DNA of 64,000 bases from Mariprofundus sp. (GTDB lineage: Bacteria; Pseudomonadota; Zetaproteobacteria; Mariprofundales; Mariprofundaceae), in the NCBI GenBank assembly GCA_021772775.1, contig JAJFLH010000020.1:62001-126000 (forward strand). The letters run 5' to 3'. Positions 1 to 64,000 of the stretch are shown piece after piece; within the stretch, counting starts at the first letter, position 1, and each line of letters opens with the position of its first letter. The translations under genes and the position numbers were made by a program. Under the pieces are notes generated by a model. The model worked only from the letters and a program-made list of their open reading frames with translations, was not told where the DNA came from and did not search any database.

Positions 1-1
1 T

Positions 2-1678
2 GAAATTACAGTGAACAGTAAAGATGAAATTGGACAATTGGCTCATGATTTTAATGCGATGTCGGAATCACTGCGCCAGCAAACCCACGAGATTAATATG
101 AAAACCGACGAGTTACAGCACTCTGAACGAAAGTTTAGAGAGCTGTTTGAGAACATTGCTCAACCACTTTATATCAATGATCTCGAAGGCAAGCTGATTG
201 ACTGTAATCAGGCCATGGTTGATCTGTTTGGCTATGAGAGCCGAAAAGATATGGTTGATACGATTAAGAGTGGTGGATTCATTTTTCTCCATTCCGAACA
301 ACGTCAACATACCATTGAAAAGCTTATCGAGCATGGTGAAGTTAAAGGATTGGAAGTCGAATATAAGAAGAAAGATAACACGCCTGTTAAAGCACTGCTC
401 ACCTCCCGGGTTCGGATTAATGAAGATGGGGAAGTGATCGGTTTTGAAGGAATGATTCAGGATATTACCGAGCTGCGTCTACTTGAGGAGCAGCTACTGC
501 ACTCTCAGAAAATGGAATCGATTGGTACGCTGGCTGGTGGCATTGCGCATGATTTTAATAATCTTCTGGCTGCAATTATGTTGTCAGCTGAGTTGGCAAA
601 AGTTAAAAAGGATGATGCTGAACTGGTTGAAAAATATATTGATCGCATCTCCGGAGCTACACAGCGCGCTGCAGAATTAACGAGAAACCTGCTTGGTTTT
701 GCCCGCAAGGGAAAAATGCGTATTGAAGATATTGATACTGGAGAGCTGGTCTCAGAAGTTGAAGCACTGCTCAGAGAGACGATTGATCGATCTATTCGAC
801 TATATACGGATATTTCTCCAGACCTTTGCTCAGTGAGAGGTAACCCATCTCAAATTCATCAAATTCTGATGAACCTCTGTATCAATGCCAAGGACGCCAT
901 TCTTTCTGCAGATGGCCATGAATTGAAAATATCAGTTCGCAATTGCGATATTGATCAAGCCTTTGTAGATCATCACCCTGATGCTATATGTGGTTCTTAT
1001 GTACTTATTGATGTGACGGATGATGGCAGTGGTATTCCTGAAGACATAAAAAATCAGATATTTGATCCGTTTTTTACAACCAAAGGCGTTGGTGAGGGAA
1101 CGGGCCTTGGTTTGGCGACTGTCTACGGCATTATAAAAAATCATGATGGATTCCTCTATCTGGAGAGTGAGGATGGCAAAGGCACAACCTTCCATGTCTA
1201 TTTACCAGCTGCACCGACAGTGGTTGAGCATGTTGGCTTTGCCAATGAGGTTGAAGTAGTGCCAGAGCCACTGCATGTTGAGAGCGCGATAATGGCGGAA
1301 AATCACACCGTCCTGTTTGTTGATGATGAAGAGGTGCTGCGTGAAATTGCTTTTGAGTTTTTAACGTCTTGTGGTTACAACATTCTGATTGCCAGCAATG
1401 GTGAGGAAGCGTTGGAGATACTTGTCGATGAGCATCAAAATATCAGCTTGGCGATACTTGATTTAATGATGCCGAAGATGGGCGGTGAAGAGACGCTAAA
1501 AAACATGAAACATAAATATCCGGATATTCCAGTGATTATTGCTTCGGGTTACTCTTCTGAGAGTTTGAATCAGAAAATGAGCTTTCAGCAGTATGACGGT
1601 TACATTGAAAAACCTTATCTGTTGGCTGATTTGGAGCTTACGGTTGAAAAAGCATTGAGAGGAGGCTTTTCATCATAA
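2..1678 (+). CDS. Hybrid sensor histidine kinase, 5' end outside window
   Basis: The reading frame is open from the window edge, so the N-terminal sensor and membrane part is missing. The first residues (EITVNSKDEIGQLAHDFNAM) look like the end of a HAMP linker. Then come a PAS domain (roughly residues 36-155), a HisKA box with phospho-acceptor His in GGIAHDFNN, an HATPase_c domain (DDGSGIP, TGLGLATVYG) and a C-terminal receiver domain (FVDDEE, phospho-acceptor Asp in LAILDLMMP, conserved Lys in EKPY). This is a membrane-anchored hybrid kinase that would phosphorylate its own receiver. No partner regulator is adjacent. The same kinase-receiver core recurs at 28769-32200 and 55280-57478. The signal sensed cannot be told from this fragment. 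Confidence 0.93.
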   Translation, partial: EITVNSKDEIGQLAHDFNAMSESLRQQTHEINMKTDELQHSERKFRELFENIAQPLYINDLEGKLIDCNQAMVDLFGYESRKDMVDTIKSGGFIFLHSEQRQHTIEKLIEHGEVKGLEVEYKKKDNTPVKALLTSRVRINEDGEVIGFEGMIQDITELRLLEEQLLHSQKMESIGTLAGGIAHDFNNLLAAIMLSAELAKVKKDDAELVEKYIDRISGATQRAAELTRNLLGFARKGKMRIEDIDTGELVSEVEALLRETIDRSIRLYTDISPDLCSVRGNPSQIHQILMNLCINAKDAILSADGHELKISVRNCDIDQAFVDHHPDAICGSYVLIDVTDDGSGIPEDIKNQIFDPFFTTKGVGEGTGLGLATVYGIIKNHDGFLYLESEDGKGTTFHVYLPAAPTVVEHVGFANEVEVVPEPLHVESAIMAENHTVLFVDDEEVLREIAFEFLTSCGYNILIASNGEEALEILVDEHQNISLAILDLMMPKMGGEETLKNMKHKYPDIPVIIASGYSSESLNQKMSFQQYDGYIEKPYLLADLELTVEKALRGGFSS

Positions 1679-1739
1679 ACACTACGATGCAACGGCCTCC
1701 TGTCATGCACTCAAGAGCAGTATATTGCGCACATATCAC

Positions 1740-1826
1740 CAGTTAAAACTATGTTGTTAGTGCAATCTCTAGCAGCTAGACCTCGACCTCATTCCGGCAT
1801 GTTTTTAGCCGGCATCCATGGTGTTG
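1740..1826 (+). repeat. Dispersed intergenic repeat, copy 1
   Basis: First of four copies of a repeat of about 85 bp. It has a 5' box (GTTAAAACTATGTTGTTAG then TGCAA) and a 3' box whose core CCGGCatgtttttaGCCGG can fold into a hairpin, followed by a CATCCATGG motif. The other copies are at 5338, 39993 and 42197, all in the same orientation. This one lies between two convergent genes, where it could also end transcription. The remainder of the 1679-2009 gap shows no gene. Confidence 0.8.
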
Positions 1827-2009
1827 TAAAAGCAGGATTTCTGATAGTTCACTCAGGAGAGACGAACAGTCGAATTTTCAGCTCTTTTAGTTTGAAGCTG
1901 AGCATTCCCCCCCATCTGGATCCCATAGTGCTTTGCTTGAGTGATGAAGGTAATAGGCCGGAATGTTTGAATGCGCTGAGACTATAGTGAAATAATTTAA
2001 CTGAACCTG

Positions 2010-3464
2010 TTACAGGCCGGGCAATAAAGGTCTTAGCAGATAGACCAGAGTAGTCACAACGAGGATCATGATCAGGTTTAATCGGATGCCTGTTTTGACC
2101 ATGCTGTGCATGGGCACATGATCAGTACCAAAAACAATCGCATTGGGTGGGGTGGCGACCGGTAGCATGAATGCACAGGAGGCGCTCAAGGTAGCGACCA
2201 GTAGAACAGATGTAATATCCATCTCGTTGGCTAAACTTGCAGCAGCCAGAATGGGTAACATCACCTGAGTAGTGGCTGTGTTGCTGGTGATTTCAGTCAG
2301 GAAAATGATGATGCAGGCGATGCCTAACATCATGATAGGCAGGGGAACATCAGATAAGAACTCGAGTTGACTGCCAATCCAGCTGGAAAGTCCTGAATGT
2401 TGCATGCCATAAGCCAGTGCAAATCCACCACCGAGCAGCAGGACAATATCCCATGGTAGCTTTCTGAATGATTCGGTATTTAAAATTACGCCATGACTTT
2501 TGCTACGGAATAAGAACAGCAGGCTGGCCATGAACACTGCGACGGTGCCGTCATCAACGCCTTTATAAGGTAATAGACTTGCCCAGCCGGGAATGGTGAA
2601 ACTATCTGTTTGAATGCCTTTCCGACTCATCCAGAGCAGCGCTGTGATGGTAAGAACCCCGCCAACCATCTTCTCTTCAAAACGGATTTGACCAAGTTCG
2701 ATTAAAGATTGTTTTAAGGCAGAGCCATCCGACTGCTTCCATGGTAGACGAGCAAGCCCCGGCCCCAGTACGGCAAACAAAATGCCCAAACCGAGTATGA
2801 CCATGGGTACACCAACCATCATCCACTCCAGAAACGAGGGTACGGAGTCTGGTGCATGTAGACGCATATTCTCTAAAAACACCAGATTTGGAGCGGTTCC
2901 TACCGGTGTTCCCATGCCACCAATATTGGCCGAATAGGCGATAACCAATAGAAAGCTGGCAGCCATAGGGGCGATATCTTCAGCTTTATGCTCCTCCATC
3001 AACCTATGCAGCAGGGGTAGGGCGATGGTCACCATCAGCATAGTGGTGGCGGTGTTGGAAATCCACATAGATAAAAAGGCGGTCGCAGCTGCAAACCCCA
3101 TAGCCAACTGCAAAGGGTTGGCATGCAATCGGGCCAGCATGTTCAGAGCGATACGTTTATGCAGGTGGGTGTTCTCCATGGCTTGCGCAATCAGGAAACC
3201 GCCAATAAACAGAAAGATGATGCTGTTGAGGTAACGTGGGGCGATCTCTTTACCGCTGGCAATGCCAAACAGGGGAAAACAGACGAGTGGGAGTAGGGCG
3301 GTCAGGGCCAGAGGCACACATTCGGAGATCCACCAGATAGCCATCCAGAGTGCCACGCCGAGCATGGCAGCGGCCTGTGGGTGGCCCGGAATATCGACCA
3401 TTGTTGCACAAAACAGTGCGACAGCAGGGCCGCTGATACGGGCGATGAGAAGTTTTTGATTCAT
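2010..3464 (-). CDS. DASS (SLC13) family sodium:carboxylate/anion symporter
   Basis: Predicted inner-membrane transporter of the divalent anion:sodium symporter family (CitT/SdcS/INDY-like), 484 residues. Both family SNT signatures are visible, ISNTATTMLMV in the first half and TSNTATTQVMLPI in the second; in known members these bind sodium and the substrate carboxylate. Many hydrophobic segments fill the chain. The frame stays open 61 codons further upstream, but that extension is polar and unlike the family, so I start at Met at 3464 (MNQKLLIARISG); no strong Shine-Dalgarno decides it. Substrate is not predictable: dicarboxylates, citrate and sulfate are all possible. It is transcribed alone, divergently from the MFS gene. 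Confidence 0.88.
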   Translation of the reverse strand: MNQKLLIARISGPAVALFCATMVDIPGHPQAAAMLGVALWMAIWWISECVPLALTALLPLVCFPLFGIASGKEIAPRYLNSIIFLFIGGFLIAQAMENTHLHKRIALNMLARLHANPLQLAMGFAAATAFLSMWISNTATTMLMVTIALPLLHRLMEEHKAEDIAPMAASFLLVIAYSANIGGMGTPVGTAPNLVFLENMRLHAPDSVPSFLEWMMVGVPMVILGLGILFAVLGPGLARLPWKQSDGSALKQSLIELGQIRFEEKMVGGVLTITALLWMSRKGIQTDSFTIPGWASLLPYKGVDDGTVAVFMASLLFLFRSKSHGVILNTESFRKLPWDIVLLLGGGFALAYGMQHSGLSSWIGSQLEFLSDVPLPIMMLGIACIIIFLTEITSNTATTQVMLPILAAASLANEMDITSVLLVATLSASCAFMLPVATPPNAIVFGTDHVPMHSMVKTGIRLNLIMILVVTTLVYLLRPLLPGL

Positions 3465-3669
3465 AGTGAGTCCGTATTTATTCAGGTTTATGTGCCGGAA
3501 TGAAACTGGTCTGCGCGCCTTCAAGGATAGCATCATGACTAAGTTTGTTATCTTTGAGAGTATCATCCATAGCGACAAGCTAGCGCTACGGTTTGATGCG
3601 TCTACATCATTGTTCGTCGAGATTGTATTGCTGCTCGCCAAATCCAAATAGACAATTTACATTGCAGAG

Positions 3670-4959
3670 ATGCAGGTAAAAAAAACTCGAACCATGTGGT
3701 CATGGGCCTTTTACGATTGGGCTAACTCGGCTTATGCCACAACCGTGATGGCTGGTTTTTTTCCAGTCTTCTTTAAACAATATTGGGCCGCTGATATGTC
3801 GGTCAATGAATCCACCTTCTGGTTAGGAATCTCCAATGCCGGGGCCGGTCTGCTGGTGGCTCTGTTGGCACCAGTGCTGGGGGCTATTGCCGATCAGGGT
3901 GGTTTGAAAAAGCGTATGCTGTTGAGTTTTGCAACGATGGGGATGCTAATGACCGCCGCACTGTTTTTGGTGCAAGGCGGCTATTGGTTATTGGCGCTGA
4001 TGATTTATGTCTTTGGTGCAATCGGCTTTTCTGGCTCCAATGTGTTTTACGATGCGCTGATAGTTGATGTCTCTGAGCGCGATCAGCTGGATCGTGTTTC
4101 AGCGCTCGGATATGCCTTGGGTTATTGTGGTGGTGGTTTGTTGTTTGCATTGAATGTGTTGATGACTCTGCATCCAGACTGGTTCTTGCTGGCCGATAAA
4201 GCAGAAGCGGTTCGTTGGTCATTTGTTTCTGTAGCTCTGTGGTGGGGGCTATTTACCCTGCCGTTGATGCTGTTTGTGCATGAACCACGTGAAGCCGCCG
4301 CCGCGTACTGGTGGCAGGCAAGTAGAGATGGATTTACCCAACTCAGGGGTACCTTTCATCAACTGCGTTCATTGAAACCTGTATGGCTGTTTTTACTGGC
4401 CTATTTTTTCTATATTGATGGTGTGAATACGGTTGCCCGCATGGCTGTGGATTATGGTTTGTCATTGGGTTTTGATTCCACCGTTTTAATGACGGCACTG
4501 CTGATGACTCAATTTATTGCATTTCCAGCCGCTCTGGCGCTGGGCTGGTTGGGAGAGCGTTGGAGTGCAAAAGGTGTTATTTTGGTTTGTCTGGCCGTTT
4601 ATGCGGTGGTCTGTGTGTGGAGCACTAGCATGCAGCAGGCGACAGACTTTTACTGGCTGGCGGCCGCGATTGGTCTGGTGATGGGCGGGGTGCAGGCGCT
4701 CTCGCGCTCGATGTATGCGCGTCTGATTCCTCGCCATCAATCGGCTGAATTTTTTGGTTTTTTTAATATGCTGGGAAAATTCGCAGCTGTCATGGGGCCT
4801 GCTTTGATGGGTGTGGCAAGCATTGCATCTGGTAGTGTCCGTTTTTCAATTTTGGTGATCGTGCTGTTGTTTGCGGTGGGCGCTGTGCTTTTGCTTTGCG
4901 TTGATGAACAGACGCAGGAGGCTCAATCTGAAGCTACCAGTAAAACGGGGGCGATATGA
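3670..4959 (+). CDS. MFS transporter, UMF1 / Atg22-like family
   Basis: A 429-residue integral membrane protein. The start WSWAFYDWANSAYATTVMAGFFPVFF (cut here only in description) carries the family hallmark FYDWANSAYAT, and about 12 hydrophobic segments follow. Bacterial UMF1 proteins are major-facilitator carriers related to the yeast vacuolar amino-acid exporter Atg22; substrates are mostly unknown. The last codons overlap the cupin gene by 4 bp (ATGA), so the two are probably translationally coupled. Length is normal for the family. Confidence 0.88.
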   Translation: MQVKKTRTMWSWAFYDWANSAYATTVMAGFFPVFFKQYWAADMSVNESTFWLGISNAGAGLLVALLAPVLGAIADQGGLKKRMLLSFATMGMLMTAALFLVQGGYWLLALMIYVFGAIGFSGSNVFYDALIVDVSERDQLDRVSALGYALGYCGGGLLFALNVLMTLHPDWFLLADKAEAVRWSFVSVALWWGLFTLPLMLFVHEPREAAAAYWWQASRDGFTQLRGTFHQLRSLKPVWLFLLAYFFYIDGVNTVARMAVDYGLSLGFDSTVLMTALLMTQFIAFPAALALGWLGERWSAKGVILVCLAVYAVVCVWSTSMQQATDFYWLAAAIGLVMGGVQALSRSMYARLIPRHQSAEFFGFFNMLGKFAAVMGPALMGVASIASGSVRFSILVIVLLFAVGAVLLLCVDEQTQEAQSEATSKTGAI

Positions 4960-5294
4960 AAATCAGACATCTCGATGAGATTAAGCCGCAGGGTATATCG
5001 CACGATGCCGATATTTTGAAAAAAGTCTTATTCAGTGAGTCTGAACTGCCTGCTTCAGTGCGCCTGTCTCATGCTGTTTTTAAACCCGGTCAAAAAGCTT
5101 CAGGGCATCGTCATGATGATCTCTGTGAGATCTTTTATGTGATCAGTGGATCAGGGCTATTTTGTATTAATGGGCAGGAGCATCGGGTTAGCGCAGGAAG
5201 TTCGCTTCGCATTGATCCGCATGAGATGCATGAAGTGATCAATGACGGCAGTGATGATATGGCGCTGGTTTATTTCGGACTTGCGGCATCATAA
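4956..5294 (+). CDS. Small cupin-domain protein
   Basis: A 112-residue single-domain cupin. The first motif is seen around GHRHDDLCEIFYVISGSG (metal-ligand His/Glu positions H, H, E) and the second around IDPHEMHEVINDG. Single-domain cupins act as small metal-dependent enzymes or ligand-binding proteins; nothing here fixes the ligand. It begins inside the stop of the UMF1 transporter gene, which suggests that it acts on, or senses, what that transporter carries; this is inference from overlap only. Confidence 0.8.
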   Translation: MKIRHLDEIKPQGISHDADILKKVLFSESELPASVRLSHAVFKPGQKASGHRHDDLCEIFYVISGSGLFCINGQEHRVSAGSSLRIDPHEMHEVINDGSDDMALVYFGLAAS

Positions 5295-5337
5295 CATTGC
5301 AATGTGGATAAAGAGTCTCTCAATTATCTCCACTAGC

Positions 5338-5424
5338 TCGTTAAGGCTATGCTGTTAGTGCAAGGCTAAGAAGCTAAAGATCAGCGTCATTCCGGCATGT
5401 TTTTAGCCGGAATCCATGGTGATT
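5338..5424 (+). repeat. Dispersed intergenic repeat, copy 2
   Basis: Best-preserved copy. Left box GTTAAGGCTATGCTGTTAG then TGCAAGG; right box CAGCGTCATTCCGGCATG then TTTTTAGCCGGAATCCATGG. ATTCCGGC and GCCGGAAT can pair into an 8-bp stem with a 9-base loop. It fills the space between the convergent cupin and YgiQ genes and touches the YgiQ stop codon, so it may serve as a bidirectional transcription end. Confidence 0.82.
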
Positions 5425-7565
5425 TACTTTTTCCGATTGCGTCGGTGTCTGGGCACCGAGCTGTGAGGTTTTGAAGTCGGCCTGATGCGTTCATTACGTC
5501 CGGTTGGAGGAATGAGACATTCAGGAGTATTACCAATCAATTCAGGATGTTTCATCTTGATCAGCGCTTCTCGTAGTAAGGGCCAGTTCTTGGGGTCATG
5601 GTAACGCAGCAGAGCTTTGTGTAGATCACGCTGTTTTTTTCGTTTTGGCGTGAATACGGACTCGCTCTTTCTGCTGATTTTTCTGAGTGGATTTTTACCT
5701 GAATAATACATCGCCGATGCAGTCGCCATGGGGGAGGGAAGGAAGGCCTGAACCTGATCCGGTCTGAATTTGTTTGCTTTCAACCAGAGAGCCAGATTGA
5801 GCATGTCTTCATCATTGGTGCCGGGATGAGCGGCGATAAAGTAGGGGATCAGATACTGTTTTTTACCGGCTTTTTTTGAGGCTTGATTAAACATGGTCTT
5901 GAAACGATCAAAGCTGTCGATGCCCGGTTTCATCATTTTGGAAAGTGGTTCGTTTTCCGTATGTTCAGGCGCTATTTTTAAGTAGCCCCCGACGTGATGA
6001 GTGGCCAGCTCTTGAATGTATTCGGGTGACTCTACAGCCAGGTCATAACGCAAGCCGGAGGCGATGAAAATACGCTTTATACCGCGCAGTTGGCGAGCAT
6101 GACGATAGAGGTGAATTAATGGTGTGTGGTCGGTGTTGAGGTTTTTACAGATGCCAGGAAACACACAGGATGGCTTGCGGCAGGCTGCTTCAATCTCGGT
6201 TGATTTGCAGGCCAGTCGATACATGTTTGCAGTCGGGCCTCCCAGATCGGAAATTGTACCGGCAAAGCCGGGTGTCTTGTCACGAATATTCTCGATCTCT
6301 TTGATGATCGAATCTTCCGAACGGCTTTGAATAATGCGCCCCTCATGCTCGGTGATCGAGCAGAAAGTGCAGCCGCCAAAACAGCCTCGCATGATATTGA
6401 CCGAGTGTTTGATCATATCGTAAGCCGGGATACGCTGATCACCATAATCGCTGTGCGGTCGGCGTGAATAGGGTAGAGCGAATACAGAGTCCATCTCAGC
6501 AGTGGAGAGGGGGATTGCCGGTGGATTGAGCCAGACATGGCGTTCACCATGCTGCTGCACCAGTGCCCGCGCATTGCCCGGATTGGTTTCCAGATGCAGC
6601 AATCGTGATGCATGGGCATAGAGCACAGGGTCTGCTTTCACCGCTTCAAACGAGGGCAGACGAATGACGGTTTTGGACCGATTCAGTTTGATATGGCTGA
6701 TTGGAATCTGTACTTCGTTGTTCGCCTCAATCTTACTTTGAGCTGTTTTTTGGCTGCTTTTTGTAGCGCAATCACCACCATTATCGGGAGTAGCCATAGC
6801 GTAGGGGTCGATGTGTTCAATGAGTTCACCGGGAGTGTCTACTTCTGATGAATTCAGCTCAGACCAGCCAACAGGCACTTCACGGCACATCAAGGCGGTG
6901 CCGCGAATATCGGTCATATTCTTGATTGGCTCATCTGCGGCTAAACGATGCGAAATCTCAATGATCTGTCGTTCAGCATTGCCAAACACCAGCATGTCCG
7001 CTTTCGAATCCGGTAATACAGAGCGTCTCACCGTATCCGACCAATAATCATAATGCGCAATACGTCGCAGTGAAGCTTCGATACTACCAATAATGACCGG
7101 CACTCCTTTAAAGGCTTCACGACAGCGCTGAGCATAGACAGTGACTGCACGGTCAGGCCGCTTGCCAGCTTGGCCACCAGCGGTATAGCTATCATCCGAA
7201 CGAATACGTCGTTCTGAGGTATAGTGGTTGACCATGGAATCCATATTGCCGGCGGTAACGCCAAAATAGAGATTGGGTTTTCCGAGTGCCCGAAAATCAT
7301 CGGCCGATTTCCAATTGGGTTGTGCAATAATGCCAACACGAAAGCCCTGTGCTTCGAGAACACGTCCAATCACCCCCATGCCAAAACTGGGGTGATCCAC
7401 ATAAGCATCACCGCTAACGATGATGATATCGCAACTGTCCCATCCGAGTTTCTGCATCTCTGCTTTGTTCATTGGTAGTTGTGGGGCAGAGCGCAGGTTT
7501 GGCCGGTACTTTGGCCACTCCAGAATTGATCGCGTCTCAGCTAGGTATGAAGATGTCATGCGCAA
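5424..7565 (-). CDS. ygiQ: YgiQ family radical SAM protein
   Basis: A 713-residue protein matching the YgiQ (UPF0313) radical SAM family in length and architecture. The [4Fe-4S]/SAM-binding motif CFGGCTFC (CX3CX2C) lies near the middle in [20 protein letters not shown]. The N-terminal half has the typical family features ([35 protein letters not shown]), and the C-terminal tail is basic (RHRRNRKK). The reaction is not known for the family. A Gln/Lys/Asn-rich insert (roughly residues 265-300) lies before the catalytic domain. It stands alone; its stop abuts repeat copy 2. Confidence 0.93.
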
Positions 7566-7708
7566 ACGCTATCACCAATTTCGATTGATGCTCTTCTCAG
7601 AGCTGTTTTTTTGTGAAAAAGCATATATTCTCCTCAGGGACTGTTCATCTGGCTTGATGACTTCGATAATTAACGAGAAGCGCATGAGAAAAATGGAGGC
7701 TGCAAATA

Positions 7709-7948
7709 ATGAAAACAATGACGTGCAAACAACTCGGTGGAGCTTGCGATAAAGAATTTTGTGCCAGCACTTTTATAGAAATATCAGAACTGAGCCAAAA
7801 TCATGGCATGGAGATGTTCGAAGTAGGCGATGAAAAACACATTGAAGCGATGAACCGAATGAAGGGATTGATGACTCATCCAGAGGCCATGAAAAAGTGG
7901 ATGGAAGATAAGCGGCAGGAGTTTAATGCCTTGCCATGTAATAAATAA
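7709..7948 (+). CDS. DUF1059 family small protein
   Basis: A 79-residue soluble protein. Its start MKTMTCKQLGGACDKEFCAS, with paired cysteines around a CKQLGGAC motif, followed by the acidic EISELSQNHG helix and a Met-rich MNRMKGLMTHPEAMKKWMEDKR segment, is characteristic of DUF1059. Function is unknown; the Cys pattern could bind metal. A GGAG ribosome site lies a short distance upstream. The gene is monocistronic and divergent from ygiQ. Confidence 0.8.
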   Translation: MKTMTCKQLGGACDKEFCASTFIEISELSQNHGMEMFEVGDEKHIEAMNRMKGLMTHPEAMKKWMEDKRQEFNALPCNK

Positions 7949-8050
7949 CAGCGAACCGCCGCTCGTTCGAAGTCCGTTTGAGTCGAGAGTAAAAAACGAA
8001 CAGTGGTTGTAAAATAATTCTATATTGTGTCCCCGAATTAGATTTCATTC

Positions 8051-8191
8051 ATGGGCGATGGAGGTGCCTTACTTATTATCGGCATCCGTTACCTTGAACT
8101 GAATCCAGTGCATGCACAAATGGTCAAACATGCTGAGGATTATGAACGGCAGAGTGCCAAGTGGCGATGGCTCCTTTCTGAGCGAGTTTGA
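8051..8191 (+). pseudogene. Remnant of REP-associated (Y1/IS200-like) transposase
   Basis: An open stretch of 46 codons reads GALLIIGIRYLELNPVHAQMVKH in its middle (given here only as the hallmark YLELNPVHAQMVKHAEDY), the conserved C-terminal motif of RAYT-type Y1 transposases. The catalytic HUH part and the rest of the enzyme are gone. The motif TGTCCCCG occurs on both sides, at 8029-8040 and 8259-8271, consistent with an internally deleted element. The 7949-8325 gap holds nothing else. Confidence 0.72.
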
Positions 8192-8325
8192 GCCTATGGC
8201 GGGGCGAGTATTGCGATCAAATAAGGCGGGCAGGAAACGAATTAATTAATCGGTGAAATGTCCCCGGAGTTCCCTGTTTTTTCTAGTGATGGAACCACTC
8301 AAGCCCAGTGCCCCGTAACGATTAA

Positions 8326-11300
8326 TCAACGAATCTCATTCACCCAGTCTGCATTTAAAGCAATATTCAATTCTTTTGCCATCTCTTTAAAATCAACGAG
8401 AATATTAGCAGCCGTTTTAAGATCACTATTTTCTCCAGAGGTTTCTAATTGCGAACATTTTTCAGCAAATAGAGTGGCTGAAACTGAGCGACTAGCTCCT
8501 TTTAATCGATGCCCATGGCTCTTTAATGTAGCACCATCATTGTTGGTGATCGCCGCCTCAATGGCTTCAATATTCTTTGGTAATTCATCAAGATAAGCAT
8601 CAAGTATCATGCCAATGCCAAAACCGATATCTTCTCGCATCTGACATAATGCAACCTTGTCAATGAGACTGCTATCGCTCGCAGCTTGAAGCTCAGGTCC
8701 CAGAGGCGCACTCTCAATAGTTTCATCAGCCGCAGGTAGCCACTCTGTCAATATCTCATGCAGAGAAGCTCCCGTTAAAGGCTTGGTTAAATGTCCATCC
8801 ATACCTGCTTCGCTGGTTCTTTGGCGATCCTCTGTAAGTGCATGTGCGGTAAGCGCAATAATTGGCACATGTGTATCACCACCCATTTTTAGCTCAATTT
8901 CACGAATCTCACGCGTTGCTGAAATACCATCAAGCTCAGGCATCTGAACATCCATGAGAACAAGATCATAGTTATATTCGACAAAATATTTAATGGCTTC
9001 CACACCATTATGAGCCAAATCTACGCTATTGAATCCTTGATGGGCCAGCATCCCCAGTGCTACTTGCTGATTCACAAGGTTATCCTCAGCCAAAAGAATT
9101 TTCTCTTCACGCTGACCTGCTCTGTGTCCTTCACTATTTTTTTTCTGACGCTCTCTTATGCCCATGACTGACAATATAGTTTCAAAAAGTGAACTCAAAT
9201 AAATGGGTTTCCGCATGAAACCATCAAGTCCATACTGCTCACACAAGTGAGCATCAAAAGTCATATCCAGTGATGTTGTCATGATTACTTTCAGCTTAGA
9301 TAGTTCAGGTGTCTCTTTAATAAGTCGAGCCAGTGCCATGCCATCCATGCCTTCCATCTGCTGGTCGATAGTAATGAGGTCATAAGCCTCGCCTGTAGCT
9401 GCTTTATTGCGAAGCTCCTGCATGGCTGAGCGGCCACTAGAACAAGCTTTCATCTGCATGCCCCAAGCATGTAATGCGTCATGTAATTTGTTGCGCATGG
9501 TTGAGCGGTCATCAACAACCAAGCCTCGCCACTGAGAGAATTGTGAATGATAATGATGAGGCCCATCTTTAATTGAAGATGCCTTTTGAAGATGAAGTTC
9601 AAAGAAAAAGCTTGAGCCTCTTCCCATTTCACTCGCTACAGTAATCTCTCCACCCATTAAGGCAACGAGGTTCTTTACAATAGATAAGCCTAAGCCTGTA
9701 CCACCATGTTTTCGTGTATCGGTACCATCGGCTTGCGTAAACTCTTCAAACAGCTCTTTCTGATTTGATTCGGAAATACCCTTACCCGTATCTTTAACCG
9801 TAAACCTTATCACGGCATCAGAGTCAGTTTCACTCACCAGATCAACTGCGATTAAAATCTCCCCCTCCTCAGTAAATTTAACAGCATTAGAAAGTAGGTT
9901 CATCATGACCTGTTGAAGGCGGTCTGAATCACCCATCAATAAGTTTGGAAGATTCGGGATGCTTCGTGCAATCAATTCTAGCGTGGCTTCATCTTCATCA
10001 ATATTGCTGCCAAATATGTTGACTACATGTTCAATAACTTCATTAGGGTTAAATTCAACACACTTAATTTCCAACTTGCCTGCTTCTATTTTGGAAAAAT
10101 CGAGAATATCATTGAGAATAGTAAGTAGTGCTTCGCCACTTGATTTTACAGTATTTAAATTAAAGCGCTGCATTTCTGTGAGATCAGTTTTTAAAACCAA
10201 CTCGGTTAAGCCAAGCACTCCATTAAGGGGAGTTCGGATCTCATGACTCATGGTGGCAAGAAACTCGCTTTTGCTAACGCTTGCCTCTTGCGCCTTGCTA
10301 GCTGTCTGATGAAGCTCCTGCGATAATGCCTCGAGACGTAACTCAGCCAGGACTCGCTCTGTGATATCGAAGGCAACTGCATAGACACCCACCAGATTAC
10401 CTTCCACCATGATAGGAACTACACTCATAAAAACATGAATGGTACGATCATCGATGGCATTCATTCGAATATGGACACTCTGAGCATCCCCTTGCTTAGC
10501 TAAATCGAATGCCTTGATCCCCTCAGATTTACACTCATCATCATAAAGTTCAGCGATAGCTTTACCGAATAGAAAATCACTAGTAAAACCAGTTAGTAGA
10601 ATTGCTGCTGAATTCAGATGTGTAATCAGGCCGTTAGTGTCTAAAGAGAAAACTGCATTGGGATTACGTTCGAACAATGCTCGATACTGACTTCCTGCAG
10701 CCAACAGGTCCTCTTCCATATCTTGCATCACTGAACGCATAAACTCGACATATCGCCCTTCCATGCTGTGTGCAACATCAGTAATCGTGACCAGTCCCAT
10801 GAATGCATTGTTATCGCCAACGACTACCAAATGACGGGTATGGTTATGCTTCATCAATATTGAAGCTTCTGGAACAAATGCTTTACAGTGAATCGTTACA
10901 GGCACTTTCATTACTTCACGTACTGACAATGTTTCCCATTCCACTGATGGCTGTCTAAACAGATGGGTAATGCTTCTCGATGTTAAAATTCCAACAGGCT
11001 TATCCTTATCTAGGATAATGATAGCGTGCTTACATGCATTCATCAGTTGAATAGCTTCGACTATAAGCATCTCTTGGGAAACAGTCATTTGAACTTTGAT
11101 CAGGATATCTGAAACTGTTTGCAGTTTGGAAAAATGTTCTACGCCAAGGTTTGCGATGAAACTGGACATCGTGACTACACCAACTAAATCTCCACTTTCA
11201 TTTTCCACCACGAGATGGCGCATCTTTCGAAGTACCAATTCATCATAGGCGTGAAAGACATTTGCATCGGCCTGAACACTGAATGCCGGTGAATTCATGT

Positions 11301-11508
11301 GTGTTCCAGCTAGTGTAGATCTCATATCAATATTTTGGGAAGCTAAGCTGATAAGGTCCCCTTCGGTAAGCACACCGAGTGCCTTCTTATGCTCTGCAAT
11401 CACCATGAAACCAATATCTTTATTAGTCATGATTTCAATGACTTCACAAAGTAGCGCATCTGGCGAGACGAATACTGGCTGATTGATCATGATATCACGT
11501 ATAAGCAT
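8326..11508 (-). CDS. Large hybrid histidine kinase: CBS x4, PAS, HisKA, HATPase, two receivers, HPt
   Basis: A 1060-residue cytoplasmic-looking hybrid kinase with no clear membrane segment. Order: two CBS pairs (residues 1-120 and 130-255), PAS (about 270-390), HisKA with His422 in ATMSHEIRTPLNG, HATPase (to about 650; GGTGLGLSIVKNL), receiver 1 (662-790; likely phospho-Asp715), receiver 2 (804-930; Asp853 in LMDVQMPELDG) and a C-terminal HPt (His1000 in GHRLKGAS). CBS pairs usually bind adenine nucleotides, so the input may be energy charge; this is inference. The HPt should pass phosphate to an unlinked regulator. The AGGAGG ribosome site at 11513-11518 overlaps the edge of an inverted-repeat element. 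Confidence 0.93.
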   Translation of the reverse strand: MLIRDIMINQPVFVSPDALLCEVIEIMTNKDIGFMVIAEHKKALGVLTEGDLISLASQNIDMRSTLAGTHMNSPAFSVQADANVFHAYDELVLRKMRHLVVENESGDLVGVVTMSSFIANLGVEHFSKLQTVSDILIKVQMTVSQEMLIVEAIQLMNACKHAIIILDKDKPVGILTSRSITHLFRQPSVEWETLSVREVMKVPVTIHCKAFVPEASILMKHNHTRHLVVVGDNNAFMGLVTITDVAHSMEGRYVEFMRSVMQDMEEDLLAAGSQYRALFERNPNAVFSLDTNGLITHLNSAAILLTGFTSDFLFGKAIAELYDDECKSEGIKAFDLAKQGDAQSVHIRMNAIDDRTIHVFMSVVPIMVEGNLVGVYAVAFDITERVLAELRLEALSQELHQTASKAQEASVSKSEFLATMSHEIRTPLNGVLGLTELVLKTDLTEMQRFNLNTVKSSGEALLTILNDILDFSKIEAGKLEIKCVEFNPNEVIEHVVNIFGSNIDEDEATLELIARSIPNLPNLLMGDSDRLQQVMMNLLSNAVKFTEEGEILIAVDLVSETDSDAVIRFTVKDTGKGISESNQKELFEEFTQADGTDTRKHGGTGLGLSIVKNLVALMGGEITVASEMGRGSSFFFELHLQKASSIKDGPHHYHSQFSQWRGLVVDDRSTMRNKLHDALHAWGMQMKACSSGRSAMQELRNKAATGEAYDLITIDQQMEGMDGMALARLIKETPELSKLKVIMTTSLDMTFDAHLCEQYGLDGFMRKPIYLSSLFETILSVMGIRERQKKNSEGHRAGQREEKILLAEDNLVNQQVALGMLAHQGFNSVDLAHNGVEAIKYFVEYNYDLVLMDVQMPELDGISATREIREIELKMGGDTHVPIIALTAHALTEDRQRTSEAGMDGHLTKPLTGASLHEILTEWLPAADETIESAPLGPELQAASDSSLIDKVALCQMREDIGFGIGMILDAYLDELPKNIEAIEAAITNNDGATLKSHGHRLKGASRSVSATLFAEKCSQLETSGENSDLKTAANILVDFKEMAKELNIALNADWVNEIR

Positions 11509-11516
11509 GTGACCTC

Positions 11517-11685
11517 CTAGGAGTCTGTCGGATTTATGAGAAATCTACTGCGCGGCAGGGACGGCGGCCAAAAATCCCCCTATTTATCGTTGCATGGTTA
11601 CCACTATGCGCCTCAAAACCGTGCTATTATTGACTCGCTCCCCCATCTTCTCGCTACGATCACCCCAAGTCCGATAGTCTCCTAG
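11517..11685. mobile_element. 169-bp terminal-inverted-repeat element (MITE-like or IS remnant)
   Basis: CTAGGAGTCTGTCGG at 11517-11531 and CCGATAGTCTCCTAG at 11671-11685 are inverted copies with 2 mismatches in 15, both ending in CTAG. The inside has no coding potential. This is the layout of a non-autonomous miniature transposable element or of fused ends of a deleted insertion sequence. Its right neighbour is non-coding; its left end supplies part of the ribosome binding site of the CBS-kinase gene. No second copy is in the window. Confidence 0.6.
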
Positions 11686-12475
11686 ACTCACTTGGATAAT
11701 CTCCCTCCCATTTTATCAGAAATTAAAATTAGAAGTTTTAAGCAGCAAGCGCCAACACCAAGAATGGGGTTATGTCGTGGTTGACCATATTAGGTCACTC
11801 TTGATTGTACGTCCAGATCCCTCGAGTCGCATTCTCCTGCACTTGGTCAATGCTTTTGAAAATAAATGCGTATTCCGGTTCAATGCGACAGGCAATTCCG
11901 GAGGAATACGACATCCCCTCTACAGGGTTTCAAATGTAACTGATCTGGATAATTTTAAAGAGGCATTATTCACTGTGAAAAAGCATAGGGGAAGTGATGT
12001 CCGCAAGGAGATTGTTCATGAGGAAAGGCAACGATATATTATGAATAAAATAGGAGCTTGGTGTTTCCGATGCCGCCGTATCGAGACGCTGTGATGTATC
12101 TCGAAGCGCTGTAGCAGCTCGTATCCGCCGAGCTACGTAGCCGGATCCTGTTATTATTGGGTTGAGGGTTATCGGTGTGTTACTGCCGTTATAGCCGAGC
12201 ACTTCATTTGTGTTGCTGGCGGCTCCTTGTTTTGACAAGCCATCTGAACGCTGCTTCAAAACTGGCAGGAAGATCAATGCATCAGCTGTTATGCCAGGTA
12301 CATTGATGTTCTCTTCCTGCTTGTTTTTGCTGGTTACGCGGTGATCTTTAGTTTTGTTGATCCCGGTTTTATAGCGTTTGCTGCAACGGCTGTTCTGTAA
12401 CCTCTATTTTCTGTGTTCAGGTTAAAGCGTGTGAACAGTAGTAGGGGCTGGGTTTAATCCGCTTTTTGGAGGCCC
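11686..12475. other. Long gap without recognisable gene
   Basis: About 790 bp. A GTG-started frame on the plus strand (11777-12094) and an overlapping minus-strand frame open for 146 codons (12403 down to 11966, no start codon until 12277) are present. Neither resembles a family I know, and they overlap head to head, so neither is called as a gene. The minus frame is Lys/Thr/Asn-rich at its start and could be a decayed gene fragment. Confidence 0.5.
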
Positions 12476-12805
12476 TTAATCGTTGCGTTTGAAGCAGTGA
12501 ACCCAGACAGGTGCGTCTTCATTCCATTCCATGCCTTTGTGCATCATCAGGATTAATGACTTATATGCTTCAAGAGAGGGATAACCTTCGGCTTGAGCTT
12601 CTTTGTCACCCATGTCACCAATGGTTTGGCGTTTTAGGTCGGTTACGATGAATGGCACACCATCGAGTTCAAACTCTTCGTTTGGGTAGGCGTATACGCC
12701 ATCACGACGCTGTTCAGTTTTTTGGCCAGCAAGTGCTGCTGCAACAAGTTTTGGGTGACGAACCAGTCGGTCAATGTCACAAGTTTTTTCAGGGAAATTA
12801 TTCAT
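12476..12805 (-). CDS. ASCH domain protein
   Basis: A 109-residue soluble protein with the ASCH-type pattern: the basic segment ALAGQKTEQRRDG, a central strand region (VPFIVTDLKRQTIGDMGDKEAQAEGY), and the ending APVWVHCFKR. ASCH domains share the PUA-like fold and are thought to bind RNA or nucleotides; some are nucleases or amidohydrolases. It has its own GGTGGTG ribosome site and lies downstream of, and on the same strand as, the hydrogenase-acetate cluster, about 200 bp from pta. A functional link is not evident. Confidence 0.75.
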   Translation of the reverse strand: MNNFPEKTCDIDRLVRHPKLVAAALAGQKTEQRRDGVYAYPNEEFELDGVPFIVTDLKRQTIGDMGDKEAQAEGYPSLEAYKSLILMMHKGMEWNEDAPVWVHCFKRND

Positions 12806-13007
12806 ATCACCACCATCTATAAGATTTATGAAGGGCGATTATTCACACTCACAGGAAATAACAACCATTAGCATTATGTCGTTCGAATGAATCTGTTTTT
12901 ATGATGTTTCTTTATCTAATTATAACAACGCTTTACGACTGCTCCTGAAGTTATGTTTTATATCGTTGATGGCGAATCATGAGCATGCTTATTGTCGTGT
13001 AAACTCT

Positions 13008-15128
13008 TTAACCAGCCTGAATTACTGTCAGCGCGATGGTGTAAATAATATCTTCAACTGTTGCACCACGGGAGAGGTCATTCACCGGCTTGTTTAAACC
13101 CTGCAACATGGGGCCGATGCTGACTACATGCGCACTACGCTGAACTGCCTTGTATGTGGTGTTGCCTGTATTCAGGTCGGGGAAGATAAATACATTGGCT
13201 TTACCTGCAACTTTACTATCCGGTGCTTTGCTTTTGCCGACAGAGGTAATCGCTGCAGCATCATATTGCAGTGGCCCGTCTACAAGCAGGTCAGGTCTGC
13301 GATTGCGTACTTTTTTAGTGGCCTGACGTACCTTATCAACATCATGACCTGCGCCGGATTCACCAGTGCTATAGCTGATCATGGCCACTCTCGAATCGAG
13401 TCCGAATCGATTGGCTGAATCGGCACTCTGAATCGCAATATCAGCCAACTGTTTAGCATTAGGGTCGGGATTGATAGCGCAATCGCCATAGACCACGACT
13501 TGATCGGGCAGGCACATGAAGAAGATGGAGGAGACCAGTTTGGCTGATTTGTGTGTGCCAATCAACTGGAAGGCTGGCCTGACTGTGTTGGCTGTCGAAT
13601 GCAGGGCGCCAGACACAAGGCCATCAACGTCATCCATTGCTAACATCATGGTGCCTAGCACAATACGGCTCTGTAGCTGATCTTTGGCAATAGCAGCTGT
13701 CATACCCTTGTGCTGACGAAGTTCGACCATGGAATCGATATAGTTTTTGCTTATCTGCAAGGGGTCCATAATGCAGATATCATCCAATCGAATGCCCTGA
13801 GAGATTGCAGCTTGATGGATACGGTCAGGATTACCGAGCAGGATACATTTGGCAATGCCGCGTTGCTGGCACTGGTAGGCAGCCATGATTGTACGAGGTT
13901 CATCACCTTCGGGCAGTACAATGCTCCGTTTTGTCTGGCTGGCCTGCTGAATCAGTTGATAACGGAATGCGGCTGGAGACAAGCGTGGTTTGCGTTCAAT
14001 AGCACAATGGGCTTTTAGCCACTCAGCGTCGAGATGGTCGGCGACATGATCCATGGCTTTATTAATCAGATCAAAATCATCAACGGCTACTTCTGCAGGC
14101 ATATTGACAAGTTTTGCAGCTGTCTGAAAAGAGGTTCCCTCTACCAATAGCAGGGGAATACCGGTCTGAATAGCCTGAGTACAGAGCTCCAGAATGCGGG
14201 GATTGGGTCTGAGGCCTCCTGTCAGCAGAATGCCAGCCAGTCGCACACCATTCATGGCTGACATACAGGCTGCTACAAAGACATCATCACGGTCACCGGG
14301 GAAAATTAATAGCGTATGAGGCTGATATACACTGAGTGTGTTGACCAATGTACGAGCGCACAGCTCCATGCGCTGCACCCGTCGTTCACGTAAAAAACCT
14401 TCGTTCAACACTTCTGCTCCGAGGTACGTTGCGACATCATACATGCGTAGAGCTGTCAGTGGAGTCTGCCAGGGAATACCGCCGATAAAGTGGAATGGCT
14501 TTTTGGACAACATTTGGCACATGGTGTCAGCAGTTTCCCAATTTTCATCAGATGTTTGTTTTGCATCGGCCTGCAATTCATCGGCCAGCAATGTTGTTTG
14601 TCCCTCTCTGGGCATGCCTACTTTATTGAGGATAGTGCCTATCAATGCTGTACCGTTATCATTGGAAAACGAGTTTTCCGCAATATTGATATACTCTTCG
14701 AGATTCGGCTCCGGTTTGCCAACCAGAATGACTTCCGCATCCAGCGCCTGGGTAATCGCCACATTGAGGCGGGTAGCATAACCGGCATGACCATCGGCTA
14801 CTAAACCTTCGATAATCACCACGTCAGCATGGCGAGCGCTCTGTCGATACAGTGCAACAACCTCTTCCATCAGCAGCCCCAGTTTGCCAGAGCCGAGTAG
14901 CGATTCAGCGCGTCTGAGGTTAATAGGGGAAGGGGGGCTAATATCAGTCATGTGTTTGATCAAATATGTTGAGCGTTCCGGCCCTTGATCACCATCGTGC
15001 AACTGCGCAAACGGTTTATAAAAACCAGCTCGAACACCAAGGCGATCCAAGGCCCGAACCAGGCCTAAACTGACTGTAGTTAAACCGGCTCCTGCCCCAG
15101 TGGAAACAAGTAAAATGGCGTGACTCAT
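13008..15128 (-). CDS. pta: Phosphate acetyltransferase, long (DRTGG-containing) form
   Basis: Interconverts acetyl-CoA + Pi and acetyl phosphate + CoA in the cytoplasm. The 706-residue length and order match the E. coli-type enzyme: an N-terminal P-loop-like domain (STGAGAGLTTVSLGL, residues 9-23), a central DRTGG-type regulatory domain (about 210-330), and a C-terminal catalytic PTA_PTB domain (LPEGDEPRTIMAA; SYSTGESGAG; FPDLNTGNTTYK). Its ATG overlaps the ackA stop by 4 bp, so the two are coupled and make the Pta-AckA route to acetate and ATP. It is the last gene of the hyp-hox-ackA-pta cluster. Confidence 0.96.
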   Translation of the reverse strand: MSHAILLVSTGAGAGLTTVSLGLVRALDRLGVRAGFYKPFAQLHDGDQGPERSTYLIKHMTDISPPSPINLRRAESLLGSGKLGLLMEEVVALYRQSARHADVVIIEGLVADGHAGYATRLNVAITQALDAEVILVGKPEPNLEEYINIAENSFSNDNGTALIGTILNKVGMPREGQTTLLADELQADAKQTSDENWETADTMCQMLSKKPFHFIGGIPWQTPLTALRMYDVATYLGAEVLNEGFLRERRVQRMELCARTLVNTLSVYQPHTLLIFPGDRDDVFVAACMSAMNGVRLAGILLTGGLRPNPRILELCTQAIQTGIPLLLVEGTSFQTAAKLVNMPAEVAVDDFDLINKAMDHVADHLDAEWLKAHCAIERKPRLSPAAFRYQLIQQASQTKRSIVLPEGDEPRTIMAAYQCQQRGIAKCILLGNPDRIHQAAISQGIRLDDICIMDPLQISKNYIDSMVELRQHKGMTAAIAKDQLQSRIVLGTMMLAMDDVDGLVSGALHSTANTVRPAFQLIGTHKSAKLVSSIFFMCLPDQVVVYGDCAINPDPNAKQLADIAIQSADSANRFGLDSRVAMISYSTGESGAGHDVDKVRQATKKVRNRRPDLLVDGPLQYDAAAITSVGKSKAPDSKVAGKANVFIFPDLNTGNTTYKAVQRSAHVVSIGPMLQGLNKPVNDLSRGATVEDIIYTIALTVIQAG

Positions 15129-16267
15129 GAGATGTTCCCCTCAGCTTGTAAGCTATGACTCACATAATGCGCGATCATTTTTTCTTCACTGGTTGCGATG
15201 ACGAGAATAGGCAATGTTGATCCGGGGATGCTGATGAAGCCGTTTGATGTTTTACCATGTTCGCTATTGCGCTGCTCTTCGAGTTGGGCTCCGAAAATGC
15301 CGAGATGCTGCACAGTTTTTGATCGAATAGGGCTGGCATGTTCACCAATGCCACCGGTAAAAACGATGCCATCGATATGGCCAAGTGCAACAGCAAGGCC
15401 AGCCAGCGATTTTGCCAGGCGGTAACAGAATATCTCGATAGCCAGTGCAGCCCGTTGATGCCCGTTTTCAGATGCTTCCAACAGCGTGCGCATATCGTTG
15501 CTCAAGCCTGATATACCCAACAGGCCTGATTCGCGGTTCAATGTATTGGTGATCTGCTGTAATGATTGGCCGGTTTGTCGGGCTATAAAATCATGCAGGC
15601 CCGGATCGACATCACCGCTGCGGCTACCCATCACCAAACCTTCAAGTGGCGTTAGCCCCATCGTTGTATCCACGCTCACTCCATCTGCAATTGCAGCAGC
15701 ACTACAGCCATTGCCAAGATGTACGGTCAACAGACGGCATTGCTCAAATGCACAACCGAGACGATCAGCGGCATGTTGAGCAACATAATGATGACTGCTG
15801 CCATGAAAGCCGTAGCGGCGCACACCATACTCTTCATACCAGCGGTAGGGCACAGCATAGAGGCTGGCGTGAGGCGGCATGGCGTGGTGAAAGGCGGTAT
15901 CAAATACCGCGATATGTGGAATATGGGGTAGTTGCTTCATCGCTTCACGAATGCCCTGCAGATTGGCCGGGTTATGCAGTGGTGCGAGATAGGAGATTGA
16001 TTCGATTTCATTGATGGTGCTTTCATTAAGCAGGCTTGGTTTGATAAAGCGCTCGCCACCATGCACCACGCGATGGCCCGCTGCGGAAATAAGACTTTTA
16101 TCTTCTCTCAGCAGTAGTTTATCCAGCATTTGGCCTATGACCACCGCCACATCGCCGAGGCATTCAGACATTGCTTCAGCTTTCAGTTGTCCGGATGCCA
16201 TCTCTATCAAAGCCATCTTCACAGATGAGCTACCACTATTGATGACTAGAATTATTTTATCAGACAT
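15125..16267 (-). CDS. ackA: Acetate kinase
   Basis: Converts acetyl phosphate + ADP to acetate + ATP, or the reverse. Both acetokinase signatures are present: VINSGSSSVKMALIE at residues 8-22 and the YGFHGSSHHYV motif, plus the nucleotide-site FTGGIGEHAS near the C-terminus. At 380 residues it is slightly shorter than the usual 395-400. An AAAGG ribosome site precedes it. It sits 115 bp after hoxW with no opposite-strand gene between, so it may share the hydrogenase transcript; a separate promoter in those 115 bp cannot be excluded. Confidence 0.96.
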   Translation of the reverse strand: MSDKIILVINSGSSSVKMALIEMASGQLKAEAMSECLGDVAVVIGQMLDKLLLREDKSLISAAGHRVVHGGERFIKPSLLNESTINEIESISYLAPLHNPANLQGIREAMKQLPHIPHIAVFDTAFHHAMPPHASLYAVPYRWYEEYGVRRYGFHGSSHHYVAQHAADRLGCAFEQCRLLTVHLGNGCSAAAIADGVSVDTTMGLTPLEGLVMGSRSGDVDPGLHDFIARQTGQSLQQITNTLNRESGLLGISGLSNDMRTLLEASENGHQRAALAIEIFCYRLAKSLAGLAVALGHIDGIVFTGGIGEHASPIRSKTVQHLGIFGAQLEEQRNSEHGKTSNGFISIPGSTLPILVIATSEEKMIAHYVSHSLQAEGNIS

Positions 16268-16382
16268 ACGTACCTTTCACCTATTCCACACGTCATGCCC
16301 AGGGCAGCCTCTCTACCGCAAGCGGCATTCACCTTACTCAATGAAACCTTCGGGTTGACGAAACGTTGAGCACATTGCCAAA

Positions 16383-16856
16383 TCATATCCCACTTTTTAA
16401 TGTGATTGCCTTGGGGTTCTCACAGAACTGTTGTGCCACTTCAATGGCCCGGGACAAATTCTCCCGTGCAGGCTTGGATAGATCATCACCCAATTCGAAG
16501 TGATAACCGCGAATGCTCAAGACATAAGCATCAGGTGCCTGTGTGCCATAGACATGATGATAGGCATAGAGCAGGGCACCCGGACTCATGGCATGGCTGG
16601 TGTAACTGTCGTCTTTTTCAGGCTCTAGCCGTCTAAGCGTATATGGCTCATCGCAAGACATATCGGCATCGATAAAAATGATACGCTCTCTCTCCATGAG
16701 ATCGGTCACATGCTCAACCTGTAGCTGCATATCAATCTGACATTCAACATCGGGTAGTGCTTTTGCTTCGATGGCATCAATCAGTTCAGGTCCCAGTGCA
16801 TCATCGCCGCGACCGGGGTTTCCGTAACCAAAAACCAAAACCTTTGGGACAGTCAA
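16383..16856 (-). CDS. hoxW: Hydrogenase maturation endopeptidase HoxW (M52 family)
   Basis: Cleaves the C-terminal tail of the HoxH large subunit once nickel is inserted. The 157-residue protein shows the M52 pattern: FGYGNPGRGDDALGPEL at the N-terminus, FIDADMS for the second acidic ligand, and a His in SHAMSPGALL; in characterised members such residues bind the nickel used for recognition. Its start overlaps the hoxH stop by 4 bp, which pairs protease and substrate in one translational unit. Confidence 0.92.
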   Translation of the reverse strand: MTVPKVLVFGYGNPGRGDDALGPELIDAIEAKALPDVECQIDMQLQVEHVTDLMERERIIFIDADMSCDEPYTLRRLEPEKDDSYTSHAMSPGALLYAYHHVYGTQAPDAYVLSIRGYHFELGDDLSKPARENLSRAIEVAQQFCENPKAITLKSGI

Positions 16857-18319
16857 AGCGTGCGATTGATAGCACCGCTGGATGCTTTTTCAATGCGGTC
16901 AACGGCCTCACCATCAGCTCCAATCAGCTCTACTTCCAGTGGCATTTTGCCAAGCGCATGCGTTGCACACGACAGGCAAGGGTCATAGGCACGAATAGCT
17001 ACTTCAAGATGATTCAATAGCCCTTCGGTGATCTCATTGCCATCTAGGTATTCATTGGCCACAGAACGCACAGATTCATTCATCGCCTGATTGTTGCTGG
17101 TGGTGGATACGATAAGGTTGGCTTTTTTGATGGTACCATCTTCATTGACTTTATAGTGATGGAATAGGGTGCCACGCGGTGCTTCGATGACACCGACACC
17201 CTCTTCACGTTTTTCACCTTTCATGACCAGATCGGTACCGAGAATCTCCGGGTCGAGCAGCAGATCACGGATGGCTTCAGCACAGTGCAGTACCTCAATC
17301 ATTCGGGCCCAGTGATAAGCCAGTGTATCGTGTACAAAACCGCCATTACCAAATGCTTTGAAACTCTTGCGTGCCGCTTCTGCCAGCGGTGTGGCGATGT
17401 AATCGCAGTTGTTGATGCGAGCCAATGGGCCAACACGATACCAGCCATCATCGCGCCCTAACTCGGTGAGATAGGGAAACTTCATATAGCTCCACGAACG
17501 CACCTCTTCACGGATGATGTTGTAATAACCGCGATAATCGAACTGGTCGAATATACTGCTTCCATCCGATTTGTTGGCACGCAGGCCACCGTGATAGAGC
17601 TCCAGTTCACCTTTGTCGCCAACCATGCTGAGGTAGTTGCTGTTCAAACGTCCAAAGCCGTGGTTTTCCGGGTGAGAAGTATGAATCTTCTCGTTCAGAT
17701 CAACAGCTTCCTGAGCCCAGGTCAGCACATCATTGATGTCGGCCAACAAGCGGTCACGCTCTTCAATGGTGAGTGCTTTGTTCATGCCGCCAGGCACTGT
17801 GGCTGCACCATGGATGCGTTTGCCTGAAATGACTTCGATTACCTGCTGACCGTATTTACGCAGTCTTACCCCTTTGAGGGCCAGGTCCGGAAAATCTTCG
17901 ATGACACCGATAATATTACGATGTTCCAAATTGGAGCCGAAGCCGAATAGTAGATCGGGTGAGGAGAGGTGGAAAAAGTGCAAAGCATGTGACTGCATGG
18001 TCTGTCCGAAGTGCAGCAGTTTACGCAGTTTTGTAGAGGTTGGTGTCAGCTCATCCACGCCCACCAGTTGGTCGACCGCTTTGGCGGCTGCCAGATGATG
18101 TGAGACCGGGCAGATACCACACAGGCGCTGCACAAAATAGGGTACTTCCCAGTAGGGGCGACCCTGAATGAATTTTTCGAAGCCACGAAATTCGACAATA
18201 TGGAAACGCGCTTCACGCACATGATTGGCTTCATCGAGTAACAGAGTAATTTTGCCATGCCCTTCGACACGGGTAACCGGGTCAACCGCGATACGTCTGA
18301 GATTTTCGTTGTTGCTCAT
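16853..18319 (-). CDS. hoxH: NAD-reducing [NiFe] hydrogenase large subunit HoxH
   Basis: Carries the Ni-Fe(CN)2CO active site of the cytoplasmic bidirectional hydrogenase. Ligand motif L1 is RLCGICPVSHH (Cys67, Cys70), and L2 is DPCLSCATH (Cys448, Cys451, His454) followed by a 34-residue tail that HoxW would remove. Its 488 residues equal what I recall for Ralstonia HoxH. An AAGGAG ribosome site lies 5 nt before the ATG. An unusual 172-bp gap separates it from hoxY, occupied by the small frame described separately. Motifs favour group 3d over uptake types, because HoxF and HoxU are beside it. Confidence 0.96.
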   Translation of the reverse strand: MSNNENLRRIAVDPVTRVEGHGKITLLLDEANHVREARFHIVEFRGFEKFIQGRPYWEVPYFVQRLCGICPVSHHLAAAKAVDQLVGVDELTPTSTKLRKLLHFGQTMQSHALHFFHLSSPDLLFGFGSNLEHRNIIGVIEDFPDLALKGVRLRKYGQQVIEVISGKRIHGAATVPGGMNKALTIEERDRLLADINDVLTWAQEAVDLNEKIHTSHPENHGFGRLNSNYLSMVGDKGELELYHGGLRANKSDGSSIFDQFDYRGYYNIIREEVRSWSYMKFPYLTELGRDDGWYRVGPLARINNCDYIATPLAEAARKSFKAFGNGGFVHDTLAYHWARMIEVLHCAEAIRDLLLDPEILGTDLVMKGEKREEGVGVIEAPRGTLFHHYKVNEDGTIKKANLIVSTTSNNQAMNESVRSVANEYLDGNEITEGLLNHLEVAIRAYDPCLSCATHALGKMPLEVELIGADGEAVDRIEKASSGAINRTL

Positions 18320-18328
18320 TTGAACTCC

Positions 18329-18499
18329 TTAAAGGTAAAGCGGATTTACCGCAGAGGACGTAAAGTTACGCAAGCTGAAATCAATAACGCTTGTATTGAT
18401 GCATTTTTGCGGTGTTTTACTTAAAGTTATGGTGGTTCCAGAGATACCGTTTTGGCCAGATCTAATCTGCGAAACGCTGCGGTTCAATGTTTTAATCAT
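18329..18499 (-). CDS. Possible 56-residue ORF filling the hoxY-hoxH gap
   Basis: An open frame of 56 codons starts with an ATG that overlaps the end of hoxY (TATGATTAA) and stops 9 bp before the hoxH ATG, just ahead of the hoxH ribosome site, so it occupies the whole gap. The product is Ser/Thr/Asn-rich with one Cys and no recognisable domain. Part of the DNA (GGTAAAgcggaTTTACC at 18334-18350, then a CGCAGAGGACG run) resembles a dispersed proteobacterial repeat, so the frame may be accidental. Coding status is uncertain. Confidence 0.3.
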   Translation of the reverse strand: MIKTLNRSVSQIRSGQNGISGTTITLSKTPQKCINTSVIDFSLRNFTSSAVNPLYL

Positions 18500-19028
18500 A
18501 ATGCAGCATCTCTTTGGGCAGGCTTGGCTCTTTACCTTCGAGGAGATCAGTCAATACCTTCACAAAAGCATCGGCTGGTGGCGGGCATCCGGGTAGATAA
18601 TAATCCACTTTCACTACCTCATGAATCGGGTGCACTTTTGAAAGCAGTAGTGGTAGCTCTTTGTTATTTGGAATATGCGGATTATCGACGCCAATCTCAT
18701 CGAGAAATGCCTCTTCAAGACACTCCTGTAAGCTGAAATGATTACGCATCGCGGGTACACCACCATTGATAGCACAGGCGCCAACGGCAATGATAATTTT
18801 GCAGTTTTCACGAAACTCTTTGAGTACATGCACATTATCGGCATTGCACAACGCACCTTCAATTAGACCGATATCACAGGGTTCACAATGTTTGATATCG
18901 TTGATTGGTGAGCGGGTGAACTCGACATGTTCCATCAGTCCAACAATGCGCTCATCCATATCGAGAAAAGACATATGGCAACCAAAGCAGCCACCCAGGG
19001 ATGTAGTTCCAACCCGAACTTTACTCAT
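18492..19028 (-). CDS. hoxY: NAD-reducing [NiFe] hydrogenase small subunit HoxY
   Basis: Carries the proximal [4Fe-4S] cluster that passes electrons from HoxH to HoxU. The four expected cysteine neighbourhoods are visible: LGGCFGCHMSF near the N-terminus, EGALCNADN, VGACAINGG and YLPGCPPPADAF. At 178 residues it is the short, signal-less cytoplasmic form, close to cyanobacterial HoxY and unlike the longer exported uptake small subunits, which carry a Tat signal. It overlaps hoxU by 8 bp. Confidence 0.95.
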   Translation of the reverse strand: MSKVRVGTTSLGGCFGCHMSFLDMDERIVGLMEHVEFTRSPINDIKHCEPCDIGLIEGALCNADNVHVLKEFRENCKIIIAVGACAINGGVPAMRNHFSLQECLEEAFLDEIGVDNPHIPNNKELPLLLSKVHPIHEVVKVDYYLPGCPPPADAFVKVLTDLLEGKEPSLPKEMLHYD

Positions 19029-19764
19029 CGTGGTGCCTCACTTTAGTCAGTATTACATCATCGAGATCAGTCTCGGCGACAGAGTGTATATCGAAGGTGC
19101 GACGACCAATCGGCACCTCATAACCATGATCTTTGATCAGAATTGCGCCGACAGGACAGATGTGGGCAGCCATATCTTCCAGCTCAATGTCGGAATCGAC
19201 CAGTTTACCACTGTCTGAATTGACGATCAGATGGCGATTGGTGCCGCGTCCGGAGATGGTGAATACATTTTTACCATCACATTCACGACTGGCGCGAACG
19301 CAGAGCTCGCACATGATGCAGCGATCACGATCGAGTACCAACGAGCCATGTGACGCATCCACTTCTCGGCGGGGATAGAACTGTGGAAAGTGACCATCAA
19401 GCATGCCGAGATGATAACCGATGGCTTGCAGGGTACAGTCACCTGTTTTCTCACAAGAAGGGCAGAGGTGATTGCCTTCAATGAAGAGCATCTGGGTAAT
19501 TGATTTGCGCACTTCGTTCAGTGCCGGAGTATTGTTGGCGATCTCTTGCCCTTCTGATGCAGGCATAGTGCAGGAGGAGGCTGGTCGCCCATTTACATCC
19601 ACGGTGCAGAGTTTGCAGCTTCCATGCGGACTTAGGCCTGGTTTGTGGCAGAGGTGCGGGATATAGATATCTGCAGCAAGTGCGGCATCCATAATCGTCT
19701 GTCCATCTTTAAAAGGAACGTCCACACCATCAATTTTGATTATTTTATCTGCATTGTTGTTCAT
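19021..19764 (-). CDS. hoxU: Hydrogenase diaphorase iron-sulfur subunit HoxU
   Basis: Electron-transfer subunit homologous to the N-terminal part of NuoG. In order: a plant-type [2Fe-2S] site (CHKPGLSPHGSCKLC and SSCTMP, residues about 38-70), the His-Cys type [4Fe-4S] site (HLCPSCEKTGDC) and a ferredoxin-like set (CIMCELCVRASREC ... HICPVGAI). Length 247 is normal to slightly long. It connects HoxY to the HoxF flavin. It overlaps hoxF (4 bp, ATGA) and hoxY (8 bp), which points to equimolar synthesis. Confidence 0.95.
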   Translation of the reverse strand: MNNNADKIIKIDGVDVPFKDGQTIMDAALAADIYIPHLCHKPGLSPHGSCKLCTVDVNGRPASSCTMPASEGQEIANNTPALNEVRKSITQMLFIEGNHLCPSCEKTGDCTLQAIGYHLGMLDGHFPQFYPRREVDASHGSLVLDRDRCIMCELCVRASRECDGKNVFTISGRGTNRHLIVNSDSGKLVDSDIELEDMAAHICPVGAILIKDHGYEVPIGRRTFDIHSVAETDLDDVILTKVRHHDE

Positions 19765-21488
19765 AGATGCGCCTCCGCATCATCACGTTGTGTGAGTTGT
19801 CTTGCCTCTTCCAGCGAAGCATCTAGATTAAATTCGGGCTCCATCTTTTGATGTAGTAGTCGCTGTTCAAAAAGCTCGGGAAAGTTTTTCAGACCATCCC
19901 TGATTGGATTCGGAGCAGTAATACCAAGGCCACAGTGCGAGCGTCGTGATACCAGTGCAGCAGTCGATTTCAGTTCATCAAGATCGTGCGCGGTACCATG
20001 GCCGCTGCAGACTTTATCCATACCATTTTTCATCAGTGTTGTACCAACACGGCAAGGGGTACAGAAACCACAGCTTTCGTGGGCAAAGAAGTGAGTGAAA
20101 TTACGAATCACTTGCAGCAGGTCACGTGAATCATCGAAGATCATAAACGAGCCACCAGTGGCGAGATCTTCGAAAGCGATGCAATGATCAAAGTGCGAAG
20201 CATCAATCAGCGTGCCGGATGGGCCTCCGATCTGTACTGCCTGCGTTCTTTCAGCACCACAATCGTTCAAAATATCGTTGATTGTGACACCGAATGGATA
20301 TTCATAGATGCCAGCTTTGCAGCAGTCACCAGAGATAGATAGGATCTTGGTACCACGTGATTGCCATGTACCCGCGCCCCGGAACCAGCGCTCTCCATGC
20401 AACACGATGCCTGCCGCAGCAGCCAATGTTTCTACATTATTGACCACCGTCGGTTTACCCAAATAACCGCTGATGACAGGAAACGGTGGACGAATACGCG
20501 GATTACCGCATTTCTCTTCCAGCGATTCAATCAGTGCAGACTCTTCACCACAGATATAAGCCCCGGCACCAACCACAATGGCAATATCGAAATCAAAACC
20601 TTCAATACCAAGAATGGCGTTGCCAAGTAGGCCATCTTTTCGGCGTGCGGCAAGTGTGGCTTCCAGTGAGTCGAGCAGATAACGGTACTCGGCGCGCAGA
20701 TAAATATAACCCTGTTTCGCATTGATGATGCGGGCGCAGACGGCCATGCCCTCGAAAACGGTATTGGCATGACTAGTTAGCAATAGGCGATCTTTGAATG
20801 TGCCCGGCTCTCCCTCATCAGCATTACAGATGACATAGCGGGTCTCTTCTTCCGTCTCACGGCAGAACTTCCACTTCTGAGCTGTGCTGAAACCAGCGCC
20901 ACCACGGCCGCGAAGGTCGGAATAACGAATTTTCTCCAGTGTCTCATCAATGCTCTCATCGCGCATGACCTTAAGTGCCGATCCTGCTTCAAATGGGGTG
21001 GAGAGTAGTAGGTCTGTGCGTTGGATATGATTGTCGATTTCAAACCATTCAGTAGGCCACGCATCCAGTGGCTTTTCAGCCTCAACCAGTGCAGCGATCT
21101 GTGAAATTTTATTGCTATCGATAGAGTGCAATGGCCGGTCGTTGATCAGGGCTGAAACACCATGATCACACATGCCGATACACGAGGTGTCTGTAATAGA
21201 AACTACGCCGTCATGACGTGTTTCTCCGGCTTTGATACCTAGTCGGTCACACAGCTCCTGCATCAGAACCGCATCGCCGCAGCTGGTGCAGTTGCTGAAC
21301 AGAATATCAAAACGGCCGCGAGGTTTTCGACTAAAGAAAGAGTAAAACTCTGTCACTGCCTCGACCTGTGCTCGGGGTAGCTTTAATCGTGATGCGATAT
21401 CAATCATCGCCTGATCTGATATGAAATGATGCTGCCGCTGATGCGCATGCAACAGATGTAGTAGGTGGTCTGAATGTTGTTGATTCAT
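19761..21488 (-). CDS. hoxF: Hydrogenase NADH-binding diaphorase subunit HoxF with fused HoxE/NuoE-like domain
   Basis: Site of NAD(H) reaction. Residues 1-150 are a NuoE/HoxE-like thioredoxin-fold domain, so no separate hoxE is needed (the Ralstonia-type arrangement). Its cysteines are Cys67, Cys70, Cys103 and Cys107; the first pair is CX2C, not the CX4C usual in NuoE. Residues 150-575 are NuoF-like: FMN loop GRGGAGF (194-200), NADH region GAGAYICGEESALIESLE (307-324), and [4Fe-4S] ligands Cys473, Cys476, Cys479, Cys519. First gene of hoxFUYHW, after a 99-bp leader downstream of the nickel permease gene. Confidence 0.95.
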   Translation of the reverse strand: MNQQHSDHLLHLLHAHQRQHHFISDQAMIDIASRLKLPRAQVEAVTEFYSFFSRKPRGRFDILFSNCTSCGDAVLMQELCDRLGIKAGETRHDGVVSITDTSCIGMCDHGVSALINDRPLHSIDSNKISQIAALVEAEKPLDAWPTEWFEIDNHIQRTDLLLSTPFEAGSALKVMRDESIDETLEKIRYSDLRGRGGAGFSTAQKWKFCRETEEETRYVICNADEGEPGTFKDRLLLTSHANTVFEGMAVCARIINAKQGYIYLRAEYRYLLDSLEATLAARRKDGLLGNAILGIEGFDFDIAIVVGAGAYICGEESALIESLEEKCGNPRIRPPFPVISGYLGKPTVVNNVETLAAAAGIVLHGERWFRGAGTWQSRGTKILSISGDCCKAGIYEYPFGVTINDILNDCGAERTQAVQIGGPSGTLIDASHFDHCIAFEDLATGGSFMIFDDSRDLLQVIRNFTHFFAHESCGFCTPCRVGTTLMKNGMDKVCSGHGTAHDLDELKSTAALVSRRSHCGLGITAPNPIRDGLKNFPELFEQRLLHQKMEPEFNLDASLEEARQLTQRDDAEAHL

Positions 21489-21515
21489 AGTTTTAATGCT
21501 TATTCCAATAGTGGA

Positions 21516-21542
21516 TTAGTCGCTGTTTTGACTAAGCAGCAT
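21516..21542 (-). promoter_or_regulatory. hoxF leader: inverted repeat and 8-codon frame
   Basis: The inverted repeat TTAGTC-N8-GACTAA (21516-21535) lies 28 bp upstream of the hoxF ATG. On the hox strand the same bases form an 8-codon frame (ATG at 21542, stop at 21516) preceded by a strong GAGGAG ribosome site. It could be an operator, an RNA hairpin or a translated leader. The sequence alone does not choose. Confidence 0.35.
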
Positions 21543-21587
21543 TGTACTCCTCTCTATATTGGTTTGGAAGGCTTTTCCGCATCGTTA

Positions 21588-22277
21588 TCACGTGTTGGCG
21601 ATTTCAAACATGATGCCCATTCCGAGTAAGGTGGTGGCGCTACCGATGAACAATTGAAGATAGTGATGCAGCTTGGAAAAACGTTTGGCGGAGTGGCGTA
21701 GGGGTAGCATGATGACCACAGACAAAATAGCCATGCCGGCAATCGAGCCGATACCAAATAGAGCGATATAAATTAACCCTGTGGTAACGGAGTGAACCGA
21801 TTGCAATGTTAAAATAATCAATGCAGCAGAGCCAGCCATGCCATGCATGATACCAACAAGCAGGGCGCGCATTGGAAAGGTTTTATGATGTTGATGCTGA
21901 TGTTCTGTCTCATCTGTTTTGTGATGGCTGTGGGCATGTATATGTAAAACGCCATCCTCATGGCGGTGCGGATGGAGATGTACGCGCTCCTGCATAAAAC
22001 GGCGCATAACATCGATGCCGAGCACAACCAGCATAAAACCAACGATGAATTCCAGTGCCAATGCCAGATGTTCTGGAATCATCTGATCGAGCATTAAAAC
22101 AGCTAATCCGAATATAAATAGTGTGACAGTATGACCCAGCCCCCACACCGAACCGAGCCGGATTGATTCGTGCATCGTTGGCGATTTAGTGACAAGCGAG
22201 GCCACGGCTGCGACGTGGTCTGATTCCATGGCGTGGCGTATGCCTAATAAAAAACCGATAAATAGGGTCTCAATCAT
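21588..22277 (-). CDS. NicO/HupE-like nickel-cobalt permease
   Basis: A 229-residue inner-membrane protein with about six hydrophobic segments. It has the nickel/cobalt-transporter type motif RHAMESDHVAAVASL in the first segment, and a long His-rich loop (about residues 102-134, with HLHPHRH and HQHQHHK) before the second half, which begins ALLVGIMHGMAGSAAL. Such proteins import Ni2+ for hydrogenase or urease; the location between hypF and hoxF supports supply of nickel to HypA/HypB. I take the ATG at 22277, which overlaps hypF by 8 bp, over an in-frame ATG 11 codons earlier inside hypF. Confidence 0.85.
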   Translation of the reverse strand: MIETLFIGFLLGIRHAMESDHVAAVASLVTKSPTMHESIRLGSVWGLGHTVTLFIFGLAVLMLDQMIPEHLALALEFIVGFMLVVLGIDVMRRFMQERVHLHPHRHEDGVLHIHAHSHHKTDETEHQHQHHKTFPMRALLVGIMHGMAGSAALIILTLQSVHSVTTGLIYIALFGIGSIAGMAILSVVIMLPLRHSAKRFSKLHHYLQLFIGSATTLLGMGIMFEIANT

Positions 22278-24609
22278 GTTGGCTTTCCTGCATAAGTGTT
22301 GCCGCAGCAATAGCAGCCTGACCGAGCGCTAGTCCGCCATCATTCATAGGAACCTGTTCTATGATCAGTACTTTCAATTCATGATTCATTAAATCAGCTG
22401 AAATGGTGTCCAATAGCAATTGGTTTTGAAAAGCGCCGCCGCACAAAACTACAGTTTTTAACTCATGCTGGTGACAAAGTTGTTGGGCTAAGTTTGCTAC
22501 TGCAGTCGTGACGGTACGGTGGAAGCGTGCCGCAATGAGACCGCGATCCGTGCCCTGATTTAGATCGTTCAATAGGGCTGGCCACATGCATTTCCAATTG
22601 ATGATATTTAGCTCTTCAGTTGAATTCAAATGATAGGGATAGTGCTGCAGTTCAGTGGCGAAGGCAGTTTGTGCCAGACACTCCAGCTCGATTGCTGCCT
22701 GACCTTCATAGCCCGTAGATTCCATGCAGATGCCCAGCATAGCTGCAGCTGCATCAAATAACCGACCACAGGATGAGCTGAGTGGAGAGTTTAATTCTTT
22801 TTCTATCATGCTATGCAGAATATGCAGCGGTTTGTTTGACAGAAAACGTATGATGTCGTTGTCGCTAAATATGCTTTCGATCTCATCCCATCCAGAGCTT
22901 TTCAGATGTGCAAAACTGTTTCTCCATGGTTCACGGACTGCTTGTGCAGCACCGGGCATCGCGACCGGTTGGAAGCATCCAATACGTCTGAACTGCCTAT
23001 AATCAGCCAGTAAAAACTCACCACCCCAAAGCGTACCGTCCTCACCCAGACCGAGACCATCGAGCGCAATGCCCAACACGGGTTTAGTATCCATTGCCAT
23101 ACGATGTTCAGCCAATACAGCTGCGATATGAGCATGGTGATGCTGAAAGGCCAGCAGTGGTAAATCTGTGCTCTGTGCCATCTCTTGCCCTTGCTGGCTT
23201 GAAAAATAGTCTGGATGTTGATCAATCACGATGGCTTGCGGGTAAAAGTCGTACATCTGAGCGTAGAGCTTGAGCGCATTCCGGTAATCAGCATGTGAGC
23301 TAGCGTTTTCAAGATCACCGATATGCTGCGAGATAACAGCCTGTGCATTGCTCAGCTGACAGAATGTGTTTTTCAATTCGCCGCCCATGGCCAAAATATC
23401 AGGACAACTTGCAAAGCTTTTATGTAGCATGATAGGGGAAGGAGTGTAACCGCGAGCGCGGCGCAACAGACGTTTTTGCCCAGCCATGATCATGGCCACT
23501 GAGTCATCCAAACGGTTCACAATGTCACGGTCGTTGAGTAAAAAATAGTCAGCAATGTCGGATAGCAGCTTGCGCGCATCATCATTGTTAATGCATTGTG
23601 GTTCATCCGAGCTGTTACCCGAGGTCAATACGATGGGCCTATCGATTTGCGACATAAGCAGGCTGTGCAGCGGCGAATAGGGCAACATGAAACCCAACCG
23701 TGATTGTCGGGGGGCGATACTACCGCTCAACTGTTCACTATCCGCTATTCGCTCAAGAAGTACAATAGGAGCTGCGGTTGAGTTCAGTAACTGCTGTTCT
23801 TGCTCATTCACCTTTGCGTAGCGGGATATGGATTCAATATCCTTGGCCATCAATGCAAATGGTTTGTCGTAGCGCTGTTTACGTTCACGCAGCCGGCTTA
23901 CTGCCTGATTGTTTCCTGCATCAACGGCTAAATGCACACCGCCAATCCCCTTGATAGCGACAATATGTCCCTCACGCAGCAGCTCTGTGGTTTCAGTGAT
24001 GAGTTGTGATGAAGAGCTAATATTTGATCTGTTGCCAGATGCATCTTCTAACCAGATGTGCGGCCCACATTCAGGGCAAGCGTTGGTTTGTGCATGGAAA
24101 CGACGGTTGCTTGGATCATCGTATTCGGCCTGACATAGGCCGCACATCTGAAACGGTGCCATGCTTGTATTGGCCCTGTCATAAGGCAGTGCGCGTACGA
24201 TGGAGAGGCGGGGGCCACAGTAAGTACAGCTGGTGAAGGGGTAGTTGAAATGACGGTCATTCGGGTCAGCTGTTTCTGCCCGGCAGGCGGGACAGAGCGT
24301 TGCATCGGGTGTAATCGCAGCGGTGGTTTTACTGTTTTCTCGACTACTTTCGATGGTAAATGTCGTAGCTGTTGCGGCTTTCAAAGTAGAGCATTCAAGC
24401 GAATCAATCCTAGCTAGAGGTGGAGCCTTCTCGGTGATTTGGTTGCAAAAGCTATCTAACGTAGCGCTGTCTGCCCAGGCATGAATGAGTACACCTTCAG
24501 CGTCATTCCAGACCTGACCGGTGATTCCCAGATCTGTGGCCAGATGCCAGACAAAAGGGCGAAAGCCGACGCCTTGCACTAGTCCACGAATACGTATTGA
24601 TGTTGCCAT
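22270..24609 (-). CDS. hypF: Carbamoyltransferase HypF
   Basis: Makes the thiocarboxamide on HypE from carbamoyl phosphate and ATP, the source of the active-site cyanides. Four regions are in the usual order: acylphosphatase (GLVQGVGFRPFVW, residues 9-21), two zinc-finger stretches (CPACRAE...CTYCGP and CGLCQAEYD...CPECGP), YrdC-like (about 200-380) and Kae1-like domain with the metal motif HHHAHIAAVLAEH. Length 779 is normal. It follows hypE after 20 bp and overlaps the permease gene. Confidence 0.95.
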   Translation of the reverse strand: MATSIRIRGLVQGVGFRPFVWHLATDLGITGQVWNDAEGVLIHAWADSATLDSFCNQITEKAPPLARIDSLECSTLKAATATTFTIESSRENSKTTAAITPDATLCPACRAETADPNDRHFNYPFTSCTYCGPRLSIVRALPYDRANTSMAPFQMCGLCQAEYDDPSNRRFHAQTNACPECGPHIWLEDASGNRSNISSSSQLITETTELLREGHIVAIKGIGGVHLAVDAGNNQAVSRLRERKQRYDKPFALMAKDIESISRYAKVNEQEQQLLNSTAAPIVLLERIADSEQLSGSIAPRQSRLGFMLPYSPLHSLLMSQIDRPIVLTSGNSSDEPQCINNDDARKLLSDIADYFLLNDRDIVNRLDDSVAMIMAGQKRLLRRARGYTPSPIMLHKSFASCPDILAMGGELKNTFCQLSNAQAVISQHIGDLENASSHADYRNALKLYAQMYDFYPQAIVIDQHPDYFSSQQGQEMAQSTDLPLLAFQHHHAHIAAVLAEHRMAMDTKPVLGIALDGLGLGEDGTLWGGEFLLADYRQFRRIGCFQPVAMPGAAQAVREPWRNSFAHLKSSGWDEIESIFSDNDIIRFLSNKPLHILHSMIEKELNSPLSSSCGRLFDAAAAMLGICMESTGYEGQAAIELECLAQTAFATELQHYPYHLNSTEELNIINWKCMWPALLNDLNQGTDRGLIAARFHRTVTTAVANLAQQLCHQHELKTVVLCGGAFQNQLLLDTISADLMNHELKVLIIEQVPMNDGGLALGQAAIAAATLMQESQHD

Positions 24610-24629
24610 GAGTTAAGCTCTGTCGTTGT

Positions 24630-25655
24630 TCAGCAGATGCGTGGCAGTTGTTCGCCAGCTAACCAGTCGACCACACGCTTACCACCAAAGGCAGTCTGCA
24701 TGATGACCATATGATGTTGATCTTCGGTGACGTGGCCGATGATCGCAGCATTCTGTCCAAGTTTGTGTTGACGCATCACAGCCAATAATTGTTCAGCATC
24801 TTCGCCGGCTACGATGCAGACCAGTTTTCCTTCATTGGCAATATAGAGTGGATCGAGCCCCAGCAGTTCACAGGCGCCTTTCACCTCGGCTTTGATAGGG
24901 ATTGAAGTTTCCACTAGAGAGATGCCGACATGCGACTGGCGCGCCAGCTCATTCAGCGTAGTGGCAAGGCCTCCACGGGTAGGGTCGCGCAAGCAGTGAA
25001 CCTCTGGTGTTACGGCCACCATCTCAGCCACCAATTTATGCAGAGCAGCGGAATCGGATTGGATTGTGGTGTCGAACTGCAAACCTTCGCGACTGGAGAG
25101 GATAGCAATGCCGTGATCACCAATTGAACCGCTTACTATGATTGCATCACCGGGCTTAGCTTGGTCACCAGAAATATTGATACCTTCAGGCACTACGCCG
25201 ATACCGGTGGTGGTGATAAAAACACCGTCACCCTTGCCACGTTCAACTACTTTGGTGTCACCGGTAACCACAGGCACACCGGCATCTTTGCTCGCCTTGG
25301 CCATGCTGATGACGATGGTTTCGAGTTCTGAAAGAGGAAAACCCTCTTCGAGAATAAATGAGGCGGAAAGATAGAGCGGTTTTGCACCTGACATAGTCAC
25401 ATCGTTGATGGTACCGTGTACGGAGAGAGAGCCGATATCACCACCGGGGAAGAAAAGCGGGGTGATTACATGGCCATCGGTGCTGATCACCATGCGTCCG
25501 GCAGGTACATTGAATGCGGCCTGATCATTGCCCTGATTTAAAAATTCATTGTCGAAATGACATACAAAAATCTCATCAATCAATGTGGCAGAACTTCTGC
25601 CACCACTGCCGTGGCCCATTTCAATCACACCATGTTTGATATCGAGTCTGCTCAT
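24630..25655 (-). CDS. hypE: Hydrogenase maturation protein HypE
   Basis: Dehydrates the C-terminal thiocarboxamide to thiocyanate and hands cyanide to the HypC-HypD iron. It belongs to the AIR-synthase/SelD-like ATP-binding family; GHGSGGRSS near the start and VTGDTKVVERG are typical. The chain ends in PRIC, the modified cysteine tail that HypE requires. I start at the ATG at 25655, which overlaps the hypD stop (ATGA); a 17-codon upstream extension lies inside hypD and is unlikely. Product 341 residues. Confidence 0.95.
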   Translation of the reverse strand: MSRLDIKHGVIEMGHGSGGRSSATLIDEIFVCHFDNEFLNQGNDQAAFNVPAGRMVISTDGHVITPLFFPGGDIGSLSVHGTINDVTMSGAKPLYLSASFILEEGFPLSELETIVISMAKASKDAGVPVVTGDTKVVERGKGDGVFITTTGIGVVPEGINISGDQAKPGDAIIVSGSIGDHGIAILSSREGLQFDTTIQSDSAALHKLVAEMVAVTPEVHCLRDPTRGGLATTLNELARQSHVGISLVETSIPIKAEVKGACELLGLDPLYIANEGKLVCIVAGEDAEQLLAVMRQHKLGQNAAIIGHVTEDQHHMVIMQTAFGGKRVVDWLAGEQLPRIC

Positions 25656-26770
25656 GTTGTCGCCTTTGTGTTGAGGTGTCTTCCATAACTGTAATATGCA
25701 GCACATGCCCCTTCGGAGCTGACCATGCAGGCTCCTTTTGGATCTTCAGGGGTGCAGGCGGTGCCGAAGAGTTTGCACTCATCGGGATTGTTCATGCCGC
25801 GCAGCACGGCGGGGCAGATGCAGCCTTTGATGTCAGCGGCAACGATCTCTTTTATTTCGAAACGTTTCTCGCTGTCGAAGTCAGAAAATGCGCTTCTGAT
25901 TTGAACAGCACTCTCAGGTAGTACGCCTAATCCGCGCCATTCAAACAGTGGCCGTTGTTCGAACAGTTCGTTCATCAGTGCCTTGGCCTTTTGATTACCA
26001 GTCGTGCTGACTGCACGTGTGTACTGATTTTCTACGACAGCTAATCCGGCATTAATCTGGCGTACCAGCATCAAAACAGACTGGATCACATCAAGTGGTT
26101 CAAAACCTGCAATGACCAAAGGTACGCCATATCTGTCGCAACAATCGGCATAAGCATTGCTGCCGATAATCGTACTTACATGCGAAGGGCCGAGAATGCC
26201 GTCGATTTTGGTTTCGCCGGCAGAGAGGATATGCATCATCGCAGCTGGTGTTTCGACATGGTTGCAGAATACACTGAAATTTTTCAGTCCTTCGGCTTGT
26301 GCGATGTTGATTGCGGCAGCAGTAGGTGGGGTGGTTGTTTCAAAACCAATAGCTAAGAAAGCGACCTCTCTGTTTGGATTTTCACGGGCAAGAACTAGAG
26401 CATCGGTGGGTGAGTAGATCATGCGAATATCGGCACCACGCGCTTTGGCTTTTTGCAGGCTGTCGCGTTTACCGGCTGGCACACGCATCAGATCGGCATA
26501 GGTGCAGAGGATGATGTTCTTTTCTTCAACCAGACGGATCGCAGCTTCTATACGGCCTGCAGGTAGAACGCAGACCGGGCAGCCGGGACCATGAATGAAA
26601 CGGATATTGTCAGGCATCAGATCAGCAATGCCGAAACGGAAAATGGCATGGGTGTGGCCACCACAGAACTCCATCAATCGGTAGTCACGTTCCGGATCTG
26701 CTTCTTCTTTGATACGTTTTGCCAGTGCACGGGCTGTATCACCATCGCGAAATTCATCTACGTATTTCAT
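25652..26770 (-). CDS. hypD: Hydrogenase maturation protein HypD
   Basis: Iron-sulfur scaffold on which, with HypC, the Fe(CN)2CO group is built. Family motifs are present: MEFCGGHTHAIFRFG (residues 33-47), GPGCPVCVLPAGRI, and near the C-terminus CICPAVLRG, CKLFGTACTP and CMVSSEGACAAYY, whose cysteines ligate the [4Fe-4S] cluster or iron. 372 residues is normal. Its start overlaps the hypC stop by 4 bp. Confidence 0.96.
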   Translation of the reverse strand: MKYVDEFRDGDTARALAKRIKEEADPERDYRLMEFCGGHTHAIFRFGIADLMPDNIRFIHGPGCPVCVLPAGRIEAAIRLVEEKNIILCTYADLMRVPAGKRDSLQKAKARGADIRMIYSPTDALVLARENPNREVAFLAIGFETTTPPTAAAINIAQAEGLKNFSVFCNHVETPAAMMHILSAGETKIDGILGPSHVSTIIGSNAYADCCDRYGVPLVIAGFEPLDVIQSVLMLVRQINAGLAVVENQYTRAVSTTGNQKAKALMNELFEQRPLFEWRGLGVLPESAVQIRSAFSDFDSEKRFEIKEIVAADIKGCICPAVLRGMNNPDECKLFGTACTPEDPKGACMVSSEGACAAYYSYGRHLNTKATT

Positions 26771-26994
26771 AATGTTTTATCCAGCGCTTTTAGCTCATCA
26801 AACAGTTTCAGTGTTTTTGCAGCTTCAACAGGATCAATGCGTTCAAGTGCGAAACCGACATGCAACAGTACATAATCACCGATAGCTACTCCATCGAGCA
26901 ACACTGTTGATGTCTCTTTTTTGATTCCATCGAGTTCGACGGTGGCGCTGTCACCATGCAGCTCAATAACTTTGGCGGGTACGGCAAGGCACAT
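26767..26994 (-). CDS. hypC: Hydrogenase assembly chaperone HypC
   Basis: A 75-residue chaperone starting MCLAVPAKVIEL, with the invariant Cys2 that binds iron in the HypCD complex and contacts the hydrogenase large subunit. The rest is the usual small beta barrel (VLLDGVAIGDYVLLHVGFAL). Only one hypC/hoxL-like gene is in the window, in line with one hydrogenase. It is 3 bp from hypB and overlaps hypD. Confidence 0.95.
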   Translation of the reverse strand: MCLAVPAKVIELHGDSATVELDGIKKETSTVLLDGVAIGDYVLLHVGFALERIDPVEAAKTLKLFDELKALDKTL

Positions 26995-26997
26995 AGC

Positions 26998-27807
26998 TTA
27001 CGCCTCTCCTATGGATAGACTGCCAATAAGTGAGAACTCACGTGCGGCTTTGATCCAGTTAAGCCAGTTATCCATGCCTTCGCCCGTGGTAGCAGAGAGC
27101 TGCAGTACCTTGATGCCGGGATTAACCCGGCGTGCATTGTTGATGCAGGCCTGCACATCAAAATCGAGGTAGGGCAGTAGATCCGTTTTATTTAGAATCA
27201 TCAGATCAGCGGCGTGAAACATGTCTGGATATTTGAGTGGTTTATCTTCACCTTCGGGGGTGGAGAGGATCACTACCTTATGCGCCTCACCAAGATCAAA
27301 GGCAGCTGGGCAGACTAAGTTTCCAACATTCTCAATGAACAACAGGCTCTGATCTTTCACTTTCAGATCACCCATAGCGTGGCCAATCATATGACCGTCG
27401 AGATGACACCCTTTGCCTGTATTAATCTGTACTGCTTTCACTCCTGTCGCGCGGATGCGTTTAGCATCGTTAGCAGTTTGCTGATCGCCCTCGATCACTG
27501 AGATCGGGAAAGCACTATCCAGCGCTTCAATGGTCTTGGTCAGCAGCGTGGTTTTGCCAGCGCCAGGACTGGATACAAGATTAAGTGTCAGGATACCATG
27601 TTGGGCAAAGTAGCCACGATTGGCATCAGCGTAGCTATTGTTTTTGGCCAGAATGTCCTGCTCGATACTGACCAGTCGGGATTGACTTAAACCGGCTACA
27701 TGTACGCCCGCTTCACCCTTGCTGTAGTCGTGATCATAGCTGTGAGCATGTTCGTGGTGCTCATGGCCCTGTTCTTCGTTTTCACCACATCCGCATACCG
27801 TACACAT
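26998..27807 (-). CDS. hypB: Hydrogenase nickel-incorporation GTPase HypB
   Basis: SIMIBI-class GTPase that, with HypA, loads nickel into HoxH. The N-terminus carries the high-affinity nickel motif MCTVCGCG, then a His-rich stretch ([17 protein letters not shown]) likely used for nickel storage. The GTPase core has P-loop [11 protein letters not shown], the [10 protein letters not shown] metal/dimer site and NKTDLLPY. Length 269. It shares one base with the hypA stop (TAATG). Confidence 0.96.
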
Positions 27808-28148
27808 TATATAACCTCCATATCTTTGATGCGCATGGCATCGCCTTGCCGAATATCCAGCGGGTAAAACTCGCAGATAGGGCAGGCATCATATCGTTGT
27901 TTAATTTTCACTTTGGCCTCGCATTGGCTGCACCAGCCTTGGCCTGGGACTCTATCAATGTGAAGCGTTGCTCCATCTGCAATGCTTCCTTTAGCAACTG
28001 CATCGAAAGCAAAATGCATCGCTTCAGCTTCAACGCAGGAGAGCTCACCGATCTCCAAGTGGATGCATTTTACGCTTTTATATTGCTGAATAGAAGCCTG
28101 TTTCTCAGCTGTTTCAATGATGGCTTCGCAGAGTGACATCTCATGCAT
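27807..28148 (-). CDS. hypA: Hydrogenase nickel chaperone HypA
   Basis: A 113-residue nickel-binding, zinc-structured protein. The N-terminal MHEMSL supplies the nickel ligand His2; the zinc site is [20 protein letters not shown], two CXXC motifs. It is the first gene of the 15-kb cluster; the 114 bp upstream are shared with the divergent PNPOx-like gene and must hold the main promoter, but I see no convincing FNR or other regulator box there. Confidence 0.95.
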
Positions 28149-28262
28149 GTTGGGGCTCTCTGCTCAATACTTTATCCATTATGACGGCATGCTAGTTCAT
28201 CTATATTATGCTGCAATGCGAAGCAGGTTGATTTCTACAAGAATCAGTCGACGGGAGTGTAG

Positions 28263-28760
28263 ATGAGAGAGAATAGAGATCGTGACAGTGGCTCAGGCTC
28301 AGCAGTTAAAGATGATAGCTGGCAGGAGGGCATTCAACAGTTATTGAAACAGAGCAGGGTCAGCTTTTTGTCGACAATGGGGGAGCATGGCCCCGAAACA
28401 TCGATGGCGCCGTTCGCTATTTATCAGGGTAATGTACTGCTTCACCTCTCTGCTCTAGCAAAGCACAGCACGAACATTGAACGGCAAGCCTGCATTGGCC
28501 TGATGATCTGCACTGCCGAGACCGCAGATGAGCCGCCACTCGCCTTACCACGGCTTAGTTTGCAGGGTAAGGTCACTCTTGTGTCTGAAGAGCAACTGGC
28601 TGCTGCAAAAATAGCATATTTGAATAATATTCCAGATGCTGAACAGCTTTTCTCATTTGGGGATTTTCGTCTTTTCCAATTGGCGCCATCAGTCATCCAT
28701 TGGATCGGCGGATTTGGTAAAGCTAGGAAAGTTTCATTGCATCAATGGTTAGGTATGTAG
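28263..28760 (+). CDS. FMN-binding split-barrel protein (PNPOx-like, HugZ-like)
   Basis: A 165-residue protein with the pyridoxamine-phosphate-oxidase-like pattern: a helix then LLKQSRVSFLSTMGEHGPETSMAPFAIY, the typical first strands of the fold, and the later LSLQGKVTLVSEEQ and FQLAPSVIHWIGGFGKAR. The last motif is typical of HugZ/HutZ-like haem-utilisation proteins, though those are longer. Flavin- or haem-linked redox work is likely, but the substrate is unknown. GGGAG precedes the ATG. Divergent from hypA; it may simply share the intergenic region. Confidence 0.8.
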   Translation: MRENRDRDSGSGSAVKDDSWQEGIQQLLKQSRVSFLSTMGEHGPETSMAPFAIYQGNVLLHLSALAKHSTNIERQACIGLMICTAETADEPPLALPRLSLQGKVTLVSEEQLAAAKIAYLNNIPDAEQLFSFGDFRLFQLAPSVIHWIGGFGKARKVSLHQWLGM

Positions 28761-28768
28761 TAACACTC

Positions 28769-31700
28769 TCAATGAGACAGAGCCTCACGAATCATGCGGC
28801 TAATGCTATCAATGCTATAGGGCTTGGTGATGACAGGGTTATCCATTACATTTATGTCATCCAATACATCTTCCTTATCATAACCAGTGCAGAAAATAAT
28901 TTTAACATCTTTATCATGCGCTTTCATCGCTGTGGCCGCTTCAAAGCCACCCATTTCAGGCATCACAATATCCATGATAACCAGTCCTATTGAGCTCTGA
29001 TTAGCAGTAAATATTTCGACTGCTTCAACTCCATTAGAGGCTTCCAAAATAGTATAGCCCAACGACTCTAGAACCTCTCGGCCTGTTTCACGAAGTTCTG
29101 CTTCATCATCAACAAAGAGAATACTCTCTCCTCTTCCATGCACAGGTTGCGCTTCCGTTATCTGCTCATTTTCAGAAGCAGCAGATGCAAGAGGAATATA
29201 GATATGCATGCATGTGCCTTTATCAAGCTCTGAATCTACCTCAATGATGCCATTGTGGGTTTGTATCGCACCATAGACCATGGCAAGTCCCAGACCTGTG
29301 CCTTTACCTACTTCTTTGGTTGTGAAGAAGGGGTCAAAAATATTTGCTCTGTCACTTTCTGAAATGCCACAGCCATTATCTTCAACCATCAAATGCGCAA
29401 AATGCTTTTCACCTTGATTGGGGTGCACTGTCATAAATGATTTATCGGCTTCAAATAATTCTATGGTTACATTGATTTGCGGCTTACTTGTTTCAATCAG
29501 TGCATCGCGGGCATTGTGAAGCAGGTTTACCAGTATCTGCTGAAGTTGCGTTGCATCGCCTACTATGGGAAGCGCGTAGTGACTGAAATGTGCTTCAACC
29601 TTAATATTCTCCGGTATACTGAACCTGTGGAGCTTCAAGGTCTCTTTGCTAAAGACTGACAGATCAAAGGCTTTCATCTGAACAGGGCCTTTCCTTGAAA
29701 AGGTTAATAGTTGCTGGATCATTTCAGCGGCCCTGAAGCTTAAGGTTGAAACTTTATCGATATGTCTGATCACATCAGGGTTGTTCTCAGCACTGCTTTT
29801 AGCCAGATAGAGTCTTCCGGTAATGCCAGCGAGTGTATTGTTAAATTCATGGGCAACGCCTCCCACGAGTGTTCCCACCGACTCCATTTTTTGAGCTTGG
29901 CGAAGTTTCTCTTCAAGCATTTTTTGCTCTGTGATGTCTCGGGCAAGACCTGTTGTACCTGCAATTTTCCCTTCCCCATCGTAAACAGGTGTTTTAAATG
30001 TCTCAAACCATTTGGCACCATCAATTTCGGCTACCTGCTCTTCAAGAGCCTTTGGTTTACCACTCGCCATCACTTCCTGGTCGTCTTTCCTATAGGCGTA
30101 AGCCAATTCCTCAGGCCATATGTCTAGATCAGTTTTGCCTACCAACCATTGGGGGGCGGGCGCTGAACAAGCACTGGAAAAATGCTCATTAACAGCGATA
30201 AATCGACCTTCTTTGTCTTTTAGCCAGGCTAGGAAAGGTATGTTATTCAGAATTGCCATCACAGATTCCTGCTGACTCTTTGTCAATTTAAGCGCTTCCT
30301 TGACTTGCGCATCAGCCAGCTTGCGTTCTGTAATATCGTGCATGGATACTACCGCGCCGAGAACCTTCCCAGAGGGGTCGGTCAGCGGCTGGGCATTGGC
30401 CACCAGTGAGCGAGGTGGGCTGTTTTTTAGTGCGACCACCATCTCAGCTTCTCTGACATACTCCCCCTGAAGTGCCCGGAACAGTGGTATATCTCCTCTG
30501 CGGAGCTTCGTGCAGCCGTCAGCATGATACAAGTCATAGTGCTCCGCCCACTGTTCAGGTGGAATCTTTTCTTCCGGAATACCATGCAATCGTCTGGCAG
30601 ATCGGTTGAATCGAGCCAGTACACCCTCTGCATCGCAAGAGACCACAGCTTCCTCAATATTGTCCAGCAACGTTGCAAGAAACCCGCGCTCCTCCAGTAG
30701 TGCCTTTTCGGCTAGCTTATGATCGGTGACATCCCAGAAAATACCTATGATACCTTCAACATTGCCATCTTCATCAAGAGCCGGGGCCTTAACCGTATGG
30801 ATGTGTCTCTCTTCGCCGTCAATGATGATGGCCTCATCAATCTCTTCTGCCACCTTGCTTTGCATGATTCTCTGATCATCGTGCCGGTAATGTTCGGCCA
30901 GTTCTGTCGGGAAATAATCAGCATCCGTCGTGCCTACAATTTGCTCGAGCGTTATGCCAAGGTCCTCTGCAAGGTTTTTACTGCACGAAACGAATTCGAA
31001 ATTGTTATCTTTTAAAAAGAACCGTTGTGGAAGGTTTTCGACCAGAGTCCTGTATTTGTTTTCACTTTGGCGCAGGTCTCTTTCGCGGCGCTCCCGCTCC
31101 ATGATAATACCTGCAAGTCTCGCCGCTGATTCCATATCGATTAGCTCTTGCTTATCTGGCAATGCAGGATGATTGTAATACATACCAAATGCGCCCAACA
31201 CTTTTTCAGCAGTGTCTTTGATTGGTTCAGACCAGCAGCTGCGCATGCCATGGGGAAGGGCTACATGTTTAATTTCAGCCCACTTGGGGTCGCTTGCAAT
31301 ATCCTCAACCAGGACGCGTTTCCCGGTATATGTGGAGGTTCCACACGAGCCAACACTAGGCCCATATTCCAATCCGTTGACGGCATCGCAATATGTTTTT
31401 GGCAAACTTGGAGCACCGCCGTGTATGAGTTTACCGTCTCTCAATTCAAGCATCGAACAACGCAAGCCGGGGTGGCGTGCCTCATACATCAATGCAATGG
31501 CGTCATAGATGCTCGATGCAGATCGCCCTGTTGCAATCATCTCTAACACTTCAGCGGTTTGATTGATTAATGACTGGGCACTGGTCAGACCAGTGATGTC
31601 CTGAACTGTGCCGAGTATTTCAGCTTTATTCGCTTGTAGTTTCACAGGGTCAGAGTTGATTTGAATGATTCTTACCGTTCCATCTGGCAGATGAACCCCA

Positions 31701-32200
31701 AAATCAGTAGCTGCTTGCCTCTGATCTGTTTCAAATGAATGAAAATAGGAGGCCACCGTGTTGTGATCTGTTTTTCTTACAATGGATAATAACTTTTCAA
31801 TATCAAAATTTTCGAACTGATTTTTGATACCCAGGAGATTTGAAGCTTCTTTAGAAAATGAAAATGACTGGCTTTCTGGTTTCCAACTCCAGCTACCAAC
31901 ATGAGAGATTCTCAGCGTAGCCGCAAGTCGATCTCTTAAAAAACGAAAATGTTTAAAGAATGTCGCGCAGATGATAAGGATAACAAACGTAACAATGGAT
32001 GCGGTAATCATACCAATAAACAGATCTGTCGTGATGATTTCACCCTTTAATATGATGTCCAAAGCAGCCACGATGCTTACGGTTAATAGTTCGGAGAAAA
32101 AGAGGATGTAGAAAGAAAGAGACCGGAGACTAGCCTGAGTAAAACGTTTGTTTACCCACTTTTGCGTATAACGCCGCGACAAGGCTTTCAGCCTGTTCAT
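28769..32200 (-). CDS. Membrane-bound hybrid histidine kinase with GAF and several PAS domains
   Basis: An 1143-residue sensor. Two transmembrane helices lie in residues about 25-110 ([38 protein letters not shown]). After them: PAS (about 120-210), GAF (about 215-375), three PAS domains (about 380-770), HisKA with His in [10 protein letters not shown], HATPase ([18 protein letters not shown]) and a C-terminal receiver (FVDDEAELR; Asp in [12 protein letters not shown]). Several small-molecule or redox inputs are possible; none is identified. No partner regulator is adjacent. The stop lies 8 bp from that of the convergent PNPOx-like gene. Confidence 0.93.
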
Positions 32201-32545
32201 CTCAAAGAGATAAGCTCGCTATGTTTATACTTTTTACTCAAATCAATAGTTACAGGCATTCAGGCTCCCTGAGATAACGATGCTTTTAGCCATCAGTTAT
32301 TCTTACAATGAAAATGATGGGAGTCAAACTTAGAGGAAAAACAGTATTTTTTTTCAACGTTTCGAGGCAGCTATAATCAACGCCTTCAATATAGGCATCT
32401 CGGTTTTGAAATCTGTTTAGGGATAAGAGTATGGCATCAATAATGCTATCCTATTGATTGATAAGCTAATCAGCGATGAAGTTTCAGTTTAATTTACACT
32501 TATATCCTCAGAGTTGATTACGCATTAGACTGTAACAATAGGAAT
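32201..32545. other. Divergent intergenic region
   Basis: 345 bp between the divergent hybrid kinase and diguanylate cyclase genes. It is AT-rich with poly-T tracts and should hold both promoters. No clear repeat, small gene or regulator site was found. Confidence 0.5.
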
Positions 32546-34060
32546 ATGATGATGAGATGTCATTTGAATAAGCGTTACCATATTGGCGCTATCGCAGCAA
32601 CGATGGGATTACTTTATTGGCCGCTAGAGTCGCTGGTCCACACCTATCTGTTTCATGAAGGCACGTTTTTGCAGCAATTTTTTCAGCCGGATCCAAATGA
32701 GTTCTGGATGCGTATTATCATCATATCATTGTTTTTGGGTTTTGGTTTTTATGTTGAGAAGTTATTTTTAAAACAACAGCAGTTATCTAGGATTATTCGA
32801 CAGCAGAAAGATGAAATCCAGTTGACTGTAGATTGTGCGTTTGATGCACTGATCTGTATCAATGATTCTGGTCAGATTATTGATTGTAATAATAAAACAA
32901 TGTCGATGTTGAATTACTCGCGTGAAGAGCTGATTGGTTCAGATTTTATGACGCTATTATCGACAGCTCAGGATGTGACAGCTAATTTCCAGGAGCTTTT
33001 AAAGAGAGCTGGGGCTGATGAAGTTAAAGCATTTGAACTTATCCTGTTGCTAAAAGGCGGAACTGAGCTTGTTGTTGAAGTTGGACTCTCTTCAATTCGC
33101 AGAGAGGAAGGCGTGGCCGTGAATGCTTTTATAAGGGATGTGAGTGAACGAAAGCGTTTTGAGCAGCGTTTGCATTTGGCTGACAAAGTCATGCAGGGCG
33201 CGCTTGAGGGTATTATTATTACCGATAAGGATAATGTTATTCTTGCTGTAAACCCCTCGTTTAGCCAGACCACGGGTTTCTCAGAACAGGATGTGGTTGG
33301 TATGACACCGCGACTATTTCAATCAGGACGACAGGATGAGCAGTTCTACAGTGAGCTGTGGGTGAAATTGCTCGGAACCGGGAAATGGCAGGGAGAGGTT
33401 TGGAATAAACGAAAAAATGGTGAACTGTTTCTTGAATGGCTAAATATCAGTGCGGTTAAAGATGAAGAGGGCAATGCGACACATTATGTGGCGACCTTTC
33501 AAGATATCACCAAACAGAAAGAGAATGAGGAACGACTGATATTCCTCTCTCATCATGATCAATTGACCGGCCTGCCTAATCGTGTGCTGTTTTTTGATCG
33601 TCTGCACCAATCCATTGCAGCTGCTCATCGTCGTAGCAAGCTGTTAGCTCTGCTGTTTGTTGATCTCGATGGTTTCAAAGCTGTGAATGATGGGCTTGGT
33701 CACCAGGCTGGTGATGATGTTTTGAAAGAAGTCTCCAGTCGTTTACAGCACACTGTTAGGGCAATGGATACGATTGCTCGTGTGGGTGGTGATGAGTTCA
33801 CAGGGATCCTGGCTGAAGTGGGTAGTCCGGCAGATGCGGTTTTGGTGGCTGAGAAAATTATTGCAGCAGTAGCCTCACCTTTTGATGTTGAGGAAGAGCT
33901 GGTACACATTGGCGCGAGCATAGGTATCAGCCTTTACCCTCTGGACTCAACGGATCAGGAGGATCTGATTCAGTTAGCTGATACTGCGATGTATAAAGCG
34001 AAGGATGCAGGCCGTAATTGTTTCTGCTTTCATGGTGACTGGTTGGGTGCTCGTGACTAA
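32546..34060 (+). CDS. Membrane diguanylate cyclase with two PAS domains
   Basis: Makes cyclic di-GMP from two GTP. Two N-terminal hydrophobic segments (about residues 11-35 and 52-72) anchor it; two PAS domains follow (about 90-210 and 215-335), then a GGDEF domain. The active site is intact (ARVGGDEFTGIL), and a product-inhibition I-site RxxD (RAMD) sits five residues before it. There is no EAL domain. An AGGA ribosome site lies before ATGATGATG; the first ATG is taken. Divergent from the hybrid kinase at 28769. Confidence 0.93.
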   Translation: MMMRCHLNKRYHIGAIAATMGLLYWPLESLVHTYLFHEGTFLQQFFQPDPNEFWMRIIIISLFLGFGFYVEKLFLKQQQLSRIIRQQKDEIQLTVDCAFDALICINDSGQIIDCNNKTMSMLNYSREELIGSDFMTLLSTAQDVTANFQELLKRAGADEVKAFELILLLKGGTELVVEVGLSSIRREEGVAVNAFIRDVSERKRFEQRLHLADKVMQGALEGIIITDKDNVILAVNPSFSQTTGFSEQDVVGMTPRLFQSGRQDEQFYSELWVKLLGTGKWQGEVWNKRKNGELFLEWLNISAVKDEEGNATHYVATFQDITKQKENEERLIFLSHHDQLTGLPNRVLFFDRLHQSIAAAHRRSKLLALLFVDLDGFKAVNDGLGHQAGDDVLKEVSSRLQHTVRAMDTIARVGGDEFTGILAEVGSPADAVLVAEKIIAAVASPFDVEEELVHIGASIGISLYPLDSTDQEDLIQLADTAMYKAKDAGRNCFCFHGDWLGARD

Positions 34061-34192
34061 ATAGATATTCCACAGAATATGGTGGCAGATGGCTTTTTCA
34101 TCAAAAGATAATGATAGAGGAGGCGGGCAGCTCTCATCTGTTTTTGTGATCTGTATCAACTCTTTCGACTCAAGCCTTAGTAAGGTTTCGGC

Positions 34193-35386
34193 ATGCCTAC
34201 GCAACGAACGCTTCCACGTCTATCTATTATTCTACTCGCATTGATGATGCTTATCTCCTGCAGTCAGGTGAATAAGTTAAACCTGAATTCGGAATGGTTA
34301 TCCCTCACTCCGGCCTGGAATGATGATAAAATCATCGAGCAGGCAATGCAGCAAGAGTTTGAAAAAGGTGTTGAACTCAATAAGAAGGTAGAGATCAATC
34401 AGTTTCTGATCGGCCTCAGTGAGATTGAGGTTGAAAGTATCAAACGTGAAGCATGGACTGAATATGGTCTGTTCTGGCGTGGTGTTTCTACCCGCTCTCG
34501 CTATGTGCGCCAGCCTTTGCTGGAGACGCTTGATGAGCTTGACGCACCAAGAGAGTTACAGATGGTTCCTGTCGTTGAGTCGAGTTATAACCCCTATGTT
34601 GTTTCATCAGTCGGTGCAACGGGGCTCTGGCAACTGATGCCGGAAACGGCAGCTGATATGAAGGTTGAAAGTGACACTTATTTCGATGGTCGTCGTGATA
34701 TTCGCAGTAGTACAAGAGGTGCGGCTAAATATCTGAGCAAACAGTATCGCCGCTTCGGTAACTGGCCGATGGCTTTAGCAGCTTATCACCTAGGGCCAAC
34801 TGCTGTGCAGCGTCGTTTGGATCGCAGGCCATGGAAGCCGGAAGATGGTCTTAAAAATATGCCATTACCGCCGATCACCAAGACTTATATTCGACATATT
34901 ATTGGGTTGATTGCGCTACATGAAGAGGGAGAGATTAGTTTTCCTGAACCATACCATACGCAAATCATCCAGTTGAAGACACCGGTTGATATCGCTGATT
35001 TGCAGGAGTTGGCCGAACTGCCAACCAACCAGATTTTTCGATTCAATCCTAAATTGAAGTTGAATCAGTACTATGATGGAAAACCACAGCTGTTATCGCT
35101 ACGCATTTCTCAGGTTCGATTGAAGAGACTACGACAGCATATTCCAGCAGAGCCGATTGAATATCTGACAATCAAGGTGGCCAAAGGTGATAATATCGGT
35201 GCAATAAGCCATCGTTTTCATACATCGATGAGGACGATACAGGCAGCTAATCCGGGTGTGGGCCTATGGCCCAAGGCTGGAAGTAAACTGCGTATTCATG
35301 TGAAACTGATGCAGCAGATGAATCCAGAAAATAATCCCATGGTAAAAACGTTTGTTGAACCGAGTCTTGAAGTGGCAATGAATTAA
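34193..35386 (+). CDS. Membrane-bound lytic murein transglycosylase, MltD-like lipoprotein
   Basis: Cuts peptidoglycan glycan strands in the periplasm. Lipoprotein signal with lipobox LISC (Cys23), a family-1 SLT domain with catalytic Glu129 in VPVVESSYNP, then SVGATGLWQLMPETA and the AAYHLGPTAVQRR loop, and a C-terminal LysM module (LTIKVAKGDNIGAISHRFHTS) that would bind glycan. MltD usually has two or more LysM modules; only one is plain here. Single gene, same strand as its neighbours. Confidence 0.92.
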   Translation: MPTQRTLPRLSIILLALMMLISCSQVNKLNLNSEWLSLTPAWNDDKIIEQAMQQEFEKGVELNKKVEINQFLIGLSEIEVESIKREAWTEYGLFWRGVSTRSRYVRQPLLETLDELDAPRELQMVPVVESSYNPYVVSSVGATGLWQLMPETAADMKVESDTYFDGRRDIRSSTRGAAKYLSKQYRRFGNWPMALAAYHLGPTAVQRRLDRRPWKPEDGLKNMPLPPITKTYIRHIIGLIALHEEGEISFPEPYHTQIIQLKTPVDIADLQELAELPTNQIFRFNPKLKLNQYYDGKPQLLSLRISQVRLKRLRQHIPAEPIEYLTIKVAKGDNIGAISHRFHTSMRTIQAANPGVGLWPKAGSKLRIHVKLMQQMNPENNPMVKTFVEPSLEVAMN

Positions 35387-35623
35387 GCCTGCCGCCGCGC
35401 GATAGGATTTATTCGAAATAATAGGGCTACCTTCGTTCACGAAGATTGCAACTCACTGCAAAAGTTCAGATATGCAGAGTATCAGTAAAAGAATTAAAAC
35501 ATAAAAAATATCCTGTAAATCATTCAGCGCAACTCTGTCACTTCAGCGGGGGGCATCTTTTGACTATCGCATTGCGCGCTCAGTATGTTAAAATAAATAT
35601 TCAGAGCTTTAGGAGGTGTGACT

Positions 35624-36088
35624 ATGAAAAACAGTGGAAAGATTTTAGTACCAACTGATTTCTCGGAGCAGTCTGATGAAGCGCTTCGGCGGGCTTGTCT
35701 GCTGGCTACTCAGTTACAAGGCGAAGTGCATCTGTTGCATGTGATCGAGCAAACGATCTTTATTGATGCGGATCTGGTTTTAATTACCCCAATTGACGAG
35801 ATCATCAAAGCGAAACAGAAGGGTGCAACTCAACGACTTGCAGCGCAGGCAAAGCGTGTCGAAACGTCGGTGATTACACATATGGAAGATACGGATAATA
35901 ATTCATCACAAGCTATTTGTGATTTTGCAAAAAATCTGGATGCCGACCTGATTGTGATTGGTCGCCATGGCCATAAAGGGATGCTGGAACATATGATACT
36001 CGGTTCCACTGCTGAACGTGTCGTTCGTGATGCGCCTTGCTCAGTGCTGGTTACGATGCCACACGGTATTCTGGCGGAAGGCGAATAA
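35624..36088 (+). CDS. Universal stress protein, UspA family
   Basis: A 154-residue single-domain Usp. The start KILVPTDFSEQSDEALRRA and the ATP-binding type motif near the end, GRHGHKGMLEHMILGSTAERVVRDAPCSVLV, are typical. The AGGAGGTG ribosome site (35611-35618) points to the ATG at 35624; a GTG two codons earlier is part of that site and unlikely to be used. Such proteins respond to stationary phase or energy stress; no regulator site is evident in the 237-bp leader. Confidence 0.92.
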   Translation: MKNSGKILVPTDFSEQSDEALRRACLLATQLQGEVHLLHVIEQTIFIDADLVLITPIDEIIKAKQKGATQRLAAQAKRVETSVITHMEDTDNNSSQAICDFAKNLDADLIVIGRHGHKGMLEHMILGSTAERVVRDAPCSVLVTMPHGILAEGE

Positions 36089-36167
36089 GCCTGCTTTTTG
36101 CACTGTAGAATCTAATCAGCGAGACAGTTGTCCATTGAGTGGAACGTAACATAACAGGCCGTCTGTT

Positions 36168-38888
36168 TTATTCCGTTTGCTGTTTGCGTTTGGCGTAAAT
36201 GCGAAAGAACCATTTTTCCAACTCAACAAGAAACAGTACGGAACTTGCAACGATCACCACACGTAACCATGCCTCTGGACTCATGTCCGCTGTGCCGAAC
36301 ATCAATTGCATGGGCGGCAGATAGGTGAATGCGAGCTGGAAAAGAACCAGTAGGGCAATGGCGTAGAATACGTAGCGGTTGCCGGTCAAGCCCTGACGGG
36401 TAAACGATGGTGTAATCAGGAAGCGGGCACTGAACAGGTAGAATATCTCGAACATGACCAAAGTATTGACGGCCACGCTGCGTGATACATTGAGCGGGCT
36501 GCCCTGAGCCTGCTCCCACAGAAATAGTCCGAAGGTGCCAATAACAATAATCAATGAGACAAAACTGATTCGCCATATCAGGAAACCGGAAAGGATAGGT
36601 TCTCCTGGATCACGAGGAGGGCGTCGCATCACATCCTGCTCCGATGGTTCAAATGCTAGTGTCAGTGCCAGAGTAACCGCAGTAATCATATTCACCCATA
36701 GAATCTGCGCCGCTGTGATCGGCAGCATGCTGCCCATGACAATAGCAGCGATGATGATGAATGCTTCGCCTCCATTGGTGGGCAGGATGAACATGATTGA
36801 TTTCTTTAGATTATCGTAAACCGTGCGTCCCTCCTCAACAGCCTTAGCGATGGATGCAAAATTGTCATCAGTGAGCACCATCTCGGCTGCCTCTTTGGCA
36901 ACTTCTGTACCATTAACGCCCATGGCAACACCGACATCAGCACGTTTAAGTGCGGGTGCATCGTTCACTCCATCACCTGTCATAGCGACCACTTCAGCAT
37001 TGGCCTGCAAAGCGGTGACCAGTTGCAGCTTCTGCTCTGGAGAAACACGAGCGAAGACACTGGTGCTTGCGGCGACCTGTTGCAGTTCTTCGGTGCTGTA
37101 TTGGCTTATTTCCATGCCGGTAACGACAGAACTACCATCGCCGATGCCCATCTGTGCACCAATGGCACAAGCTGTGATGGCATGATCTCCGGTGATCATC
37201 TTGACGCGGATACCTGCATCCTGACAGGCTTTTACGGAGGCAATCGCTTCATCACGTGGCGGATCGATAATACCGACCATGCCGAGCAGAGTGAGATTTT
37301 TATGCACATCATTAAAGGCGAGTCTCTGCTGTTCACCGGGAACAGTTCTGAATGCGATAGCCAGCAGTCGTTGGCCTCGGGCTGCGATGCTGTCCATGCA
37401 CGATTCCCAATGTGCCCGGTTGAGTGGCTGGTCTTCACCGCCTATGCGTTCAAGGCTGCACATCTCCAATACCCGTTCCGGTGCACCCTTGATGTAGATA
37501 AAACCGTGACCAGCATGGTCGTGGTGCAGCGTTGCCATGAAACGGTGTTCAGATTCAAATGGGATAGCATCAATGCGTGGGAACTGGGCCTGGAAATAAT
37601 CTTGCTGTAGTCCCGCTTTCAAAGCCAGTGTTACCAGCGCACCTTCGGTTGGATCTCCCTGCATCTGCCAGATGCCTTTACTCTTGTTTATACTGGCATC
37701 GTTACACAACATCGCAGCCTGTGCCATTTCATGCAGTTGCGGGTGTTGATCAAGAGTGATCTCTTTTCCACCTTGCAAAAATCTTCCGTGCGGGTCGTAA
37801 CCTGTTCCAGTTACCTCAACAATGCCGGTAGCAGTCGCTACGGTGGTTACGGTCATCTCGTTGCGGGTCAGTGTGCCAGTTTTATCCGAGCAGATGACAG
37901 TGACTGAACCGAGTGTCTCTACCGCAGGCAGCCTTCGGATAATGGCACTTTTTCTCGCCATGCGCTGTACACCGATGGCCAGCGTGATGGTCATAATGGC
38001 AGGCAAACCTTCTGGAATACCAGCCACAGCCAAGCCGACTGCGGCCAGAAACATATCACTGGCCGAAAAACCTTGAACGAGCACGCCATAGGCGAAGGTG
38101 ATGACGGCAAGCACTCCGATACCGATGGTGAGCCATTGACCGAACACGGCCATCTGTTTGATCAGTGGGGTACTCAGCACCTGTACATGGCGCAATAGGC
38201 TACTGATGCGTCCAATCTCAGTGTCATCGGCGGTAGCGATAACGACACCTTGTCCCTGTCCGTAGGTGACCAGTGTACCAGAGTAGGCGAGGTTTTTACG
38301 ATCGCCGATGCTGGCATCAGCTGCTACTGGTGAAATAGCTTTTTCTGCTGGCACGGATTCACCGGTGAGCATCGCCTCTTCGATACGTAACTCACGCAAT
38401 TTAAACAGACGCAGGTCGGCTGGCACTTTATCACCCGATTGAAGGGATACGATATCACCGGGTACGAGCTGTTCGGCTGGCAGGCTGATGAAACGCCCAT
38501 CACGTTTTACCATCGCCTGTTGAGAGAGCATATTGCGGATGGCATCGAGTGCTTTTTCAGCTTTACCCTCCTGAATATAGCCGATGATGGCATTGATAAT
38601 CACCACACCAAAAATAACCCCACTATCGACCCAGTGTTCCAATAGCGATGTGACGATACCTGCACCCAGAAGCACATAAATCAATACATTGTGGAACTGC
38701 ATCAAAAAACGTATCAGTGGGCTCTGCTTCTCCTGTGGCTTGAGCCGGTTAGGGCCAAACTCTTGCAGGCGCTGTTCTACATCCTGTGATGAGAGTCCAT
38801 CAGTTGATGAGTTCGTTTTTGAAAACGCAGTATCACTGTCACATGCATGCCAGTGGGGTGCATTGCTCGTCTGATCATTTGACATCAT
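36168..38888 (-). CDS. Cation-transporting P-type ATPase, type II (Ca-like)
   Basis: ATP-driven cation pump of the inner membrane, 906 residues. N-terminal cation-ATPase domain (FSKTNSS..LSSQDVEQRLQEFGPN), actuator loop with LTGES, M4 motif AGIPEGLPAI typical of type II calcium pumps, phosphorylation site CSDKTGTLT, hinge TGDGVNDAPALKRADVG and ten or so membrane helices. Calcium is the likely ion, though sodium/potassium-like relatives exist. The ATG at 38888 has an AAGGAGAG site; a longer form starting 7 codons earlier lacks one. An inverted repeat (ATGTTCA-N16-TGAACAT) lies just upstream. Confidence 0.92.
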   Translation of the reverse strand: MMSNDQTSNAPHWHACDSDTAFSKTNSSTDGLSSQDVEQRLQEFGPNRLKPQEKQSPLIRFLMQFHNVLIYVLLGAGIVTSLLEHWVDSGVIFGVVIINAIIGYIQEGKAEKALDAIRNMLSQQAMVKRDGRFISLPAEQLVPGDIVSLQSGDKVPADLRLFKLRELRIEEAMLTGESVPAEKAISPVAADASIGDRKNLAYSGTLVTYGQGQGVVIATADDTEIGRISSLLRHVQVLSTPLIKQMAVFGQWLTIGIGVLAVITFAYGVLVQGFSASDMFLAAVGLAVAGIPEGLPAIMTITLAIGVQRMARKSAIIRRLPAVETLGSVTVICSDKTGTLTRNEMTVTTVATATGIVEVTGTGYDPHGRFLQGGKEITLDQHPQLHEMAQAAMLCNDASINKSKGIWQMQGDPTEGALVTLALKAGLQQDYFQAQFPRIDAIPFESEHRFMATLHHDHAGHGFIYIKGAPERVLEMCSLERIGGEDQPLNRAHWESCMDSIAARGQRLLAIAFRTVPGEQQRLAFNDVHKNLTLLGMVGIIDPPRDEAIASVKACQDAGIRVKMITGDHAITACAIGAQMGIGDGSSVVTGMEISQYSTEELQQVAASTSVFARVSPEQKLQLVTALQANAEVVAMTGDGVNDAPALKRADVGVAMGVNGTEVAKEAAEMVLTDDNFASIAKAVEEGRTVYDNLKKSIMFILPTNGGEAFIIIAAIVMGSMLPITAAQILWVNMITAVTLALTLAFEPSEQDVMRRPPRDPGEPILSGFLIWRISFVSLIIVIGTFGLFLWEQAQGSPLNVSRSVAVNTLVMFEIFYLFSARFLITPSFTRQGLTGNRYVFYAIALLVLFQLAFTYLPPMQLMFGTADMSPEAWLRVVIVASSVLFLVELEKWFFRIYAKRKQQTE

Positions 38889-39253
38889 CAATCTCTCCTT
38901 TGAGCGCAATAACTCCCAACATGTTCATTTCAGAATACAAAATTGAACATTCTATTTTTTCATGCCTAGACCATTTTGTCCATGGCCAACAAATATCAGG
39001 CTGGATTATTTTATCAGAAATGTTCGTAGATTACTGATATTTGAATTTAGTATCTGTTTTGCCGGGGTAAACACGGGATTAATGATTGCAATAGCTTGAT
39101 CTGTACCGCAATCTAACAGCATCCGAAGAGTAGGACTCTCATAGGCCTGACAGAGTTCTAGCGCTAGAGATAAAAGCTTGTTAAATCGGCAAGTATTGCG
39201 GTGATGGCATCAGTTGTGCTTCGATCAGCATGAAAGAGTGAAGGGGGCTAAAA
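38889..39253. other. Intergenic region with inverted repeat upstream of the ATPase gene
   Basis: 365 bp between divergent genes. ATGTTCA (38921-38927) and TGAACAT (38944-38950) are perfect inverted copies 16 bp apart, about 33 bp ahead of the ATPase start, a plausible operator. At 39001 the run CTGGATTATT matches the left end of the 106-bp insertion at 40014, perhaps a relic. No gene seen. Confidence 0.4.
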
Positions 39254-39811
39254 ATGAAATTATTAGCTATATCGGGAAGTATTCGAGCCGGTTCATATAA
39301 TAGGGCTCTACTTAAAGCGATGTCTGAATTGAGCTCGAGTGGGACAACTGTCACGGTGTATGATGGCTTAAAGGATATTCCAATATATGATCCGAATGTT
39401 GCTGATAATGCGATACCTGTAGCTGTGGCAGATTTGATGTTAAAAATCAGAGCATCTGACGGCGTGATTATTAGTACGGCTGAATATATTTATGGCGTGC
39501 CTGGAATTCTGAAAAATGTACTGGATTGGCTAGTGTCGTCGGATGTGTTGATATTGAAACCTGTTTCGGTCAGCAGTATATCTACTAGCTCCCTGGGTGG
39601 TGTGAGGGCACACAGTGCATTGATACTTATTCTCCATACCATGAATGCTTCTGTAGTGGTTGATGGTTCAATCCATGTTCCCAGCGTGTATGAAAAGTTC
39701 GATGAAAACCGTAAATTAACAGATGAGTTAACTAAACAGGCGATCAAGGTCTCACTATCGGCCATTGAGCAGGCTGTAGATATCGCGGAAAACCAGCAAG
39801 CCAGTGCTTGA
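39254..39811 (+). CDS. NADPH-dependent FMN reductase family protein
   Basis: A 185-residue flavodoxin-like quinone/azo/chromate-reductase type protein. FMN-phosphate loop AISGSIRAGSYNRALL (residues 4-19) and the second flavin loop STAEYIYGVPGILKNVLDWL fit the family (ChrR, YieF, ArsH relatives). It would reduce flavins or quinones with NAD(P)H in the cytoplasm. A strong GAAGGGGG ribosome site is present. Repeat copy 3 lies downstream. Confidence 0.88.
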   Translation: MKLLAISGSIRAGSYNRALLKAMSELSSSGTTVTVYDGLKDIPIYDPNVADNAIPVAVADLMLKIRASDGVIISTAEYIYGVPGILKNVLDWLVSSDVLILKPVSVSSISTSSLGGVRAHSALILILHTMNASVVVDGSIHVPSVYEKFDENRKLTDELTKQAIKVSLSAIEQAVDIAENQQASA

Positions 39812-39992
39812 AGTACCGTTTAATCTTCATTGTTGTTTCACGCAAGTGTAGTTGGTTGGGGTGATATCAGATGGAGGCAAATGCTTTAATTCTTATTGGC
39901 GATGATAATCCGGTGATTGGAGAATGCTTCAGGGGCTAATTGATTCTCTATATACGCGTCGATCGAAAGTTTATTATTACTCACAGATTGTT

Positions 39993-40190
39993 AGTTAAAA
40001 CTATGTTGTTAGTCTGGATTATTCATGAATCAGCGTAATGATCGCGCAGGGCTTTTGTGTGCAACGAATTATTGCGAGCAAAGGAATAAGCGAGGATGCG
40101 CAGTATTTATATAATCCGGGTTAGTGCAAGGCTTGAGCAGTTACACATCAGCGTCATTCCGGCATGGTTTTAGCCGGAACCCACATGCCG
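39993..40190 (+). repeat. Dispersed intergenic repeat, copy 3 (split by an insertion)
   Basis: Left box GTTAAAACTATGTTGTTAGT (39993-40013 region) and right box GCAAGG...CAGCGTCATTCCGGCATG (from 40126) belong to the same repeat but are separated by 106 bp plus a duplicated hexamer. The right part keeps the CCGGC/GCCGG hairpin but ends in ACCCACATGCC instead of AATCCATGG. Confidence 0.78.
40014..40119. mobile_element. 106-bp MITE-like insertion inside repeat copy 3
   Basis: The insert begins CTGGATTATTCATG and ends ATATAATCCGG, imperfect terminal inverted repeats, and is flanked by the 6-bp direct repeat GTTAGT (40008-40013 and 40120-40125). Removing the insert and one hexamer restores the repeat as seen at 1740 and 5338. 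It encodes nothing, so a transposase acting in trans is implied. The ends remind me of IS1380-type termini, from memory only. Confidence 0.7.
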
Positions 40191-40355
40191 AAAAAAGTTG
40201 GACCCCTGACAAATTCTCTCAGAAATGACGTACGTATCGAATGTTTTTATTATACATATATAACGATTGTAATGTCTTAATACGGCTAGACAGAAGATAG
40301 ATAGCCACAGCTGGTTGAACCACACCTTATAAATAATTGAAAAAAGATGCGTTTT

Positions 40356-40373
40356 ATCATCAATGTTGATGAT
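40356..40373. promoter_or_regulatory. Perfect palindrome upstream of the DUF2235 gene
   Basis: ATCATCAA-TG-TTGATGAT, eight-base arms with a two-base centre, 152 bp before the DUF2235 start. It could bind a dimeric regulator or form a cruciform. The binding protein is unknown. Confidence 0.35.
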
Positions 40374-40525
40374 GAAATACTTTTTGTTTGTTCTATTATT
40401 TCGGGTTCTGGTGAGATGAGTGCGCAGAAAGCTTCAGCTGTCTGCTATACTGGAATGAGGAAAACGGGGGAGCTGCTAAAATAAGCTCATGATCCAGATG
40501 TATTGATTACGAGGGAGGGTAGTTT

Positions 40526-42070
40526 ATGGCTAAAAATATTATTGTATGTGCTGATGGAACGGGTAACAAAGGTGGCACTACGCCGGACAGTAATGTCTAT
40601 AAAACCTATAAAGCGATCCATAAACGTTTTAAAGGCAAAGTATCTGATGGTTTTGAATGTGATGAACAGGTTGTTTTCTATGATAACGGCGTGGGTACCG
40701 AGAAGAATAAATACCTGAGAGCACTTGGTGGTGGGCTGGGTTTTGGTTTTGAAGATAACGTGTGTGATCTGTATAAATTTCTGGCACGCAGTTATGAGCC
40801 CGGTGATCGCATCTATTTCTTCGGCTTTAGCCGGGGCGCATCAACAGTGCGAGCATGCAATGGTTTTATCAGTAAATGCGGCTTAGCAAAAGGCAAAGGG
40901 GAGCAGAATTCGGCACTTGATAAACTGGTGGTCGAGGCATTTGAAGCCTATAAACTGCATGAAACGAGGCCTGAACTGGCTGAAGGTCTGAAAAATTCAG
41001 AGCGTTCTTATGGTGCGGTGCCTGTCCACTTTATGGGGGTTTGGGATACGGTTGTGGCACTGGGCTTCCCCAAACGAACAGATGAAACAGGTACAGTGTC
41101 CAGAGCTTTAAATATAATCTCCGAAAAAGCCGAGAGCTGGCTGGATCAGAAATGGCCACACAGTTTTTATCATTACAAACTGACTAAGAATGTGACGAAT
41201 GGCTATCAAGCTTTGTCACTTGATGATGAACGCACGGCATTCTATCCCTTTGTATGGAATGAACAGGATAGGCCGGAAGGATCTACGGTGGAGCAGGTCT
41301 GGTTTGCCGGCATGCACTCCAACGTTGGTGGTGGTTATGAACGTTCGGGGCTGGCCAGTGTGGCGTTATACTGGATGATGTTGAGAGCGGAGAAGTGTGG
41401 CCTTAAATTTGAAGATAACGCCATACAGCAGGCCCTTGATGATAGTCATGAACACGGACGCATGTATGACTCACGCGATGGTGCGGCTGCAGCTTACCGC
41501 TATCACCCCAGAGAAATTGAGCAGCTATGTGATGGGCGAATGAATGGAGAGATCAAAATTCATCGTAGTGTCATTGATCGTTTGAATCATCGCACGGCTA
41601 ATTATGCGCCGGGCCATCTGCCCGGAACGTTTGACGTGGTTGAAGATGATCCTGATGCAGTAGTGGAGAGCAGGAATCCTGGTAGTCATGCCAAATGGAC
41701 GACTGTTCGTAACGAGATTAATGGCTGGGTGGCAAAGCGTAAACGTCTATATGAACGTGTGCTTACCTTTTTCCTGGCTGTAGTTCTTGCCGGGATAGTG
41801 AGCTGGTTTTTTGTAAGTGAACCAGATTGCATAACTGGGCCTTTGGCATATTTCGCTGATATTCTCACATATTTCGTGCCAGGGTTTCTTGAAAATCAGG
41901 TTCTTATTCTTGTCTTTGAGTACCCTTGGTCGCTGCTTCTGCTTGCATTGTGGATTACTTATTACGTCCGGCTCCGCAATGAATATCGTGCTGAAACAAT
42001 CAAAGCCCGCGAAAAACTGCGTCATCTGGTGATCCACGAGGAAAAAGCAGTTTCACCGGTTGAGGAGTAA
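40526..42070 (+). CDS. DUF2235 alpha/beta-hydrolase (Tle1-like phospholipase fold) with C-terminal membrane anchor
   Basis: A 514-residue protein. The N-terminal IIVCADGTGNKGG and the nucleophile elbow FGFSRGAST (GXSXG) define the DUF2235 hydrolase domain; later WDTVVALGFP, WFAGMHSNVGGGY and the His-bearing end of the domain agree. Some relatives are type VI secretion phospholipase effectors, but no VgrG, PAAR, Hcp or immunity gene is nearby. Two hydrophobic segments near the C-terminus (about 412-430 and 468-488) suggest inner-membrane anchoring. Strong GAGGGAGGG ribosome site; followed by an intrinsic terminator. Probably an orphan lipid hydrolase. Confidence 0.86.
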   Translation: MAKNIIVCADGTGNKGGTTPDSNVYKTYKAIHKRFKGKVSDGFECDEQVVFYDNGVGTEKNKYLRALGGGLGFGFEDNVCDLYKFLARSYEPGDRIYFFGFSRGASTVRACNGFISKCGLAKGKGEQNSALDKLVVEAFEAYKLHETRPELAEGLKNSERSYGAVPVHFMGVWDTVVALGFPKRTDETGTVSRALNIISEKAESWLDQKWPHSFYHYKLTKNVTNGYQALSLDDERTAFYPFVWNEQDRPEGSTVEQVWFAGMHSNVGGGYERSGLASVALYWMMLRAEKCGLKFEDNAIQQALDDSHEHGRMYDSRDGAAAAYRYHPREIEQLCDGRMNGEIKIHRSVIDRLNHRTANYAPGHLPGTFDVVEDDPDAVVESRNPGSHAKWTTVRNEINGWVAKRKRLYERVLTFFLAVVLAGIVSWFFVSEPDCITGPLAYFADILTYFVPGFLENQVLILVFEYPWSLLLLALWITYYVRLRNEYRAETIKAREKLRHLVIHEEKAVSPVEE

Positions 42071-42084
42071 GGAAAGGATTAATG

Positions 42085-42120
42085 CAGGCCTGGTAGCAAT
42101 CGCCAGGCCTGTTTTCTTTT
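42085..42120 (+). terminator. Intrinsic terminator after the DUF2235 gene
   Basis: CAGGCCTGG (42085-42093) pairs perfectly with CCAGGCCTG (42103-42111) around a 9-base loop, followed by TTTTCTTTT. Confidence 0.88.
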
Positions 42121-42196
42121 ATTATAGAACATGCATTGGCCTCTATCTGGCAACGGCTATAGCAGATACCACTTTTTTTATTATCTCCGGTAGCTG

Positions 42197-42289
42197 GTTA
42201 GAGCTATGTTATTCTGCAAGGTAATCGCAGCCACGCATCAGCGTCATTAAGGTATGCCTTTAGCCGGAATCCATGGGGCGGTAAAAGCT
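42197..42289 (+). repeat. Dispersed intergenic repeat, copy 4 (diverged)
   Basis: Left box GTTAGAGCTATGTTATTC then TGCAAGG; right box CAGCGTCATTAAGGTATG then CCTTTAGCCGGAATCCATGG. The left arm of the hairpin is mutated (AAGGT for CCGGC), so the stem is lost. The tail GCGGTAAAAGC matches the TTGTAAAAGC that follows copy 1. Confidence 0.75.
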
Positions 42290-42513
42290 GCTAGGGGGCA
42301 TCATCTTACTTTGCGATTTATCTGATTTGCCTTAGGCATTCACCTTGCCTGATAGAATCACTTAGGAATGGTGTAGGCGTTCGACTTTCTAGTTTGGACG
42401 AAGCCATCCACAATACTGTTTCGATAGGGCCGAGCATCAGTGTAATAAACTATAGCCATGCTATGTTGTGAGCAGATGCATTTCATAGCCACAGTTTTTT
42501 TCCTCATATCAAG

Positions 42514-42529
42514 TGTGACATAAGTCATA
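42514..42529 (+). promoter_or_regulatory. CRP-like site upstream of the 43-residue protein gene
   Basis: TGTGA-CATAAG-TCATA matches the CRP consensus TGTGA-N6-TCACA at 9 of 10 core positions. It lies 57 bp before the start codon at 42586. Candidate only, found by eye. Confidence 0.35.
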
Positions 42530-42585
42530 TTTAGATACTTTATAGCCTCTAATGTTTCGGTGATCAAATCAACAGAGGTAATAAT

Positions 42586-42717
42586 ATGCATGAAGAAATG
42601 ATGTTTGAAGATCACCACAGAACAAGTTCAAAGCGTGAAAAAGTTACATTTGCCCTACTTGTGGCAGGGGGCTTTATCTGCATGGCCCTGCTGGGCATTT
42701 TGCTCCAATTCTCATAA
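42586..42717 (+). CDS. 43-residue single-pass membrane protein
   Basis: A small gene with its own AGAGG ribosome site 7 nt before the ATG and a perfect terminator hairpin 49 bp after the stop. The product begins with a Met/His/Glu-rich segment (MHEEMMFEDHHR), then a basic patch (SSKREK), then one hydrophobic helix (residues 20-42, ending GILLQFS), so the N-terminus would be cytoplasmic by the positive-inside rule. I know no family for it. The site-plus-terminator layout makes it a likely real monocistronic gene. Confidence 0.6.
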   Translation: MHEEMMFEDHHRTSSKREKVTFALLVAGGFICMALLGILLQFS

Positions 42718-42765
42718 CTACCATTCATGCCGAGCGCCCAGGCTAAATATTGGCTGCCTAAGATC

Positions 42766-42800
42766 GAAACAACCACCAGCTTTGCTGGTGGTTGTTTCGT
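42766..42800 (+). terminator. Strong intrinsic terminator after the 43-residue gene
   Basis: A 15-bp perfect stem, GAAACAACCACCAGC (42766-42780) with GCTGGTGGTTGTTTC (42784-42798), three-base loop. The T-run after it is short (GTTAT) because the stem itself holds TTGTTTC. It may act on both strands, as the glycine-zipper gene ends toward it at 42984. Confidence 0.8.
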
Positions 42801-42983
42801 TATAAGAGGTCTACTACAGACATCGTCATGGATGTACCGCTACTAAGTGAAGAGGAAGATCTATAATGGTAGTGCCAAAATCATAGGCTTGATGAATAAA
42901 CGTACTTATTAATTATATTTTCTGAAATAAAAGGTTTCTCCCGTATTCTCGGAAGATACCTATTTGGATGAACAGACTCGCTA

Positions 42984-43478
42984 TTAGTGTCTGACGTTAT
43001 GCACATGATCATAACTGCGTGAATCAACATAGCGGCCTTGTATGCGGTTGTTGCTGTGAGCATACGATGTCTTATGCGGACGATGATCACTGTTACGTAC
43101 TACTGTTGTAGTTCTGTAATGCCTGTGTGAATCGGCATAGCGGGATTGCTTGCGGTTGCTAGAGTGAGAGTAAGATGCTTTCTGCGAACGATGTTTAGTG
43201 TGGTGCACAACTACTGACCTGTGATGGGTACGTGGCTGCTGAACTACATAAGCAGGTTGATGCTGGCTGGCGAGCAGTGCACCGGCGATGGTGCCTAGGA
43301 CTGCGCCAAAAACGGCGCCTTCAACGAGCTGATTGTTGCCGGAGCCTACGACGGCCCCGGTTGTTGCACCGACTACAGTACCAGTGGCCATGGAGCGATC
43401 CTGATATGAGGCGGCTTGTGCAAAGGGTGCGGCAAGCATTGCTGAGGTGAGTAGGGCAGCGGTAATAATTCGTTTCAT
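42984..43478 (-). CDS. Exported glycine-zipper protein with His-rich tandem repeats
   Basis: A 164-residue protein. Signal peptide with AQA-type end (LLTSAMLAAPFAQA), then a glycine-zipper pair (GTVVGATTGAVVGSG; GAVFGAVLGTIAGALLAS) as in 17-kDa surface antigens and Rcs-type lipoprotein relatives. The C-terminal half holds two diverged copies of a 37-38 residue repeat, RSQKASYSHSSNRKQSRYAD and RPHKTSYAHSNNRIQGRYVD at matching places, rich in His, Ser and Arg. Envelope location is likely; the repeat could bind metal or polyanions. No lipobox Cys. An AGGAG ribosome site precedes it. Confidence 0.75.
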   Translation of the reverse strand: MKRIITAALLTSAMLAAPFAQAASYQDRSMATGTVVGATTGAVVGSGNNQLVEGAVFGAVLGTIAGALLASQHQPAYVVQQPRTHHRSVVVHHTKHRSQKASYSHSSNRKQSRYADSHRHYRTTTVVRNSDHRPHKTSYAHSNNRIQGRYVDSRSYDHVHNVRH

Positions 43479-43626
43479 GATTCCTCTCCTGTGGGATGGT
43501 TTCCCTCATATGGAGAATCCTAGCCTCAGAAATGTGTGTGAGTTCATCTGCTGTGTAAAATGAATGTAAATAAATTGTAAAGACGCGCCTGAAATAGTCG
43601 GAGTTGTCCGCGAATACAGTCTTTAG

Positions 43627-43704
43627 ATGCTTTCAGCTTCATCATTAAATGAAGTGAAAGCATACTCATTTCATTGAAGCTTTGAAGGTTTGGCCTTCAT
43701 TTTT
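43627..43704 (+). ncRNA. Candidate small RNA: two hairpins ending in an intrinsic terminator
   Basis: ATGCTTTCAGCTTCAT (43627-43642) pairs with ATGAAGTGAAAGCAT (43649-43663), a long stem with one small bulge. Then TGAAGG (43683-43688) pairs with CCTTCA (43694-43699), followed by TTTTT. No gene precedes this on the plus strand, so the terminator would end an independent transcript. The 5' end is unknown. The rest of the 43479-44024 gap shows no gene besides the cold-shock promoter. Confidence 0.35.
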
Positions 43705-43953
43705 GGACTTTGTGTGCAAGCTCTTGAATGTTGAGCTTATGGAGATCGATGTTGTCAGACTCGATTGATTATTGCGGGGCAGGGAGAAGGTCATAACGGG
43801 CCAGCGTGAAGGTCTGGATGCCTCTGTTCAAGAAAATATCTGATCATATTATCTTTGCAGGAAAAGTTTTACTGGCCTGATACTCCTAGTTAGCTACACT
43901 GTGTTCCGCAAAACATTGCTTGTAGTATTTTTTAGACAGACTTGGAACTTTCC

Positions 43954-43981
43954 TTGATTGATCTTAATTTTCACTTATAAA
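43954..43981 (+). promoter_or_regulatory. Sigma70-like promoter of the cold-shock gene
   Basis: TTGATT (43954-43959), 16-bp spacer, TATAAA (43976-43981). The resulting leader would be only about 37 nt and AT-rich (includes AATTAATTAATTAAGG), too short for the long thermosensor leader of classical cspA. Confidence 0.55.
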
Positions 43982-44024
43982 TGCAAGTTTATGCAAAAAA
44001 ATTAATTAATTAAGGATTTATAAA

Positions 44025-44228
44025 ATGGCTACAGGTACTGTTAAATGGTTCAACGACACTAAAGGTTTTGGTTTTATCGCTCAGGATGATGGCGGAGATG
44101 ATGTTTTCGTACACTTTTCCTCAATTCAAGGTGATGGCTTTAAATCTCTGACTGAAGGTCAGGCAGTTGAATATGATGTTGAAGATGGAGCGAAAGGCCC
44201 ACAGGCTTCTAACGTTTACCCTAAATAA
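44025..44228 (+). CDS. CspA-family cold-shock / RNA chaperone protein
   Basis: A 67-residue single cold-shock domain. RNP1 KGFGFIAQ and RNP2 VFVHFSS motifs are intact, and [18 protein letters not shown] is the classic start. It binds single-stranded RNA or DNA and relieves secondary structure. AAGG ribosome site, sigma70-like promoter and terminator make it a complete monocistronic unit. Whether it is cold-induced cannot be told; the short leader argues for a constitutive or growth-phase paralogue. Confidence 0.95.
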
Positions 44229-44247
44229 GGTAACTAAGTCTCTTTTA

Positions 44248-44280
44248 AACACCTCGCCTAACAGCGGGGTGTTTTTTTTT
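44248..44280 (+). terminator. Intrinsic terminator after the cold-shock gene
   Basis: AACACCTCGC (44248-44257) pairs with GCGGGGTGTT (44264-44273), one T-G wobble, followed by a run of T. The following 250 bp to 44528 hold nothing recognisable. Confidence 0.9.
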
Positions 44281-44528
44281 GTGCCGGGCATGGCACAGCG
44301 CAGGTTTAGGAGGGTGAAAGTTCCTTTTTGCGCCGAATTGATGGGAAGAAGCAGTCTATGCAGAGGAGCATCGTGAGTTGGATCTGAAGAGGCCTGTGAC
44401 AACCAAGCTGATGGATAGTCTACTTTTGAATAGGCAGGAGAATCGTACTAAAATGATACCTATCACTGTGAATAAGTGGTAAAAAACTGGATGTTTTTAA
44501 TGCGATTGGCCTGTTTGAACAGGTGCTT

Positions 44529-45221
44529 TCAGTCGTTTTGTGGCTCAGAAAGCTGTAGATAGGCTGGTTCTGAGGTGAGTGTGCCAACAAGGTAGAGAAA
44601 CAGTGCATACTCCGAAAACTCAATAACTGGTGTAATCAATACCTGCCAGATATTCAGTTCTTCACTTGCGGTAAAGGTAATGCTTGTAGCCAGTATGATA
44701 ATGAGCAGTAACAGCGCCAGCGATATGTTTGGCAGCAGTTTGGGGAGCTTGTTCAATAACAGTTTGAGTGTGGGCCAGAGATCGAACTCCTTTTTGAGTA
44801 AAATAATCGCTGTTCCCATGATCAGAGATACCACCAGACAGACACTTATGGCGAAAGTGATTATTGCCGAACCAACACTGCCTTCGCCTGAAACCATGAC
44901 GACAGAGAAAGCAAATATTAAAGGTATTATCCATAACATAGATAGTTTGATCGTAAACAGCAGAACAGGAACGATGACTGGTTTGGCTCTTGCCATGGCT
45001 TGCGCTGTAGTGGCGCGAAACTCGCCGTGGGTAAAGCAGTTATAAATTCCTGTGCCAATATAGAATGTGAGCGCCATCAGTATCCATGAGGCAAAGCTGC
45101 TAGCGCCCTCGCTGGGTACTAGATTGCCGAGTGTCGAGATGCCAGCGACCAGCCAGACGGCTGGGCTTGCCAGTAGGTGCTCCATAATGATGATGTATTT
45201 TGCTATTTGATCACTAAACAT
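44529..45221 (-). CDS. Polytopic membrane protein of unknown function
   Basis: A 230-residue protein with about five or six hydrophobic segments (for example WLVAGISTLGNLV, SWILMALTFYIGTGIY, VIVPVLLFTIKLSMLWIIPLIFAF, NISLALLLLIIILATSITF). No family is recognised. I choose the ATG at 45221 (MFSDQIAKYIII), preceded by AGAGGA about 10 nt away; the frame opens 17 codons earlier, but that part is polar and less likely. It stands alone, facing away from the operon at 45783. Confidence 0.65.
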   Translation of the reverse strand: MFSDQIAKYIIIMEHLLASPAVWLVAGISTLGNLVPSEGASSFASWILMALTFYIGTGIYNCFTHGEFRATTAQAMARAKPVIVPVLLFTIKLSMLWIIPLIFAFSVVMVSGEGSVGSAIITFAISVCLVVSLIMGTAIILLKKEFDLWPTLKLLLNKLPKLLPNISLALLLLIIILATSITFTASEELNIWQVLITPVIEFSEYALFLYLVGTLTSEPAYLQLSEPQND

Positions 45222-45680
45222 GTTTTTGTGTTCCTCTTTGCCAAAGCTTCCAGCTATGGGGATAGGGAGCAAGCCTGACGTTGGCCGTAGATGGGATTGA
45301 CTATTTTTGTCTGAATTTTACTCACCGTTTAAAAGGGAACAGGCTTTTATTTTGTGATATGCCCAAGTAAAAGCACAACAGGGTCGGAGCACGTTAAGTG
45401 ATAAAAAATAAGACCGAATTTCCATTCAAATATAGCAAGAGATTGGTACGCAGTTGCAGGGAAGAAAGACAATGCACGAATGGTTGATTATCGATTCCGA
45501 GAACAGGAGCCTTTTTATCGCGGGCCCCTGAAAAGGATGTTTAAGGTCGAATAATGCAGTTTTTTTGATGAATATATTGACGCATGAATAGGTTAGATTT
45601 GTCTTGCTCTGTATGATCATTCATCAGGATATAGTAATATTTAGTTTGAAAATACCATAATAGAGATAAGGCGTAGGCCT
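45222..45680. other. AT-rich intergenic region
   Basis: About 460 bp between divergent genes, rich in A/T, with no frame or repeat I can support. Its right end leads into the promoter at 45681. Confidence 0.5.
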
Positions 45681-45709
45681 TTGAGTTTGGAATATATTTT
45701 ATGTATAAT
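45681..45709 (+). promoter_or_regulatory. Sigma70-like promoter of the amine/imine oxidoreductase operon
   Basis: TTGAGT (45681-45686), exactly 17 bp, then a consensus TATAAT (45704-45709) preceded by TG. Transcription would start near 45716, about 67 nt before the first start codon. Confidence 0.7.
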
Positions 45710-45727
45710 CTTTTGCCGTAAAAACTT

Positions 45728-45746
45728 CCCAGGGATTCTGGGTTTT
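45728..45746 (+). promoter_or_regulatory. Leader hairpin followed by T-run
   Basis: CCCAG (45728-45732) pairs with CTGGG (45738-45742), five-base loop, then TTTT. It lies in the predicted leader, 37 nt before the operon start codon. It could be a weak attenuator or an RNA-binding site; only five base pairs, so uncertain. Confidence 0.3.
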
Positions 45747-45782
45747 GGATCACAGAGATAATTAATTTGAAAGAAGGACGTC

Positions 45783-46841
45783 ATGAGTCATCACGAAGTA
45801 GATTTTAAATATTTTTCTCAGGAAAGTCTGCTTAACGCAGGCTGTTTTGATATGCGTCTGATTATCGAGGTGGTCGAGCGAACGCTGTTGGACTTTGAAA
45901 AAGGTTCGATCATGTTTCCGGAAAAAATTGTACAGATTTTCGACGAGAAGACTCAGAACCGAATCAACTGTCTGCCGGCAACGATGCTTGATGAAAAGAT
46001 ATGCGGTGTAAAATGGGTGTCGGTGTTCCCTGATAATCCACGTAAATATGATGTGCAGAATCTATCTGCTATTTTTGTATTGTCGGAGATCGAACGCGGT
46101 TTTCCTGTTGCGGTGATGGATGGCACGCTCGCGTCCAATATGCGGGTGGGCGCTGTGGGTGCTGTTGCTGCGAAGCATCTTGCCATTAAGGATGCGGAAA
46201 CCATCGGCTTTATCGGTGCTGGAGAGCAGGCGAAGATGCACCTTCTGGCGATGAAGGTGGTGCGTCCCACGCTTAAGGTTTGCCGCGTTACGGCGCTTAC
46301 CGCTGCTGAGGAGCAGGGATTTATCGATCAGCTCTCTCCGATTTTGCCCGATATGGAGTTTATCGCTGCAAACGGTGATATCCGCTTAGCAATGGAGGGG
46401 GCCGATATTCTGGTCACGGCAACAGGTGCTCAGGCACCACTGCTTAAAGCTGAGTGGGTCAAGCCCGGTGCCTTTTACAGCCATGTTGGTGGCTGGGAGG
46501 ATGAGTATGCTGTGGCCTCCCTCTGCGACAAGATTGTCTGCGACGATTGGGATACAGTGAAGCATCGTACGCAGACAGTGAGCCGGATGTATAAAGAGGG
46601 GCTGATTGATGATGACGATGTTCATGCAGATCTGCATGAGTTGGTATCGGGCGACAGACCGGGTCGCGAGTCAGATGATGAGCGCATATATTTTGATGCA
46701 GTGGGACTCTCATACCTTGATGTCGCCATTGCACTGACCATGTTTAAGCGTGCCAAGGCTGCCAATGCGGGCAAATCTCTGGAGCTGCAGCACGAGATGA
46801 TTTTTGAACACTTTGATATCGCTAGCAAGGTGCTTCTCTAG
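45783..46841 (+). CDS. Ornithine cyclodeaminase / mu-crystallin family protein (tyramine oxidase subunit B-like)
   Basis: A 352-residue NAD(P)-binding protein. The Rossmann motif GFIGAGEQAKMHLLAM and upstream GTLASNMRVGAVGAVAA are typical of the family, whose members deaminate ornithine, reduce cyclic imines (ketimine reductase) or make opine-like amino acids. The start HHEVDFKYFSQESLLNAGCFD resembles proteins labelled tyramine oxidase subunit B. AAGGACG ribosome site. It heads a five-gene operon with a three-subunit flavin oxidoreductase and RidA, so an imine is the likely shared intermediate. Substrate unknown. Confidence 0.85.
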   Translation: MSHHEVDFKYFSQESLLNAGCFDMRLIIEVVERTLLDFEKGSIMFPEKIVQIFDEKTQNRINCLPATMLDEKICGVKWVSVFPDNPRKYDVQNLSAIFVLSEIERGFPVAVMDGTLASNMRVGAVGAVAAKHLAIKDAETIGFIGAGEQAKMHLLAMKVVRPTLKVCRVTALTAAEEQGFIDQLSPILPDMEFIAANGDIRLAMEGADILVTATGAQAPLLKAEWVKPGAFYSHVGGWEDEYAVASLCDKIVCDDWDTVKHRTQTVSRMYKEGLIDDDDVHADLHELVSGDRPGRESDDERIYFDAVGLSYLDVAIALTMFKRAKAANAGKSLELQHEMIFEHFDIASKVLL

Positions 46842-46845
46842 TTAG

Positions 46846-47148
46846 ATGCCTGTATTTCGTCGGTTAGAAGAAGCGGACATTCGCTGGGTTGAGATCCAGA
46901 TTGATGGTCAGACCACGCAAGCCCGTGAGGGTGATTCGGTAGCTGCCGCACTACTCGCTGCAGGGCTTCGATCCTGTCGCACCAGCCCCATATCAGGAGC
47001 ACCGCGTGCCCCGTTCTGCATGATGGGCGTCTGCTATGAGTGCCTGGTGGAGGTTGATGGTATACCAAACAGGCAATCCTGCCAGATCACTGTGCAGGAA
47101 GGCATGCAGATTCGCCGCCAAATCGGTACGGCTAAAGGGTATCGCTAA
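46846..47148 (+). CDS. (2Fe-2S) subunit, HcnA / opine-oxidase gamma-like
   Basis: A 100-residue ferredoxin-like subunit. Cysteines fall in the pattern SCRTSP...FCMMGVCYECLVEV...QSC, the plant-type [2Fe-2S] site found in HcnA and in the N-terminus of sarcosine oxidase alpha. It would pass electrons within a heterotrimeric amino-acid or opine dehydrogenase. It starts 4 bp after the previous stop and shares one base with the next gene (TAATG). A separate small subunit, not fused to alpha, is the HcnABC/OoxAB arrangement. Confidence 0.85.
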   Translation: MPVFRRLEEADIRWVEIQIDGQTTQAREGDSVAAALLAAGLRSCRTSPISGAPRAPFCMMGVCYECLVEVDGIPNRQSCQITVQEGMQIRRQIGTAKGYR

Positions 47149-48542
47149 TGGAGAGGCATGAACTGATCGTCATCGGTGGTGGCCCATCCGGTCTGGCTGC
47201 TGCAACCACTGCGGCAAATGCTGGTATTGAATGCCTGCTTATTGATGAACAGGCCAATCCCGGCGGACAGATCTATCGTGCCGTAGGGACGATCCCTGAG
47301 CAACGCGCCTCACTGCTCGGCCCTGATTATAACTATGGGCGGAAACTGGTTGATCAGTTTAACCAGAGTAGTGCCAGCTATCTGCCCGGTACCACACTAT
47401 GGAACCTGAACAGCCAACGGGAGATTGGTATTCTTCGCGACGGCCAGGCATCACTGATCTCTGCTGATCGTATCATTATTGCAACCGGTGCCATGGAGCG
47501 TCCGGTTCCTTTTCCGGGCTGGACACTGCCGGGTGTGATGAGCGCAGGTGCAGGACAGATACTGTTAAAATCATCCGGACTGGTGCCCGCACAGGGTGTG
47601 GTACTGGCTGGTGTTGGTCCCCTGCTTCTGCTGCTTGCCTGGCAATATCTGCATGCGGGTGTGAAGATTCACGCTATTCTGGATATGTCTCCATCCGGCA
47701 ATATCTGGCGTGCCCTACCCCATCTGCCAGGCGCACTGCTTGCACACCACTACATACTCAAAGGGCTGCGTTACCAAATGCAGCTAAAGATGGCAGGGGT
47801 GAAATTTTTCAGTGGTGTGACTGAATTCCATGCTGTTGGCGGCGATCTGTTAGAGGCGGTTGAGTTTACCCATCGAGGCGGTAGGAAGCGTATTGATACC
47901 CATCTGTTATTAAGCCATTTTGGTGTCATCCCTGATAGCCACCTGAGCCGCTGTGCCGGTTGCGATCACACGTGGGATGCCAATCAGCTCTGCTGGCGTC
48001 CTGTGGCCGATAAGTGGGGTAACAGTTCAGTTGATGGTATTGCTATTGTTGGTGACGGCTCCGGCATCGGTGGTGCAGTTGCTGCACGACATGCCGGTCG
48101 TATTGCCGGTTTTGAGGCGGCACGTGCTTTGGGCCGCATGGATGAAAAACAGAGGGATGATGCAGCCCGTGAAGACCAGGGCTGGATGCGGGATGATCTG
48201 CGTGTGCGCCCCTTCTTAGAAGCCCGCTTCCATCCTCCGGCCGAGTTGTTGAGCGCGCCGCCGGATGAAACCGTGGTTTGTCGTTGTGAAGAGATCAATG
48301 CCGGAGCAATCCGTACTGCCATACATGCAGGCCATAAAGATGCCAATCAGGTGAAGTTTCTTACCCGCTGCGGCATGGGGCCTTGTCAGGGGCGCCAGTG
48401 CGATAACGCAGTAAGCCAAATTGTCGCCCGTGAACTGGGTGATAAAAAGATGATTTCCGGCGGCTATCGCATTCGTCCGCCGATTCGACCGTTAACGATT
48501 GAGCAGCTTGCTGCGCTGGATGAGGGAGCAGACCCTAAATGA
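47148..48542 (+). CDS. FAD/NAD(P)-binding oxidoreductase subunit, HcnB / opine-oxidase alpha-like
   Basis: A 464-residue flavoprotein. N-terminal dinucleotide site VIGGGPSGLAAATTA (residues 6-20), a second nucleotide site region (VVLAGVGPLLLLLA), and FAD C-terminal motif GIAIVGDGSGIGG. The C-terminal BFD-like domain has VVCRCEEINAG and RCGMGPCQGRQC, cysteines for another [2Fe-2S] cluster. Length equals what I recall for HcnB, but the same layout is shared by opine oxidases and hydroxyproline dehydrogenases. Overlaps the neighbouring genes at both ends. Confidence 0.87.
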   Translation: MERHELIVIGGGPSGLAAATTAANAGIECLLIDEQANPGGQIYRAVGTIPEQRASLLGPDYNYGRKLVDQFNQSSASYLPGTTLWNLNSQREIGILRDGQASLISADRIIIATGAMERPVPFPGWTLPGVMSAGAGQILLKSSGLVPAQGVVLAGVGPLLLLLAWQYLHAGVKIHAILDMSPSGNIWRALPHLPGALLAHHYILKGLRYQMQLKMAGVKFFSGVTEFHAVGGDLLEAVEFTHRGGRKRIDTHLLLSHFGVIPDSHLSRCAGCDHTWDANQLCWRPVADKWGNSSVDGIAIVGDGSGIGGAVAARHAGRIAGFEAARALGRMDEKQRDDAAREDQGWMRDDLRVRPFLEARFHPPAELLSAPPDETVVCRCEEINAGAIRTAIHAGHKDANQVKFLTRCGMGPCQGRQCDNAVSQIVARELGDKKMISGGYRIRPPIRPLTIEQLAALDEGADPK

Positions 48543-49660
48543 ACGCGAAATCAGATGTGATCATTATCGGTGGCGGCCTGATGGGCCTCTCGACTGCGCT
48601 GCATCTTGGTCGTCGCGGTATCAAAGCCGTCGTGCTGGAAAAAGCGAGTCCTGGCCGCCACGCATCGGGTGTGAATGCCGGTGGTTTGCGCCAGCTTAAT
48701 CGCCACATAGCCGAAATACCGCTTACGGTTGCAGCTGCCGAGATTTGGAAAAACATTCGCGAACTGGTGGATGATGATTGCGATGTTGTGCTTAATGGTC
48801 AGGTCAGGGTTGCCGAAAGTGATGCACAACTGCAGAAGCTGCAGGCCCGTGTGGATGCAGTGAAGGCGCAGGGTTATCAGCATGAACAGATTATTGATAG
48901 CGAGACCCTCTACAGGCTTGTACCAAGGCTTGTCGGTGGCTGTGTCGGTGCGCTCTACAATCCCGATGATGGCTCTGCCAGGCCTTTCCATGCCGCCACA
49001 GCTTTTCGCCATAAAGCGATCGCACTTGGTGCTGAAATCCGTAGCGGTGTTGAAGTGCTTGCTATCGAAGAGAGCAATGACGGCTGGAAGCTTGATACCA
49101 ATCAGGGGGTATTCAGTGCTGCAAATGTGGTGAACTGTGCCGGAGCCTGGGCTAACTGTTTTGCTGCCATGCTGGGAGAGTCGGTTCCGCTTACACCAAA
49201 AGCGCCGACATTAATGGTAACAGAGCGGCTACCGCCATTTCTTGATCTGACCGTAGGCGCAGAGGGCTACCAACTCTCTTTCAAGCAGATGCAGAACGGT
49301 ACGGTAATCATCGGTGGCGCCCATCTGGCGAAACTCGATTTTGAGCGCGAGCAGTCGGTGATCGACTTTGCCACGCTGAAAACCAGTGCTCAGACTGTGA
49401 CCCGCTTCTTTCCTCATATGGCTCAGGTTCGCATTGTGCGCAGCTGGGCCGGCATTGAAGGCTTTATGCCCGACAATATTCCTGTGATTGGCAAGAGTGC
49501 GAAGGCAGCAGGCATATTTCACGCCTTCGGTTTTTCTGCACATGGGTTCCAGCTCTCACCGATTGTCGGCCGCATTTTGAGCGAACTGATTCTCGATGGA
49601 AAAACCGATCTGCCGATCGAACCATTCGATATCCGACGATTCAATGAATCGGAGTCATAA
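48539..49660 (+). CDS. FAD-dependent amino-acid oxidase subunit (DAO family), HcnC / sarcosine-oxidase beta-like
   Basis: The likely catalytic subunit, 373 residues. FAD site VIIIGGGLMGLSTALHLGRRG (described: GGGxxGxS near residue 10), then KASPGRHASGVNAGG, the substrate-domain strand region VVNCAGAWA, and the C-terminal SWAGIEGFMPDNIPVIG and HGFQLSPIVG motifs of DadA/SoxB-type oxidases. It would oxidise a C-N bond of an amino acid, opine or amine to an imine. Starts in the preceding stop (ATGA). Shorter than HcnC (about 417). Confidence 0.87.
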   Translation: MNAKSDVIIIGGGLMGLSTALHLGRRGIKAVVLEKASPGRHASGVNAGGLRQLNRHIAEIPLTVAAAEIWKNIRELVDDDCDVVLNGQVRVAESDAQLQKLQARVDAVKAQGYQHEQIIDSETLYRLVPRLVGGCVGALYNPDDGSARPFHAATAFRHKAIALGAEIRSGVEVLAIEESNDGWKLDTNQGVFSAANVVNCAGAWANCFAAMLGESVPLTPKAPTLMVTERLPPFLDLTVGAEGYQLSFKQMQNGTVIIGGAHLAKLDFEREQSVIDFATLKTSAQTVTRFFPHMAQVRIVRSWAGIEGFMPDNIPVIGKSAKAAGIFHAFGFSAHGFQLSPIVGRILSELILDGKTDLPIEPFDIRRFNESES

Positions 49661-49687
49661 GAACTATTAACAATTAAGGTGTAGACA

Positions 49688-50089
49688 ATGATTGAACGCA
49701 TTGAAACAAAACAACGGATGAGCAGGATCGTCAAACACAACGGCACAATCTATCTGTGTGGGCAGGTCTGCAAAGATGCCGAGCAAGGCATTAAAGAGCA
49801 GACAGCAACGATGCTGGCAAAGGTCGATGAACTGCTGCAACAGGCCGGTAGTGACAGAGAGCATATTCTCTCTGCCACGATCTATATCAAAGACATGAGG
49901 TACTTCGCCGAGATGAATGAGGTTTGGGATAACTGGGTACCAGAAGGTCATGCGCCAGCTCGCGCCTGTGTCACAGCCAGCATGGCCCGGGAAGCGCTAT
50001 TGGTGGAGATCTCAGTCGTTGCTGCCGAAATTAACCTGTTATACGATATAGGGGATAGAGATAACCTTCCTCGGTTAAGGAATCGCTGA
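49688..50089 (+). CDS. RidA family enamine/imine deaminase
   Basis: A 133-residue YjgF/YER057c/UK114-family protein. RidA hydrolyses reactive enamine or imine products to keto acids and ammonia. The substrate-binding Arg lies in [10 protein letters not shown], with the following [11 protein letters not shown] strand and the earlier [11 protein letters not shown] typical of the family. Located 27 bp after the oxidase subunit gene, it is well placed to hydrolyse the imine made by that enzyme. Its C-terminal tail ([11 protein letters not shown]) is a little longer than usual. Confidence 0.9.
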
Positions 50090-50815
50090 TTATTGGCAGG
50101 ATGTCAGACATCAGCATCTTCTTAAGTAGATACAATAAATAGGCGAATAGGGTGCTTGGGCACTGCTGTCCCAACAATATTTAGTAGATGATCAATCAAT
50201 GTTATAAAGGAACCGTTTGATTTGTTATCAGACATGTTGGACATGAATTTGACTTTTCCCTTCAACATCATTCCTGCGATGCCCTAGGGTCGCTTCTCTT
50301 GCACAAGTGTAATGACCTTCAGGCGGGACAAAAAGGAGAAGTCATTTGGACAGTTTCAAGCCGCTCGCAGAGGGTGAGGCGCAAAGCGCTGAATCAATCC
50401 AGTCACTCAACGTTTTCCTAGAGACCCGATCAAATAGGGGTTGATAAGGTGAATGGCGAAGCTAGAGATAGTGACCTGGGGTACGAACTTAGTAAAGTGG
50501 GAAAGCAGTGGGTACCGGGGGCAGAAATGAGTTCTTGAGTTATTTTCTACTCAAATAACTTATTCAGGCTCGCTTGGTTTTGATGGTCAGAAGGCGATCA
50601 CGGAAGTAATCGTGAAGGTTTGGGACTTCTGTTTATGAACGGGCCTGTAGTAGGATTGGTTTGAACCTTTGCTATCTTTTTAGAATAGCGAAATAGCGAA
50701 CGGAAATCTCGGGGATTAGAAGAGTGAGTAGCAGTTCTTTATTTTGTGACTTCCAAAAAATGCTGCAAGCCAATGAACTACCCCTTTTGGCTATAAGTGT
50801 GGTTTTCCTCGACTT
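50090..50815. other. Long gap without recognisable gene
   Basis: About 725 bp. Only scattered stops in all frames and a small hairpin (AGTTATT...AATAACT near 50530-50560) are seen. A minus frame from 50908 to 50672 overlaps the barrel-protein gene and looks like chance. Perhaps the remains of an old insertion; nothing definite. Confidence 0.45.
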
Positions 50816-50825
50816 AAACAAAACA

Positions 50826-50843
50826 GGGAGGCGTGAGCCTCCC
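50826..50843 (-). terminator. Intrinsic terminator of the outer-membrane protein gene
   Basis: GGGAGGC-GTGA-GCCTCCC hairpin; on the minus strand it is followed by TGTTTTGTTT. It lies 29 bp after the stop of the gene at 50872-51456. Confidence 0.88.
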
Positions 50844-50871
50844 CATTGTGCACAGATATCGATTGTCTGTT

Positions 50872-51456
50872 TTAGAAGTGGTAGGCGATGTTGGTAGTCA
50901 GCCCCCACATACGAGCCTTAGAATCATTTGCAAATACTGAACCTGCGTTCATATTGACAGGGAACATGTACTGGGTCCAATCAGCACCGACGGAAACATT
51001 GCTGTTGAGTTTATAATCAATACCAGCGCCTACGCTCATGCCTGTTTTGGTCTGGGTCTGAGTTGCGCTGTTGGAACTTCCTTTAATGCGAGCAGTGGTA
51101 GCACCAGCCAGCACGAACAGATCAATTTCGGGTGTAACCGGATATTTAGCCTTGGCCAGGTAGGATACAAATAGAGGGCTGGAGTAAGTTAGCGTATTAT
51201 TAGCAGCGTATGTCTTCTTGTTTTTACCGCTCATGCCGACACGAAGTTCAGCCGCAAAATTTTCATTGAGGTCGGCACCGAATCTAGCGAAGCCACCAAA
51301 GCTGGTTGCCGTTTGGTCAACGCCAGCTGCTTTATGTTCAGTATTAAGCGTACCTACACCCATGCCTGTGTAGAAGGAAATGTCCTGTGCATTTGCGTTC
51401 GCAGCAGCTCCGGCGGAGGCCAAAGCAATAGCTGCGGTAGCGATCATCTTTTTCAT
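50872..51456 (-). CDS. Outer-membrane beta-barrel protein (OmpA-like/opacity type)
   Basis: A 194-residue exported protein. Signal peptide MKKMIATAAIALASAGAAANA with Ala-X-Ala before the mature start, then alternating aromatic/polar strands (FYTGMGVGTL, FGGFARFGADL, FAAELRVGMSG) and a C-terminal strand ending in Phe (TTNIAYHF), the outer-membrane assembly signal. Size fits an eight-stranded barrel. Specific role unknown. AGGAGAT ribosome site and a good terminator mark a single-gene unit. Confidence 0.85.
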   Translation of the reverse strand: MKKMIATAAIALASAGAAANANAQDISFYTGMGVGTLNTEHKAAGVDQTATSFGGFARFGADLNENFAAELRVGMSGKNKKTYAANNTLTYSSPLFVSYLAKAKYPVTPEIDLFVLAGATTARIKGSSNSATQTQTKTGMSVGAGIDYKLNSNVSVGADWTQYMFPVNMNAGSVFANDSKARMWGLTTNIAYHF

Positions 51457-51873
51457 CTATATCTCCTGAATGAGGCCGTGAAGAGAGGCCACTTTTTGAA
51501 TGCGAGGCAGATTAGGAGCCAATTCTTAACTGAAACTGAAAATTGATTGTGATAGCCCATTCATGAATAAGGGGTAAATAGGCGGATGAAGTGCCGTATG
51601 ACAGTAGGGGAAGTGGCTATTATTATTTGATTATGGTGTTTTATGAAATGTTACTAATGAAGAAAAAAAGTTATGCAGCGTCACAGTTTTAGTGTGTAGT
51701 AATCGTGCCTGCTGCGTGAGATTTCTCGGTCACACTAACGCAATCAATTTATACCTGCCGGTTTCTCCAGCAGGATGGTTTTGTGTATATAGACACGACC
51801 ATAGCTCTGGGCATTGCACTGTAATACATTAGTATGCCTTTTTTTATAAAGCTGAAATAGGTGGAGTAGATAA
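51457..51873. other. Divergent intergenic region
   Basis: 417 bp between the outer-membrane protein gene and the formate/nitrite channel gene. AT-rich; contains a small hairpin CCTGC...GCAGG (51754-51774). Promoters for both genes must lie here, but none is convincing by eye. Confidence 0.4.
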
Positions 51874-52695
51874 GTGGCGTACGTTAAACCGGAAGATGTT
51901 GTAGAGAGTATGTTGCAGGCAGGAGCCAAGAAAGCAGGCTTGCCGATAAGGGATATGTTGATACGTGGCATGCTCGCCGGAGCGTTTCTGGGTTATGCTA
52001 CAACTATGGCGGCTACTGCCGCGACACAGACCGGGCTTGATATCGTGGGCGCTGTGCTTTTTCCTGTTGGTTTCGTAATTATTATTCTGCTGGGGCTTGA
52101 ATTGGCAACAAGTAACTTTGCTCTGTTGCCGATTGGCGTCAAAGATGGCCGGATCTCAGTTGCCCGGCTAGCATATAACTGGATATGGGTGCTCCTTGGT
52201 AATCTGCTGGGTTGTCTTTTCTATGCTGTTCTCTATTACTTGGTCACGACCAAAATGGGCCATATTGATCCTGCAACAATTCCGGCAGCCCAAAAGATTG
52301 TGGCCATTGCTGAACACAAAACGATTGAATACGCTCCTTATGGTTTTGACGGCACGATTTCAGCATTTATCAGCGGCATACTCTGTAACTGGATGGTAAC
52401 GCTGGGTACAGTCATGGCCTTAACAGCGACAACAACCATTGGAAAAATTGCAGCTATGTGGTTGCCGATTATGGCTTTCTTTTCTTTGGGTTATGAGCAT
52501 GCCATAGTCAATATGTTTGTGATTCCTGCTGGCATGATGCTGGGTGCAGATATTACGATCAGTGATTGGTGGCTGTTGAATGAAATCCCGGTTCTATTGG
52601 GCAATATTCTTGGCGGCATGATATTTACAGGCTTTGCTCTCTATTTAACCGCAAGAAAAAAACCAGTTCAGGATGTCATATCTCCATCGAGCTGA
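51874..52695 (+). CDS. Formate/nitrite transporter (FNT) family channel
   Basis: A 273-residue pentamer-forming inner-membrane channel for small monovalent anions. Six hydrophobic segments and family patterns (RGMLAGAFLGYA; GLELATSNFALLPIG; GILCNWMVTLG; GYEHAIVNMFVIPAGMMLG; NEIPVLLGNILGGMIF). The conserved gate His is in the GYEHAIVNMF segment and CNWMV is preserved. FocA-type formate or NirC-type nitrite use cannot be separated by eye. It starts at GTG with GGTGGAG upstream. Formate movement would fit the hydrogenase and acetate genes elsewhere in the window. Confidence 0.9.
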   Translation: MAYVKPEDVVESMLQAGAKKAGLPIRDMLIRGMLAGAFLGYATTMAATAATQTGLDIVGAVLFPVGFVIIILLGLELATSNFALLPIGVKDGRISVARLAYNWIWVLLGNLLGCLFYAVLYYLVTTKMGHIDPATIPAAQKIVAIAEHKTIEYAPYGFDGTISAFISGILCNWMVTLGTVMALTATTTIGKIAAMWLPIMAFFSLGYEHAIVNMFVIPAGMMLGADITISDWWLLNEIPVLLGNILGGMIFTGFALYLTARKKPVQDVISPSS

Positions 52696-52816
52696 TGATG
52701 TTCAGGCTCAGCTCTAAGCGTGAATGTTTGCATGCTTGAGCCTTGATTATCGTTTTTAAAACAGTGTAATATCGAACAGGGAAAAGCTGATACACTGCGC
52801 TTTAGTGGGGGGAACT

Positions 52817-53161
52817 ATGATCCAATTCAGAGAAGCGCTCAGTGCTTGGGGGCGACCCGACTTTAAGGCTGAGCTTAAGCGTGAAATTGAGCGGCTATCC
52901 TATAAAGAGCTGCCGCTGCAGCAGGCATTGACGACGGGCAGTTATGCGCTGGACAAAGATATCGAAGCGATGGTTATTCATATGCAAGAGTCGGAAACGT
53001 CTATTCAGATGAAAGCGGGCATCTTTTATAAAGCCATCATTGCCGGTTGTAGCTGTTCGGATGATCCAACACCGATAGATGAGTGCAATGAACATTGTGA
53101 AATCATGATTGAAATCGATAAAAAATCAGCTGCGACAACCATCACACTGCTGCCCGACTGA
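52817..53161 (+). CDS. Uncharacterised 114-residue protein
   Basis: A small acidic cytoplasmic protein with a GGGGGGA-type ribosome site 4-8 nt before the ATG. N-terminal MIQFREALSAWGRPDFKAELKREIE is helical; then LPLQQALTTGSYALD; the C-terminal half has four cysteines in CSCSDDPTPIDECNEHCEI, a possible metal site, and ends in a strand (ATTITLLPD). I have seen similar hypothetical proteins in gammaproteobacteria but know no function. Not overlapped by its neighbours. Confidence 0.68.
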   Translation: MIQFREALSAWGRPDFKAELKREIERLSYKELPLQQALTTGSYALDKDIEAMVIHMQESETSIQMKAGIFYKAIIAGCSCSDDPTPIDECNEHCEIMIEIDKKSAATTITLLPD

Positions 53162-53232
53162 GACCACGGATCTGGATATAAAGAGAGTAAATCGATGATG
53201 GGATTTAGTGAGGTATCCTTTAAGGAGTATGG

Positions 53233-53442
53233 ATGAGTAAAGAGCTTTGGATGATTTTTTATGTGGCTTATGGTGTGGCAGCACTGCTGTTGCTGGCCAT
53301 GGTGGTTCGGGGATTGATGAAGAAACATCCGATCAAAAGGATGGTTGGAGATCTCGGTAGACCGATTCTGATGATTATTCTCTCGTTAGCTCTCTGGTAT
53401 AGTACTATCTATATCGGAGGGGACTTTGCTAGCAGGTTTTAG
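53233..53442 (+). CDS. Small two-helix membrane protein
   Basis: 69 residues with two hydrophobic segments (about 6-28 and 43-62) joined by a basic loop (RGLMKKHPIKR), so both ends would face the periplasm. AAGGAG ribosome site 6 nt from the ATG. No family recognised. It lies 71 bp after the 114-residue gene and may share its transcript. The 330 bp after it (to 53772) hold only a small hairpin (CCCGA...TCGGG, 53729-53751). Confidence 0.6.
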   Translation: MSKELWMIFYVAYGVAALLLLAMVVRGLMKKHPIKRMVGDLGRPILMIILSLALWYSTIYIGGDFASRF

Positions 53443-53772
53443 TTATTTATTGCCTACTCACCACTCTGACCTGACTTGAGGCAGGCTCATCGCTACCTCT
53501 ATATTTCTAATAAGTTATTCATACCTTTCCACGCTTACACCTTGTTATATCGAGTGTTGTAAATACTTGAGGCCACTATCAGAAGATATGCTTTAGCTCA
53601 TACTAAAGTAGGATGGTTGACCTCATCAATCAGGTGTATAACAAGATATGCGGATCAGGATTGAAGCTGGTGCAGCAAGAAGGTAAGAGATGCTGTTTGT
53701 TATTTATGATCATCATGATTATGACTGCCCGATAGCTGAACTCTGTCGGGAAAGTCTTGAAGCGGTAGAGAG

Positions 53773-55065
53773 ATGAAAGGCTTAAAGAGAGAAATCGCAC
53801 TTCTATTCAGATGGTTTGTTCTGGTCTCTCTTTTCTGGACAAGCATTGTCATGGGCTCACTGGTTTGGAATATCGCTGTTGAATATGATCATGCAGAAGA
53901 GGCAGCAATTACCGAAGCAGAAGCGCATATTAATAAGGATAAGGTATTTAGATTGTGGGGAGCCTCACATGGCGGTGTGTATGTGCCAGTGAGTGAGAGT
54001 ACACAACCCAATCCCAGGCTTTCACATATGACAGAACGCGATCTTATTACACCTTCAGGCAGAGAGCTGACGCTGATGAATCCAGCCTACATGGTGCGCC
54101 AGATGATGCATGACTATGAAGAACTGTATGGGGTGAAAGGGCGCATTACTTCATTCCCGGATAAGCTGTTTAACCCAATGAATCGACCGGATGATTGGGA
54201 GTTAGAAGCGCTAAAGTCTTTTGAACAGGGGGCTGATGAGATGAAAGCGCTCACTGAAATCAATGGTGCAGCTTATATGCGTCTGATGCGGCCGCTGTTC
54301 ATTAATCAGGCGTGTTTGAAGTGCCATGGAGCTCAGGGCTACAAGGTTGGTGATTTGCGGGGTGGAGTAGGTATCGCCATTCCAATGGCGCCCTATCTGC
54401 AACATGAGATGGAAAAATTTACGGTGCTGTGTGTGAATTATTCATTGATCTGGTTTGTTGGTCTTCTGGGTATCTATTATGTGTTCAGGATCATTAAAAA
54501 GAGAACGATTGAGCGGATGAAATTGATGTCGAGGTTGCAACGCAGCAATGCCAAGCTGGAGAAGTTTTCGTATCAGGATGGTCTGACTCAGGTGGCCAAT
54601 AGACGTATGTTTGATGCGTTGCTGAAGAGGGAGTGGGCTGCTGCCCAACGTAATGGCTTTCCTCTCTCTATGATCATGATCGATATTGATCACTTCAAGG
54701 GCTATAACGATGGTTATGGGCATCAGGCTGGTGACTACTGTTTGAATCGTGTTGCAACGGTTCTCAATGGTGTCTCTAAACGTAACACCGACCTGTTCGC
54801 CCGTTATGGTGGCGAGGAGTTTGTACTGTTGCTACCGAATACCAGTGAGATCCCGACACTTGAGTTGGCAGAGTGTTGCCTTGTTAAAGTTTCAGGGCTT
54901 CTAATTCCACATGAGTATTCTGATGCTGCAAACATTGTGACGATAAGCCTCGGTGTGGCGACAATGGTTCCGGCGGAGACCATGCATGCATCAGCATTGA
55001 TTGAAGCTGCTGATCAGGCGCTTTATCGGGCCAAAAGTATGGGGCGCAATCGGGTCGAGGTATAA
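53773..55065 (+). CDS. DUF3365 (haem-type, CXXCH) sensor diguanylate cyclase
   Basis: A 430-residue membrane sensor. Helix 1 (about 12-32), a periplasmic DUF3365/Tll0287-like domain with haem-binding motif CLKCH (Cys181, Cys184, His185), helix 2 (about 217-240), short coil, then a GGDEF domain with intact GGEEF (346-350) and I-site RNTD (337-340). It would make cyclic di-GMP under control of a covalently bound haem, perhaps sensing redox state or gas. Its first 200 residues align without gaps to those of the kinase at 60626, a clear paralogue with a different output. Confidence 0.9.
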   Translation: MKGLKREIALLFRWFVLVSLFWTSIVMGSLVWNIAVEYDHAEEAAITEAEAHINKDKVFRLWGASHGGVYVPVSESTQPNPRLSHMTERDLITPSGRELTLMNPAYMVRQMMHDYEELYGVKGRITSFPDKLFNPMNRPDDWELEALKSFEQGADEMKALTEINGAAYMRLMRPLFINQACLKCHGAQGYKVGDLRGGVGIAIPMAPYLQHEMEKFTVLCVNYSLIWFVGLLGIYYVFRIIKKRTIERMKLMSRLQRSNAKLEKFSYQDGLTQVANRRMFDALLKREWAAAQRNGFPLSMIMIDIDHFKGYNDGYGHQAGDYCLNRVATVLNGVSKRNTDLFARYGGEEFVLLLPNTSEIPTLELAECCLVKVSGLLIPHEYSDAANIVTISLGVATMVPAETMHASALIEAADQALYRAKSMGRNRVEV

Positions 55066-55279
55066 AACAATTCGAAATACAGAGGTTCTTGGTGCAAGTC
55101 GGCTACTCTCCTGTTTGTCATTATCGAATATTTAGAATCTTAAGCCTCAATGAGCAGTGGGAATGATTGATATACGCCCTTTAACGTTTGTTGCAGGCAA
55201 ATGGTGAGTTCACTCTATCTGTTGGCATTGTGCTCATTCTGCTTTATGCTAAACACTTCTTACCATAAGGTGGTTGTTT

Positions 55280-57478
55280 GTGAACAATGATGTGACAGAC
55301 ACTTCTCAGGCTGCATTTGAGCAGGCACTGAAAATCCGTTTAGAGCAGGTGAAGCTGCTTTTTGAGCCTACTCTTGTGGTTGGTATTGGTTATATTGCGG
55401 TAGCCATCATGTTGGCTTTGATGCAGTGGCCTGTGATTGATCATGTCACTATTTTGTTGTGGTTGTCGGCAATGGGGCTGGTGGTATTGTGGCGTTTGTG
55501 GCTGGCTTTCTCTTTTGCCAGAAAAAACACTGACTGGCATGAAGTTAAAGCTTGGGAAAAAAAGTTTGTTATAGGTTCCACAATGGGGGGCATTGTCTGG
55601 GGGGCTGCAAGTGCTTTGCTGTTTCCCAGTGGTGATATTTCACATCAGGCGGTCCTGTTTATGGTTGTTGCCGGTATGGCTGCGGCCGGCTCAACAACAC
55701 TCTCCGCACTTAAGTTGCCAGGTGTATCGTTTGTTATACTAATTACATTGCCGTTGATCATTAATCTGCTTCTTGAGTCTACCTATATATCGGTCTCATT
55801 TAGTGTTTTAGTGACGATATTTATGTTGCTGTTAATTAATAGTTGCTTACGCAATTATAATAATCATTTGCAGAGTATTACCTTGAGGTTTGAAGCTGAA
55901 TCGCGTGAAAGAACTATTCTGGCAGCCGATGAGAAGCTGCGACAAACTACTCTCAAGCTCAGTGAAGCTCAACGCATTGCTCATGTAGGCAACTGGGAAA
56001 TGGATATTCAGAGTAATAGGCTGACATGGTCAGATGAAATTTATCGCATGTTCGAAATTGACAGGGCACTGCTGACGGGCTCTTATGAGGATTTTCTCGC
56101 TATGGTGCATCCTGATGACCGCCAGAAGGTTAATGATGCATATGTAGAATCAGCCAGGAAACACACTTCAAATGATATTGAGCATCGCCTGTTGTTTGAT
56201 GATGGTCGAATTAAATATGTTCAAGAACGCTATGAAATCAGTTATGACGAGCAGGGCAAGGCAATCCGTTCGACAGGCACCGTTCAGGATATTAGCGAAT
56301 ATAAACAGCTCGAGGAGCAGTTGTTGCAAGCCCAGAAAATGGAGGCGATAGGTACACTGGTGGGTGGCATCGCGCATGACTTTAATAATATATTAGCAGC
56401 GGTTCAGGGTAATATCTATTTGGCTCTGCTGGAGATGCAGGGGCATCCGAAAGCCCGAAGTAAATTGCAAAGTATCGAAAGGCTCAGCCTGCGCGCCAGC
56501 GATATGGTGCAGCAATTACTGACGTTTGCGCGTAAAGACAGGGTGCAGATGAAGCTACTACCACTTAATTCCTTTATGAAAGAAGAAGCCAAGCTGAGTA
56601 GTAGTGCGATTCCTGAAAGTATTGAGAGGGTGTTTGATGTCTGTTCTGAGCCACTGTATGTGCTTGGAGATATTACACAGCTACAGCAGGCGCTGATGAA
56701 TTTGGTGAATAATGCCTGCCATGCTTTGGTTGATGTGCCTCATCCGAAGATTGATTGCACTTTATCTGCTTTTATCAGTGAGGAAGCTTTTCATCTGCGT
56801 CATATGGATGTACCTGAGCATAGCAATTTTGCGCATATCACGTTGCGGGATAATGGTCGCGGTATTCCGCCTGAGCAGTTGGATAAAATATTTGAACCAT
56901 TTTTCACCACCAAGGAGGTCGGTGAAGGTACTGGCCTCGGTTTGTCGATGGTTTATGGTGCAGTAAAGAATCATAGTGGTTTTATCGATGTGGAGAGTGT
57001 GCAAGGAGAAGGTACGACATTTCATATCTATCTACCGCTGCAAATGGATAACGTGATGGCAGATATGCCCGAGGCAACTCAGCCAGCTTTTCAGGGGCGT
57101 GGTGAAACCATTCTTCTGGTTGATGATGAGGATGAGATGCGTACGACTATCGCGGAAGTGTTAGAGAGCCTGAACTATCAGGTGCTGATTGCCGTTGATG
57201 GTGAAGATGCTGTTGAACGATTTAGCGCCTATCCTGATGCAATTGATCTGGTCATTCTCGATGTTGTGATGCCCGTGATGGGTGGCATGGATGCGGCACG
57301 GTTTATTCGTGAAATTAACGCTGAAGTTCCGATTATCTTTGCGACGGGTTACGATAGACATAAGGTGTTGAGTAATCAGGAGGCACCTGGGCGTAGTATG
57401 ATGCTTAATAAACCGTTTATGATTGATAAACTTACCCTTTCATTGCGAAAACTGATTGAAGGCAGTACTGTAGATTAA
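55280..57478 (+). CDS. Membrane hybrid histidine kinase with PAS and receiver
   Basis: A 732-residue hybrid kinase. The N-terminal 200 residues hold five or six membrane helices of an integral sensor region (no family named), then PAS with PAC (about 220-345), HisKA with His in [10 protein letters not shown], HATPase ([18 protein letters not shown]) and receiver (LVDDEDEMR; Asp in [16 protein letters not shown]). I use the GTG at 55280, which has AAGGTGG six bases upstream, not the TTG two codons earlier. The kinase-receiver core is close to those at 2 and 28769. Confidence 0.92.
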
Positions 57479-57554
57479 GTCTTAAAGAGTAAGGTCCGTT
57501 CGACTCAATTCATTAGCATAGTAGATGTCGAGTTTCGCTTGTGGCAGGGGGGAC

Positions 57555-58073
57555 TTATAGCCAAAGCGACTCCCCAGCTGATTCCAGCCAGGTGAGATAA
57601 ACCCGTAGATCAAATTCGAACTGATGATAATTCGGCTCCATATTGCAGCAGAGTTTGTAAAACGCTTTGTTGTGATCAGATACTTTTACATGTGAGAGCT
57701 CGTGAACAACAATCATACGCAAAAACTCAGGCGGCATATCTTTAAACATCGTCGCCACATGAACCTCTCGTTTGGCCTTGAGCTTTGCCCCTTGCACCTG
57801 AAACTTGCTAGTGTGCATACCCAGTGCATTGCGGGTGAGATGCAGGGTGTTATCAAAAGCCACCCTGTTGATCTGCCCTGCGTTGCGCAGATAGCTGCAT
57901 TTGAGTTCCATCACGTAATCATAAAGTGCTTTGTCAGAACGCACCGCATGTCGATGTGGATACTTTTGTAGTAGCCAGTCTGCTATCAGATTCTGCTCGA
58001 TCAACTGGTTGATTTGGGCAATCAGTTCAGGCGGATATCCGGCAAGGTAGTTCGGTGGTGGTTTCGGTCGCAT
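57555..58073 (-). CDS. YgjP-like zinc metallopeptidase (DUF45/M48-type)
   Basis: A 172-residue protein with the zinc motif HELSH (HEXXH) in IVVHELSHVKVSDHNKAFYKLC, where the downstream His of HNKAFY is the usual third-ligand region for the WLM/YgjP family. The start is an uncommon proline-rich segment (MRPKPPPNYLAGYP). Cytoplasmic; substrates unknown. Convergent with the hybrid kinase at 55280. Confidence 0.82.
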   Translation of the reverse strand: MRPKPPPNYLAGYPPELIAQINQLIEQNLIADWLLQKYPHRHAVRSDKALYDYVMELKCSYLRNAGQINRVAFDNTLHLTRNALGMHTSKFQVQGAKLKAKREVHVATMFKDMPPEFLRMIVVHELSHVKVSDHNKAFYKLCCNMEPNYHQFEFDLRVYLTWLESAGESLWL

Positions 58074-58151
58074 GAACGCAAGCTAATACTTTATGCTGTC
58101 TGCAGGAATAAAGGGGATGGTAATGCGTGGATGAATGCTTAACTTACGACC

Positions 58152-59033
58152 ATGCCGTTAAATTATGACATACCGCTCTACCGGCCTCCGAGTGAGGGGG
58201 ATAATCTGATTATTCAGGTCACACTGGGCTGTAGTTTCAACCAGTGCAGCTTTTGTTCCATGTATCGGCAGAAGCAGTACAGTCAGCGTCTGCTTGCAGA
58301 TGTGGCTGGGGATATCCATAAAGCTGCTCGCAGCAGGCCTGATACACGACGTGTTTTTCTGGCTGATGGTGATGCCTTAAGCCTGCCGACCGGCCAATTG
58401 CTAATGATCCTGGATGAGTTGTATGTGGCGCTGCCCAAACTTAGCCGCGTTTCATGCTACGCCACGCCTGCGAATATCCTGAATAAGAGTCCTGACGAAT
58501 TGGCTCAGTTGAAAGATAGGGGCTTAAGTTTGCTCTATCTAGGCATTGAGTCCGGTTCTAATCTGATTTTGAAGAAGATCACCAAGGGAGCTAGCCAGCG
58601 GGGCATCGCTGAAGCCATGCACAAAGCCCATGATTCTGGTTTGAAACTGTCAGCTACTGTCATTCTGGGGTTGGGTGGTAAAAAATATTGGCAGGAACAT
58701 ATTGATGGCACTATTGAACTGCTCAAACGCGCACCTGTTACTTATCTCTCCACCCTGCAGTTGCATCTGGAGGAAGATATCATCGCAGAGTTTGAAACGA
58801 AATTCGGTGAAGGTTTCGAGCCGGCAGACGATAGAGATGTTCTTCACGAGCAGCTTCGATTGCTCAGTGGATTGAACCCGCCTAAAACTCTGATATTTCG
58901 CTCCAATCATGTTTCCAATACACTGGCTCTGGCTGGAAACATACCCCGTGACAGAGAAAAACTGCTGGGCCAATTGCAACGTGCTTTAGATGGGCAGGAA
59001 GCGCTGCGACCATGGTTTATGCGGGGCATGTAG
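58152..59033 (+). CDS. Radical SAM protein (CX4CX2C variant)
   Basis: A 293-residue radical SAM enzyme. The cluster motif is CSFNQCSFC in LGCSFNQCSFCSMYR, with four residues between the first two cysteines where CX3CX2C is standard; a subgroup annotated simply as radical SAM proteins shares this. Later motifs fit the barrel (RVFLADGDAL; LLYLGIESGS; SATVILGLGG). Function unknown. It precedes the thioesterase gene by 64 bp on the same strand. Confidence 0.87.
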   Translation: MPLNYDIPLYRPPSEGDNLIIQVTLGCSFNQCSFCSMYRQKQYSQRLLADVAGDIHKAARSRPDTRRVFLADGDALSLPTGQLLMILDELYVALPKLSRVSCYATPANILNKSPDELAQLKDRGLSLLYLGIESGSNLILKKITKGASQRGIAEAMHKAHDSGLKLSATVILGLGGKKYWQEHIDGTIELLKRAPVTYLSTLQLHLEEDIIAEFETKFGEGFEPADDRDVLHEQLRLLSGLNPPKTLIFRSNHVSNTLALAGNIPRDREKLLGQLQRALDGQEALRPWFMRGM

Positions 59034-59097
59034 CAAGGTGCTGGGGCTTTTATCTGTCGACTGATTCGAGTTATGGTGTGGATGAAGGGGCTATCAT

Positions 59098-59547
59098 ATG
59101 AAACTAGAACTCTCTGAAGTTCTGAAATATGTGCATGAACATATTCCAATCACCGATAATCTTGGTGCCGGTATTCAAAGCTATGACGGTAATTCCATTG
59201 TTTTAACTGCGCCATTGGATGCCAATATCAATCACCGTAATTCAGCTTTTGGTGGCAGCCTTTCAGTTATAGCTATTCTGTCCGGCTGGGCACTGCTTTT
59301 TATCAAGATGAAAGAGCTGTTTTTGCAGGCGCGTTTGGTGATTCAAAGCTCCTCTTTTGAATTGACCAATCCTGTTATGGCTGATTTTGAAGCTGTGTCT
59401 GTTTTGCCTTCACTGAAAATATATGAACGATTTATCAAAACATTAGGGAAACATGGCCGTGCAAGAATGACGGTCCATTCCAAAGTGCTGTGTAACGGTG
59501 TGAGCTGCGGTACGCATCAAGGCGTTTATGTGGCGGTAATTACTTGA
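59098..59547 (+). CDS. Hotdog-fold thioesterase, YiiD C-terminal type
   Basis: A 149-residue protein like the C-terminal domain of E. coli YiiD. The hotdog core is visible in SIVLTAPLDANINHRNSAFGGSLSVIAILSGWALL, including the typical HRNSAFGGS helix start. It probably cleaves or decarboxylates an acyl-CoA/ACP-type thioester. In E. coli this domain is fused behind an acetyltransferase; here it is separate and comes first, overlapping the acetyltransferase gene. GAAGGGG ribosome site. Confidence 0.82.
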   Translation: MKLELSEVLKYVHEHIPITDNLGAGIQSYDGNSIVLTAPLDANINHRNSAFGGSLSVIAILSGWALLFIKMKELFLQARLVIQSSSFELTNPVMADFEAVSVLPSLKIYERFIKTLGKHGRARMTVHSKVLCNGVSCGTHQGVYVAVIT

Positions 59548-59549
59548 GC

Positions 59550-60092
59550 ATGATCGAGCAGAATCGACCTGTAAGGATGTCACACCAAAATTTGGCGAAT
59601 ACTCCTGCCTATTCACTTCCTGATGGTTATTTGATTCGCCGATATTCCAGCGGGGATGAAAAGCTGTGGTTTCAAATACAATCAGCTGCTGATCCATATA
59701 ACACGATAAGGCGGGATCTTTTTCGTAATACCTTTGGCAATGATTCGAGTGTGTTGGTTGAGCGACAGCTATTTCTACTCGATCCACAGGAAAAGCCGGT
59801 TGGAGCCTGTACAGCCTGGTTTGATGATCATCAGTTTGGGCAGCGATATGGCAGGATTCATTGGCTTGCCATAGATCCAGACAGTCAGGGAAAAGGATTG
59901 TCTAAGCCGCTGCTGAGCGCTGCATGCAGAAGACTTCAGGCATTGGGAGACGACAAGGCGTATCTCAGTACATCCACCGCAAGAATAGCCGCGATCAAGC
60001 TCTATATGAGTTTTGGATTTCAGCCTGAAATTAACGGAGTAGAGGATGAATCCGTTTGGAATCAGCTCCACAGGCATATCAAGAGAGTATAA
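59550..60092 (+). CDS. GNAT-family N-acetyltransferase
   Basis: A 180-residue acetyl-CoA-dependent transferase. The acetyl-CoA loop is AIDPDSQGKGLSKPLLSA (Q/RxxGxG/A form QGKGLS), followed by AYLSTSTARIAAIKLYMSFGF. Its ATG lies 2 bp after the thioesterase stop; a TTG six bases earlier overlaps that stop. With the thioesterase it reconstitutes a split version of the fused YiiD protein. Substrate unknown. Confidence 0.85.
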   Translation: MIEQNRPVRMSHQNLANTPAYSLPDGYLIRRYSSGDEKLWFQIQSAADPYNTIRRDLFRNTFGNDSSVLVERQLFLLDPQEKPVGACTAWFDDHQFGQRYGRIHWLAIDPDSQGKGLSKPLLSAACRRLQALGDDKAYLSTSTARIAAIKLYMSFGFQPEINGVEDESVWNQLHRHIKRV

Positions 60093-60157
60093 GTGTCATT
60101 GAATCAATAAGATTGGGATGTGAATGAAGAAAATTTAACAACAAGAGGGTTATAGGC

Positions 60158-60586
60158 ATGGGTAGAGTGGCCGATATACCGATCAATATATTGCTGGGTA
60201 TTGTTTATGATAAAGAAACCAGCACAGTACGTTTAGGGGATAGCGCAGCTGTTCAGAACCATTTTGGGCAAACCAGTTTTTGTGCTCAGTTTGCGCTAGC
60301 AGAGGCTGCTTCAGGGCAGTTCCTGTTTGATGAATTGGATATGCAACTCGAAACGGATATGCCTACATTGAGAAATGCCACGACAAGATTCTTCAAACCG
60401 ACCTTGGACGAGTGCGTCTGTAATCTGGTTTCTCTGGCACATTCTCGTGAACAGTTTCAAAGTCTACTCAACACAAAAGGAAAGCTTTCTACTTCTCTTA
60501 AAGTAGAAGTAGTTACTGCCGAAGGAGTTAAATCGCTGGTGGCGGAATTTCAATGGCTGGTACTTAGAAATGTATCATTAGCTTAG
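60158..60586 (+). CDS. DUF4442-like hotdog protein
   Basis: A 142-residue protein with a hotdog-type helix region (AVQNHFGQTSFCAQFALAEAASGQFL), which resembles DUF4442/PaaI-like thioesterases, and strand-rich flanks (TRFFKPTLDECVCNLVS; KVEVVTAEGVKSLVAEFQWLVL). The expected catalytic acid is not obvious. Acting with the preceding thioesterase and acetyltransferase on acyl groups is inference from adjacency. Function assignment is weak. Confidence 0.62.
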   Translation: MGRVADIPINILLGIVYDKETSTVRLGDSAAVQNHFGQTSFCAQFALAEAASGQFLFDELDMQLETDMPTLRNATTRFFKPTLDECVCNLVSLAHSREQFQSLLNTKGKLSTSLKVEVVTAEGVKSLVAEFQWLVLRNVSLA

Positions 60587-60625
60587 ATTGAAACTTTTAT
60601 AGTTGGGACTACTATAGAAACTATC

Positions 60626-62158
60626 ATGCGTGATTTGAATTCTGAAATCAGACGATTAGTCAGTTGGTTTGCGATGGCTGCACTGCTTTGGAGTGGGCTG
60701 ATTGCTGGTATTGCGTATTGGAATTTTCTCCATATCCATGAGCAATCGCTTGCTTTGGCATCAACTGAAGCAATTGCACACTTCAATAAAGATAGGGCAA
60801 TCAGGTTATGGGGTACATCCCATGGAGGTATTTATGTCCCCACAAGTGAGGCAACTCCACCGAATCCACGGCTATCTCATATTCCTGAACGTGATATAAC
60901 AACGCCATCGGGGAAACCGCTTACGCTGATGAATCCTGCTTCCATGATTCGTCAAATGATGAACGAATATGAGAAGCTTTATGGTGTGAAAGGGAAGATA
61001 ACCGCTTTTCCAGATAAGCTGTTTTATCAGGGAAATATGCCGGATGCGTGGGAAATCGCTTCTATGCAGTCCTTTCAGAAGGGAGCTAATGAGGTTAAAG
61101 AGATTGTCGAAATTAACGGCCTCCCCCATATGCGATATATGCGGCCGATGTTTGTTGAACAGGGGTGTTTGAAATGTCATGGTGCTCAGGATTACAAAAT
61201 AGGAGACCTGATCGGAGGTGTCGGTGTTGCTGTTTCGATGCAGCCATATCTGGATTCTGATCAGCAAGAGATGAAGGTGCATGGCTTCTCATTCTTTCTT
61301 ATATGGTTGGTGGGATTGGGGGTGATGGCTTTTACCTTTTTCCGTGCAAAACATCATGCCAGAGAGCTGTTTGCGGCTCAGGAACACTATTATTTAGAAC
61401 AGAAATTACAGCATTCGAAAAAAATGGAAACGATTCGAACGTTGGTGGGGGGGATCGCCCATACATTCAATAACAAGCTGGCTGCAATTGCTGGCAATAC
61501 GTTTCTGATCAGAAATGAGCTGTCGGGTTCTCCTGAGCTTAGCAAGAGACTAAATAATATTGATGGATTGAATTTAGAGTCCTCTGAGCTGATCAGAAAA
61601 CTATTAACGTTTACAGAAAACGAACAGACCCAAATATCAAAGCTAAGTATAAACAGCTGTATTCAGGGTATGTTGAAGGAGAACTCTTCGATTATTCCAG
61701 AGGATATTACGCTGCATGTAGACTTGACCAAAGAGGTGTTGACCATCGAAGGGGAGTCCTCTCGACTTAATGTAGCCCTGCTGAAGGTGTTGGAGAATGC
61801 ATGTGAGGCTGTAGCGGTGACTCTTCATCCTATGATTCAAATTAAAAGTGGATTATTTGAGGCTGATCATGAATTTAAAGAGAGACATACTCATCTTGAA
61901 GAGATGCTTTTTGCACATTTGGAAATTAAAGATAACGGCGCAGGTATTACTGAATTAAATCTGGATAGGGTGTTTGAACCATTTTTTACGACGAAGGGCA
62001 TTGACCAGAGCTCTGATGGCCTTGGCCTCTCTTTAGCTTATGGTATTATCAGGAGCCATCATGGTGTTATCGAAATCACCAGCTCGATAAATTTCGGTAC
62101 TTCGGTGCATATCTATCTGCCTTTATCAGAGACTCCAGAGCTTAATTCGAAAGCATAA
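60626..62158 (+). CDS. DUF3365 (haem-type, CXXCH) sensor histidine kinase
   Basis: A 510-residue membrane kinase. Helix 1 (about 11-35), periplasmic DUF3365 domain with CLKCH (Cys181, Cys184, His185), helix 2 (217-240), then a HisKA-like segment with His279 in GGIAHTFNN and HATPase (DNGAGIT; DGLGLSLAYG). The residue after the phospho-His region is Thr where relatives have Asp. It lacks PAS and receiver domains. Residues 51-200 match the GGDEF protein at 53773 at 100 of 150 positions by hand count, in the same register. A partner regulator must be encoded elsewhere. Confidence 0.9.
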   Translation: MRDLNSEIRRLVSWFAMAALLWSGLIAGIAYWNFLHIHEQSLALASTEAIAHFNKDRAIRLWGTSHGGIYVPTSEATPPNPRLSHIPERDITTPSGKPLTLMNPASMIRQMMNEYEKLYGVKGKITAFPDKLFYQGNMPDAWEIASMQSFQKGANEVKEIVEINGLPHMRYMRPMFVEQGCLKCHGAQDYKIGDLIGGVGVAVSMQPYLDSDQQEMKVHGFSFFLIWLVGLGVMAFTFFRAKHHARELFAAQEHYYLEQKLQHSKKMETIRTLVGGIAHTFNNKLAAIAGNTFLIRNELSGSPELSKRLNNIDGLNLESSELIRKLLTFTENEQTQISKLSINSCIQGMLKENSSIIPEDITLHVDLTKEVLTIEGESSRLNVALLKVLENACEAVAVTLHPMIQIKSGLFEADHEFKERHTHLEEMLFAHLEIKDNGAGITELNLDRVFEPFFTTKGIDQSSDGLGLSLAYGIIRSHHGVIEITSSINFGTSVHIYLPLSETPELNSKA

Positions 62159-62322
62159 TTATTATCATGTCACATCCTGCGATTGATGGAGAATATCTAC
62201 ACGAGTGGAATATAAATCAGCTGGACATGCTGCACACCCTTCGTGAACGATGGATTATTAGATTGCGGGGAAAAAAGTATGTTTTTCTCTGATTACCGAT
62301 GTTTTAATAAGAACTGGAGTTG

Positions 62323-63045
62323 ATGGACAAGTTTATGAAAAATGCAATTGTAGTAGGAGGGACATCAGGCATAGGCCGTGAGCTGGTCAAAGTACTCGTT
62401 AGTGATGGTTATGTAGTTGGTGTGACAGCTAGACGCACCGACCTTCTTGAGCAGATGAAAGATGAATTTGGTGAGCGTCTGTTCATTCAATCACTGGATG
62501 TTTCATATGAGAATGCGTCGGCCCAATTGCAACACCTCATTGATCTCATGGGGGTAGTAGAGCTTGTTATTATCAGTGCGGGCACAGGTTTTATTGATGA
62601 CACTTTGCCCTGGTCTAAAGAGAAAGAGACCATTGAAACGAACGTGCTGGGTTTCACTGCTATGGTCAATGTGGCCTGGCATCATTTTAGAGGGCAGAGC
62701 AGTGGGCAGCTGGTGGGTATCTCTTCGATTGCGGCTATCCGTGGCGGGGATGCACCAGCATATAATGCATCCAAAGCCTTTGTTTCGAATTATCTACAGG
62801 GGTTGCGTTATCTTGCCGCTAAAGCGAATTTATCCATCACCATCACAGATATTCAGCCTGGTTTTGTTGATACCCGGATGGCGCAGGGTGAAGGGCTGTT
62901 TTGGGTAGCATCAGCTGAAAAGGCTGCGACTCAAATTTATCAGGCTATTCAAAAGAAGAAAAAACATGCTTATATCAGTAAACGATGGCGTTTGATCGGG
63001 TGCTTACTCAAATGTTTGCCTGATATGATCTATCACAAGTTGTGA
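62323..63045 (+). CDS. Short-chain dehydrogenase/reductase
   Basis: A 240-residue SDR. NAD(P) loop VVGGTSGIGRELVKV (residues 8-22), catalytic Ser in VGISSIAAI and YxxxK as YNASK. Classical SDR layout with a basic C-terminal tail (KKKKHAYISKRWRLIG). Substrate unknown. I use the ATG at 62323 with GGAG four bases upstream; a second ATG four codons on is possible. Confidence 0.9.
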   Translation: MDKFMKNAIVVGGTSGIGRELVKVLVSDGYVVGVTARRTDLLEQMKDEFGERLFIQSLDVSYENASAQLQHLIDLMGVVELVIISAGTGFIDDTLPWSKEKETIETNVLGFTAMVNVAWHHFRGQSSGQLVGISSIAAIRGGDAPAYNASKAFVSNYLQGLRYLAAKANLSITITDIQPGFVDTRMAQGEGLFWVASAEKAATQIYQAIQKKKKHAYISKRWRLIGCLLKCLPDMIYHKL

Positions 63046-63072
63046 TGATTTATGTGTGTAAACGATATCGTT

Positions 63073-63570
63073 TTATATGGGGCCAAAAAAGAATGGTAAG
63101 CGCTTTATATCAAAACTTGTTTCACCAGACTCTGTGCTACATCGCAGGTCGTCTTGTTGGCGCAGCTCAGTAAGCTCCTGTTCAATTTTAGCAAGGCGTT
63201 TCAAGCCAAATTTAATTGCTTTAAAACGACTGTTTACACTGCGACGTGGAGCAAACTCCTGTTTTCTGGCTCGAGCTAGGGTGGTGTAAATGGTCGGAAG
63301 TGATACATGATAATGCGCAGCTAAATCTTTGACCTTCCACTCACCGCTTTGCCATAAACGCCAGATCTCGTGTCGATCCTGTGTGGTCAACCGGATTCTG
63401 GCCTGGGTTTCAGGCATGGCTGGACTTGATACCTTGACTTGAGAGGTAATGATCAGGTTTAGTGGACTTTTCCTGGAGCTCTTTTTTGCAGTTTGAGTTG
63501 GCTCTGGCGTGGTTCGTGTTTTCATATCATTCTTATTCGTTGTCTGTTTCAGTTTTGCTTTAACTGCCAT
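63073..63570 (-). CDS. Helix-turn-helix protein, homeodomain-like
   Basis: A 165-residue basic protein. Residues 1-55 are Lys/Thr/Ser-rich and look disordered; 60-105 form an HTH (RHEIWRLWQSGEWKVKDLAAHYHVSLPTIYTTL), of the kind seen at the N-terminus of IS481/IS30-type transposases and some regulators; 110-150 are helical. There is no DDE catalytic domain. An AGGAGG site five bases before the ATG at 63570 decides the start; the frame is open 15 codons earlier. It may be a regulator or the orphan DNA-binding part of a transposase. Confidence 0.62.
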   Translation of the reverse strand: MAVKAKLKQTTNKNDMKTRTTPEPTQTAKKSSRKSPLNLIITSQVKVSSPAMPETQARIRLTTQDRHEIWRLWQSGEWKVKDLAAHYHVSLPTIYTTLARARKQEFAPRRSVNSRFKAIKFGLKRLAKIEQELTELRQQDDLRCSTESGETSFDIKRLPFFFGPI

Positions 63571-63651
63571 AACGTCCTCCTGTTTTGTCATCGCTTGAAT
63601 CCGTTGTTGATGCACATTTTAACGGTCTCACACTTGCTCGCTGTTTACCCA

Positions 63652-63804
63652 TTAAGTGCATAAAAAATGAAAGTAATTGCTTTCACAAGGCTTATATTCA
63701 GCGCTCTTACTCATCTTCATTGCAGCATGAATTGGTCTGAATGTAAGTGGCATGTCTGCGGCACTGTTTTTCATTGTATAATTTAACTTCGCTTCAATTG
63801 CCAT
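63652..63804 (-). pseudogene. Decayed 5' copy of the neighbouring HTH gene
   Basis: A 50-codon frame starts MAIEAKLNYTMKNSA, close to MAVKAKLKQTTNKND at 63570, and its upstream bases (GGGGGACGTC-ATG against AGGAGGACGTT-ATG) also match. The resemblance ends after about 15 codons and no HTH follows. It looks like a duplicated and decayed start region of the HTH gene, or a small paralogue. Between it and the window end (63805-64000) there is no gene, only the terminator below. Confidence 0.4.
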
Positions 63805-63970
63805 GACGTCCCCCGGTAAAACAAATCAATAGTTTGGCAGAACCTCTGTACCGGAGAGGGAAATAATGTGATGTAGATCGCATCTTTGTTTTAGAGATGT
63901 TTTCAGTGGACTTAGATTGGAGGGAATCACCTCTGATTTATAGGTGAGGAATAGTTGAGAAATAACAAAA

Positions 63971-63996
63971 GAGAGCCCAAAGGCTCCCTTTATTGA
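63971..63996 (-). terminator. Intrinsic terminator of a minus-strand gene beyond the window
   Basis: GAGAGCC (63971-63977) pairs with GGCTCCC (63982-63988), one mismatch, loop CAAA. Read on the minus strand it is followed by TCTTTTGTTATT, so it probably ends a gene that lies to the right of the window. Confidence 0.7.
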
Positions 63997-64000
63997 GTCG

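Follow-up and report, generated by a model that had tools for sequence, protein, structure and literature searches.

A 108-bp piece of DNA that splits a copy of a dispersed repeat in Mariprofundus sp. (positions 40013-40120, plus strand, of the 64,000-nucleotide stretch analysed here, called the window) is, in all likelihood, a miniature inverted-repeat transposable element (MITE) with ends recognised by a transposase of the IS1380 family (DDE_Tnp_1_4). The piece is an insertion, it is a non-autonomous and apically deleted copy of a family of roughly 160 bp present across the genus, and the genus also contains IS1380 elements whose ends and duplications match. Judged by its ends and its type of target, the transposase that moved it was very probably of the IS1380 family. 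The piece has the features by which a MITE is recognised: it is short and free of a transposase gene, carries terminal inverted repeats, retains a TTAG duplication at an intact site and has multiple dispersed relatives.

The split repeat copy reads ...TATGTTGTTAGT up to the left junction, CTGGATTATTCATGAAT...TATATAATCCGG between the junctions and GTTAGTGCAAGG... beyond the right one. The inserted piece starts with CTGGATTATT and ends with ATAATCCGG, with the letters GTTAGT on either side. The left part of the host repeat occupies 39975-40012 and the right part 40125-40183, the latter with CAGCGTCATTCCGGCATG...TTTTAGCCGGAA (both on the plus strand), as delimited by BLAST with the joined flanks and by the other genome copies, and for the right part also by alignment. 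When the flanks are joined, they align across the junction with three unbroken copies in the window, at 1723-1818 (79%), 5340-5416 (86%) and 42174-42273 (74%). In the genome as a whole, which comprises 3.12 Mb in 40 contigs, nine of the 17 listed matches cross the junction uninterrupted, the three window copies included; two of the others are the halves of the interrupted copy and six stop short of the junction. These unbroken copies establish that the insertion is real. An orthologous empty site was not found in the 23 genomes of the genus, which gave scattered repeat matches and longer counterparts only for the part with the upstream ORF (G009, G006, G011), so that the empty state is read from the remaining copies of the repeat within this one genome. 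The host repeat family carries CAGCGTCATTCCGGCATG...TTTTAGCCGGAATCCA and, with the interrupted copy (39975-40183) included, is present ten times or more in the genome. A second dispersed repeat, with a palindromic core, lies at window positions 40331-40386 (the AATTGAAAAAAGATGCGTTTTATCATCAATGTTGATGATGAAATACTTTTTG region) and has several more copies in the genome and in G009, and the window also holds a cspA thermoregulator RNA (RF01766) at 43897-44277 (113.3 bits).

The exact boundaries come from a covariance model (R1) built on an alignment (A2) of 12 relatives of 159-161 bp out of 17 copies; L079, the window copy itself and three copies of 200-244 bp were left out of A2. Against the window, R1 matches 40013-40120 end to end (model positions 1-160) with 72.5 bits and an E-value of 2.9e-15 for 64 kb, and this is its sole window match at E ≤ 1. 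The left terminal inverted repeat is TCTGGATTAT (40013-40022, plus strand; family consensus CCCGGAYTAT) and the right one, reading inward, is CCCGGATTAT (40111-40120, minus strand), both placed from the window sequence and the A2 consensus. Between them, the R1 alignment leaves 5 nt of hairpin apex (40066-40070, plus strand) against 54 model positions, which makes the window copy about 50 nt short. A larger element was also considered, from CTGGATTATT near 39002 to ATAATCCGG near 39905 around the ORF at 39254-39811, since 9-10-mers there resemble the ends; it was rejected, as no matching 4-bp flanks are seen by eye and R1 sees one element in the window.

The length of the target duplication was read from many copies at once. 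The flank statistics cover 60 of the 67 distinct R1 matches in the genus, one of the 60 (L276) being a partial match; two matches that touch contig starts (G009 C323 and C125) were left out, as were G019 C36:108674, G022 C367, G011 C16, G017 C260 and G006 C40. At the R1 boundaries of these 60 copies, 147 of 240 letters of the flanking 4-mers agree (61%), against a mean of 114.7 and a maximum of 137 in 10,000 shuffles. Identical flanking 4-mers occur in 12 of the 60, among them the window copy (shuffled mean 4.3; 12 reached in 2 of 10,000 shuffles). At length 5 the agreement drops to 31% of letters, and at length 6 to 24%. A 4-bp duplication is thus the rule of this MITE family, and the flanking 4-mers are mostly YTAR. 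Given this strong agreement at length 4 and its loss at lengths 5 and 6, the duplication in the window is most likely the 4-bp TTAG present on both sides of the piece (40009-40012 and 40121-40124, plus strand), a placement that also agrees with the empty sites; judged from that site alone, it could still be one of 5 or 6 bp. The two further matches that extend TTAG to the hexamer look like chance. The additional G belongs to the element as its right-terminal base and equals the base before the target; likewise, the additional T is the left-terminal base of the element (C in the family consensus) and equals the base after the target.

Much of what an earlier note had read from these letters holds. 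Its nested insertion is borne out by the empty repeat copies, although the 106 bp it placed at 40014-40119 become 108 bp at 40013-40120 with R1. The uninterrupted copies that it took for the state before insertion do cross the junction unbroken, in nine genome matches, and its imperfect terminal inverted repeats are seen both in the window and in the family consensus and hairpin. The GTTAGT that it described as a target duplication is indeed present on both sides, but the flanks of the 60 copies reduce the duplication to TTAG. Relatives of the piece do occur elsewhere without the hexamer, which the note had set against its own reading; this counts against the hexamer and not against the insertion.

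The family to which the piece belongs is spread through the genus. Its consensus in A2 starts with CCCGGATTATTCATGAATCG and ends with CAGTATTCATGAATAATCCGGG. R1 finds it in 18 of the 23 genus genomes (128 first-look candidates were scored per genome), whereas plain BLAST matched 11 of 41 genomes, all within the genus and none among the 18 outside it. Copies are near-constant in length, with 35 of the 60 at 158-161 bp, 48 at 154-202 bp and 12 shorter or longer, bearing in mind that the lengths of weak R1 matches may be shaped by the model's end-to-end fit. Four relatives (L012, L023, L032, which is the same as L275, and L273) contain an additional stretch, about 40 bp or longer, close to the apex of the hairpin; it resembles GACAAGGTGAATGCGCTTGCGCAGAGAGGGTGCCCTGGGGCATGA and is possibly another nested palindromic repeat.

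Which transposase moved such elements can be approached through the genus itself. IS1380 transposases scoring above the cut-off are encoded in three of the 23 genomes (G010, G013 and G022). Two of them belong to complete elements, L035 in G010 (1714 bp, flanks TTAG/TTAG) and L036 in G013 (1717 bp, flanks CTAG/CTAG); both have ends CCTGAAYWATTCAYAA, and their proteins match DDE_Tnp_1_4 with 503 and 499 bits, respectively. G022 has two genes above the cut-off (L037 and L046) and lacks ends of the CCYGVAT type, L046 having inverted CCCAAATCTCG instead. A search of the phylum gave a match in 65 of 299 genomes, 21 of them above the cut-off. At seven of the 17 IS1380 loci examined in the genus and phylum, inverted ends of the CCYGVAT type are flanked by identical 4-mers: L035 (TTAG), L036 (CTAG), L325 (CTAT), L326 (CTAA), L327 (CTAG), L329 (CTAG) and L331 (CTAA). 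The ends of L331, CCCGGATATTTCATGA, share 14 of 16 letters with the MITE consensus. The other ten loci lack identical 4-mers: L323 and L324 agree in three of four letters, L046, L332 and L333 have inverted ends with 4-mers that do not match, and L321, L322, L328, L330 and L037 gave no clear ends (the ends of L327 and the flanks of L323 and L324 were read by hand). Outside the phylum, the end CCTGGATTATTCATGAAT is found at the cyanobacterial locus L096, next to an ORF that shares 36% identity with the L035 transposase (tblastn, 2.8e-80); the left flank there is CTAG and the right one TTAG. The MITE is therefore like the IS1380 family (Pfam DDE_Tnp_1_4, NCBIfam NF033539) in its CCYGRAYTATTCAT-type ends and its 4-bp YTAR-type duplications, a likeness seen on complete elements from the same genus and phylum. 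It differs in having no transposase gene and in its size, 108 bp (about 160 bp in its relatives) against about 1.7 kb.

These loci bear directly on what the earlier note had proposed about the mover. It had described a small non-autonomous insertion dependent on a transposase in trans, a core reading that is upheld, with mobilisation itself deduced. The comparison with IS1380 termini that it had suggested gave the two complete genus elements with CCTGAAYWATTCAYAA ends and perfect TTAG and CTAG duplications. The search for further copies in the same genome gave five R1 matches, the window copy included. As to a full insertion sequence with like ends, two exist in the genus, but the piece's own genome (G000) has no IS1380 transposase above the cut-off, only two weak matches below it. 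Its lack makes it less likely that the family is active there now and does not lower the case for past mobilisation by IS1380. The exact cognate IS1380 element of the window piece was not found in the genus and phylum searches, and since the two complete elements of the genus, L035 and L036, end CCTGAA... and not exactly CCCGGA..., the cognate partner may be another member of that family. Movement would start with a complete IS1380 element supplying the transposase, which would recognise the MITE by its terminal repeats. The MITE would then be excised at these repeats by cut-and-paste and inserted at a staggered YTAR target (TTAG in the case of this host repeat), where gap filling would create the 4-bp duplication. 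The window copy would have stayed in place and decayed, with base changes in its left end and an apex that may have gone before or after the insertion, and presumably no longer moves.

Alternatively, a transposase of the IS5 group could have moved the element, its resemblance to IS1380 ends being convergent. The IS5 group also makes 4-bp YTAR duplications, so that the duplication alone cannot separate the two, and the genome's own want of an IS1380 gene above the cut-off fits this alternative as well. Ends of the IS5 group, however, are not known to begin with CCCGGATTATTC, whereas the IS1380 loci examined include elements that bear ends of the MITE type with exact duplications at those very ends, which leaves the IS5 group only a slim chance and IS1380 the preferred mover.

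The aligned family is predicted to fold into one long hairpin with 56 base pairs (-66.6 kcal/mol), the arms of which tend to change together. In A2, 94.8% of the paired cells form pairs, against 89.6% with shuffled partners. Both sides have changed at 17 pairs (shuffled mean 9.5; none of 500 shuffles reaches 17), and the signal is gone once the partners are slid by 1-3 columns. For additional pair types the count is unexceptional, with 46 against 43.6 when shuffled (reached by 86 of 500 shuffles). The family sequences are related, and none of these counts is to be taken as a probability. The fold of the window copy's own DNA is unremarkable (z -0.72). Why would the hairpin be conserved? It is conceivable, though rather unlikely, that the hairpin of 160 nt is maintained in its own right and that it also collapses, through deletion between the two copies of the self-palindrome ATTCATGAAT, into 26-bp "solo-end" palindromes that retain the target duplication. 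Behind this idea stand the near-constant length, the conserved interior, the covarying arms and the occurrence of one MITE across Zeta- and Gammaproteobacteria. If true, it would fit a selected role for the folded DNA or RNA, which might serve as a substrate for transposition, end transcripts or stabilise mRNA, and the palindromes would be comparable to the solo LTRs that LTR elements leave behind.

Such palindromes, two ends head to head with nothing between them (CCCGGAYTATTCATGAATARTCCGGG), occur at several places. Of 16 places fetched, L351 was dropped as not being such a palindrome, and at seven of the remaining 15 the two 4-bp flanks are identical (1.8 on average in shuffles; seven reached in 3 of 10,000). 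At four of these seven (L349, L357, L359 and L360) the flank is CTAG or TTAA, which is self-complementary, so that a direct duplication there is indistinguishable from a longer palindrome; clearly direct identical flanks are present in three (L350, L352 and L355). Two of the four palindrome places in the window's own genome (L347 and L348) have inverted flanks, like plain terminator-like palindromes. These self-complementary and inverted flanks lower the odds that the hairpin is kept and collapses in this way. The 26-bp palindromes may be products of deletion between two ATTCATGAAT copies after insertion; a transposable unit of 26 bp would seem a less likely origin. A 26-bp two-end palindrome with identical 4-bp YTAR flanks is also seen in a Nitrospiraceae locus (L201).

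As a further alternative, the piece could be a palindromic insert that is translated, or a mobile mini-gene. Rickettsia palindromic elements are translated palindromic inserts of this kind, and the 160-bp relatives do contain a frame of about 45 codons, beginning with the ATG of CATGAAT and stopping close to the right end, that is free of inner stops in eight of 12 aligned copies and encodes similar peptides. On the other hand, four of the 12 copies have an inner stop and two lack the ATG, the middle of the frame is missing from the window copy, and the hairpin accounts for the conservation. Third codon positions are not more variable than the others (entropy 0.572 against a permuted mean of 0.558, p = 0.40), and for want of a coding signature the frame was rejected as a gene, which makes this alternative very improbable. 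Virtually no credence can be given to the view that nothing transposed and that the 108 bp are ancestral in the interrupted copy and were precisely lost from the others, which has nothing beyond logical possibility in its favour, would require the same exact loss in nine other host copies and is opposed by the relatives of the piece elsewhere in the genome and genus.

The ends of the MITE are also widespread beyond the genus. The end pattern TARYCYGGAYTATTCATGAAT matched at least 120 stretches of public genomes, and the matches listed include, by record title, Nitrospira, Sedimenticola, Planctomycetota, Desulfobacterota, Zetaproteobacteria and others. In these stretches the pattern occurs 136 times, counted on both strands so that one element may count twice. 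Among the matches listed, a partner end giving 140-190 bp is present at 58 of the 136 occurrences; other spacings are about 26 bp (17), 28-139 bp (12) and 191-417 bp (8), and 41 have no partner, 21 of them because the sequence stretch ends. The interiors between like ends differ from group to group. R1, run over 80 of the at least 120 loci, reached 130.6 bits in Dokdonella immobilis and 109 bits in a gammaproteobacterial MAG, and one Sedimenticola MAG has five places with scores of 87-94 bits. All of these exceed the 72.5 bits of the window copy. Going by sequence, the same element is found in Gammaproteobacteria and the same ends in other phyla. In a tblastn search with four genus IS1380 transposases at 1e-5, only L096 matched among the at least 120 listed loci. 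One Nitrospira locus with ends 1.35 kb apart (L152) was considered as an autonomous element and rejected, its inner ORF looking by eye like the IS110 type. This IS110-type-looking transposase ORF (L152, 933-2168) lies inside a Nitrospira MITE with the same ends.

In the available parts of the literature, the closest parallels are TIMEs, which are tied to Tn3, and MITEPye1, which is tied to IS1182 (PMC4133298, PMC11578231). As far as those parts go, both share with the present MITE a small size, the lack of genes, target duplications and a long stem-loop, and likewise share terminal repeats with an IS or transposon family. Unlike them, the Mariprofundus family has IS1380-type ends and spans the genus plus another class. 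The available part of PMC10140906 uses IS1380 transposases as distant prokaryotic relatives of eukaryotic piggyBac, gives CCC/GGG as the usual first bases and 4-bp TTAA as the piggyBac target, and has bee elements beginning with CAC. By that account the 4-bp target is alike in both, while the MITE is bacterial and non-autonomous and its target is YTAR, not TTAA alone. The parts of PMC9330008, PMC4133298 and PMC11578231 that were available describe no IS1380 MITE. Neither end sequence was present in the literature searched, which excluded most subscription journals and ISfinder, and the same searches gave no published record for Mariprofundus with MITE or for Zetaproteobacteria with miniature inverted-repeat. 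The window copy seems ordinary in kind and its family little described, with a prior description possible.

In this way a dispersed hairpin repeat that had no name, found in Mariprofundus and other bacteria, is linked to one definite family of transposases, and its exact ends and target type are given. Because ends and target are tied to IS1380, such repeats can be annotated and need no longer be taken for small genes or REP elements. The covariation of the arms and the 26-bp palindromes together provide testable material on how palindromic MITEs are maintained and lost. The wider family is worth naming, and the window copy is one decayed, nested and well-bounded member of it.
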